A program made the position numbers and the translations under genes. A model generated the notes under the pieces. That model had not been told where the DNA came from, ran no database searches, and saw nothing but the letters and a program-made list of their open reading frames with translations. Below are positions 1 through 42,961 of a stretch of DNA of 42,961 bases, piece by piece; positions within the stretch are counted from its first letter, which is position 1; every line of letters begins with the position of its first letter. This DNA is from a virus: IMG/VR virus record IMGVR_UViG_3300023179_000198, positions 1 through 42,961 of that record; one strand, given 5' to 3'.

Positions 1-1
1 A

Positions 2-2317
2 CCAGTATCAGGTAGCATACAAGAAAACAGTATCTCATATGTTGTTGATGGTCAAAACCGTAACTACAGAGGTGGTTTCGGAGGACTATCTTGGATGAGT
101 GAAGTACCGGCGGCCAACAATGTTATTTTTATAGGTAACTCTGTTAGTTTAGGTAGAGGACCAGCAAACATACCTTTATTTTATCCATCATACAATAACA
201 GTGCGGCAAATATTATTTATGCGGCAAATACATTACCTGGTTCACCTAGAAATTTTACTACAACAGGTAGTGCTTATAATTGGGCAGTAACAAATAATTT
301 CTTTATTAATAATTCTGATAATCCTATTCCTAGAATAAATGGAGATAGTTTAGGGTTGTATATTGATGCTAACCAACCTTCATCTTATCCTCAAACAGGT
401 ACTACATGGTATGATTTAAGTGGAATTGGGAATAATTGTGGATTATATAACGGTCCTACTTGGAACTCAAATGGTTATATACAATTTGATGGTACAGATG
501 ATTTTGTTGGAGTAGGTAATACAGGAGTGACTAGATTAAATCAAAATTACCAAACAGCAAGATTTTTAGTTTATATAACATCTGTTGGTCCTAATGTATA
601 TGCGGAATTATATGCTGTATTTAATGCTAATAGAACTGGGATTAAATGGCAATCTAATGGTATAGGAATGGATGCTAATGGAGACTTTTATAATGTATTT
701 GTAAATGTTTCCAACGCTTATAATCAGTGGATGGATATTACTTGTGTTATTGATAGAGTTAGTAACATATTTAAAGTTTATAAAAATGGTACTTATATAG
801 GTCAAGACACCTTTACTCCTTATACAGCTAACTCAACTAGTATAACAATAGGAGCTAATAATTTGACAGGTAATGGAGGAGATTATATCAAAGGCAATAT
901 CTCAGAAGTATCAGTATATGGCAAAGAATTATCTTTATCTGAAATTAAACAAAACTATTTTCAATCCAACATTGTTCAAGATGGATTAATATTCATGGTA
1001 GATGCTAATAATATAGTATCTTATGAAGGATCAGGAACATCAACATATTCTCTAACAGGAAGTGATGTTGGAACATTGCTTAATGGAGTTGGATATTCCC
1101 AACAAAATGGAGGAACATTTGTCTTTGATGGAGTTGATGACTATATTTTAGGTACTAATACCTATAATTTGAATAATTTTACAGCTGAAGTTTGGATTTA
1201 TCCTACAGCAACACCACCTTCTGCTACTTACCCATCAGCCATATCAACTACTTATCCAGGAACAAATAGTACAGTTAATTATGCTATAGGATGGTATAAT
1301 GGAGGAGCAAGTTGGTTTGGTGGATTTTATAATGGTTCTAGTGGTGGATGGCATGAAATATTTGTTACACCCCCAACTTTAAATACATGGCATCATTATT
1401 CTTTAACATATAATGGTTCTGTAATGGTTTTATATCATAATGGAATTGTTGAAGGTACTTTTAATACAACTGATACAGCAGCTGGTGGTGGTCCTATTAG
1501 AATAGGAAGAAGATGGGATGCGGGTGATTACTTCCCCGGAAATATAGCAAATTCAAAAGTATACAGCAGAGCACTCACCTCAACCGAAATTCAACAAAAC
1601 TATCAAGCAACTAAAGATAAATTCCTAGGTCAAAACATAGTAACAAACGGATTAACAATTAATCTAGATGCTGCTAATAAAGATTCATATCCTGGAACAG
1701 GAACAACATGGACTGATTTAAGCGGGAATGGAAATAATGGAACATTAACAAATGGACCTTTATTTTTATCTAATCAAAACGGGGGAGTAATAGCTTTTGA
1801 TGGTGTTGATGATTATGTTGGTATAGCTAATAATTCTACTATAAACCCAAATAACGGATCTTTTACAATTGTATGTTGGGTTAATTCTGATCCTTCATCA
1901 GGTGGTGATGGATGGGATTTATGGGTAGCAAAAAGATCAAACGGCTCAAATGGATATTATGTAGGAGTAAATAATCCATCTGGAGTTAGATTCATGGCAG
2001 GTAATAATGCTAATCAAAGAACAGATACCGGATTTATAGGATATACCTATAATACATGGGCAATGTTTACAGCTGTATTAGATCGTACAGCCAATACCCA
2101 AACAATCATTAGAAATAATTTTGAACAATCAAGCAGTGTAACCCCTTCAGGTGGTACTTATGATAATAGTGGTACTTTAAGTATTGGGGGAGATATAGGA
2201 ATAGGTTCGTATTTTGTCAATGGCAAACAATCTATAGTTTTAATTTACAATAGAGCCCTCTCGGCAGCAGAAATAACTCAAAATTACAACGCTACCAAAA
2301 CAAGATTTGGCCTTTAA
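2..2317 (+). CDS. LamG-repeat virion protein (tail fibre/adhesin), 5'-truncated
   Basis: The frame is open from the first bases of the window, so the true start lies upstream; the ATG at 95 is only internal. About 771 codons are visible. They hold three concanavalin A/LamG-like repeats at roughly residues 117-320, 325-540 and 550-771. Each repeat opens with a GL-x-DAN type strand and a FDGxDDY motif and closes with an E-I-x-Q-N-Y motif. LamG domains of this kind are common in tail fibres and other surface proteins of phages of Bacteroidota and usually bind carbohydrate. It ends about 60 bp before the next gene. A fibre or adhesin role is inferred from the fold and the phage context; the receptor cannot be read from the sequence. 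Confidence 0.8.
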   Translation, partial: PVSGSIQENSISYVVDGQNRNYRGGFGGLSWMSEVPAANNVIFIGNSVSLGRGPANIPLFYPSYNNSAANIIYAANTLPGSPRNFTTTGSAYNWAVTNNFFINNSDNPIPRINGDSLGLYIDANQPSSYPQTGTTWYDLSGIGNNCGLYNGPTWNSNGYIQFDGTDDFVGVGNTGVTRLNQNYQTARFLVYITSVGPNVYAELYAVFNANRTGIKWQSNGIGMDANGDFYNVFVNVSNAYNQWMDITCVIDRVSNIFKVYKNGTYIGQDTFTPYTANSTSITIGANNLTGNGGDYIKGNISEVSVYGKELSLSEIKQNYFQSNIVQDGLIFMVDANNIVSYEGSGTSTYSLTGSDVGTLLNGVGYSQQNGGTFVFDGVDDYILGTNTYNLNNFTAEVWIYPTATPPSATYPSAISTTYPGTNSTVNYAIGWYNGGASWFGGFYNGSSGGWHEIFVTPPTLNTWHHYSLTYNGSVMVLYHNGIVEGTFNTTDTAAGGGPIRIGRRWDAGDYFPGNIANSKVYSRALTSTEIQQNYQATKDKFLGQNIVTNGLTINLDAANKDSYPGTGTTWTDLSGNGNNGTLTNGPLFLSNQNGGVIAFDGVDDYVGIANNSTINPNNGSFTIVCWVNSDPSSGGDGWDLWVAKRSNGSNGYYVGVNNPSGVRFMAGNNANQRTDTGFIGYTYNTWAMFTAVLDRTANTQTIIRNNFEQSSSVTPSGGTYDNSGTLSIGGDIGIGSYFVNGKQSIVLIYNRALSAAEITQNYNATKTRFGL

Positions 2318-2369
2318 CTAGGCTTCCTAAAATATTATCATTATATTACGCTATCAATTAAGTTTGATG

Positions 2370-2378
2370 ATATTTATA
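2370..2378 (+). promoter_or_regulatory. late-type AT box (variant)
   Basis: ATATTTATA lies 3 nt before the ATG at 2382. It is a variant of the ATATTTATAA box found before the lysis and structural genes at 22964, 24456, 27857, 30323 and 39821. A promoter role is inferred from position. Confidence 0.35.
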
Positions 2379-2381
2379 TCT

Positions 2382-2570
2382 ATGACTAACGAAGAGCTAA
2401 TCGAGGAATTATACCATAAAGCTCATGCAAAGGGTTTCTTTCATGAGTTGCACGACAAAGTAAGAGAAATAAAAAAAAGCGGAATAAGAGAGTGTGAACA
2501 TAGATTAGTTCAAAGAGCATATAGTGAGCTTAAAAAAATTAAGCTTGCATTACCCACCTCACAAACCTAA
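2382..2570 (+). CDS. small helical protein, unknown function
   Basis: A 62-residue, charged, mostly helical protein that starts MTNEELIEEL. I chose the ATG at 2382 over an upstream in-frame TTG because it follows the AT box directly. There is no signal peptide or membrane segment, and I do not recognise the family. It lies between the LamG protein and the SGNH hydrolase, so it may belong to the late or envelope set. Confidence 0.6.
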   Translation: MTNEELIEELYHKAHAKGFFHELHDKVREIKKSGIRECEHRLVQRAYSELKKIKLALPTSQT

Positions 2571-2629
2571 TCCGTATATACGAAACCACAAATAAGTTAT
2601 AAACAAATATAAAACCAAAAGTTTTTATC

Positions 2630-3427
2630 ATGAAAATAAAAAATAATCAACCAATGGTGATTGGTTGCTTCAAAGATGGAATATTATTAATGCTAGCAAG
2701 TCTAGTATTCGGTTGGTTACTATTAGAAGGTTACCCATCAAACCAACCAAACAAGGTTATTATAGACACCACTAAACGTGTTGTTACACAAGTTATTACA
2801 CAAATTAATAGCCAACAGGCTATTATACAAACTAATAACCATCAGGTTCTTGTAGATAATATAAAACCGGTAATTTACCAAGACACAATAGTAAGCGTTA
2901 GGGGTAAAAAAGCATTATTCATAGGGGACTCACATACCGCTAACCACAGCTATGGTTGGCAGATTCAAGTATGCCAAGCAACCGGTCTACAACAACAAAA
3001 TATTTCTGTTGGAGGCAAGACCACCTCTTGGATGCTCCAACAAGCAAACATGTATTTGACCTCAAATTACGATTATTGTTTTATATATGGGGGTGCAAAC
3101 GACATGTACAATAGTCATATAAGTGCTTATAGTGCATATAGTAACATACAAGCCATAGTAAACATGTGTAACTTTAAGGGTGTTAAGCCGGTGGTATTAA
3201 CTGGATTTGATTATTCAGTATGCACCAGAACAGGAAACCAAATGTATCCTGTGAAAGGAGCCGAGCTACAGAGGATGTTGCTAACACAGCTTTCAGGTGC
3301 ACAAGTAGTGGATACAAGAGTTGTATACAGGGGAGATTGTGGGGATGAATTATGCCATATGAGCTATTCAGGACATCAGAAAACAGCAAAAGCTGTTATC
3401 TCAGCGTGTAAATTCAAGGTCTATTAA
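2630..3427 (+). CDS. membrane-anchored SGNH/GDSL hydrolase
   Basis: A 265-residue protein with one N-terminal membrane segment (about residues 16-33), a linker, and a C-terminal SGNH hydrolase domain. Block I is FIGDSHT (nucleophile S101), block III is GGAND (N157, D158) and the last block is DELCHMSYSGH (H243, with D239 or E240). These enzymes remove acetyl or acyl groups from sugars, lipids or peptidoglycan. The anchor suggests that it acts on the outer side of the inner membrane, for example on surface glycans or peptidoglycan O-acetyl groups. It follows the tail-fibre gene and precedes two tiny envelope proteins, which fits receptor modification or lysis; the substrate is inference. The last block has one residue more than the usual DxxH spacing. 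Confidence 0.75.
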   Translation: MKIKNNQPMVIGCFKDGILLMLASLVFGWLLLEGYPSNQPNKVIIDTTKRVVTQVITQINSQQAIIQTNNHQVLVDNIKPVIYQDTIVSVRGKKALFIGDSHTANHSYGWQIQVCQATGLQQQNISVGGKTTSWMLQQANMYLTSNYDYCFIYGGANDMYNSHISAYSAYSNIQAIVNMCNFKGVKPVVLTGFDYSVCTRTGNQMYPVKGAELQRMLLTQLSGAQVVDTRVVYRGDCGDELCHMSYSGHQKTAKAVISACKFKVY

Positions 3428-3440
3428 TTATATTTAAGTT

Positions 3441-3593
3441 ATGTGGTTGGAAAATAATTTTAAATCAATTATGAATGCTGGTCTAGCTTTGATAATAGGC
3501 TTAAGTGCTCTAGGTGCTAGGCAAACCCACAAAGAAATTAAGAAAGGTGAGGCACAATGGGTGCTTTGGAAGAAACATAAGAAAAATAAATGA
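3441..3593 (+). CDS. tiny membrane protein (inner-membrane spanin candidate)
   Basis: A 50-residue protein with one hydrophobic segment (about residues 10-27) followed by a strongly basic tail. Its stop overlaps the next start in an ATGA junction, so it is translationally coupled to the small lipoprotein. A short membrane protein overlapping a short lipoprotein is the classic layout of Rz/Rz1 spanins, but this pair is very small and lies 21 kb from the endolysin. A weak late-type AT stretch lies just upstream. Holin-like or unrelated membrane roles are also possible. Confidence 0.6.
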   Translation: MWLENNFKSIMNAGLALIIGLSALGARQTHKEIKKGEAQWVLWKKHKKNK

Positions 3594-3736
3594 AAAAAAT
3601 ATTAACAATATTAGTAATTGTATTTGTATTATCGTCTTGTAGGGATGAGAAAATGTGTGGTAATCATCAAGATACTATGAGTAAAGATTCTAACAACTAT
3701 CCGTGTTATAAAACATCAAAGACAATAAAATTTTAA
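3590..3736 (+). CDS. small lipoprotein (outer-membrane spanin candidate)
   Basis: A 48-residue protein with a basic N-terminus, a hydrophobic stretch and the lipobox LSSC, giving a lipid-modified cysteine at residue 17. The mature part is about 32 residues and has two more cysteines. The start overlaps the stop of the membrane protein before it (ATGA). The layout suggests an o-spanin; a superinfection-exclusion lipoprotein is the main alternative. The next gene follows after 6 nt. Confidence 0.65.
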   Translation: MKKILTILVIVFVLSSCRDEKMCGNHQDTMSKDSNNYPCYKTSKTIKF

Positions 3737-3742
3737 AACTAA

Positions 3743-4891
3743 ATGAAAAAAATTATAGCGCTGTTAATGCTTTTGGTCTCCTTAGCAACAGCAAATGCAA
3801 AATGTGATTGGTCTAAAGTAAGCTTGGGCAAATCTAACACATGTAATGCTTACAAGTTTGAGGTAACAGGAACGGTAGATACCTGTAATAAACATTCTAT
3901 TTTAATTGTTAAAAAAGGTTCTACAACTCCTTTATATACAGGAGATAACAGGGTGTTTAATTATATATTTAGTGATACTGGATATTATTTTGTTAAAGTT
4001 TCCATTAAAAACAGATGTTGTGGAGGTGATACTTTATTCTATGATTATATTCATGTTACTTGTAAACCAACAACAACCCCTAAATGTGATTGGAGCAGTT
4101 TGAGACTTCAACAATGGAATCAACGTAATACATACAGGTGGTACGTTAGTGGTAAAGCACTGGATGACACTTGTGTTGATTGGATGTTTATGGTTTATAA
4201 TGTTCAAACTAAGAAAGTGGACACAGTAGGGGACAATAAAGGTATTTGTGATGTCCAGTTTAATAAGAAAGGTAAATACAAAATGTATTTGAAAGTATGG
4301 AACAGATGCTTAAAGTGTGATACATCAATGATGCGTGAAGTGAATTTGATTTATTTTCCAAAATGTAGCTTTGTTTATGGTTTAAAAAGTAGTACTGGTA
4401 TGGGATGTGCTGATAGTATGGTTGGTGAAATGACTTTAGGTCCTTGGACTAAAGGTGATACTTGTTGGCAATGGTATTCCTATATTTGGAATGGACCAAT
4501 GTTGGATTCATTAAATCAACACGATTGGGATTCAATGAGTAATGACCAATTGTATATGTACTATGATTTTAATGATTCAGATTTGATTTGGATGAAAGGA
4601 CCAGGTAATGATGCTCGTAGGGTTGCTTTAAAATTCCCTCACGATGGACACTACTTGATTGCTACTCAATGGTATAACAAATGTTTAGACCAAGATACAT
4701 TCTTCTTCACTCGTATTACAATTGAAACATGTATGACTTCAGGTGTTAAGAATATAGTTAATGATAAAGACGTAAAAATTATTGGTTATTATGATATGAT
4801 TGGCCGTAAAGTTGATTATATGGAAATTGATAAACCATATGTTATTATTTATAGTAATGGTAAGCGTCAAAAAGTAATGCGAACAAAATAA
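3743..4891 (+). CDS. exported Cys-rich repeat protein with T9SS-like C-terminal tail
   Basis: A 382-residue protein with a clear signal peptide (KK then a hydrophobic core, cleavage near ANA-K). Three diverged Cys-rich, PKD-like beta-sandwich repeats follow, the first two opening with KCDWS and the third with KCSF. Repeats include paired cysteines and a GYYFV, GKYKM or GHYLI strand near the end. The last ~45 residues contain GYYDMIGRKV, a PYVIIYSNGK strand and a basic end. This is the layout of type A C-terminal sorting domains of T9SS cargo (YDLxGRxV, GxYIV, KxxxK). The protein therefore looks secreted or surface-attached through the host T9SS. It is unusual for a phage and may come from the host. 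A terminator follows. Structural use in the virion cannot be excluded. Confidence 0.7.
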   Translation: MKKIIALLMLLVSLATANAKCDWSKVSLGKSNTCNAYKFEVTGTVDTCNKHSILIVKKGSTTPLYTGDNRVFNYIFSDTGYYFVKVSIKNRCCGGDTLFYDYIHVTCKPTTTPKCDWSSLRLQQWNQRNTYRWYVSGKALDDTCVDWMFMVYNVQTKKVDTVGDNKGICDVQFNKKGKYKMYLKVWNRCLKCDTSMMREVNLIYFPKCSFVYGLKSSTGMGCADSMVGEMTLGPWTKGDTCWQWYSYIWNGPMLDSLNQHDWDSMSNDQLYMYYDFNDSDLIWMKGPGNDARRVALKFPHDGHYLIATQWYNKCLDQDTFFFTRITIETCMTSGVKNIVNDKDVKIIGYYDMIGRKVDYMEIDKPYVIIYSNGKRQKVMRTK

Positions 4892-4916
4892 AAATAATTT
4901 AAAAATAATTCATAAG

Positions 4917-4942
4917 AGGGTTGGCTTTGCTAACCCTTTTTT
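4917..4942 (+). terminator. intrinsic terminator fused to the next promoter
   Basis: A 9-bp stem (4917-4925 with 4929-4937, one G-T pair) and a TTT loop are followed by a T run to 4942. The TTGG −33 element of the next promoter lies inside the rising arm of the stem. Confidence 0.8.
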
Positions 4943-4951
4943 GTATATTCA
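4921..4951 (+). promoter_or_regulatory. early/middle promoter (TTGG-N19-TATATTCA)
   Basis: TTGG at 4921 and TATATTCA at 4944-4951 are separated by 19 nt, followed by ACG-type sequence and a short leader ending in AAAGTTATG. It drives the gene at 4967. Confidence 0.8.
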
Positions 4952-4966
4952 CGTATAATAAAAGTT

Positions 4967-5389
4967 ATGGAAAAAATAGAATATTCAAATCGTTACAATG
5001 ATGTTTTTACATTTAGTAAAACAGAGGATGGAAACATTTTGTTTGAAGGCGAATTCAAATGGATGCGTTGTGGTTGGCCTAATGTTTATGATAGAGCTTA
5101 TGATGCTTATTGTGCTGATGTTGATACTGATGAGCGAATGACTTTAGGTGAATTTAAAACCGCTGTTCATGAGTATGATAAGGAAACATTTAAAGCAACC
5201 CCATTAGCTAAAAAATATCAAGGTTTAGTTTACTCAGACCAGAGTAAAATTGACATGATAGATGCCAGCGGCGGTCCATATTTACATAGTGGCTATGATA
5301 TGGGTATGTTTGATGAATCATTTAAAGGAATGATTGTTGAAGAATTCAAACCAGTAAATGGAAATTATTTACTAATAATTAAAAAATAA
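4967..5389 (+). CDS. unknown phage protein
   Basis: A 140-residue acidic, soluble protein with no signal peptide or membrane segment and no motif that I recognise. It contains an aspartate-rich stretch (DVDTDERMTLGEF) that resembles an EF-hand loop only loosely. It is the first gene after a strong promoter and a terminator, and the next gene starts 3 nt after its stop, so the two form a small operon. Confidence 0.75.
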   Translation: MEKIEYSNRYNDVFTFSKTEDGNILFEGEFKWMRCGWPNVYDRAYDAYCADVDTDERMTLGEFKTAVHEYDKETFKATPLAKKYQGLVYSDQSKIDMIDASGGPYLHSGYDMGMFDESFKGMIVEEFKPVNGNYLLIIKK

Positions 5390-5392
5390 GTT

Positions 5393-5749
5393 ATGGAAAA
5401 CAATTTTATCTACAATTTAAGCGAAACCGAGTATTTGGTATTTAAATCACAACGTGATTATTTTGAACTATTCAGTGGATATGAAGGTTCAGCAACAAAC
5501 AGTAAACTAGCTACTTATAGAGGTGGTAAGTGGTATTTTGAGGATTTTCACCAACAGAAATTGTTTTGGTTTTTGTATAATATCTATAAAAAGGATTTTG
5601 GTAAAGCGCTTAAACAATATATTCGCTCACTACAAGATAAACCTAAAACATATATGGTTACGTGTGCTAAACGAAGAGTTGATATTAAAATTACGAAAAT
5701 GAAACGTAATATGTGGGATTGGTTTTATGGAACATTTTATGGTAAATAG
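5393..5749 (+). CDS. unknown basic protein
   Basis: A 118-residue protein, rich in aromatic residues and basic at its C-terminus, starting 3 nt after the previous stop and probably cotranscribed from the 4921 promoter. I see no catalytic motif. The basic end could contact nucleic acid, but that is only inference. Confidence 0.7.
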   Translation: MENNFIYNLSETEYLVFKSQRDYFELFSGYEGSATNSKLATYRGGKWYFEDFHQQKLFWFLYNIYKKDFGKALKQYIRSLQDKPKTYMVTCAKRRVDIKITKMKRNMWDWFYGTFYGK

Positions 5750-5784
5750 ATTAGTAAAAATTAACATTATAAAAAAATAAGAAT

Positions 5785-6348
5785 ATGGAATCACAATTAA
5801 CAAACAAATTATTATCAATTTGCGGGGATGCAAATAAAACTTATGGTTGCTTCGATAGTACAGTTATTATTAAACTAACTGAAGAACAACGTATTCGAGT
5901 AGAAGCAGAATTAATAGAGCATTTAGGATTTGACAGAATTGTATGGATGGACCTGCCTGCAGGTTTAACAGAAGATGGAGCAAAAGCAATCGCTGTTAAG
6001 ACTAGAAGAATATTAGATCAAGAAACCCCACCTCACAAAGGCCAAGTAGGTTACGTTCATACTATTATATTTACTCCAAAAATGTATGACCCGATGGAAA
6101 TGTATCAACCAGTAAAAGATGGTTGTGTATTTACACCTACTACTTATAATCCAAAAACATTTGAACCTAAACAAAGTATTACTTTAACTTGGTCACCTGA
6201 TTTTTATCAAGATATTAATGCACCTGTTAGAACACATGAAGATGATAAACAAATGATTCGTGGTATGTTAGAAAAAGTATTAGATAATCCTGAGGAGTAT
6301 AGACCAATAGGTTATATTGGAACATTATTACGTTATGTTGCTGTATAA
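5785..6348 (+). CDS. unknown phage protein
   Basis: A 187-residue soluble protein with no motif that I can assign. A proline- and threonine-rich middle part (FTPKMYDP, FTPTTYNPKTFEP) suggests an extended beta region. The leader is A-rich (AAAAAAATAAGAATATGG) and there is no clear promoter of the TTGG-N19 type, so it may be read from 4921. Confidence 0.7.
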   Translation: MESQLTNKLLSICGDANKTYGCFDSTVIIKLTEEQRIRVEAELIEHLGFDRIVWMDLPAGLTEDGAKAIAVKTRRILDQETPPHKGQVGYVHTIIFTPKMYDPMEMYQPVKDGCVFTPTTYNPKTFEPKQSITLTWSPDFYQDINAPVRTHEDDKQMIRGMLEKVLDNPEEYRPIGYIGTLLRYVAV

Positions 6349-6417
6349 CCTAACAATCAAATCCCCCATAAGTAATTAATTTTTAATATTAAAGTAATAC
6401 ACTAATTATACAATTTA

Positions 6418-6427
6418 TTATTTATAA
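6418..6427 (+). promoter_or_regulatory. late-type AT box (variant)
   Basis: TTATTTATAA lies 4 nt before the ATG at 6432 and differs at one position from the ATATTTATAA box of late genes. A promoter role is inferred. Confidence 0.35.
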
Positions 6428-6431
6428 CTAA

Positions 6432-7115
6432 ATGAAAACACTTATCATTTCAGACCTTCACATAGGGTCTAAAGGTTGTAAAACAGAGGAAATTTTAGAG
6501 TTATTAAAAGACGAGTCATTTGAACGTTATATTTTAGTAGGAGATATAATTGATGGTTGGTTATTTAAAAAATATAAGAAATTCTCTTACCAACATGCTA
6601 GAGTAATTAGGCGTTTATTAAAATTATCTAAAAATAAAGACATTATTTGGATATCAGGTAATCATGATGAATTTTTACGTAAATACACTCCTATTGAAAT
6701 AGGTAATATTAAAGTTGTAGATGAATTTATTGAAAATGGTGTTTGGTATTGTCATGGTGATAAGTTTGATGGTATTGTTAAGATGCGTTGGTTAGGAATG
6801 TTAGGTTCAATTGGTTATGATTTAGCTATTATGATTGATAGATTTTTAAAGCGTTTTAATAAGAAAACTAGTTTATCTAAATTTTTAAAGGATAATGTTA
6901 AGGCTGCTGTCTCGTTTATGGTTGATTTTGAAAATGAAATGGTTCGTCAAGCTAAAAAACGTAAATGTCACACTGTAGTTTGTGGTCATATTCATACCCC
7001 AGATTATAAAACTATTGATGGTGTTTATTATATAAATTGTGGTGATTGGGTAGAAAATTGTTCACACATTGTATTAGAAAATAATAAATTTAACTTATGT
7101 TATCAAAACAACTAA
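6432..7115 (+). CDS. LpxH-like metallophosphoesterase
   Basis: A 227-residue calcineurin-like phosphoesterase with the full set of metal ligands in order: SDLHIG (D8, H10), VGDIID (D38), SGNHDE (N77, H78), CHGDKFD (H108) and CGHIHTP (H186, H188), then NCGDWVE. The motif set and length resemble LpxH-type UDP-2,3-diacylglucosamine hydrolases, which make lipid X in lipid A synthesis at the inner membrane. The gene overlaps the next one, a glycosyltransferase, by 19 nt, so the pair looks like a lipid or envelope-modification cassette. A different nucleotide or phospholipid substrate remains possible. Confidence 0.8.
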   Translation: MKTLIISDLHIGSKGCKTEEILELLKDESFERYILVGDIIDGWLFKKYKKFSYQHARVIRRLLKLSKNKDIIWISGNHDEFLRKYTPIEIGNIKVVDEFIENGVWYCHGDKFDGIVKMRWLGMLGSIGYDLAIMIDRFLKRFNKKTSLSKFLKDNVKAAVSFMVDFENEMVRQAKKRKCHTVVCGHIHTPDYKTIDGVYYINCGDWVENCSHIVLENNKFNLCYQNN

Positions 7116-7813
7116 CTATTGTAATTCCAACTTACAATGAGGGTAAATACATTGCTCGAACATTGTATGCTATTGCTGCTCAATCTAAAACTAAAGGTAT
7201 TAAAATTATTATTGCTGATGCCAAATCAACTGATAATACTAGAACAATGGCTGAGACTAATGGGTTTGAATTAGGATTAAACTTAATGGTTATAGATGGT
7301 GGTTTACCTGCTGTAGGTAGGAATGCTGGGGCTAAATTAGCAACTACACCTTATGTTTTATTTTTAGATGCTGATGTTACTTTTACTCACAGACATGCTA
7401 TTAAAGAAGCGTTTGATGAGATAGCAACAGGTAAATACGAAATGGTAGCAACAACACCGGTTTATAAGGGTGAGTTAGACATTAGAGCATTCATTATGTT
7501 CGGTCTAAACAAGTATGTAACGTGGTTCCTATCTAAAACCGAACCATTTGCTATAGGTGGTTTTACAATGGTTAATAGACAAGTATTTAATAAATTAGGG
7601 GGTTATGATGAGAAAGCAAAACAAAGTGAGGATTGGTTATTAAGTAAAAAAATAAAACCTCATAACTTTAAACTAGTATCAGAATTAATCACTCAGGACA
7701 ATAGACGATTTAAGCGTTATGGTTATTTTAGTATGGTGAAATTATTATATAATAACTGGAGGAATCGTAATAATACTCAATATTTTTACGAGGATCAGGG
7801 TTATTGGAAATAA
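7097..7813 (+). CDS. family 2 glycosyltransferase
   Basis: A 238-residue GT-A fold enzyme. The N-terminal strand is TIVIPTYNEG, the metal and nucleotide-sugar DxD motif is FLDADV (D91, D93) and the acceptor-side motif is SEDW (E178, D179). No membrane segment is certain; the region near residues 131-147 is mildly hydrophobic and could touch the membrane. It starts inside the LpxH-like gene, so the two are coupled. It probably transfers a sugar to a lipid or polysaccharide of the host envelope, for example to change phage receptors; the acceptor is inference. Confidence 0.85.
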   Translation: MLSKQLTIVIPTYNEGKYIARTLYAIAAQSKTKGIKIIIADAKSTDNTRTMAETNGFELGLNLMVIDGGLPAVGRNAGAKLATTPYVLFLDADVTFTHRHAIKEAFDEIATGKYEMVATTPVYKGELDIRAFIMFGLNKYVTWFLSKTEPFAIGGFTMVNRQVFNKLGGYDEKAKQSEDWLLSKKIKPHNFKLVSELITQDNRRFKRYGYFSMVKLLYNNWRNRNNTQYFYEDQGYWK

Positions 7814-7814
7814 T

Positions 7815-7825
7815 TATATTTATTA
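7815..7825 (+). promoter_or_regulatory. late-type AT box (weak variant)
   Basis: TATATTTATTA lies 7 nt before the ATG at 7833. It is a weak match to the late-gene box and could equally be an AT-rich ribosome-landing stretch. Confidence 0.25.
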
Positions 7826-7832
7826 TTAAGTT

Positions 7833-8165
7833 ATGTTAGACGATATAAAAATCATTCACCTCAAAAGCAATGCCCAACAGCTTGAAACATGGATTGCTAT
7901 GTTAAATGGGGAAATTGTAGGTCATATCTACATGGAACGTGAAGAAAACGCTAAAATTAAATTTTTAGATGCTTGGGTACATGAAGAACATAGACTAAAA
8001 GGCATATTTAGGAAATTGTGGGACACTAGGTGGGAGTATGTAAAAGATAAGTACAAAGGTTATAATGTGTATGCTTGGTGTAAACCAGGTTCATTACCAT
8101 TACTTTTAGAAAAGGGATTTAGTGAAGGCGAAACGTGTACCTATGTTGAGAAAACAGTAGAGTAA
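7833..8165 (+). CDS. GNAT-family acetyltransferase-like protein
   Basis: A 110-residue protein with the GNAT fold order: a beta hairpin (GEIVGHIYME), the strand FLDAWVHEEHR, then the acetyl-CoA loop RLKGIFRKL and helix, and a C-terminal LLLEKGF strand-turn typical of the family. The substrate is unknown. Its stop overlaps the next start (TAATG), so it is coupled to the exported HExxH protein. Confidence 0.75.
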   Translation: MLDDIKIIHLKSNAQQLETWIAMLNGEIVGHIYMEREENAKIKFLDAWVHEEHRLKGIFRKLWDTRWEYVKDKYKGYNVYAWCKPGSLPLLLEKGFSEGETCTYVEKTVE

Positions 8166-8614
8166 TGCGTATTTTGCTGCTTATATTGGTTTTATTTACG
8201 TTTAACAACGTATATAGTCAAATAACTATACCGGCAATGGCAAGCCAATACGCTAAAACAATTGACTCGGCTATAACGTTGGTTCAAAAAACGGATATAG
8301 AGGTTTATAATAGACTAGATAGTGTTTGCAATGGGGTTGATTTATGGTTAGGTAGTTTTTCGTCTTGTAGTGACGGAATTATTTACATAAGTCGGAACGA
8401 TGTTTTATTAGGTGTTCAAAATGTAGCAGCTGTTTTGGTTCATGAAAGTAAACACTTATGGATTTGGCAACAACAAATCAAATTAGAGATTGAGCAAGAG
8501 GAGACAATGTGTTATAAGTATGAGTTAGAGTTTTTAAATAAAGTACCTAACTGCAGTTGGGAGCTTAAAAAACATGCTGTAAATTTTATAATAGAGTTTG
8601 GCTCCCCAAAATAG
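8165..8614 (+). CDS. exported HExxH zinc-metalloprotease-like protein
   Basis: A 149-residue protein with a signal peptide (core LLLILVLFTF, cleavage after VYS at about residue 18). The mature part has VLVHESKHLW, an HExxH zinc motif (H93, E94, H97), followed by EQEETMC with E112 or E113 as a possible third ligand, which would make a small gluzincin-like enzyme. Four cysteines suggest disulfides. Likely site of action is the periplasm or cell surface. The −33 element of the next promoter lies within its last codons. Peptidase activity is inferred from the motif only. Confidence 0.7.
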   Translation: MRILLLILVLFTFNNVYSQITIPAMASQYAKTIDSAITLVQKTDIEVYNRLDSVCNGVDLWLGSFSSCSDGIIYISRNDVLLGVQNVAAVLVHESKHLWIWQQQIKLEIEQEETMCYKYELEFLNKVPNCSWELKKHAVNFIIEFGSPK

Positions 8615-8628
8615 GGTTCGTATATTCA
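8598..8628 (+). promoter_or_regulatory. early/middle promoter, start codon at the expected TSS
   Basis: TTGG at 8598, 19 nt, TATATTCA at 8621-8628, then CGGC and ATG at 8633. Transcription should begin at or next to the ATG, giving a leaderless message. Confidence 0.85.
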
Positions 8629-8632
8629 CGGC

Positions 8633-8830
8633 ATGGAAAAAAATAATAAATCAGATAGTTTAGGTCTTGGAACAATTTTATTTTTGATTTTCTTAACACT
8701 TAAACTAGCTGGAATAGGTGTTGTTGCTACTTGGAGTTGGTGGTGGATATTTTCACCTATTTTGATTCCTTTAGCTGGTTTGTTGGTAATATTTATTATT
8801 ATTGGAATAGCTACTTATATTAATAGATAA
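8633..8830 (+). CDS. Fragile-X-F-like two-helix membrane protein
   Basis: A 65-residue protein with two membrane segments (about residues 12-28 and 38-62) around a WSWWW motif. This matches the small proteins annotated as transmembrane Fragile-X-F in phages and prophages of Bacteroidota, whose function is unknown. The ATG stands only 4 nt after the −7 element, so the message is probably leaderless. The next gene starts 2 nt after the stop. Confidence 0.75.
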   Translation: MEKNNKSDSLGLGTILFLIFLTLKLAGIGVVATWSWWWIFSPILIPLAGLLVIFIIIGIATYINR

Positions 8831-8832
8831 TT

Positions 8833-9063
8833 ATGACAAACGTTCCTATATTAGATCTACATGGTGTTTCACATAGTGATGCCTTGTTAATTGTTGAAGA
8901 ATGGGTTATTATGTGGGATTATCGAGTATTAGGTTTTCAAGGTAAAATCATTACAGGTAATAGCACTAAAATGAAAACACTAGCAATTAGTGCATTAAAA
9001 AAACATAAGTTTAATTACCAAATTATGGGTGATGGTTCAATTTTAGTTTCAGGAACAATATGA
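8833..9063 (+). CDS. Smr-domain protein
   Basis: A 76-residue protein that is almost only an Smr (small MutS-related) domain: the LDLHG motif at residues 7-11, the helix SDALLIVEEW, and the KIITGNS loop. Smr domains bind or cut nucleic acid, and stand-alone forms act in RNA cleavage or ribosome rescue. A role against host RNA or in DNA recombination is possible. Its stop overlaps the next start (ATGA). Confidence 0.8.
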   Translation: MTNVPILDLHGVSHSDALLIVEEWVIMWDYRVLGFQGKIITGNSTKMKTLAISALKKHKFNYQIMGDGSILVSGTI

Positions 9064-9485
9064 GTAAAGAATATAACGAATGGTATTGGAAACTCTATAG
9101 GTGGTTTAGATGGGAGTTTAAATATCAATACAAATACATTAAGTATGGAGTAAAGAATCTCTACAAGTGGTTTTGGATCATTTGGAAGGATAGAGACTGG
9201 GACCATTATTATATTTTCCAGTTGCTAAAATTTAAATTAGAAAAGCAGGCTAAACATTTAACCCATGTTGGTTTTCATAATGGTGCTCAACGTGATGCTG
9301 AATTAATGATGACTTGTGTTAAACTAATTAATAAAATACAAAATGAGGATTATTATGCTGAAATGCATAGTAAGAATGAAAAAATAACTTATGAAATGAT
9401 TGATGAGTACCTAAACAAACATAAGAAAGCCAAACGTTTATTGTTCAAAATAATGAATGATAGGATTGAAGAATGGTGGGACTAA
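9060..9485 (+). CDS. aromatic-rich phage protein, unknown function
   Basis: A 141-residue protein whose first 50 residues are crowded with Trp, Tyr and Phe, followed by the stretch WKDRDWDHYYIFQLLKFKLE and a helical C-terminal half. Proteins with this WKDRDWDH core are common in tailed phages, but I know no function. It is coupled to the Smr gene by ATGA. Confidence 0.75.
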   Translation: MSKEYNEWYWKLYRWFRWEFKYQYKYIKYGVKNLYKWFWIIWKDRDWDHYYIFQLLKFKLEKQAKHLTHVGFHNGAQRDAELMMTCVKLINKIQNEDYYAEMHSKNEKITYEMIDEYLNKHKKAKRLLFKIMNDRIEEWWD

Positions 9486-9486
9486 T

Positions 9487-9517
9487 TTGGCTTTTCAAGA
9501 AATTATTCATATATTAA
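9487..9517 (+). promoter_or_regulatory. early/middle promoter (TTGG-N19-TATATTAA)
   Basis: TTGG at 9487, 19 nt, TATATTAA at 9510-9517, then a 13-nt leader with AAGAG before the ATG at 9531. The −33 element begins right after the stop of the gene before. Confidence 0.8.
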
Positions 9518-9530
9518 CATTATAAGAGTT

Positions 9531-10220
9531 ATGAGCAAAATAGATAAAAATAGTAAATTTTACACACCACCAACATTTAAACAACGTTTAGATAATATCA
9601 AGTATGGTATATTGTTTTGGAAAGGACGTAATAAAGGAATGATTTATACTCGTAACATAGAGTTAGATGATTTCCGTTTCATATTCTTTCCTAAAGGATT
9701 TGAGAAGTATGGATATTTAGGAACACATCTATGGAATGAAGACGGTGATTACTTTAATGCTCTTTATCCTTTAGTACTTGCTATGGACTATGAAGCTAAG
9801 CCTAAATTGTGTCCAAGATGGTTTTTACGTTTTCTACATGTGTTTGGTAGTGATAAATCCATTGTAAGAGTCCGTAACTGGACTTTGCATGACTTACTAC
9901 GTAATCTAACTAAAGGTATTGCCTTTGTAGATTGGAAGACTAAATGGCAAGACTATGACCTACGTATCTCTATTCATGCTCCTAAGCACTTACAGAATCT
10001 AGCTGATGATATTGAAGGTGGATTTTATTCTAGAGGTGCACAAGAAGAGTTAGTTGAACAAATTTTAGCAATAGATCCTAATGCTCCTATTATTTGGGGT
10101 AGTGTTGAAAGATTTAATAAGCAGTTAGAGAAACTAGAAGCCGAAAAAGAAAATCGAGATAAGCAATTAGATTTCCTTACTGAACAAGCTCAAGAATTAA
10201 ACTTAGGGTATAATAAATGA
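9531..10220 (+). CDS. unknown phage protein with C-terminal coiled coil
   Basis: A 229-residue soluble protein with no assigned motif. The centre is rich in aromatic and basic residues, and about residues 195-225 (ERFNKQLEKLEAEKEN and following) form a coiled coil. It has its own promoter and overlaps the next start by 4 nt (ATGA), so it heads an operon that may run to about 11.9 kb. Confidence 0.75.
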   Translation: MSKIDKNSKFYTPPTFKQRLDNIKYGILFWKGRNKGMIYTRNIELDDFRFIFFPKGFEKYGYLGTHLWNEDGDYFNALYPLVLAMDYEAKPKLCPRWFLRFLHVFGSDKSIVRVRNWTLHDLLRNLTKGIAFVDWKTKWQDYDLRISIHAPKHLQNLADDIEGGFYSRGAQEELVEQILAIDPNAPIIWGSVERFNKQLEKLEAEKENRDKQLDFLTEQAQELNLGYNK

Positions 10221-10540
10221 AAAATTTTATTAATAAAAAAGTATTAGTAACTACACAAGGTTGGTTCTATGGTAAAGATGGACGTTCATATAAGGGGGTT
10301 CATGGAACATTAAAAGCCATTAACGAAGCTGGTAAAACACTTGGATTTATTCCTAACCGAGCACATGCTAACTGGTTCATAGAAATTGGTGAAATGATAA
10401 TTATGGGCTGTCAAGTAATGTATATTATTGAATGTGAAAACATACACACTGGTAATGTTACTGATTGGACAACTGAGGGTCAAAGTAAAAATGGTATAAA
10501 GGAATATGAACGCCCAACAGCTATTTATGTGGTGTCTTAG
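10217..10540 (+). CDS. unknown small beta-rich protein
   Basis: A 107-residue protein with many short strands and glycines (LVTTQGWFYGKDGRSYKG) that may form an SH3-like barrel. No catalytic residues are evident. It is translationally coupled to the gene before. Confidence 0.7.
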   Translation: MKNFINKKVLVTTQGWFYGKDGRSYKGVHGTLKAINEAGKTLGFIPNRAHANWFIEIGEMIIMGCQVMYIIECENIHTGNVTDWTTEGQSKNGIKEYERPTAIYVVS

Positions 10541-10616
10541 GATTACTACTAACTTTTAAAATATAAAAAGAAATAAAAGAAAAAATATTTTCCTAAAAAT
10601 TAGATAATAAAACAAA

Positions 10617-10892
10617 ATGATCAAGTGGAAATACAAACCAGCAAATAATTGTCCTGTCCAATCAGAAGGTTGGTTTGCAGGACATTACTTTTACTTTAGA
10701 GCAAGAGGTGAATGGGCTACTATTGAATTTGCCAAAACTGAAGAAGACCAAGAAGCAAATATAATCAGTGCTTTTTATGTTTTAACTAAGACAGAAGAAC
10801 ATGCTGCTGGTTGGTTACCTAGATGGTATTGTAGATTATTAATTTGGAAAGGATGTCTTAAATTTATACTTAAACACAAATCATATGAGTAA
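10617..10892 (+). CDS. unknown small protein
   Basis: A 91-residue protein with a Trp- and Cys-containing C-terminus (WLPRWYCRLLIWKGCLKF) that could sit on a membrane as an amphipathic helix. The 76-nt gap before it is AT-rich and shows no promoter that I can recognise. It overlaps the next gene by 8 nt. Confidence 0.65.
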   Translation: MIKWKYKPANNCPVQSEGWFAGHYFYFRARGEWATIEFAKTEEDQEANIISAFYVLTKTEEHAAGWLPRWYCRLLIWKGCLKFILKHKSYE

Positions 10893-11247
10893 AATAAAAC
10901 AAACTAAAATACCAATGATATTAGATGAAAACGGCGTATTCAAAATTGCTGTCGATCAAGGCCTAATGGAAATTAAGAGCGAATTTAATTGGAAATTAGT
11001 TCGTGAACGTGATGGTCTAACTAAACAATCTAAGGACATTAAATGGTTGGAATGGAATGAGGAAGGTAGAGTTAAAGAAGACCATAATAAACCAGCAGTA
11101 GGACGTTCATTACTTATGTCTCCATTTAATGATTTTTTTACTTGGATGACAACAGATATTACTGAAATCGTGGAAGAGCAAGAGGATTATATTAAATTCA
11201 AGACACAAAATAGTAATTATGAGTTATGGAAACTAAAAAACGATTAA
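10885..11247 (+). CDS. unknown small protein
   Basis: A 120-residue, charged, Trp-rich soluble protein with no known motif. It overlaps both neighbours (8 nt upstream, 22 nt downstream), which marks it as part of the same operon. Confidence 0.7.
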   Translation: MSKIKQTKIPMILDENGVFKIAVDQGLMEIKSEFNWKLVRERDGLTKQSKDIKWLEWNEEGRVKEDHNKPAVGRSLLMSPFNDFFTWMTTDITEIVEEQEDYIKFKTQNSNYELWKLKND

Positions 11248-11534
11248 GTAGAGAACAAAAACAAGAACAAGCGGTAATTGATCTAATCAACCAAATGTTT
11301 ATTATTGCTGGTCATAAGGTAACTTATGATGATATTAAGGATAAAAAGAACTGGTTTCAGGAATATTCAATGACTGTTGAACAAGCAGAAGAATTTAAGA
11401 AATGGGGTAAAAAATACCTTATGAAGAATTTAAGGACATATGCTAAATCAGCAGAGCGTGAAATGACATGGTTTTGCCTTCAATGGGGTTTAACTTATTC
11501 TAATTGGGAAGAATATAACAAAAATGAAAAATAA
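11226..11534 (+). CDS. unknown helical protein
   Basis: A 102-residue, strongly basic and helical protein (KKRLSREQKQEQAV at the start) with no membrane segment. It overlaps the gene before by 22 nt and the next by 11 nt. The function is unknown. Confidence 0.65.
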   Translation: METKKRLSREQKQEQAVIDLINQMFIIAGHKVTYDDIKDKKNWFQEYSMTVEQAEEFKKWGKKYLMKNLRTYAKSAEREMTWFCLQWGLTYSNWEEYNKNEK

Positions 11535-11700
11535 AATATTTAGAGCCTTTGTGCTTATTGGAATTTTAGGTAATGTAGGGGTAGGTATATCTTATATTGT
11601 TACTGGTGTGTTGACATTAGCCACTATGCATATTGCTTGTGGGTTGGTTTTTATACCTGTATATTTTGAATCAAAAAACGATGGATCAAAAAGAATTTGA
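11524..11700 (+). CDS. small two-helix membrane protein
   Basis: A 58-residue protein with two glycine-rich hydrophobic segments (about residues 7-27 and 28-48). Short overlaps with both neighbours (11 nt before, 20 nt after) support a real gene. No family is recognised; small membrane proteins of this kind in early phage operons often target host membrane functions, which here is inference. Confidence 0.6.
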   Translation: MKNKIFRAFVLIGILGNVGVGISYIVTGVLTLATMHIACGLVFIPVYFESKNDGSKRI

Positions 11701-11878
11701 ACAACATAGACAAACGTGGATTAAAGAGTGGTCTGATAAATGGAGACTACTTGATATTGACTTTGAAACCTATATGATAATGAAAGGTATGGCACCTGAG
11801 GAATATAGAGCAATGAATGAGGCAAGTTGGAATAAGAATGAACTTATTGATGATGAGTGGGGTGAAACCTTTATTTAA
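11681..11878 (+). CDS. small acidic protein
   Basis: A 65-residue protein starting MDQKEFEQHR. I chose the ATG at 11681 over upstream in-frame starts because those would lie deep inside the membrane-protein gene. It is Trp-rich, acidic and soluble, with no known motif. Confidence 0.6.
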   Translation: MDQKEFEQHRQTWIKEWSDKWRLLDIDFETYMIMKGMAPEEYRAMNEASWNKNELIDDEWGETFI

Positions 11879-11895
11879 AATTCTTTAAAACAAAT

Positions 11896-11926
11896 TTGGC
11901 TACCTGAAGGATTGTTCGTATATTCA
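11896..11926 (+). promoter_or_regulatory. early/middle promoter (TTGG-N19-TATATTCA)
   Basis: TTGG at 11896 within TTTGGCTACC, 19 nt, TATATTCA at 11919-11926 within TTCGTATATTCACG. The leader ends in AAAGATTATG at 11950. Confidence 0.85.
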
Positions 11927-11949
11927 CGGGGTAAAAGAAAATAAAGATT

Positions 11950-12411
11950 ATGAATAAATGTAGTTTTTGCCGTAAAGAAACTCCTAATCCTTGGAGTTAT
12001 CACTCAATGATTTTGCCTCGTGAAGAAATGGAAGAAAAAATTGATAAATGGGGTAGATTAAGTTGGTGGAAACATATGAAACGAACTGATTTAACTGAAG
12101 ATGAAACTAAGGAATTAGAACAATTATCAACCTATGACCAAATGTTGAACACAGTAGGTAGAGGATACCAGTGTGATGATTGTGCTAAATTAGAAAATGA
12201 ATTGTATAATAAGTACTATCCTGAACAATCTGGTTATCCTGAACAACCAGTATTCCCTTCAATTACTTTAAAAGAACGAGTAGTAGGGGTATTAAAAATA
12301 CATTCTATTGAAAAACCAGAAGATTGGTCTTACATCATCGAACAACGTGATTTTGAAGAACTGGCAGATAATTTGATAAAATGTTTTGGACAATTTGGAA
12401 GTTCAAAATAG
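11950..12411 (+). CDS. zinc-binding protein with two CxxC pairs
   Basis: A 153-residue protein with an N-terminal CSFC pair and a second pair, CDDC, near residue 77, together a treble-clef or zinc-ribbon-like site. About 70 charged residues separate the pairs, and the rest is helical. The function is unknown; a nucleic-acid or protein adaptor role is plausible. It has its own promoter, and the promoter of the next gene overlaps its 3' end. Confidence 0.7.
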   Translation: MNKCSFCRKETPNPWSYHSMILPREEMEEKIDKWGRLSWWKHMKRTDLTEDETKELEQLSTYDQMLNTVGRGYQCDDCAKLENELYNKYYPEQSGYPEQPVFPSITLKERVVGVLKIHSIEKPEDWSYIIEQRDFEELADNLIKCFGQFGSSK

Positions 12412-12425
12412 GGTTCGTATATTCA
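12395..12425 (+). promoter_or_regulatory. early/middle promoter (TTGG-N19-TATATTCA)
   Basis: TTGG at 12395 lies in the last codons of the gene before. 19 nt later is TATATTCA (12418-12425). The leader CATAGAAATAAAGGTTATG leads to the ATG at 12445. Confidence 0.85.
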
Positions 12426-12444
12426 TCTCATAGAAATAAAGGTT

Positions 12445-12630
12445 ATGAAGAAATTTAATAAAATCAGTAGAGACAAATGGAATCAATTGAAAAACATTTC
12501 TGATATGTTTGAAGTAGTTGGTTATCAGTATGGTAAGAATGTTGTTTATAATGAAGTAAAAGTATGGTGTAGAGATAAATGGGACAACATTAGATATAGT
12601 CACGTAGCAATTAATTCAAATTGGTATTAA
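12445..12630 (+). CDS. unknown small basic protein
   Basis: A 61-residue basic, Trp-containing protein. The start follows the shared leader (AAAGGTTATG). No motif is recognised. The next gene begins 1 nt after its stop. Confidence 0.6.
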   Translation: MKKFNKISRDKWNQLKNISDMFEVVGYQYGKNVVYNEVKVWCRDKWDNIRYSHVAINSNWY

Positions 12631-12631
12631 T

Positions 12632-12949
12632 ATGGATCAACATAGAAAAGCAGCACTAGAAATTATTAATGAATATTATTATGCACTGCCTAATAATGGT
12701 TCATTAAATCATGGGCTTATGAGCTGTGATAGACGTTATAAAGAGGCAATACAATGTGCTTTAATAGGTGTTAAACGACTTATAATAACATTAGAATTTA
12801 TGTCAACTGAATCAAATGAACCTGGGATTATGGATAGAATAAATTTCTATGATAAGGTACAGGATGAATTATATAAAATGCAAGCCGATAATAGTAAAGT
12901 AACATTAGATGAACTTCCTAAAGTATTTAACAGCAATGAGCAACAGTAA
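12632..12949 (+). CDS. unknown helical protein
   Basis: A 105-residue helical protein with no membrane segment and no known motif. It follows the gene before with 1 nt between them and overlaps the next by 14 nt. Confidence 0.65.
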   Translation: MDQHRKAALEIINEYYYALPNNGSLNHGLMSCDRRYKEAIQCALIGVKRLIITLEFMSTESNEPGIMDRINFYDKVQDELYKMQADNSKVTLDELPKVFNSNEQQ

Positions 12950-13106
12950 AATTAAAATTAAGTTTGAGTATTTTGAAAATATAGTAGAAATACTTCCTAC
13001 AATTTATTACTACAAACAATCTTTTAGGGAAAGATTTGGGAAGGGTGCTATTGTAATAGGTTGGTTAAAATGGGGTATTGTAATTTATAAAACCAATGAG
13101 CAATAA
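12936..13106 (+). CDS. unknown small basic protein
   Basis: A 56-residue basic protein starting MSNSKIKIKF. I chose the ATG at 12936 over an in-frame ATG at 12909 because the earlier one would overlap the gene before by 41 nt. The C-terminal half (GAIVIGWLKWGIVIY) is hydrophobic and may be a beta hairpin or membrane-touching. Confidence 0.55.
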   Translation: MSNSKIKIKFEYFENIVEILPTIYYYKQSFRERFGKGAIVIGWLKWGIVIYKTNEQ

Positions 13107-13491
13107 TAATATGACAGCAAATGAATTAAGAATTGGTAATTATGTATTCGACAATTTAGGTGGCACACTTAAAATTAAAGGTGTAAGTACAGAATCAGAT
13201 TTACCCCATATTAAAGGTATACCACTAACCGATGAATGGTTTGAAAAGTGGGGATTTCATAAAGATGGTGAATATTGGAGTAAAGGTATATTTGATTACA
13301 AGTATTGCTTTAAATACAGGGATTGGGCTAATAATTGGGCATTTTATCAGGAATTTACAGATAGTCCTGATTCAAAAGATGATGGAAAAAAATACCCAAT
13401 CTCATTTGATATAGAATATGTTCATCAATTACAGAACATATGGTTTGCATTATTACATGAAGAAATATTTACAATAAATTTGGCTATCTAA
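13096..13491 (+). CDS. LRIGN-type phage/prophage protein
   Basis: A 131-residue protein with the N-terminal signature TANELRIGNYV and the C-terminal signature VHQLQNIWFALLHEEI. This pair marks a family of hypothetical proteins that is frequent in phages and prophages of Bacteroidota; its function is unknown. There is an alternative ATG at 13111. It overlaps the gene before by 11 nt. Confidence 0.75.
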   Translation: MSNNNMTANELRIGNYVFDNLGGTLKIKGVSTESDLPHIKGIPLTDEWFEKWGFHKDGEYWSKGIFDYKYCFKYRDWANNWAFYQEFTDSPDSKDDGKKYPISFDIEYVHQLQNIWFALLHEEIFTINLAI

Positions 13492-13510
13492 AATAGGGTT
13501 CGTATATTCA
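13480..13510 (+). promoter_or_regulatory. early/middle promoter (TTGG-N19-TATATTCA)
   Basis: TTGG at 13480 lies inside the 3' end of the gene before. 19 nt later is TATATTCA (13503-13510). The leader ends in AAGGTTATG at 13532. Confidence 0.85.
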
Positions 13511-13531
13511 CGTTATAAAGGAATTAAGGTT

Positions 13532-13720
13532 ATGGATAATAAAAACGATTTTCAAGTTTACGCTTTAGAATATGTAGATGCAGATACAACAAATTACAGA
13601 CATTGGGCAGAAGGATTAACAATGTATATTGTTAAAGATGGAGTTACAATGAAACTAAATTCAGAAGAAATTCAACAGGTAGCTAAAGCATTACCCGAAA
13701 CAGTAGGAGGAAAATGGTAA
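13532..13720 (+). CDS. unknown small protein heading the tandem small-gene cluster
   Basis: A 62-residue soluble protein with no known motif. It is the first gene after the 13480 promoter, and its last codons (VGGKW) contain the AGGAGG ribosome site of the next gene. Confidence 0.65.
   Translation: MDNKNDFQVYALEYVDADTTNYRHWAEGLTMYIVKDGVTMKLNSEEIQQVAKALPETVGGKW
13705..13710 (+). promoter_or_regulatory. strong Shine-Dalgarno site deciding the start at 13720
   Basis: AGGAGG ends 9 nt before the ATG at 13720. The in-frame ATG at 13714 would be only 3 nt away, so 13720 is the better start. Confidence 0.7.
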
Positions 13721-13935
13721 TGAGCAACAATAAACAAACATCAGTAGAACAATTATTCCATAAGTTATGGGATACACCAAAGGATAAATTCACTTGGTAT
13801 GCTATATTAGAGGAGCATATAGCAATGCACAAAAAAGAATGTGTTGATTTATTGAACAAACACAACGATATTTTTGATACATCTGAGGACCATTACAATC
13901 AAACATTTGGAGGAGGTAACAATGACAAACAATAA
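13720..13935 (+). CDS. tagged small protein, copy 1
   Basis: A 71-residue protein that starts MSNNKQTSVEQL and ends near YNQTFGGGNN. The N-terminal tag M(T/S)NNKQQT(A/S)(V/I) and the Y-N-x-T-(F/Y)-GGG end return in the neighbours at 13922, 14163 and 14258, so these genes look like diverged or truncated tandem copies. The GGG end is encoded by the ribosome site of the next gene. The function is unknown. Confidence 0.65.
   Translation: MSNNKQTSVEQLFHKLWDTPKDKFTWYAILEEHIAMHKKECVDLLNKHNDIFDTSEDHYNQTFGGGNNDKQ
13911..13916 (+). promoter_or_regulatory. strong Shine-Dalgarno site
   Basis: AGGAGG (in GGAGGAGGT) ends 5 nt before the ATG at 13922 and sets that start. It also encodes the Gly run at the end of the gene before. 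Confidence 0.7.
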
Positions 13936-14170
13936 ACAACAAACGGCAGTGGATTCTATCATTGAATTCTGCCAAAAACAAATGGACAGTGAAATACATT
14001 TGAAAACAACACTACTTATGATGACAAATAAAACACAACAAACGGCAGTGAAACTATTGCGATTAAAAGAGCAATTAGACAGTAATCCTTGGCAATACAA
14101 TTGGATAATAGAAGAAATAGATGAAATAATATATGCGTTAAACAATGAAGAAGATGATGACAATGAGTAA
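13922..14170 (+). CDS. tagged small protein, copy 2 (internally duplicated tag)
   Basis: An 82-residue protein starting MTNNKQQTAVDS. At about residue 34 the tag returns as MTNKTQQTAVKL, so the gene looks like two short tagged units fused in frame. The end is very acidic (NNEEDDDNE). The function is unknown. The start at 13922 is chosen over an in-frame ATG at 13874 because of the AGGAGG site. Confidence 0.6.
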   Translation: MTNNKQQTAVDSIIEFCQKQMDSEIHLKTTLLMMTNKTQQTAVKLLRLKEQLDSNPWQYNWIIEEIDEIIYALNNEEDDDNE

Positions 14171-14261
14171 CAATAAACAACAAATAAAACCATTTTGGAA
14201 AGGCTTTTTTGCGGGATGGATGTCTTTTTATCTTTTACTTAAACTAATAGAAGCATTATGA
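14163..14261 (+). CDS. tagged 32-residue membrane protein, copy 3
   Basis: MSNNKQQIK is followed directly by one hydrophobic segment (FFAGWMSFYLLLKLI). It overlaps the gene before by 8 nt and the next by 4 nt (ATGA). It carries the cluster tag on a membrane helix, which suggests a tag joined to a new body. Confidence 0.5.
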   Translation: MSNNKQQIKPFWKGFFAGWMSFYLLLKLIEAL

Positions 14262-14524
14262 CAAACAATAAACAACAAACATCAATCGACTGGTTTGCTA
14301 ATGAATCTTGGCAACTTAAAGTTCAATTAGATAATCAAGAAATCAGCGTAGATGGATACGCAGTTTCCTATGTTAGATTGCTTTATAAAGCCAAAGAAAT
14401 GGAGAAGGAACAAATTAAAAATGCTTTTTGGAATGGGGATAACACTGATTGTACAAGTGAGCAAAATATTGAAGAATTTGCAGACCAATACTACAACGAA
14501 ACCTACGGAGGAGGTGAGCAATGA
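14258..14524 (+). CDS. tagged small protein, copy 4 (full-length family member)
   Basis: An 88-residue protein with the tag MTNNKQQTSIDWF, the core KAKEMEKEQI and the end DQYYNETYGGGEQ. This set is that of a family of hypothetical proteins seen often in phages of Bacteroidota (TAVEWL start, AKEMEKEQI core, YYNETY end). It looks like the intact member from which the shorter copies derive. The function is unknown. Confidence 0.7.
   Translation: MTNNKQQTSIDWFANESWQLKVQLDNQEISVDGYAVSYVRLLYKAKEMEKEQIKNAFWNGDNTDCTSEQNIEEFADQYYNETYGGGEQ
14509..14514 (+). promoter_or_regulatory. strong Shine-Dalgarno site
   Basis: AGGAGG ends 6 nt before the ATG at 14521 and encodes part of the GGG end of the gene before. 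Confidence 0.65.
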
Positions 14525-14760
14525 GCCTTAACTTAAACAAACTTGAAAACAAACTTGATGAAGCATTAAGCAACGAAACAAGTGAATCATTAAACGAATG
14601 GTTAGGCAATAAAAGAATGAGCAACACAATAGGAGTAACATGGGACGAATATGGTAACCCAATTCCAATTACAAATGATGAACAATCTATTATTGACTAC
14701 AATAAGATGGAAGAGGAATGGGAAATGGACAATTATAATGAGATGAGGGATGAACAATAA
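14521..14760 (+). CDS. small acidic protein (LDEAL-NET type)
   Basis: A 79-residue, acidic, helical protein with KLDEALSNETSESLNEWL near the start, a pattern that I associate with small hypothetical proteins of phages of Bacteroidota. Its start overlaps the stop of the tagged gene before by 4 nt. The function is unknown. Confidence 0.65.
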   Translation: MSLNLNKLENKLDEALSNETSESLNEWLGNKRMSNTIGVTWDEYGNPIPITNDEQSIIDYNKMEEEWEMDNYNEMRDEQ

Positions 14761-15022
14761 TCCAGATAAAACAAATAACACGGTGACGACAAAACAAAAC
14801 AACACGGGAACATATCCGGTTCCGGGACAGACATGGAAACATTATAAGGGTGGATGTTATGAGATAACCGCTATGTGTAATCACACGGACACGAATGAGC
14901 CATTAGTGATTTATCGTTCATTATCGTTCAATGGATTTCATGCTCGACCATATAGTGAATGGCATGATGAGATATGGGATGGTGATTATTGTCTTGGTGT
15001 TAGATTTAGGTTGATAAAATGA
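14750..15022 (+). CDS. DUF1653-like protein
   Basis: A 90-residue protein whose part from residue 20 matches DUF1653: PGQTWKHYKGGCYEI, then NEPLVIYRSLSF and HARPYSEWHD. The family is small, beta-rich and of unknown function. The first ~20 residues are Asn/Thr-rich and disordered. It overlaps the genes on both sides by 11 and 4 nt. Confidence 0.75.
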   Translation: MNNNPDKTNNTVTTKQNNTGTYPVPGQTWKHYKGGCYEITAMCNHTDTNEPLVIYRSLSFNGFHARPYSEWHDEIWDGDYCLGVRFRLIK

Positions 15023-20738: not shown

Positions 20739-21142
20739 TAAATAATTTTGATTTAAAAAAATTTATTACTGAGGGGCGTTTGTGGAAAGAAGAAGTTGAA
20801 AATATACCTCAATTTTTATACCATGCTACTTATAAACCTCTTCTTAAAAAAATAAAAGAAAAAGGATTAGATACATCTGATAGTAAAAAAGCCTGGGATG
20901 ACTCAGTTACAGGGTATGTTTATTTAGCTTTAGATCCTTATGTGGCAGAGTCATACGCTGAAGAATCAGAAATGGTTCCTGAAAGTTGGTTAGATAGTAT
21001 TATTATATTAAAAATAGATACTGGTAAATTAGATAAATCTAAACTTTTTACAGATCAAAATGTCCAAGATAATGAGGGAGACACTTTAGAATATAGAGGT
21101 GTTATTCCTTGGGAAGCTTTAAGTTTACATAAAATGTACTAA
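20735..21142 (+). CDS. ADP-ribosyltransferase-fold protein with possible capsid-targeting leader
   Basis: A 135-residue protein. From residue 27 it follows the order of KptA/ART-type proteins: FLYHAT (H30), a helix ending in KEKGL, YVYLALDP (Y61 or Y63), a helix with AESYAEE, the strand IIILKIDT and a final IPWEAL strand. Such proteins transfer ADP-ribose or remove RNA 2'-phosphate. The first 13 residues (FDLKKFITE, then G) look like the T4 capsid-targeting peptide with its IxE cleavage site, as in the packaged ART Alt. Delivery with the DNA is therefore possible; this part is inference. Confidence 0.6.
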   Translation: MINNFDLKKFITEGRLWKEEVENIPQFLYHATYKPLLKKIKEKGLDTSDSKKAWDDSVTGYVYLALDPYVAESYAEESEMVPESWLDSIIILKIDTGKLDKSKLFTDQNVQDNEGDTLEYRGVIPWEALSLHKMY

Positions 21143-21143
21143 T

Positions 21144-21704
21144 ATGTCTTTCAACTACAGAGCTTACTTAAAAAATAATATCCTATTACAAGAGGAATTT
21201 CCTAGAGATAAATGGGTTGACCTTAGTGATAAAGAAAAAGCAGAATATGCTGATGATATCTTTAACCTGATCAACACAGCATATGCGCCTATAGGCGGTA
21301 ACGTAAATTATAAGAGCGCAGCAGACGTATTAGGTGCAGAAGCCGATGCTGATTATGAGGTAATTAATATAGACGATGACCCTGAACCAGATGCTTTAAG
21401 TGCTTATAAGAAACAGCCTGCAGGAAATAAGTTAGCCGCTATTGGACACGATGGATCTCCTGAAGCAAAATCTAAGATTATTAATCACTATGCTGATTTA
21501 TTAAAACAAAAAGGGTATTACTTAGAGGTATCAGGTAAATTAAAAGATATTTTATTAGCTAAAGGAGCCCCTATAGTTACAGATCCTGAATTAATTAAGA
21601 AAGTATTAAAAGGTAAAAATATCGAATTAAACGATGATGGAACATATCAACGTTTTTTAGGTGGAGAAAAACACACCAAAACATTGCTTGGAAATCCCAT
21701 TTAG
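21144..21704 (+). CDS. unknown protein, possible packaged protein
   Basis: A 186-residue acidic protein of unknown family that follows the ART-like gene with a 1-nt gap. Its start (YRAYLKNNILLQE, then E) again resembles a capsid-targeting leader with an LxE site. An acidic, low-complexity middle part (INIDDDPEPDAL) is followed by a helical region. The conserved upstream box begins 5 nt after its stop. Confidence 0.6.
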   Translation: MSFNYRAYLKNNILLQEEFPRDKWVDLSDKEKAEYADDIFNLINTAYAPIGGNVNYKSAADVLGAEADADYEVINIDDDPEPDALSAYKKQPAGNKLAAIGHDGSPEAKSKIINHYADLLKQKGYYLEVSGKLKDILLAKGAPIVTDPELIKKVLKGKNIELNDDGTYQRFLGGEKHTKTLLGNPI

Positions 21705-21708
21705 AATC

Positions 21709-21721
21709 ATTCCAGATGACA
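21709..21721 (+). promoter_or_regulatory. conserved upstream box (copy 3, diverged)
   Basis: ATTCCAGATGACA differs at two positions from ATTCTAAATGACA at 16007 and 19296 and lies 17 nt before the TTGG of the next promoter. Confidence 0.45.
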
Positions 21722-21738
21722 TTGCCTCTGCAGTAAAT

Positions 21739-21769
21739 TTGGCTCCCGAGGATATCTTTCGTATATTCA
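21739..21769 (+). promoter_or_regulatory. early/middle promoter (TTGG-N19-TATATTCA)
   Basis: TTGG at 21739 (in TTTGGCTCCC), 19 nt, TATATTCA at 21762-21769. The leader ends in AAAAGTTATG at 21801. Confidence 0.87.
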
Positions 21770-21800
21770 CGGCATAGAAAAAAGATAAAAAATAAAAGTT

Positions 21801-22601
21801 ATGCTAAACATTAATCAAGAATTCATTTTAAAAGATCAGATCCGCCAACAGGCCCCTTCAATCTTTACTGCTCAAGGAGCACCTGGAACTAGTGACAAGT
21901 ATGCTCACATTCCTACCGACAAAATTATTGACGATATGTCAGCTTTGGGTTGGGGTGTTGTAGATGCTAAAGAAGTTAAAGCTCGTAAGGGTGTTGGTTT
22001 CCAAAAGCACTTAGTTGTTTTCCGTAACAACGATATTCAAATCACTGCCGAAGATGGTGATAACGTTTTCCCACAAATTCTATTGACAAATTCTCATGAT
22101 GGTAAAAATGCATTTACTTTTACAGCTGGTTTGTTTAGAATGGTTTGTGAGAATGGTTTGGTTGTTTCTTCTCGTGAATTTGAAAGTATGAAGATCCGTC
22201 ACTACGGTTATTCATTTGATGAGTTGCAAAACACTATTAAATCTATTGTTGAAAAATTGCCTTTGACAGTTGAGTCACTTAATAAGTTCCGTTCTGTAGA
22301 GTTAGGTCAAGAACAAATGCTTGATTTTGCTCAAAAAGCTCTTGCTACTCGTTTCTCAGAAGAGGAAATCGAAAACATCCAAATCGATTTTGCTGATTTG
22401 CTTTCACCAGTTCGTGAAGCAGATAGAGGAAATGATTTGTGGTCAGTATATAATGTGGTTCAAGAGAAATTAACACACGGTTTGTTTAATTACAAATACG
22501 GAGTTAAAACTCGTAAAGCTCGTAAAATTAAGAATTTCAGTCAAGATATGGTTTTGAACGAGAAATTGTATGATTTGGCTCTTGAATACGTTCCCGCATA
22601 A
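21801..22601 (+). CDS. DUF932-like protein
   Basis: A 266-residue protein of DUF932 type: an N-terminal part with PTDKIIDDMSALGW, then FPQILLTNSHDG, and the hallmark FRMVCENGLVV, followed by a helical C-terminal half. Members occur widely in phages and plasmids and may be single-strand annealing or accessory replication proteins; function is not settled. Codon use (GTT, CGT, TTG) is more like a highly expressed gene than that of the late genes nearby. Confidence 0.75.
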   Translation: MLNINQEFILKDQIRQQAPSIFTAQGAPGTSDKYAHIPTDKIIDDMSALGWGVVDAKEVKARKGVGFQKHLVVFRNNDIQITAEDGDNVFPQILLTNSHDGKNAFTFTAGLFRMVCENGLVVSSREFESMKIRHYGYSFDELQNTIKSIVEKLPLTVESLNKFRSVELGQEQMLDFAQKALATRFSEEEIENIQIDFADLLSPVREADRGNDLWSVYNVVQEKLTHGLFNYKYGVKTRKARKIKNFSQDMVLNEKLYDLALEYVPA

Positions 22602-22616
22602 GGGGCGTATTTAAGT

Positions 22617-22647
22617 TTGGAAATGTAAAACAAAGATATTATATTAA
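22617..22647 (+). promoter_or_regulatory. early/middle promoter, leaderless type
   Basis: TTGG at 22617, 19 nt, TATATTAA at 22640-22647, then CGAT and ATG at 22652, the same 4-nt gap as at 8633, 16072 and 16391. Confidence 0.8.
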
Positions 22648-22651
22648 CGAT

Positions 22652-22858
22652 ATGAGTTACGAAGAAAAATTTAGAATGAATCAAAGAGATATTGATGAAG
22701 CTAATATCAATAGTCAATGTGATTCTATTTTATCAAAAGCAGATGAACATAACTTACAACTTGAGGTAGTTTGGTCTGCTTTTAAACATAAAGAACAATT
22801 CCGTGATGCTTCATTACTTGAATGCCTACAAGTAGGAGCAGATGAGTGGGATGTTTAA
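22652..22858 (+). CDS. unknown small acidic protein
   Basis: A 68-residue acidic helical protein with no known motif. Its start lies 4 nt after the −7 element, so its message is probably leaderless. It ends just before the tRNA-Leu gene and may be cotranscribed with the tRNA array. Confidence 0.6.
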   Translation: MSYEEKFRMNQRDIDEANINSQCDSILSKADEHNLQLEVVWSAFKHKEQFRDASLLECLQVGADEWDV

Positions 22859-22862
22859 AATT

Positions 22863-22945
22863 GCTTGGGTGGCGGAATAGGTAGACGCGTTGGTCTTAAA
22901 CACCAATGGACATTGTCCTTACGGGTTCGATTCCCGTCCCAAGTA
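22863..22945 (+). tRNA. tRNA-Leu (anticodon TAA)
   Basis: Acceptor GCTTGGG/CCCAAGT, anticodon arm TTGGT-CTTAAAC-ACCAA, a variable arm (GGACATTGTCC) and T arm ACGGG-TTCGATT-CCCGT. No CCA is encoded. It reads UUA, the main Leu codon of these genes. Confidence 0.92.
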
Positions 22946-22963
22946 CAAAAAATTAAAATATAT

Positions 22964-22973
22964 ATATTTATAA
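22964..22973 (+). promoter_or_regulatory. late-type box ATATTTATAA
   Basis: The exact motif is 5 nt before the ATG of the lipoprotein gene at 22979. Confidence 0.55.
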
Positions 22974-22978
22974 AAAAC

Positions 22979-23134
22979 ATGAAAAATCTATTTATTATCG
23001 CTGCTCTAGTTACTTTAGCTTCTTGCTCAAACGAAACTACCTCTACTTCTACAGACACAACTACTACAGACACAACTTGTGTTGATTCAGCTTGTTGTGA
23101 TTCAGTATCAATGGATTCTACTTTAGTAAAGTAA
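22979..23134 (+). CDS. small Thr/Ser-rich lipoprotein
   Basis: A 51-residue protein with a signal peptide and the lipobox LASC (C16). The mature part is a Thr/Ser/Asp-rich stretch with three cysteines near its end. It lies inside the tRNA array behind an exact late-type box, so it is probably made late or at lysis. Superinfection exclusion, as with Llp of T5, or a spanin-like role is possible. In-frame codons upstream run through the tRNA-Leu gene and are not part of it. Confidence 0.7.
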   Translation: MKNLFIIAALVTLASCSNETTSTSTDTTTTDTTCVDSACCDSVSMDSTLVK

Positions 23135-23139
23135 AAATT

Positions 23140-23212
23140 GCCCCCTTAGCTCAGTTGGTAGAGCTTCTGATTTGTAATCAGATGGTCGGCGGTTCGAGTC
23201 CGTCAGGTGGCT
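23140..23212 (+). tRNA. tRNA-Thr (anticodon TGT)
   Basis: Anticodon arm TCTGA-TTTGTAA-TCAGA and T arm GGCGG-TTCGAGT-CCGTC. The acceptor stem (GCCCCCT/AGGTGGC) has one C-T mismatch. It reads ACA. No CCA is encoded. Confidence 0.9.
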
Positions 23213-23217
23213 CAAAT

Positions 23218-23288
23218 GGCGAGTTGGTGTAATGGTAACATATTGGGCTCATAACCCAGAGTTCTAGGTTCGAGTCCTAGGTTCGCAA
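23218..23288 (+). tRNA. tRNA-Met (anticodon CAT), initiator-like features
   Basis: Anticodon arm TTGGG-CTCATAA-CCCAG and T arm CTAGG-TTCGAGT-CCTAG. The three G-C pairs next to the anticodon loop and an unpaired first position (G1 opposite A72) are hallmarks of initiator tRNA. The D stem has T11-A24, which is the elongator form, so the assignment is uncertain. Confidence 0.85.
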
Positions 23289-23337
23289 CTAAATGTACTT
23301 GTAAGCATACCATAAGAACTGCTTATAGGTCTTTTTT

Positions 23338-23422
23338 GGAAGATTGGCAGAGCGGTCGATCGCGGCAGTCTTGAAAACTGTTGTACTGCAAGGTACCGTA
23401 GGTTCGAATCCTACATCTTCCG
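23338..23422 (+). tRNA. tRNA-Ser (anticodon TGA)
   Basis: Perfect acceptor GGAAGAT/ATCTTCC, anticodon arm GCAGT-CTTGAAA-ACTGT, a long variable arm and T arm GTAGG-TTCGAAT-CCTAC. It reads UCA. Confidence 0.92.
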
Positions 23423-23533
23423 CACCTTAATACCAATTCAGGTTCGTGAACAAAGGAGGCCTGTTCTTCTCGTGCAAGAAAGAAATCACGTTAAATCTCC
23501 TCATGTTAGGTGGTGGTGGTGACCTAACAAAAT
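23423..23533 (+). ncRNA. structured interval between tRNA-Ser and tRNA-Gln
   Basis: This 111-nt gap has no gene but several complementary segments: GAACA/TGTTC, AGGAG/CTCCT, CGTG/CACG, and a perfect 8-bp hairpin at 23504-23529 (TGTTAGGT/ACCTAACA). It may be a processing spacer or a small RNA. Confidence 0.35.
23504..23529 (+). repeat. perfect 8-bp hairpin with GGTGGTGGTG loop
   Basis: TGTTAGGT (23504-23511) pairs with ACCTAACA (23522-23529). No T run follows, so it is not a standard terminator. Confidence 0.7.
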
Positions 23534-23604
23534 TACCCTCTCGTCTAACGGCAGGACAACTGGTTTTGGTCCAGTTAATGGTAGTTCGAATCTATCGGGG
23601 GTAA
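23534..23604 (+). tRNA. tRNA-Gln (anticodon TTG)
   Basis: Acceptor TACCCTC/GGGGGTA with the U1-A72 pair usual for Gln, anticodon arm ACTGG-TTTTGGT-CCAGT and T arm GGTAG-TTCGAAT-CTATC. It reads CAA. Confidence 0.9.
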
Positions 23605-23631
23605 CTAAAAAATTTTATTTATATTAACGTT

Positions 23632-24066
23632 ATGAATTTGACAAAAGCACTTAAACACAAGAAGAAACTTGTAAAGCAATCCGATGAATTTTTTTCTCGT
23701 TTTTCCAGTTACAACTCTTCTGAGGTAGGAACAACACCATCTTACAATCCACAAGATATGTTTGAAGGATGGTTAAAAACAACTAATGAATTAGTTAGTT
23801 TAAAAGGAAAAATCCATAAAGCAAATGGACCTATTGCTGATAAGATTTTTCGATTAGGAGAGGTAAAAAACTTAATTACTCGTTTACGTGGAGTTGATAC
23901 TAAAGAAGGTAAAGTTCGTAACCGCTATTCTGGTAGTGAGGAATTTGTTGAGTATGCAGCATATGTAAATTTACTCCAAAAAGATCTTCTAATTAAAAAT
24001 TATGAAGAGGAGTTAGAACAACTCCAAGAAGAAATTGAAGCGTTTAACGCTATCACAAAGATATAA
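23632..24066 (+). CDS. unknown coiled-coil protein
   Basis: A 144-residue, basic, helical protein with a coiled-coil C-terminus (about residues 118-144, EEELEQLQEEIEAF). No motif is recognised. It lies in the tRNA array; TATATTAACG stands 4 nt before the ATG but the TTGG partner is missing (GGGG instead), so its promoter is uncertain. Confidence 0.65.
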   Translation: MNLTKALKHKKKLVKQSDEFFSRFSSYNSSEVGTTPSYNPQDMFEGWLKTTNELVSLKGKIHKANGPIADKIFRLGEVKNLITRLRGVDTKEGKVRNRYSGSEEFVEYAAYVNLLQKDLLIKNYEEELEQLQEEIEAFNAITKI

Positions 24067-24282
24067 TCAAACGGAGAGTGAAGTTGAATTAGTAGCACCT
24101 AAAAATATCTTCGGATTTTTTAGGACCTACCGGGGAATAACCTTCCCCTTACAGAAACATGATGCTAGGATTTAGATGTTGATCTTGCGCCTTAAGACTT
24201 AAATTTGAAACTTCAAATAGGTAAAACTCAAATCTCAAGACTCGTTAGTGAAACTTTAATTTCCTCTCTTTTGATTTAAATT
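24067..24282 (+). ncRNA. structured non-coding RNA candidate in the tRNA array
   Basis: About 216 nt without a gene hold three hairpins: an 11-bp stem with one bulged T and a C(TTCG)G loop (24098-24124), a perfect GGGGAA/TTCCCC stem (24132-24148) and ATTTGA/TCAAAT (24203-24218). It shows no tRNA, tmRNA or RNase P signature that I recognise. The first hairpin could also end transcription of the gene before. Confidence 0.45.
24098..24124 (+). repeat. 11-bp hairpin with UUCG tetraloop
   Basis: CCTAAAAA pairs with TTTTTAGG, T106 (24106) is bulged, then ATC pairs with GAT around TTCG. C(UUCG)G is a very stable RNA loop. Confidence 0.75.
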
Positions 24283-24354
24283 GCTCGGTTCATCTATCGG
24301 TTAGGATGCTAGGTTTTCATCCTAGAAAGAGGGGTTCGACTCCCCTACCGAGTA
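24283..24354 (+). tRNA. tRNA-Glu (anticodon TTC)
   Basis: Acceptor GCTCGGT/ACCGAGT, anticodon arm CTAGG-TTTTCAT-CCTAG and T arm AGGGG-TTCGACT-CCCCT. It reads GAA. Confidence 0.92.
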
Positions 24355-24359
24355 CTATT

Positions 24360-24433
24360 GGACCTTTAGCTCAGTTGGTTAGAGCGCCGCACTCATAATG
24401 CGAGGGTCACAGGTTCAAGTCCTGTAGGGTCCA
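24360..24433 (+). tRNA. tRNA with anticodon CAT (elongator Met or Ile2)
   Basis: Acceptor GGACCTT/AGGGTCC, D arm TAGCTCAGTTGGTTAGAGC, anticodon loop CTCATAA on a 4-bp stem (CGCA/TGCG), and T arm ACAGG-TTCAAGT-CCTGT. The body also resembles tRNA-Ile2, in which lysidine at C34 lets it read AUA; sequence alone does not decide. Confidence 0.9.
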
Positions 24434-24455
24434 CAATTATTTTTAAATTTTTTTC

Positions 24456-24465
24456 ATATTTATAA
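24456..24465 (+). promoter_or_regulatory. late-type box ATATTTATAA
   Basis: The exact motif is 2 nt before the ATG of the holin candidate at 24468. Confidence 0.55.
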
Positions 24466-24467
24466 TC

Positions 24468-24683
24468 ATGAAAAATTTTTTTATATCTATGTTTTCTAAT
24501 GGTGAAGGAACCTCTCATAAACGAGTATTGGGCACTATTGGATTTTTATCTTTAGTCGTATTTTTATTTATTTCTACTCCTGACCAAAAAGGTAAAGCTG
24601 TTGAAGCAGTTGAATATATGACAATTGCTATGGTGTTTGGAACTGTAGTTGAAAAATTTGCTAATAAAAAAACTGAGGATTAA
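24468..24683 (+). CDS. holin candidate (two-helix membrane protein)
   Basis: A 71-residue protein with two hydrophobic segments (about residues 20-36 and 48-63), a short charged loop between them and a charged C-terminus. It is placed 2 nt before the GH19 endolysin, a usual position for a holin, and follows an exact late-type box. Its size and topology fit class II holins. No sequence signature proves the role. Confidence 0.65.
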   Translation: MKNFFISMFSNGEGTSHKRVLGTIGFLSLVVFLFISTPDQKGKAVEAVEYMTIAMVFGTVVEKFANKKTED

Positions 24684-24685
24684 TT

Positions 24686-25288
24686 ATGGAATTTAAATTA
24701 GCTGCCCTAAAAGGTCATATTCCTGATTTAGTAGTTTCTCAAATTCCTGACACTGCTGCTAAATTTAATATTACAACTCCCTTACGTTTATCCCATTTTT
24801 TAGCTCAATGTGGGCATGAAAGTGGTGGTTTTAAAGCATTAGTTGAAAATTTAAATTATGGTTCTAAAGGATTATTAGGAACGTTTCCTAAATACTTTAA
24901 TGTTACTACTGCTGCTCAATATGAGCGTAAACCTGAAATGATTGCCTCTAAAGTATATGGAGGTAGAATGGGTAATGGAGTTGAATCAACTAAAGATGGT
25001 TGGAAATTTAGAGGTAGAGGATATATCCAATTAACAGGTAAAGACAATTATACTGCTTTTGATAAATTTGTTACTGAAAATATTATTGAGAGTCCTGATT
25101 TAGTTGCTACTAAATATCCTTTAATGTCTGCTGCTTGGTTTTTTGATAAAAATAAACTTTGGGCTGTTTGTGATAAAGGAGCTACTACAGAAGTAGTTAC
25201 TGCTGTTACAAAAAGAGTAAATGGTGGTGTTATAGGTTTAGTAGATCGCATAAAACATTTTAACGAATATTACGCGTTATTAAAATAA
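24686..25288 (+). CDS. GH19-type endolysin
   Basis: A 200-residue glycoside hydrolase family 19 domain: LSHFLAQCGHESGGFKA with catalytic E45, the YGGRMGNG loop (residues 91-98) and the RGRGYIQLTGKDNY signature (109-122). In phages this family cuts peptidoglycan for lysis. There is no signal peptide or binding domain, so it depends on the holin. Length is that of a single catalytic domain. Confidence 0.9.
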   Translation: MEFKLAALKGHIPDLVVSQIPDTAAKFNITTPLRLSHFLAQCGHESGGFKALVENLNYGSKGLLGTFPKYFNVTTAAQYERKPEMIASKVYGGRMGNGVESTKDGWKFRGRGYIQLTGKDNYTAFDKFVTENIIESPDLVATKYPLMSAAWFFDKNKLWAVCDKGATTEVVTAVTKRVNGGVIGLVDRIKHFNEYYALLK

Positions 25289-25324
25289 TTTATTGATTTT
25301 CGACGCTGTATGTGAATAATACGA

Positions 25325-25365
25325 GGTCGTTTAATATATGCGCTATATAAAAGTATATAACGACC
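25325..25365 (+). repeat. long inverted repeat after the endolysin
   Basis: GGTCGTT (25325-25331) pairs with AACGACC (25359-25365). The centre holds a second inverted repeat (ATATA-TGCGC-TATAT). There is no T run after it. Confidence 0.55.
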
Positions 25366-25379
25366 ATATGTATTAGGGT

Positions 25380-25817
25380 ATGAATATTGATAAAATATTT
25401 AACTTGTTTAATGGAGATGAACCTGAGTCATTAAGGGAGAAAGCTCAACAAGTAGATACTCTATTAGACTATAAAAACCACCCTTTATTCTGGGTTGGAA
25501 TGTTTAAAAAATTAATTCAGAATCATCAAGTATTTAATGATCAATTACTACAATTTTTTGATAAATTAGATGAGGGATTAAGTACAGTAGATGTTGATAA
25601 AGCAGGTGAGTATGTAGTATTTAATAGAGCTTGGGAATACATCCAGAAAGTAGATCCAGATAACTTGGTTTGTCAAGAGGCATTATATAGATTCGTGGAT
25701 ATACATCTTAGGATTGCCTTAGAATTATCTATAAATTATTTCCAAGAACAAGAGGAATACGAAAAATGCATCCACCTCAAAAAGAATTTAGAATTTGTAA
25801 AACTTCTCTTAACTTAA
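25380..25817 (+). CDS. unknown helical protein
   Basis: A 145-residue, acidic, all-helical soluble protein without a motif that I know. It starts after the inverted repeat that follows the endolysin gene. Its 3' end comes just before a TTGG-N19 promoter. Confidence 0.65.
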   Translation: MNIDKIFNLFNGDEPESLREKAQQVDTLLDYKNHPLFWVGMFKKLIQNHQVFNDQLLQFFDKLDEGLSTVDVDKAGEYVVFNRAWEYIQKVDPDNLVCQEALYRFVDIHLRIALELSINYFQEQEEYEKCIHLKKNLEFVKLLLT

Positions 25818-25819
25818 GC

Positions 25820-25850
25820 TTGGAGTATCTTACTTCCAATATTATATTTC
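25820..25850 (+). promoter_or_regulatory. promoter of the TTGG-N19 class (TATATTTC)
   Basis: TTGG at 25820, 19 nt, TATATTTC at 25843-25850, then AATCACGG. The −7 element is closer to the host consensus TAnnTTTG than the other copies. It reads toward the gene at 25883. Confidence 0.65.
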
Positions 25851-25882
25851 AATCACGGGAAAAGGAAAAAAGAGAATAAAAT

Positions 25883-26077
25883 ATGAAAAATAGAGAAATA
25901 ATAATGAGACGGATGGAAAAGGTAGAAGGGGGAATTGAGAAACTCCAATTTGCGTTCCGTCGTAGCGATTGGGGTACTGTTGATGAAATTATCCAACAGA
26001 TGAGAGATAACATAAATGAGGCAAAAGCATTTGTTCAACAAGAACCTTTATCTCCCGGAGAAATTAACCAATATTAA
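25883..26077 (+). CDS. unknown small helical protein
   Basis: A 64-residue charged helical protein (MKNREIIMRR start) likely to form a coiled coil. It follows the 25820 promoter and lies 3 nt before the HD hydrolase. No family is recognised. Confidence 0.6.
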   Translation: MKNREIIMRRMEKVEGGIEKLQFAFRRSDWGTVDEIIQQMRDNINEAKAFVQQEPLSPGEINQY

Positions 26078-26080
26078 TTT

Positions 26081-26866
26081 ATGAACTTAACAGCAGAACA
26101 AATCCAACAAAATTGGTTGCGAATGATGGGCTTTATTGAGGACCATATTTCATCACCTCGTAAAGAAAAATTAATCGAATTTTATGAAAAATTTAGTGAG
26201 CGTTTAATGTTGATGCCTGCTGCTCATAAAAAAGAATACCACAATGCATTTCCCGGAGGTTACGTAGAACATGTTAATCGAGTTATTACTTGTGCTCTTC
26301 ATCTTCATGATTTGTGGGCTACAATGGGTGCTGATGTTTCAACATACACTAAAGAGGAATTAGTATTTTCGGCTCTGAATCATGATTTAGGTAAAATGGG
26401 AGATGAGGAAAATGAATCTTATATCCCTCAAACTGATAACTGGAGACGTGAAAAGTTAGGGGAGGATTATATGTTTAATACTAAAGTTCCATTTGCTTCT
26501 GTCCCTGATAGAGGATTATTCTTACTCCAATCTTATGGTATTCAGTATACATTTAATGAAATGATTACTATCCAGACACACGATGGTTTATATGATGAGG
26601 CAAATAAAAAATATTTAATGACATATATGCCAGAACAAAAATCCCGCACAGCATTACCTTTTATTGTACATCAAGCGGATTTTATGGCTGCCCGTATTGA
26701 GTTTGAAAGGGAATGGTTACCTAAATTACAGGGTAACGTGGAGGCTCAAAAGAAACCATTTACATTGGGTACTAATAAATCAGCTCCAGTAACTTCAGCC
26801 GCTAAATCTAAAGCCTTAGGTAGCGTAAAAAGTGAAGGACTTAAAAACTTATTAGCCAACTTATGA
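26081..26866 (+). CDS. HD-domain phosphohydrolase
   Basis: A 261-residue HD-superfamily enzyme with its metal ligands in order: GYVEHVNRV (H64), ALNHDLGK (H101, D102), IQTHDGLYD (H167) and VHQADFMAARIE (D200). Such enzymes cut nucleotides, cyclic nucleotides or RNA ends (YhaM-like). About 55 residues at the C-terminus are low-complexity. In a phage it may act in nucleotide salvage or against host signal nucleotides; the substrate is inference. Its stop overlaps the next start. Confidence 0.8.
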   Translation: MNLTAEQIQQNWLRMMGFIEDHISSPRKEKLIEFYEKFSERLMLMPAAHKKEYHNAFPGGYVEHVNRVITCALHLHDLWATMGADVSTYTKEELVFSALNHDLGKMGDEENESYIPQTDNWRREKLGEDYMFNTKVPFASVPDRGLFLLQSYGIQYTFNEMITIQTHDGLYDEANKKYLMTYMPEQKSRTALPFIVHQADFMAARIEFEREWLPKLQGNVEAQKKPFTLGTNKSAPVTSAAKSKALGSVKSEGLKNLLANL

Positions 26867-27144
26867 TATTAACAATTGTATTACTCTCAATATTGGTCGT
26901 GACTCTTGGATTCACGACCTTTAATCTTCTTAAGAAAAATGAAAAACAAGAAGACATTTTAGCAGGCTATATGACCTATCTAAATAAAATTTCAGACACT
27001 ATTGAGATGTCGGAAAAGAAAATGATGGAAGTAGATGCTAAAGGTAGCTTTAAATCCGATGATGAAGTAGGATTTTTCTTTGAACAGATTAAAACCATTC
27101 AAACTGCATTAAACTCTTTTGTTATTAAAAATATTACCAAATAA
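26863..27144 (+). CDS. membrane-anchored helical protein
   Basis: A 93-residue protein with one N-terminal membrane segment (residues 2-22) and a long helical, probably coiled-coil tail. It is coupled to the HD hydrolase (ATGA) and to the sigma factor gene (1-nt overlap). The function is unknown. Confidence 0.65.
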   Translation: MILTIVLLSILVVTLGFTTFNLLKKNEKQEDILAGYMTYLNKISDTIEMSEKKMMEVDAKGSFKSDDEVGFFFEQIKTIQTALNSFVIKNITK

Positions 27145-27851
27145 TGGAAGAGGTAGTAGTTAAAAAGAAAAAAGGGGTACAATACTTTACCCAAGACACA
27201 GAAGATGCTATTGTATTATACAATAACACTGCTGATTTTGAGGTAAAAAGTAGAATCTATCACGATAGAATTCATTACGCCTTTTTTAAACTTACCGAAA
27301 ACATTATTCATACCTTTAAGTTTTATTATACTGAGGTAGATAATATTGAGGATTTACAACACGAGGTAATTACTTTTCTACTATCCAAGATCCATCTATT
27401 TAATCCAGAAAGAGGAGCTAAAGCGTATTCTTATTTTGGAACAATTGCTAAACGTTACTTAATATTATCAAACCAAAAGAATTATAAAAAACGTATTGAT
27501 ACTATTGGTTTAGATGCTCTTGAAGAAGATGAAGAACATTCATACAGCATCGATGATTCATCGCACGATGAGCGTCTATCAATGTTTATAGACATATTTA
27601 CCGAGTATTGCACCCGAAATATTTATAATTTATTTCCTAAAGAATATGACGCTCAAATTGCGGATGCTATTTTAGAACTATTCCGTAAACGAGAACATTT
27701 AGATATATTTAATAAAAAAGCTCTTTACATTTATATCCGTGAGATTGTAGACGTTAAAACACCTAAAATCACAAAGATAGCAAATCAGCTTTACGACATT
27801 TTTAAGGAAGGTTATATATTTTATTTGGAACATGGATATACAAGTTTTTAA
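27144..27851 (+). CDS. late-transcription sigma factor, T4 gp55-like
   Basis: A 235-residue protein with a sigma region 2-like core: a helix with FKLTENIIHTFKF, then IEDLQHEVITFLLSKIHLFNPERGAKAYSYFGTIAKRYL. The D-L-Q-H-E, F-x-P-x-x-G, A-Y-x-Y-F pattern is that of T4 gp55 and related sigma factors. There is no clear region 4, as in gp55. It would direct host RNA polymerase to late promoters, probably those with the ATATTTATAA box near late genes. The gene is followed directly by such a box. Confidence 0.75.
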   Translation: MEEVVVKKKKGVQYFTQDTEDAIVLYNNTADFEVKSRIYHDRIHYAFFKLTENIIHTFKFYYTEVDNIEDLQHEVITFLLSKIHLFNPERGAKAYSYFGTIAKRYLILSNQKNYKKRIDTIGLDALEEDEEHSYSIDDSSHDERLSMFIDIFTEYCTRNIYNLFPKEYDAQIADAILELFRKREHLDIFNKKALYIYIREIVDVKTPKITKIANQLYDIFKEGYIFYLEHGYTSF

Positions 27852-27856
27852 GTTTC

Positions 27857-27866
27857 ATATTTATAA
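27857..27866 (+). promoter_or_regulatory. late-type box ATATTTATAA
   Basis: The exact motif is 18 nt before the ATG at 27885, and a second, weaker TATATTTA follows at the start codon. It opens the virion-gene block. Confidence 0.6.
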
Positions 27867-27884
27867 GAAACTAACTGTATATTT

Positions 27885-28220
27885 ATGTCACAATTTGATA
27901 ATGTAATTTTTGGTAAGAAAAAATTCTCTGATGTTTTGGAGGAAATTTATAATAACCAAAAGAAAAAAGACCAACAGGTTACTGCTTTAATTAATGAATT
28001 AAAACCATTAATTTCCGATATTGGGGATGCTACTTTGGTAGTTCCTTTAATTAAGGAATATATGGAAATTAGTGTTAAAAATGATGATATTTTAATTAAG
28101 ATGGCTGCCTTAGCTCAACGTGCTATGGCAACAGTAACATCTGATGGTTCTTTAACTATTTCCGATGAGGAAAAAGATCAGCTATTAGCTGCTATGAATG
28201 AGTTAAAAGGAGATAAATAA
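27885..28220 (+). CDS. unknown virion-block protein
   Basis: A 111-residue helical protein without a known motif, the first gene after the late-type box. It overlaps the next structural gene by 1 nt (TAATG), so it is likely a virion or assembly protein. Confidence 0.65.
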   Translation: MSQFDNVIFGKKKFSDVLEEIYNNQKKKDQQVTALINELKPLISDIGDATLVVPLIKEYMEISVKNDDILIKMAALAQRAMATVTSDGSLTISDEEKDQLLAAMNELKGDK

Positions 28221-29452
28221 TGGCAAATTATGGTTTCTCAGCTTTAAACAATAATCTTAATGCTAATGCTAACAATGGATTTAATGTTGCAAATGCTATT
28301 TCTCAAGCTAATTTAATTAGAGCTGTTAGAGTATTAAGTATTGTTTTAGATGAAACCCATCCAAGATTTAAAGAATTGGGTGAATGGAATGCTTTAGGTA
28401 TTATTGAATATGAAGATGTTATAAATCCTTTACCATCTCCATCATTACAAACAGCACGACCATTAACTGGTAATTTTAAAAATTTACCGTTAATTAATGA
28501 AATTGTCTATTTAATTGGACTCCCTAATACTGATATTGCTTCAATATCATCTAATTCAACCGAATATTATATTAATATAGTTTCGCTTTGGAATCATCCT
28601 CATCATAATGCTTTTCCAACTTTACCTAATTCATTACCCCCCACACAACAAAAAGATTATGTTCAAACTCAAGCAGGCAATGTTAGAAGAGTAACAGATC
28701 AATCTACAGAAATATTTTTAGGTAAAACATTTAAAGAACGTTCTAATATTCATCCATTATTGCCTTTTGAAGGAGATATGCTTTATGAAGGTAGATGGGG
28801 TAACTCAATCCGTATTGGTTCTACTGTTAAAGATACTCCTAACAATTGGTCTACTACTGGTTCCAATGGAGATCCTATTACTATTATTAGAAATGGACAA
28901 GGTAAACAAACAGAGGAAGGTTGGATCCCAACAGTAGAGAATATTAATAATGATGATTCCTCAGTTTATTTTACAAGTACTCAAAAAATACCATTAAAAG
29001 CATCTAGTACTATATATAATAGTTACACAACAGCCCCTACAGCACCAGATCAATATGCTGGAAAACAAGTTATTTTAAATTCGGGTCGATTGGTATTTAA
29101 TACTACTCAAGACCATTTATTATTAAGTTCTGCTCAAACTATAGGATTTAACGCTGTTAAAGGATTTAATTTTGATACTAAAGCAAATTTTGTTGTAGGT
29201 GCTCCTTTAATTAAATTAGGTTCTAAAAATGCAACCGAACCTTTATTATTAGGTAATAAAACGGTTACTCTATTAAATCAATTATTAGTAAATTTAGAGG
29301 CGTTTATGACTATTTGCTCAACACTAGTTTCAACACCCCCAGGTACTCCTTTAGGACCTTTAAATATTGTGGCTGGTCAGATGTCAACTATATTAAATGG
29401 TTTACAACAAAATCTAAACGAAATTAAATCCAAAAACAATTTTACAGTATAA
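28220..29452 (+). CDS. baseplate hub/spike-like protein (gp5-type OB region)
   Basis: A 410-residue structural protein. The centre (about residues 181-230) has EGDMLYEGRWGNSIRIGSTV and GDPITIIRNGQG, the pattern of the OB-fold region of gp5-type baseplate hub proteins in T4-like phages. A Gln/Asn-rich start and a helical end flank it. No lysozyme domain is seen, in contrast to T4 gp5. Position upstream of the gp25-like and gp6-like genes supports a baseplate role. Confidence 0.6.
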   Translation: MANYGFSALNNNLNANANNGFNVANAISQANLIRAVRVLSIVLDETHPRFKELGEWNALGIIEYEDVINPLPSPSLQTARPLTGNFKNLPLINEIVYLIGLPNTDIASISSNSTEYYINIVSLWNHPHHNAFPTLPNSLPPTQQKDYVQTQAGNVRRVTDQSTEIFLGKTFKERSNIHPLLPFEGDMLYEGRWGNSIRIGSTVKDTPNNWSTTGSNGDPITIIRNGQGKQTEEGWIPTVENINNDDSSVYFTSTQKIPLKASSTIYNSYTTAPTAPDQYAGKQVILNSGRLVFNTTQDHLLLSSAQTIGFNAVKGFNFDTKANFVVGAPLIKLGSKNATEPLLLGNKTVTLLNQLLVNLEAFMTICSTLVSTPPGTPLGPLNIVAGQMSTILNGLQQNLNEIKSKNNFTV

Positions 29453-30318
29453 TGGCAAATATACAAAATATTGATTTACAAGCAATCCAAAAAGCAACCC
29501 CAGATAATCTAAAAGCATCTGGTACTGCTAAATTAGGTACGTTAATATTTACTCAAGGTAAAATAATAAATCAATTATTAGATCCTATTGCTAATAAATT
29601 ATTATCTCAAGTTACTTCACCTGATGGAACTTGTGTTTCCCAACAAATATTAGACAAAACTATTAATCAAAGAAATGGTTTAGTTTTACAATTAAATGAT
29701 ATAGGTAATAATTTAAATAAATTAACTAATACTTTAACAGGTCTTTCTAATTATTTAAGTTTAGCTCAAACCGTTATAACAATACTTAAAACGGCTAAAA
29801 TAGCTACTTCTATAGCAGCTAAGGTTTTACCTGTTGTTCCTGGAATTATTCCTTCTACTATAAGTGATTTAGAGGATGCTAAAAATCAAATTACATTTAC
29901 AAATACAGGTACATCTAAGTTAGACAAAATCCAAGGTTCAGTATCTTCAGCAGCTATTTCAGTTTCAATTGTTAATGGATATATTTTAAATATTGTCACT
30001 ACATTAAATTTATTAGATATTATTTTAATAAAATGTAGTCCTAATTCAACCTTTGCTCCAATTTCTAAAGATATAAACGCTAGTGCGGATGCTCAAAAAC
30101 AAGCAGAAACTACAATAAATAAAATCACATATAATGGTTTTATTATTGAAATACAAGAAGTACCTTATACACCTACTGTTACTCGTAGAAGAGCAGTTGG
30201 TAAAACTCAACAAGGGATTATTTTAATTCAAACCGAATTATCATTTACTACGGATCCATTAACTTTAATTAATGAATTAAAACTAATAATCGACAGAGAC
30301 AATTTAAAAGCTTATTAA
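29452..30318 (+). CDS. tail/baseplate protein, unknown role
   Basis: A 288-residue protein with long helices, a hydrophobic central part (about residues 110-145) and a beta C-terminus with GFIIEIQEVPYTP, RRRAVGKTQQGIILIQ and LKLIIDRDNLKAY. I have the impression of similar C-termini in other T4-like marine phages, without a known function. It overlaps the gene before by 1 nt. The hydrophobic part could insert into a membrane during infection; this is inference. Confidence 0.6.
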   Translation: MANIQNIDLQAIQKATPDNLKASGTAKLGTLIFTQGKIINQLLDPIANKLLSQVTSPDGTCVSQQILDKTINQRNGLVLQLNDIGNNLNKLTNTLTGLSNYLSLAQTVITILKTAKIATSIAAKVLPVVPGIIPSTISDLEDAKNQITFTNTGTSKLDKIQGSVSSAAISVSIVNGYILNIVTTLNLLDIILIKCSPNSTFAPISKDINASADAQKQAETTINKITYNGFIIEIQEVPYTPTVTRRRAVGKTQQGIILIQTELSFTTDPLTLINELKLIIDRDNLKAY

Positions 30319-30322
30319 CTTA

Positions 30323-30332
30323 ATATTTATAA
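30323..30332 (+). promoter_or_regulatory. late-type box ATATTTATAA
   Basis: The exact motif is 3 nt before the ATG at 30336. Confidence 0.55.
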
Positions 30333-30335
30333 ACA

Positions 30336-30683
30336 ATGAAACCATCAGATTTTAAAAAAATTATTAAAGAGGCAGTAAGGGAAGCTATTCAAGAAGAATT
30401 AAAAGATATTCTATTGGAAGCTGTTCGTGCCCCTAAAACAATTGTTACGGAGTCACTTAGAGACACTTACGCACAACCACATCTTTCAAAACCAAAACAA
30501 TTAACTCCTTCTGAAAGACAAGCAATGTTTGGAGGTATTTTAGAGGAAATGCAAACCGGAGGAGCTGCAAACTCAGCTTATGCTGGAAATTTTCAACCAC
30601 AAGGACCTGTAGATTCTACTAATGGAGCATTACCTGAAGGTAGTGTTGGTTTAGACCAAATAATGGCTTTAATGAATAAATAA
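30336..30683 (+). CDS. small assembly protein with helical leader
   Basis: A 115-residue protein with an amphipathic helical start (DFKKIIKE, then AVREAIQEEL) and a Gly/Pro/Gln-rich, disordered second half. The start resembles capsid-targeting leaders (IxE followed by A). It overlaps the gp25-like gene by 1 nt. It may be a scaffold, chaperone or packaged protein; no family is recognised. Confidence 0.55.
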   Translation: MKPSDFKKIIKEAVREAIQEELKDILLEAVRAPKTIVTESLRDTYAQPHLSKPKQLTPSERQAMFGGILEEMQTGGAANSAYAGNFQPQGPVDSTNGALPEGSVGLDQIMALMNK

Positions 30684-31090
30684 TGGCATTTGGAGCTAAA
30701 AAGATATTCCCTATAGATACTCAACCAGGAACGGCTGTTGGGGTGGATATTCCTTTTAATGCTCCTGCTGTTTTTAAACCAAATTATACTACTCAAGCAT
30801 CAATCAAAAACAATTTAATTAATTTCTTTTTAACAAATAAAAATGAAAGATATTTAAATCCAACTTTTGGTGGTGATTTACGAGCTTTTATATTTCAACA
30901 AATAACTGAAGGAAATTTAGACTACTTAAAACAAGATATTCAGTCTCAATTAGGTATATATTTTCAAAACGTGATTATTGGAAGTTTAGATATTTTATCT
31001 TCACCAGACATTAATCAAATTAGTGTAATATTAAAATATAGTATAAAAGATACTGGATTAACTGACGAAATACAATTAGCATTTATATAA
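30683..31090 (+). CDS. baseplate wedge protein, gp25-like
   Basis: A 135-residue GPW/gp25 domain: NNLINFFLTNKNERYLNPTFGGDLRAFIFQ is the usual signature (helix, then PxFGxxLR), followed by helices and the final strands of the fold. T4 gp25 joins the baseplate wedge and starts sheath polymerisation. The gene is followed, with a 1-nt overlap, by the gp6-like gene, the expected neighbour. Confidence 0.88.
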   Translation: MAFGAKKIFPIDTQPGTAVGVDIPFNAPAVFKPNYTTQASIKNNLINFFLTNKNERYLNPTFGGDLRAFIFQQITEGNLDYLKQDIQSQLGIYFQNVIIGSLDILSSPDINQISVILKYSIKDTGLTDEIQLAFI

Positions 31091-32949
31091 TGGCTACTAA
31101 AAAAAGAAATATAACCTATATTAATAAGGACTTTAGTGAACTAAGGGCTAGTTTAATTGACTACGCTAGGACTTACTTCCCTACAACTTATAATGATTTT
31201 ACTCCTACCTCACCAGGTATGATGTTTATGGAAATGGCGGCCTATGTAGGTGATGTTTTATCATTTTATATGGATAACCAAATCCAAGAAAACTTTTTAC
31301 AGTATGCTCGTCAAACAAATAACTTATATGAACTGGCTTATATGTTTGGTTATAAACCAAATGTAACTCAAGTTGCCTCAGCACCTGTTGATTTTTATCA
31401 ACAAGTACCTGCCGTATCTTCTGGTTCAACTTATTTTCCTGATTTTAGTTATGCTTTATCTATTGATTCAAATGCTGTAATTAATTCTACAAGTAATACT
31501 AATGTTTCCTTTTTAATAGAAGACCCAATAGATTTTTCAGTCTCTAGTTCAGGTGATCCAACTTCCGTTTCCGTATTTTCATTAAGTGGAAACATTCCAA
31601 CATATTACCTATTAAAGAAAACAAGAAAAGCTTCATCTGCTACTATTAATACTACTACTTTTTCATTTGGTGCTCCTGTTCCTTTTAATACAGTTGATAT
31701 AACTGCAAATAAGATTATTGGTATTTTAGATATAACAGATAGTGATGGAAATATATGGTATGAGGTAGATTATTTGGCTCAAGAAACAATATTTGATTCA
31801 ATTAAAAACACAAATACAAACGATCCTAATTTATCACAATATTCTGGAGATACTCCTTATTTATTACAATTAAAATTAATTCAAAGAAGGTTTGCTACTC
31901 GTTTTATAGATTCAACAACATTACAATTACAATTTGGTTCAGGAACTACAGCCGATAATGATGCTGAAATTATTCCAAATCCAGATAACGTAGGTCTAGG
32001 ATTACCTTTTGGACAAAGTAAATTAACAACAGCTTATTCACCTAATAACTTTATATTTACAAATACTTATGGTATTGCCCCTTCTAATACTACTTTAACA
32101 GTAAGGTATTTAACAGGTGGCGGTGCTTCAGCAAATGTTCCTTCAAACGATTTAACTAATTTAACAGCAAATATTCAGTTTTTAAATAGTAATTTAAATT
32201 CTGTTACAGCAACTACTATATTTAATTCGTTAGCTGTTACAAACCCATTAGCTGCTGATGGGGGTGGAGATGGAGATTCAATAGAGGAAATTAGACAAAA
32301 CGCTTCAGCTAATTATGCATCACAGTTACGTAACGTAACTCAAGATGATTATTTAGTAAGAACACTTTCAATGCCAGCTAATTATGGGGTAGTTGCTAAA
32401 GCTTTCATTGAACCAACTAAAGCACAATCACAAACAGCAGGACAATCTGCCTCAATTTTAGATTTATATGTTTTAACTTTTGATATTAATAATAAACTAA
32501 ACACAGCTTCTCGTGCTTTAAAACAAAATATTACCACTTATCTTTCCCAATACAGAATGGTAAATGATTCTGTTAATATTAAAGATGCTTTTATTATTAA
32601 TATAGGAGTTAATTTTGATATTATTATATTACCAAACTTTAATAGTAATGAAGTTTTATCTAAATGTATTTTAGCATTACAAGATTTCTTTGCTATTAGT
32701 AAATGGGCAATTAACGAACCAATCGTATTAAGAGATCTTTATATTTTATTAGATGCTATTGAGGGAGTTCAAACAGTTAAAGCTGTTAATATTACTAATT
32801 TAGTAGGAGAAAATTTAGGATACTCACCTTATGCTTATGACATAAATGGAGCTACAATTTCAAACGTAGTATATCCTTCATTAGATCCTTCAATATTTGA
32901 AGTTAAATATCCAAATACAGACATTCAAGGAAGAGTAGTAAATTTATAA
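31090..32949 (+). CDS. baseplate wedge protein, gp6/J-like
   Basis: A 619-residue protein with the features of gp6/baseplate J proteins: an N-terminal helical part (DFSELRASLIDYARTYFP, PGMMFMEMAAYVGDVLSFYM), a variable beta middle, and the C-terminal core DGDSIEEIRQNA, VTQDDYLVRTLSMP and YLSQYRMVNDSVNI. In T4, gp6 forms the inner ring of the baseplate. Order and length agree with T4. Confidence 0.85.
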   Translation: MATKKRNITYINKDFSELRASLIDYARTYFPTTYNDFTPTSPGMMFMEMAAYVGDVLSFYMDNQIQENFLQYARQTNNLYELAYMFGYKPNVTQVASAPVDFYQQVPAVSSGSTYFPDFSYALSIDSNAVINSTSNTNVSFLIEDPIDFSVSSSGDPTSVSVFSLSGNIPTYYLLKKTRKASSATINTTTFSFGAPVPFNTVDITANKIIGILDITDSDGNIWYEVDYLAQETIFDSIKNTNTNDPNLSQYSGDTPYLLQLKLIQRRFATRFIDSTTLQLQFGSGTTADNDAEIIPNPDNVGLGLPFGQSKLTTAYSPNNFIFTNTYGIAPSNTTLTVRYLTGGGASANVPSNDLTNLTANIQFLNSNLNSVTATTIFNSLAVTNPLAADGGGDGDSIEEIRQNASANYASQLRNVTQDDYLVRTLSMPANYGVVAKAFIEPTKAQSQTAGQSASILDLYVLTFDINNKLNTASRALKQNITTYLSQYRMVNDSVNIKDAFIINIGVNFDIIILPNFNSNEVLSKCILALQDFFAISKWAINEPIVLRDLYILLDAIEGVQTVKAVNITNLVGENLGYSPYAYDINGATISNVVYPSLDPSIFEVKYPNTDIQGRVVNL

Positions 32950-32953
32950 CAAA

Positions 32954-34099
32954 ATGGCAGTACTAAAAATATTCCCCGAAAAAGACGCTACATTATATTC
33001 TCTATTCCCTAACATGAATACAGGATTAGATGAAATTGTAGAAGCTACTCTTACTACTTTAGCTTATTCTAATCCATATCCCCAAGCTAGTCGATTTGTA
33101 CTTCAGTTTAATGATGCTGAATTATCATCTTCAATTAGTTTGATTCCAACAACTAAATACAATAATGGAAATTGGAAAGCTCAATTGCAATGTTTTGTAG
33201 CTACAGTTGATGGTTTAAATGTAGATACTACTGTTAAGTGTTTTCCATTAGCTGATCCTTGGGGAATGGGAACAGGACGTTACTTAGATAGTCCTATATC
33301 AACAAACGGAACATCTTGGGTTTGGGCAGATTATTCAGGCAGTACATTATGGACAGCAAGTATTCCAACCGGAGCTACTGCCTCTTATACTTCATCCGTT
33401 CCCGCAGGAGGTGGAGTATGGTATACAGGTTCTCAATATTCTTCATCTGTTACTTTTACTTATAGAACAGATAAAGATATTAATTTAGATGTAACAAATA
33501 CTGTTAAAGCTTGGACAACTGGTTCTGGTACTATTCCTACAACTAAATTAACTAATTATGGATTTATAGTTAAACAAGATGTAGAATTTGTAAATAATAA
33601 TAATTATCAACCTGAATTAAAATATTTTTCTGTTGATACCAATACAATTTATCCTCCTGCTTTACAAATTAGTTGGGATGATTCCACTTGGAATACAGGA
33701 TCATCACCTCAAACAATTTTAAATACATTACCTGCTACTATTACTCTAGCACAAAATCCAGGAACATTTTATAGTTCAAGTATAAATCGTTTTAGAATAA
33801 ATGCTCGTCCTGAATACCCACTTCAATTATGGCAAACATCTTCTGTTTATACTAACAATTATTATTTACCTTCTGGTTCATCTTATTATGCTATTAAGGA
33901 TTTAGAAACTAATGAATATATAGTTAATTTTGATACTAATTATACCAAATTAAGTGCTGATGCTACCTCTAGTTATTTTGATATGTACATGAATTATCTC
34001 CAACCAGAAAGATATTATACTGTATTAATTCAAAGTACAATTGATGGTTCAACAGTTGTATTTAATGACCAATATTACTTTAAAGTGATTAATGGATAA
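32954..34099 (+). CDS. tail protein with DNRLRE-like fold
   Basis: A 381-residue protein whose first ~235 residues follow DNRLRE-like order: FPEKDATLYS and NMNTG at the start, and LDVTNTVKAW (from about residue 178) with NYGFIVK and PELKYFSVDT near the end. The family is a jelly-roll beta domain found in surface and polysaccharide-binding proteins. The C-terminal part is beta-rich. It follows the gp6-like gene after 4 nt and is likely a baseplate or fibre component. Confidence 0.55.
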   Translation: MAVLKIFPEKDATLYSLFPNMNTGLDEIVEATLTTLAYSNPYPQASRFVLQFNDAELSSSISLIPTTKYNNGNWKAQLQCFVATVDGLNVDTTVKCFPLADPWGMGTGRYLDSPISTNGTSWVWADYSGSTLWTASIPTGATASYTSSVPAGGGVWYTGSQYSSSVTFTYRTDKDINLDVTNTVKAWTTGSGTIPTTKLTNYGFIVKQDVEFVNNNNYQPELKYFSVDTNTIYPPALQISWDDSTWNTGSSPQTILNTLPATITLAQNPGTFYSSSINRFRINARPEYPLQLWQTSSVYTNNYYLPSGSSYYAIKDLETNEYIVNFDTNYTKLSADATSSYFDMYMNYLQPERYYTVLIQSTIDGSTVVFNDQYYFKVING

Positions 34100-34440
34100 T
34101 GGAGCAAATAAACTTAAATAAACAAGTTTATGATAAAAACCAATACCAAAAGGTAATTGATACCTCCTTTACCCAATTAGTTAACGTTTCTTCTTCTTTA
34201 TCTTCTTCATTACCTACAATATCTGTAGATCAATTTTTTCAATATTATCAAGATTTGTTTTATAGTATACCTAAGCTTGGAGATATAAATTCTCATGAGT
34301 ACCTTATAAAAACAAGTACTGATTATATTGGTAGTTCTCAACAAACAAATGATACAATTCAAGCGTTAGTTGAGGAAGTAACATCTTTAAGACAAGAAAA
34401 TCTTAGTTTACAACAACAAACCCTCTCAGGAAGTATATAA
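34099..34440 (+). CDS. small tail protein with C-terminal coiled coil
   Basis: A 113-residue protein, Ser/Gln-rich, with a C-terminal coiled coil (LVEEVTSLRQENLSLQQQ). It overlaps the genes on both sides by 1 nt. It may bridge the DNRLRE-like protein and the giant tail protein. No family is recognised. Confidence 0.65.
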   Translation: MEQINLNKQVYDKNQYQKVIDTSFTQLVNVSSSLSSSLPTISVDQFFQYYQDLFYSIPKLGDINSHEYLIKTSTDYIGSSQQTNDTIQALVEEVTSLRQENLSLQQQTLSGSI

Positions 34441-37400
34441 TGGCCGAAATAATTAACATAAATCCAATAAACCCATTTACCTTTGAACTACAGGAATATT
34501 CTGTTTCTGATAGTTCTCTTATTACTTCATTTAATATAGATACTACATTTGATCCTAATATTGATTATTTAGAGTATTTTATTTATGATTTAAATGGTAA
34601 TGTTTTAATACAAAACGTTAGTGGATATCCTGGGTATAAATTAATTGATAATGATGTTGTTTTATATCCTGAAGTAGATTTAAAGGCCTATGGTTATACT
34701 GAAGGTCAATATAATACTTTATATAACTTTTTAACCCCAAAATTAGGTTCTAATAGTTTTACTACTTACTATATTTCAGAAATTAGTTCTGATCGAACAG
34801 AGGTAAGATTAGATACAACAGCTATTCCTAATGCTTTAGTAATTTCATCTACTACAGAGTTAATAAATGATATTACAAACTCAACAGGAAGTTATTATGA
34901 TTTTTATTTAAATTTTGGTAACAATGATTTAGTTATTGCTGTTAACGCTTTATTGGATACAACAGATCCTACTAATCCTACAGTATTAATTAAATTATAT
35001 GAGCCCTTACCTTCTCAATTTAATTTACAATCTCAATTATGGGTTGTATCTCAAGTTTCAGAACCAGTTGCTTACAATATTAATATTGCTCAAACCTTTG
35101 ATGTTACAAGTAATAATGTTCAATTAAGAGGTCCTAATACTAATATTAGTGTTAAAAACCAAATAAATAACTCTACTGATTATTCTAGCTACCAAGCATT
35201 ATCCGCTACTACAGCTAAAACAGGATCTAATAGTTTACAATATCAGCTAAACAATTTATTAGCTCAAACAGGGGTATCAGTAAATGTAGATTATTCTGAT
35301 TATTCTAATTTTATACATTTTTCTAATGCTCAAGTAAGGTTAGAAAATTTCTATTATAAATTATCGTTAATCGAACAATATTCTTATAGTTCAAGTTTAT
35401 CTGATAATGCTCCTACAAATTATTATACATCTCAAAGTAGTGTAATTTATCAAAGCAAAATAGATACTATTATTACTGCTTTTGATAATTACGAGTACTA
35501 TCTTTACTATAACTCAGGTTCAACTTCTTGGCCTAAATCAAATACTGCTCCCCCATACGTAAACGTACCTACTACCTCATCGGCAGGTTTAACTTGGTTT
35601 GCAAGTCAATCAGCAGTAGCCGAGTATTATGATTCTGAAAATAATAATGCTTTAACTTTAGCTATCCCTTCATACCTTAGAGATGATGATAACAACCAAC
35701 AATATATTTTATTTATTGAAATGGTTGGTCAATTATTTGATGAGGTATTTGTTTACTTACAAGGGATTACAGATAAAGCAAATAACGATAATAGATTAAC
35801 TTATGGTGTTTCTAAAGATTTAGTAGCCGATGTTTTAAGAGATTTAGGTATTAAAATTTACCAAAACAATTTTTCATCAAATGATCTTTATCAAGCATTA
35901 ATTGGTATAACTCCCTCAGGTAGTCTATATAATTTACCTTTTACTACTCCAACCCTACCCGTGCCAACAGGATCGGGTTTAGAATATATAGTATCATATG
36001 TAACCGCATCATCTACCAGTTCGTTGGTACCCACGTATGATGTAAATGCCTCTGTTTATAAACGCATATATAACAGTGTTCCTTATATTTTAAAGAAAAA
36101 AGGATCGTACGCTGGTTTAAGAGCTTTAATAAATTTATTTGGTGTTCCGGATACAGTATTAAGAATTTCTGAGTTTGGAGGTCAAAATAAAATCAATACT
36201 AATGATTATGATTATTGGTATGATCAGTTTAATTATGCTTTTTACACCTCAGGCTCAAACTATGTAACTTCATCTTTTAGTTTAAATACTGCTTGGGCCT
36301 CTAGTAATAATGTTCCTCAAGCCGTAGAATTTAGATTTAAAACAGATGGTTTACCTCAAAACACAGCAAGTATTGCCTCTCAAAGTTTATGGGAAACTGA
36401 TGGACTAGTTAAGTTAGTTTTAAAATATACTGGTTCAGGATATACAAGTGGTTCTTATTCAGGTTCAGTAGTAAATCCTTATAATCAATACGCTAAATTA
36501 GATTTTTCACCTGATCCAACTTCCCCACAAACATCAGCAAGTATATATTTACCTTTCTATGATGGGGGTTGGTGGTCTGTTTTAGTAAATAAAGAAGGTA
36601 CAAACTATACTTTAACTGCTAAAAATAAAATTTATATTGGGGATGATGGTAACTTTATAGGTTTTCAAGCCTCCTCATCAGTAAATCCATTTACAGCAGA
36701 CCCATGGAATAATAGTACTAAATCTTATTTTGGTGTTTCATCATCATTATCAGGAAAAATATTTACTGGTTCTTTACAAGAAATTAGGTATTATACTAAT
36801 ACTTTAAGCCAAAGTAATTTTAATGATTATGTAATGAACCCTTATGCTATTGATGGTAATTATGTTAATTCTGCTCCTTACGTTTTAGTTTTTAGAGCAC
36901 CTTTAGGTTCAGACTTAATTACAGGTTCAACCACTTCCATTCATCCCAAAATAACAGGATCTTGGGTTGCTACCTCTTCATTTGCCTCTAATAGTAGTTA
37001 TTATTATAAATCAACCCCTGCTTTTGAAAACAATACAGAAGTTATTTTTGTAAATGAGTTCCCTGCAGGTATTAAAAATAGGATTTCAAACAAAATCCAA
37101 CAACAAAATATTGTCTTACCTTATAGCAGTAGTGATTCTAATATTCCTAATGCTGATGTATTATCTCCTTTTAGATCTATTCAGCAACAGTCTGTACTAA
37201 GTGGTTCGTACACTAAAAACATTAATTATGTTGAGATCGCTTTTTCACCCCAAAACGAAATAAACGATGATATTAACGAACAATTAGGTTACTTTAATAT
37301 TGGTGAGTACATTGGAGATCCAAGACTACAATCCACTACAGCAGAATCATATCCTGATTTAGATGCTTTAAGGGATGCTTATTTTACAAAATATTCTTCT

Positions 37401-39806
37401 AATTATCAGTGGTTTGATTATATCAGATTAATTGAATTCTTTGATAACTCTTTATTTAAGATGTTACAAGACTTTATCCCAGCTAGATCTGATTTAGCTG
37501 CGGGTATTGTAGTTAAACAACACGTTTTAGAAAGAAATAAATATCCTGTTCCTCAGGTAACACTTACTGCCTCTTTAGCTAATGTTGCTTCGGGTTCAAC
37601 AAATATTCCTTATGTTGTTCAAGACCAGACTATTACAGCCTCAATTTTAATAGGAAACATTACTGGAAGTAATGGAGGTACAATGCCTAATTTGTTTGGT
37701 CAAACACAATCATTTAACTATTTTTCTAATATTACTCAAAGCTGGTCAGGTAGTAATTTAACCCCTTCAGGTTATGTAGGATATATTCATGATTCTCAAG
37801 ATGAATTCTTTAATGGAGAATTAAGTGGATCTGTATTAACTGTTACTACAGGATCATTAAGTGATTGTCAAGTTAAAATATATCAAGTATATACTACTAG
37901 TTCTATTAACGGACCGTTTACAGGAATAACTTTCTATTATTTCCCTGACTATGATTTTGAAACTGATAAAACTTATTATCTAACGTTTACTGAAGCTAAT
38001 GATGCTTTAGCTTTAGCTTCTGGATCAATTCAAATTACCGATTCATCTAACGTATCAGGAAACCAAAGAGTTATATATTCTGGAAGTGGAGATTTAGCTC
38101 CTGGTTCTTCTAGAACTATAAATAATTTAGAAGTTCAAGGAATTGTTCCTCCATTAATTTTCTCAAACAATAACGTTTTAGCATATCTTACAGTAACTGC
38201 CTTTACATCATCTGTTGCTTTTATAGACCAAGATTGTGAGGTTTTATCTGGAGATGCTCAAGTCCCAAGACAAAATTCTAAATATATGTTGGTAGATTTT
38301 AATAATAGTTTTATTACCGCATCAAATGAAGCCGCTATTTTGTCAGGATACGCTACTAAAGCAGCAGTACCTGATTCATACTATACATCAGCTCGCCAAA
38401 TTAATTCAAGATATATTGGTAAAGAATTAGTAGTTTCTAATCTAAATAAATGGACTGAAGGAGATATTTCTTATGGTAAATCAGTTACTGTAGGTAATCC
38501 TGAAGTTAATTTTGTATATTTTAATAGTGTAGGAAGTACATCACCAGAGTGGGGTAATAATATATCATCAAAAACACAAGCAAATATTAAATTAATAGTT
38601 GATTCTTCAGGAAGTGTTACTAAACCAATTAATGATGCTGAGGGAATTAATTTAGGAACTATCCAACAATCCTTTATTGATAGTGGAAACGCTACTTTAG
38701 TATTAGATGATTACGATACTTTTGGAGTTAATTTAAATAATTTAAATGGTACATGGCCCATATTTAAAAGTGGAATAAGCATAGCCCCTATTTTATATAC
38801 TCAAACTGCTAGCTATAATAATAACGGAGATATTATAGGATTTGGTTATACTGGATCTATTGTTTTCACTCAAGGACAACAAGGTGCCGATCCAACAAAA
38901 AATGATTATCAATTATTAACTTATGGAATTAATTTTAATGGTATACAACCATCAACACTTCCTAAAAAGATTGATTTTTCAGATCCTGTTATTTTAGGAC
39001 AATCCGCTAGTTTTGCTACATCATCTGATGCTTATGCTCCAATAGGGCCAATAACTAATTTATCAAGTTCTGGGTATGTATTAACTTTCCAAGCACATAT
39101 TGAAGCAGTTAATTTCTATGATGCTGTAGTAGATTATGTACTCCAGAAAAACGGAACTGAAGTAGCTAGAATCCAAATTAATCATACAGCAACTACAAAG
39201 GGTGATATTTACTATACGGAAGCTAATGCCACTACATCAGATTCATATACCGTAAAAGCAGTTGCTTACCGACCAACATATATTACTAATCCTGTTGTTT
39301 ATTTAAATGCTGCCTCTTATTTTAGAGTAACTCAATATCCATTACCTGGCTCAGGAATTTGTACTGCTTTTTGGTATACTAATTCTATTGCTCCTAATAT
39401 TTTAATAGCTAGTACAGCATCAAATGGTTTAAATCAATATGTAGGATCAAGACAACAAAGTATTGATAGAAGTGGATTTAATCCTATTTCTTTAGATTTT
39501 GATCCTCAACAATATGATGAGATTAGATTCCAAGGAATTGAGGATTTAGCTTATTCTATTATTAACATTACATCATCAAACGGTCAATTAAATTTACAAT
39601 TAGATAGAAATATACCTAATGGAACTAATTTAAGTTATTTCCTATTAAGAAGATATGTTGCTGATCCTTCAAATATTATTTTGGATTTAAACAAACCAGC
39701 AGGCGCAAGTAGTGGTGGTGTTTTAAAACCAGAATATGTAACAGACGAATTAAACAAAAATTTAGATACAATAGTTCAAAACTTAAAATCAAAAGGCCTA
39801 ATATAA
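34440..39806 (+). CDS. giant baseplate/tail protein with LamG insert
   Basis: A 1788-residue structural protein, the largest in the window. About residues 540-580 hold a conserved block (RIYNSVPYILKKKGSYAGL, ALINLFGVPD, ISEFGG) reminiscent of tail protein I and related baseplate proteins. A LamG-like domain follows at about 600-800 (EFRFKTDGL, SLWETDG, EIRYYTN). The rest is Ser/Thr/Asn/Tyr-rich beta sequence. Its place after gp6-like suggests the role of T4 gp7 or gp10, possibly with carbohydrate binding; this assignment is inference. Confidence 0.7.
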   Translation: MAEIININPINPFTFELQEYSVSDSSLITSFNIDTTFDPNIDYLEYFIYDLNGNVLIQNVSGYPGYKLIDNDVVLYPEVDLKAYGYTEGQYNTLYNFLTPKLGSNSFTTYYISEISSDRTEVRLDTTAIPNALVISSTTELINDITNSTGSYYDFYLNFGNNDLVIAVNALLDTTDPTNPTVLIKLYEPLPSQFNLQSQLWVVSQVSEPVAYNINIAQTFDVTSNNVQLRGPNTNISVKNQINNSTDYSSYQALSATTAKTGSNSLQYQLNNLLAQTGVSVNVDYSDYSNFIHFSNAQVRLENFYYKLSLIEQYSYSSSLSDNAPTNYYTSQSSVIYQSKIDTIITAFDNYEYYLYYNSGSTSWPKSNTAPPYVNVPTTSSAGLTWFASQSAVAEYYDSENNNALTLAIPSYLRDDDNNQQYILFIEMVGQLFDEVFVYLQGITDKANNDNRLTYGVSKDLVADVLRDLGIKIYQNNFSSNDLYQALIGITPSGSLYNLPFTTPTLPVPTGSGLEYIVSYVTASSTSSLVPTYDVNASVYKRIYNSVPYILKKKGSYAGLRALINLFGVPDTVLRISEFGGQNKINTNDYDYWYDQFNYAFYTSGSNYVTSSFSLNTAWASSNNVPQAVEFRFKTDGLPQNTASIASQSLWETDGLVKLVLKYTGSGYTSGSYSGSVVNPYNQYAKLDFSPDPTSPQTSASIYLPFYDGGWWSVLVNKEGTNYTLTAKNKIYIGDDGNFIGFQASSSVNPFTADPWNNSTKSYFGVSSSLSGKIFTGSLQEIRYYTNTLSQSNFNDYVMNPYAIDGNYVNSAPYVLVFRAPLGSDLITGSTTSIHPKITGSWVATSSFASNSSYYYKSTPAFENNTEVIFVNEFPAGIKNRISNKIQQQNIVLPYSSSDSNIPNADVLSPFRSIQQQSVLSGSYTKNINYVEIAFSPQNEINDDINEQLGYFNIGEYIGDPRLQSTTAESYPDLDALRDAYFTKYSSNYQWFDYIRLIEFFDNSLFKMLQDFIPARSDLAAGIVVKQHVLERNKYPVPQVTLTASLANVASGSTNIPYVVQDQTITASILIGNITGSNGGTMPNLFGQTQSFNYFSNITQSWSGSNLTPSGYVGYIHDSQDEFFNGELSGSVLTVTTGSLSDCQVKIYQVYTTSSINGPFTGITFYYFPDYDFETDKTYYLTFTEANDALALASGSIQITDSSNVSGNQRVIYSGSGDLAPGSSRTINNLEVQGIVPPLIFSNNNVLAYLTVTAFTSSVAFIDQDCEVLSGDAQVPRQNSKYMLVDFNNSFITASNEAAILSGYATKAAVPDSYYTSARQINSRYIGKELVVSNLNKWTEGDISYGKSVTVGNPEVNFVYFNSVGSTSPEWGNNISSKTQANIKLIVDSSGSVTKPINDAEGINLGTIQQSFIDSGNATLVLDDYDTFGVNLNNLNGTWPIFKSGISIAPILYTQTASYNNNGDIIGFGYTGSIVFTQGQQGADPTKNDYQLLTYGINFNGIQPSTLPKKIDFSDPVILGQSASFATSSDAYAPIGPITNLSSSGYVLTFQAHIEAVNFYDAVVDYVLQKNGTEVARIQINHTATTKGDIYYTEANATTSDSYTVKAVAYRPTYITNPVVYLNAASYFRVTQYPLPGSGICTAFWYTNSIAPNILIASTASNGLNQYVGSRQQSIDRSGFNPISLDFDPQQYDEIRFQGIEDLAYSIINITSSNGQLNLQLDRNIPNGTNLSYFLLRRYVADPSNIILDLNKPAGASSGGVLKPEYVTDELNKNLDTIVQNLKSKGLI

Positions 39807-39820
39807 AATTAAACTTATAT

Positions 39821-39830
39821 ATATTTATAA
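39821..39830 (+). promoter_or_regulatory. late-type box ATATTTATAA
   Basis: The exact motif is 17 nt before the ATG at 39848. Confidence 0.6.
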
Positions 39831-39847
39831 CAAAATATTAAACTCAA

Positions 39848-40510
39848 ATGGGATATTTAAATAATACAGTAGTAACAGTTGATGCTATCTTAACAGATGT
39901 AGGACGTCAATTATTAGCTCAAAACGATGGTCAATTTAGGATTACACAGTATGCTTTAGCAGACGATGAAATTGATTATTCTTTGTACAATCCAACCAAT
40001 CCTTCAGGTTCTGCTTATTATGGTGAGGCTATTATAAACATGCCTTTATTAGAGGCGTTTCCTCAAGCTAACCAAACAATGAAGTACAAGTTAGTAACTT
40101 TACCTCGTGGAACAGCTAAAATGCCTATTATTAATATTGGTTATTCTTCAATTATTATTAAACAAGGTGCTTCATTAGCAATTACTCCTCAAACATTAAA
40201 CTATCAAGGTGGAAACACATATGAGGCTAGTGGTTATACAGCTACTATTTCTGATGTAAGATTGTTTAATACCTTTGAAGGTGTTGGAATTAATACCCCT
40301 TCAGTTCAAGCCTTAAACTTAGCAAACCAAACCACAACATTAGGCACTTCAGTATCTAAAACAGTAGTAGGTAGTACTATCAATATGACAGCCACTACAG
40401 TTAACGTATTATTTGGTACAACTACTCAACTACAAGCATCTTTAACTATTGAAGGTAGAGATAGTGGTGCTCGTACAACCATCCCCGTAACTGTAACTAA
40501 AGTATCTTAA
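39848..40510 (+). CDS. conserved virion structural protein
   Basis: A 220-residue protein with the N-terminal signature TVDAILTDVGRQLLAQNDG and ITQYALADDEIDYSLYNP. I associate this pattern with a structural protein that recurs in T4-like phages of marine and Bacteroidota hosts. The C-terminal third is an Ig-like beta domain (about residues 150-220). It has its own late-type box, so it is probably made in quantity. The exact place in the virion is unknown. Confidence 0.7.
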   Translation: MGYLNNTVVTVDAILTDVGRQLLAQNDGQFRITQYALADDEIDYSLYNPTNPSGSAYYGEAIINMPLLEAFPQANQTMKYKLVTLPRGTAKMPIINIGYSSIIIKQGASLAITPQTLNYQGGNTYEASGYTATISDVRLFNTFEGVGINTPSVQALNLANQTTTLGTSVSKTVVGSTINMTATTVNVLFGTTTQLQASLTIEGRDSGARTTIPVTVTKVS

Positions 40511-40520
40511 TATATAAAAA

Positions 40521-41567
40521 ATGTCTTTCGCAAGATTAGTACCCGAAGATTTCTTAGTAAGTACAACTGCTATTTCTGCTCCTTTATGGACTAGTGGTAG
40601 TGTAAATCTTACATCATATTTTACATCATCTGTTCAAGCAAACGGAACAGCAGGTAATTATTATTTAAACGTTTACGATGCGGCCGCTACTTCTTCTATC
40701 CAATTTGCAATTGCTTACGGTAATTCTTTTGGTAGTGGTAGTCATGTTTACAACAATGTTGTAAATGGTTTATCTCCAACTTCAACCGTTTGGGGACAAT
40801 GGCAAGATTTAACTATTGGAAATTCTAATACTAACTTTGTATTTGGAGCTGTTTCATCATCTGATTTCTTTGCTTTACCAATGGAAAGAGCTTGCTATAA
40901 AGAATCTTTATTCTTAGGTTCCTTAGCTTTAACTATTAAGGGCCCAATAGTAGCCTCAGGTTCAATTACTTTAACAGATAATAGTAATTATGTTACTAAC
41001 GTAGTTTATGGTCCTGCAGGTAGAGTATTCCAATTAATTTCAGGATCTCAAGGTGTTAGATACACAGGTTCAGCAACAACAACAGACGGTTATTCATTAT
41101 CATCTGGTTCTTATGGTTGGTTATTACCTGATATTGGAGCTGTTATCTTAAATCCTTTAGCTTTATCTGCTCCAACAGCAAGTGGTGGTATTGGATTTGT
41201 ATATAGTGGTTCAAGTTTCTCAGGTTCATTAACTTACTCTTCAGCAACTAATGCAAACGCTCAGTTATATAGAGCAATTTCAGGTTCAGCAAGTTTTTAC
41301 TTAAATTCTCAAGAATCAATCACTTCAGACTATGTGTTTGTAAGACCAAGAAGTGCAGAATTTAATTACTCAGAAAACCCTTCATTTGTTTCAGGTTCAA
41401 CGGGCGAAGTATTATATAGTAACTTTATTAATAATCCTCAAGTTTATATTACTACTATTGGTTTATACAACGATACAAACCAATTATTAGCTGTAGCTAA
41501 ACTTTCTAGACCATTGTTAAAAGATTTTACTAAAGAAGCTCTTGTGAGAGTTAAACTTGATTTCTAA
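40521..41567 (+). CDS. tail/fibre structural protein, paralog A
   Basis: A 348-residue beta-rich protein full of Ser, Gly and Thr. The end YITTIGLYNDTNQLLAVAKL-S-RPL is shared with the next gene (YVTTVGLYNEAQQLLAIGKL), so the two are paralogs. The shared C-terminus may be an attachment domain and the different N-terminal parts the exposed domains; this is inference. It starts 10 nt after the gene before. Confidence 0.65.
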   Translation: MSFARLVPEDFLVSTTAISAPLWTSGSVNLTSYFTSSVQANGTAGNYYLNVYDAAATSSIQFAIAYGNSFGSGSHVYNNVVNGLSPTSTVWGQWQDLTIGNSNTNFVFGAVSSSDFFALPMERACYKESLFLGSLALTIKGPIVASGSITLTDNSNYVTNVVYGPAGRVFQLISGSQGVRYTGSATTTDGYSLSSGSYGWLLPDIGAVILNPLALSAPTASGGIGFVYSGSSFSGSLTYSSATNANAQLYRAISGSASFYLNSQESITSDYVFVRPRSAEFNYSENPSFVSGSTGEVLYSNFINNPQVYITTIGLYNDTNQLLAVAKLSRPLLKDFTKEALVRVKLDF

Positions 41568-41572
41568 AATGA

Positions 41573-42559
41573 ATGAGCGCATACAAACAATTTCTAGCAT
41601 CGGATATTACAATTGCTCCGTTCGAAGTAAATAAATTATTTTACTACGAGGGGGCTGCGGCTTTAACTAGCTCTTATGTTGGGATTGATAGGTATTTAGG
41701 AACAAATATAACTACCTCAAACTTTGATTTAGCAACTGCCCCTACAACAGGTCAAGTATCTACAGAATACCAACAACTAATTTATCGTTCTATTGAAGAA
41801 CTTTATTACTCAAATTATTTAAATTCCTCCTCTAGTTATGGTTCACCTGTAACTACAGCAAGTATCTTCCCAGGATCAAATACAACAGGGGATGTTTTAG
41901 TAGGTGCTACCTCCTCGGCTGGTAGATATTATAATTATCCTCAAACATCTTTAACTTTTGCTAAAAGTTTCCCAACAGAATCTAATGCCCAAATAGCTGT
42001 TATTTCTATTCCATCAAAATTATTTGGTAACTATATTCAACCAGGTTCTTTTGTATTTACTACCCCAAGTGGAAGTATAGTAGATGATGGGGAAGGAAAC
42101 TTATTTTATAGTACTACAGATACTTACTGTGGAAATATATTTTATCCTCACGGATTAGCTATTGTTACTTTAGGTTCCCAATCAGCAGGAGCTACTTATG
42201 GAACTGCTGTTTATGGTACTTCTCTTTATGGGGGTGCAACTGTTAATATTATACAAGATGTAGTAAACTTATCTAACGTTACTTGTTCATTTTCCTCATC
42301 ACTTACAATTTACGAAACACAATACAAGTGTACAATAAATGAAAATGAGTTTAATGTAAGTTTAAACCCCTCTATTCTAGCTTCAGGTTCAACAGATGTT
42401 TTAGAACCATATTGTACTTCATCTTACTTTAGTCCATATGTAACAACAGTAGGACTTTATAATGAGGCACAACAATTATTAGCAATAGGAAAGTTAGCTC
42501 AACCATTACCCACTTCACCTACAACAGATACTACAATACTTATAAACATAGATAGATAA
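41573..42559 (+). CDS. tail/fibre structural protein, paralog B
   Basis: A 328-residue beta-rich protein with the C-terminal motif shared with paralog A and an unrelated-looking N-terminal part (SDITIAPFEVNKLFYYEG). It starts 5 nt after paralog A. Both may form one complex or be alternative fibre parts. Confidence 0.65.
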   Translation: MSAYKQFLASDITIAPFEVNKLFYYEGAAALTSSYVGIDRYLGTNITTSNFDLATAPTTGQVSTEYQQLIYRSIEELYYSNYLNSSSSYGSPVTTASIFPGSNTTGDVLVGATSSAGRYYNYPQTSLTFAKSFPTESNAQIAVISIPSKLFGNYIQPGSFVFTTPSGSIVDDGEGNLFYSTTDTYCGNIFYPHGLAIVTLGSQSAGATYGTAVYGTSLYGGATVNIIQDVVNLSNVTCSFSSSLTIYETQYKCTINENEFNVSLNPSILASGSTDVLEPYCTSSYFSPYVTTVGLYNEAQQLLAIGKLAQPLPTSPTTDTTILINIDR

Positions 42560-42560
42560 T

Positions 42561-42961
42561 ATGTGGTTATACAATGAACAAGTTATAGAAAAAATTGAGG
42601 ATATGCCTCAAGGAACATTCGGTTTTATATACATTACTACTCACAATTCAAGTGGGATATCATATATTGGAAAAAAATCGTTATATCACAACGTTAGACG
42701 TAAATTAACCAAAAAAGAACTGGCCGAACATACTGGAAGAGGACGTAAACCAACAACCGAGATAGTTCAAAAGGAATCTGATTGGAAAACGTATTATGGT
42801 TCAGCCAAACCGATTCTTGAAATGTTAAAGGAAGGTGAACATGATAACTTTACCCGTGAGATCATACAGTTTGTTTCTAGTAAAAAGCTTCTTACTTACT
42901 ATGAATGTAAGTATTTATTTGCATATGAGGTGTTAGAATATCCTTTAGAATACTTTAATGA
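42561..42961 (+). CDS. GIY-YIG-type nuclease, 3'-truncated by the window
   Basis: 133 codons are visible and the frame is open at the end. The start has GFIYITT and SYIGKKS as the two strands of the GIY-YIG core, a helix with basic residues, DWKTYYGSAK, then NFTREIIQFV and YYECKYLF with the expected glutamate. This form occurs in many T4-like phages as a free-standing nuclease-like protein; activity is inferred. Confidence 0.7.
   Translation, partial: MWLYNEQVIEKIEDMPQGTFGFIYITTHNSSGISYIGKKSLYHNVRRKLTKKELAEHTGRGRKPTTEIVQKESDWKTYYGSAKPILEMLKEGEHDNFTREIIQFVSSKKLLTYYECKYLFAYEVLEYPLEYFN

Follow-up and report, generated by a model that had tools for sequence, protein, structure and literature searches.

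Phage-encoded T9SS cargo is already known. For Cryophage, a phage of Bacteroidota, several of its proteins have been proposed as cargo of the host T9SS (Bellas et al. 2020, PMC7468147), and in crAss-like gut phages one BACON ORF as well as its neighbours bear T9SS sorting domains (PMC6949934). In the Cryophage cargo, the type A domains are annotated and belong to an endoglucanase, a GH39 protein and a PA14 protein, while the BACON proteins combine yet another passenger with a canonical annotation. Here, we studied P0001, a phage protein that differs from both in its passenger (Ig/PKD-like repeats) as well as in its C-terminus, which is a compact tail without annotation. We found no prior account of this tail in the literature searched, which covers few subscription journals. 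That is, phage T9SS cargo as such is not new, while the compact tail and its recurrent exchange between phages and hosts appear to be. We consider P0001 to be probably a surface protein acquired from the host and exported by the host T9SS via a compact, unrecognised sorting tail, as judged from comparative sequence data.

Architecture of P0001

The window, i.e., the whole stretch of DNA that was analysed, is a phage fragment of 42,961 bases from IMG/VR with genes for baseplate wedge, endolysin, tail-fibre-like and helicase-like proteins. Within the window, the P0001 gene (3743..4891, + strand, ATG start) encodes a putatively exported, Cys-rich and Ig/PKD-like protein of 382 aa. Its hydrophobic N-terminus, MKKIIALLMLLVSLATANA followed by KCDW, is signal-peptide-like by inspection and by a crude rule. 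The predicted Sec signal peptide spans residues 1-19 (3743..3799, + strand), within which AlphaFold places a helix (residues 2-17), and a similar start is seen in nearly all relatives. It is followed by three repeats on the same strand, namely repeat 1 (residues 20-113; 3800..4081), repeat 2 (residues 114-207; 4082..4363) and repeat 3 (residues 208-331; 4364..4735). An earlier note on this DNA had described a signal peptide and three Cys-rich PKD-like repeats, and both descriptions hold. With regard to the repeats, the Pfam PKD match is sub-threshold (E 0.13) and the predicted folds are Ig/FnIII-like: the AlphaFold model (34-member alignment) shows tandem domains of this type, and Foldseek matches them to tandem FnIII/Ig proteins (E ~1e-7), i.e., to an Ig/PKD-like beta-sandwich.

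The repeats have different closest relatives. Repeat 1 is 60% identical to its closest match, repeat 1 of the bacterial T9SS type A cargo protein L162, while its best phage match reaches only 41% identity. Repeat 2 shows 84% identity to phage protein L008 and repeat 3 86-89% to the phage proteins L001 and L003. Since repeat 1 is thus nearest to a bacterial sequence and repeats 2 and 3 are nearest to phages, the gene is, by these identities, mosaic, with some repeats phage-like and one bacterial-like. An HMM match of residues 2-51 to the Shiga toxin B subunit (18.9 bits vs. a cut-off of 203) covers mostly the signal peptide and was discarded as noise.

The C-terminal tail

Repeat 3 is followed by a flexible linker and the proposed T9SS sorting tail, a compact three-strand segment of residues ~341-382 (linker and tail together 4736..4888, + strand). 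The tail sequence of P0001 is KIIGYYDMIGRKVDYMEIDKPYVIIYSNGKRQKVMRTK and the consensus of compact tails reads YDMxGR...IYLYsdG..rK. In the AlphaFold model of P0001, a disordered linker (residues 333-340, pLDDT <50) leads into a confidently predicted three-strand mini-domain (~341-382), and a run with the tail only yields three strands again (pLDDT ~90). Foldseek found no significant structural relative of the tail model; the RemA CTD is matched at no better than E 3.6.

Profile searches gave a consistent picture. The TIGR04183 profile has no sorting-domain match over the whole record, and hmmscan of P0001 and of its last 51 residues against NCBIfam and Pfam reports no sorting domain, including TIGR04183 and NF033708. 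With curated cut-offs of 23 bits (TIGR04183) and 40 bits (NF033708), the best scores remain below threshold for both models: for TIGR04183, the best relative reaches 12.6 bits (E 0.1) and the best single tail E 0.026, while NF033708 is weakly matched by 2/19 tails (best E 0.069, far below the cut-off). Only three NCBIfam models are weakly matched by tails at all, and two of them are these T9SS sorting domains.

The earlier note had quoted the C-terminus as YDMIGRKV...PYVIIYSNGK, which is found exactly so, and had read it as the layout of a type A domain, to be supported by a significant Por_Secre_tail (TIGR04183) match and a seven-strand beta fold. This reading did not survive. Neither TIGR04183 nor Pfam gives such a match, AlphaFold predicts three strands, and no PNP motif of type A domains is present in the P0001 tail. 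The absent profile match and the differing C-terminal fold are also the two signs that the note had named as refuting its claim. Because of the missing TIGR04183/Pfam match and the three rather than seven strands, the tail is not a standard or recognised type A sorting domain. The note's broader proposal of phage-encoded T9SS cargo thus loses its recognised type A domain, while the proposal itself is supported by the comparative evidence given below.

Relation to type A and type C sorting domains

The compact tail shares several properties with type A domains (TIGR04183/PF18962), i.e., the C-terminal position on signal-peptide proteins, the (Y)D..GR..V motif, a later Tyr strand and a terminal K. 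Furthermore, both are found on the same passengers in the host family. In contrast, type A domains have a PNP motif, ~75 residues and seven strands, whereas the compact tail has ~40 residues, three strands and no PNP. With type C domains (NF033708, ChiA), which provide the best profile-profile match, it shares the pattern YD..GR...LLvkv.l.nG...KK, but it is shorter than the type C sorting domain.

Using hhalign, the joint profile of phage and bacterial compact tails aligns to type C with a score of 23.0 (E 2e-4), which is reached by 0/100 shuffles (maximum 9.3 for this alignment, 9-11 overall), and to type A with a score of 17.5 (E 0.002). For the phage tails alone, the alignment to canonical type A CTDs scores 10.3 (E 0.045) and is equalled by 1/100 shuffles, i.e., it is near noise. 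The type A and type C profiles match each other at E 1e-10. The compact tail hence looks like a remote, shortened relative of these domains that is tentatively nearest to type C and, judged by curated cut-offs, falls outside both; its greater proximity to C than to A is tentative because the type C set included some sub-cut-off sequences resembling type A. With regard to length, the last 22 residues of the type A CTD of HBP35 suffice for GFP secretion, and its terminal lysines matter (PMC10202324, review), which makes a 40-residue tail plausible as a T9SS signal.

Bacterial proteins with the compact tail

Our scan of bacterial genomes identified the P0001 homologues L062-L064 in three Bacteroidota MAGs from freshwater, with L064 being truncated at the end of its contig. 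Their flanks, if of sufficient length, hold surface, outer-membrane and T9SS-cargo genes, not phage genes. Chromosomal compact-tail homologues are present in G001, G002, G003, G337, G359 and G367, and variant tails in G344 and G350-G352; ten chromosomal proteins with the compact tail all come from one Bacteroidota family. In the family of G001, 56/70 genomes have a match to P0001. These matches comprise full-length compact-tail copies in several genomes as well as long multi-repeat proteins with canonical or type-A-like tails.

The latter are Cys-rich multi-repeat surface proteins (L162-L171) that have the repeats of P0001 but a C-terminus of the canonical type A or type-A-like kind. L162 itself ends in a type A CTD with 30.5 bits (cut-off 23), and the same pairing is observed for L163 (42.7 bits) and L170 (44.8 bits), with L166 being sub-threshold (17.7 bits). 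Judged by these alignments, the same passenger repeats occur with the canonical as well as with the compact tail. The compact tail, in turn, is also found on unrelated secreted bacterial proteins, namely CotH (L065, L067), LRR (L066, L082), GH16 (L117), esterase (L118) and BspA-LRR (L087) proteins. Among these, L065-L067 have no match to TIGR04183, and Pfam reports no sorting domain for L065, L117, L118 and L087 or for the further protein L116. The bacterial proteins L155-L158 show variant compact tails (LPKNQLLLFRYKxxxxQKVIIRE), which may form a bridge between the compact class and longer tails.

In a phylum-wide sample, convincing compact-tail matches are found in only ~4/296 genomes. Ordinary type A motifs account for most of the weak matches, and beyond a few lineages the compact tail is therefore rare. 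A proteobacterial candidate (L068/G007) was rejected as tail bearer, as it lacks SprA and TIGR04183 and its tail match is only at E 0.1. SprA is present in 16/16 tail-bearing genomes examined (ten of one family and six other Bacteroidota) and in 69/70 genomes of the family of G001; G001-G003 have 52-71 TIGR04183 matches per genome. The co-occurrence with SprA is consistent with T9SS but statistically weak on its own, because the base rate in the phylum is 228/296 and 10/16 tail-bearing genomes belong to one family.

The rarity of the tail could also be expected if it had nothing to do with T9SS, i.e., if the export of P0001 ended in the periplasm or at the inner side of the outer membrane, with the tail being a binding or anchoring module, e.g., for docking to a partner in the outer membrane or peptidoglycan. 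That no curated T9SS model matches the tail and that its three-strand fold differs from type A fits this explanation as well. We nevertheless consider it rather unlikely, given that homologous passengers bear canonical CTDs at the equivalent position, that type C is matched by the profile of the tail, and that GH16, CotH and esterase proteins, which are secreted, bear the tail as well. A T9SS-recognised tail remains our preferred reading. We are evenly divided about a more general claim, namely that the compact tail constitutes a separate, unnamed class of T9SS sorting signals: a three-strand mini-domain of ~40 residues that would keep only the last type A/C motifs, would serve Bacteroidota as the signal of diverse secreted proteins and would be spread by phages via exchange with their hosts.

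Phage family and exchange with hosts

The phage family was collected from IMG/VR by searching twice with the tail and once with the whole protein. Relatives of P0001 are encoded on 39 other phage contigs, which results in ~33 distinct sequences including that of the window and one tail fragment; no relative was found among INPHARED phages. All full-length phage members combine a signal-peptide-like start, one to three Cys-containing repeats and the compact tail. The aligned tails share an invariant Gly, Tyr and Lys, and since ~33 different phage sequences as well as many sequences from bacteria end in the tail, its conservation is, at the level of these alignments, far from chance. The tail of L009 is 59% identical to that of P0001, while none of the L009 repeats matches at 1e-4; tail and passenger are therefore separable.

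One contig (L055/G394) ends with a tail fragment of the family (60 residues, around positions 37873-38046 of that contig) and also encodes a 1514-aa protein with a C-terminus resembling a gliding-type (type B) sorting domain. This record may be bacterial or the edge of a prophage.

Independent evidence that such phages carry T9SS cargo comes from the sister phage records, 6/27 of which also encode a protein of ~600-650 aa with an above-cut-off type A CTD. In the sister records, L203-L207 (five records) form a second phage family of ~640 aa proteins that are cohesin/dockerin-like by eye and have canonical, above-cut-off type A tails. L202 is another phage type A cargo protein with a passenger unlike that of L203-L207.

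A tree computed from the last 200 residues places nine bacterial copies among 32 phage copies, and its well-supported branches force at least two changes between phage and bacterium, without giving their direction. For instance, the bacterial L154 is sister to the phage protein L020 (support 100/96). A bacterial origin of the gene is favoured by the comparison of sequences, because the repeats are spread more widely in the bacterial family of G001. Based on shared genes, the host of the window's phage is assigned to aquatic Bacteroidota.

Genomic neighbourhood and possible role

The genes of P0002, P0003, P0004 and the lipoprotein described below are on the + strand. Upstream of P0001, the window encodes a Laminin_G_3 repeat protein that is virion- or tail-fibre-like (P0003; 95..2317), a membrane-anchored SGNH/GDSL hydrolase (P0002; 2630..3427; PF13472 with 35 bits, cut-off 32.9) and, directly adjacent to P0001, a small predicted lipoprotein with a VLSSC lipobox (3590..3736). 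Downstream, P0004 (4967..5389) is a conserved neighbour to which no function is assigned; 5 related contigs have it close to the family gene. For the P0002-type hydrolase gene, such proximity is seen in 16/39 other contigs. The SGNH hydrolase, the lipoprotein and the tail-fibre-like gene upstream of P0001 look like a cassette for altering the surface. Close to it, a GtrB-like glycosyltransferase (7097-7813) is a further possible surface-modifying gene of the phage.

Phage particles commonly bear Ig-like domains. Together with the neighbouring Laminin_G_3 gene, this would suit P0001 as a component of the virion, e.g., an Ig-like decoration or a tail-fibre accessory protein. However, nearly all members have an N-terminal signal peptide, chromosomal homologues adjoin outer-membrane and T9SS-cargo genes, and the Cys-rich repeats belong to host surface proteins, such that we regard a virion component as very unlikely. 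We find it hardly credible that P0001 is a decaying or neutral host gene without function in infection, for despite its clear relationship to host genes ~32 divergent copies in phages are intact, and in 16 contigs the same SGNH hydrolase gene is nearby.

Under our preferred reading, i.e., a host-acquired protein secreted via T9SS, P0001 would be made after infection and exported by Sec to the periplasm. Here, the host T9SS would recognise the compact tail of ~40 residues in place of a sorting domain of ~75 residues, and P0001 would cross the outer membrane. The Ig/PKD-like repeats would then be exposed at the surface of the infected cell or be released from it, and exposed repeats would adjoin the products of the linked SGNH hydrolase and lipoprotein genes and might help to alter the cell surface. 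With regard to the benefit for the phage, our first guess is altered adhesion or attachment, or superinfection exclusion. If the tail does function as a signal for T9SS, it is a small natural secretion signal, and which part of a sorting domain is read by T9SS becomes directly testable. It would also extend the secreted proteins of Bacteroidota by a class that escapes standard annotation, and it would imply that the exchange of surface proteins between phages and their hosts is recurrent and that phages rely on the host's secretion route during infection.

Finally, the window holds 7 tRNA genes according to ARAGORN. An additional Rfam tRNA call (16608-16722, 44 bits), which is absent from the ARAGORN output, covers 115 bases, i.e., ~40 above normal, and may contain an intron or insertion near the anticodon.
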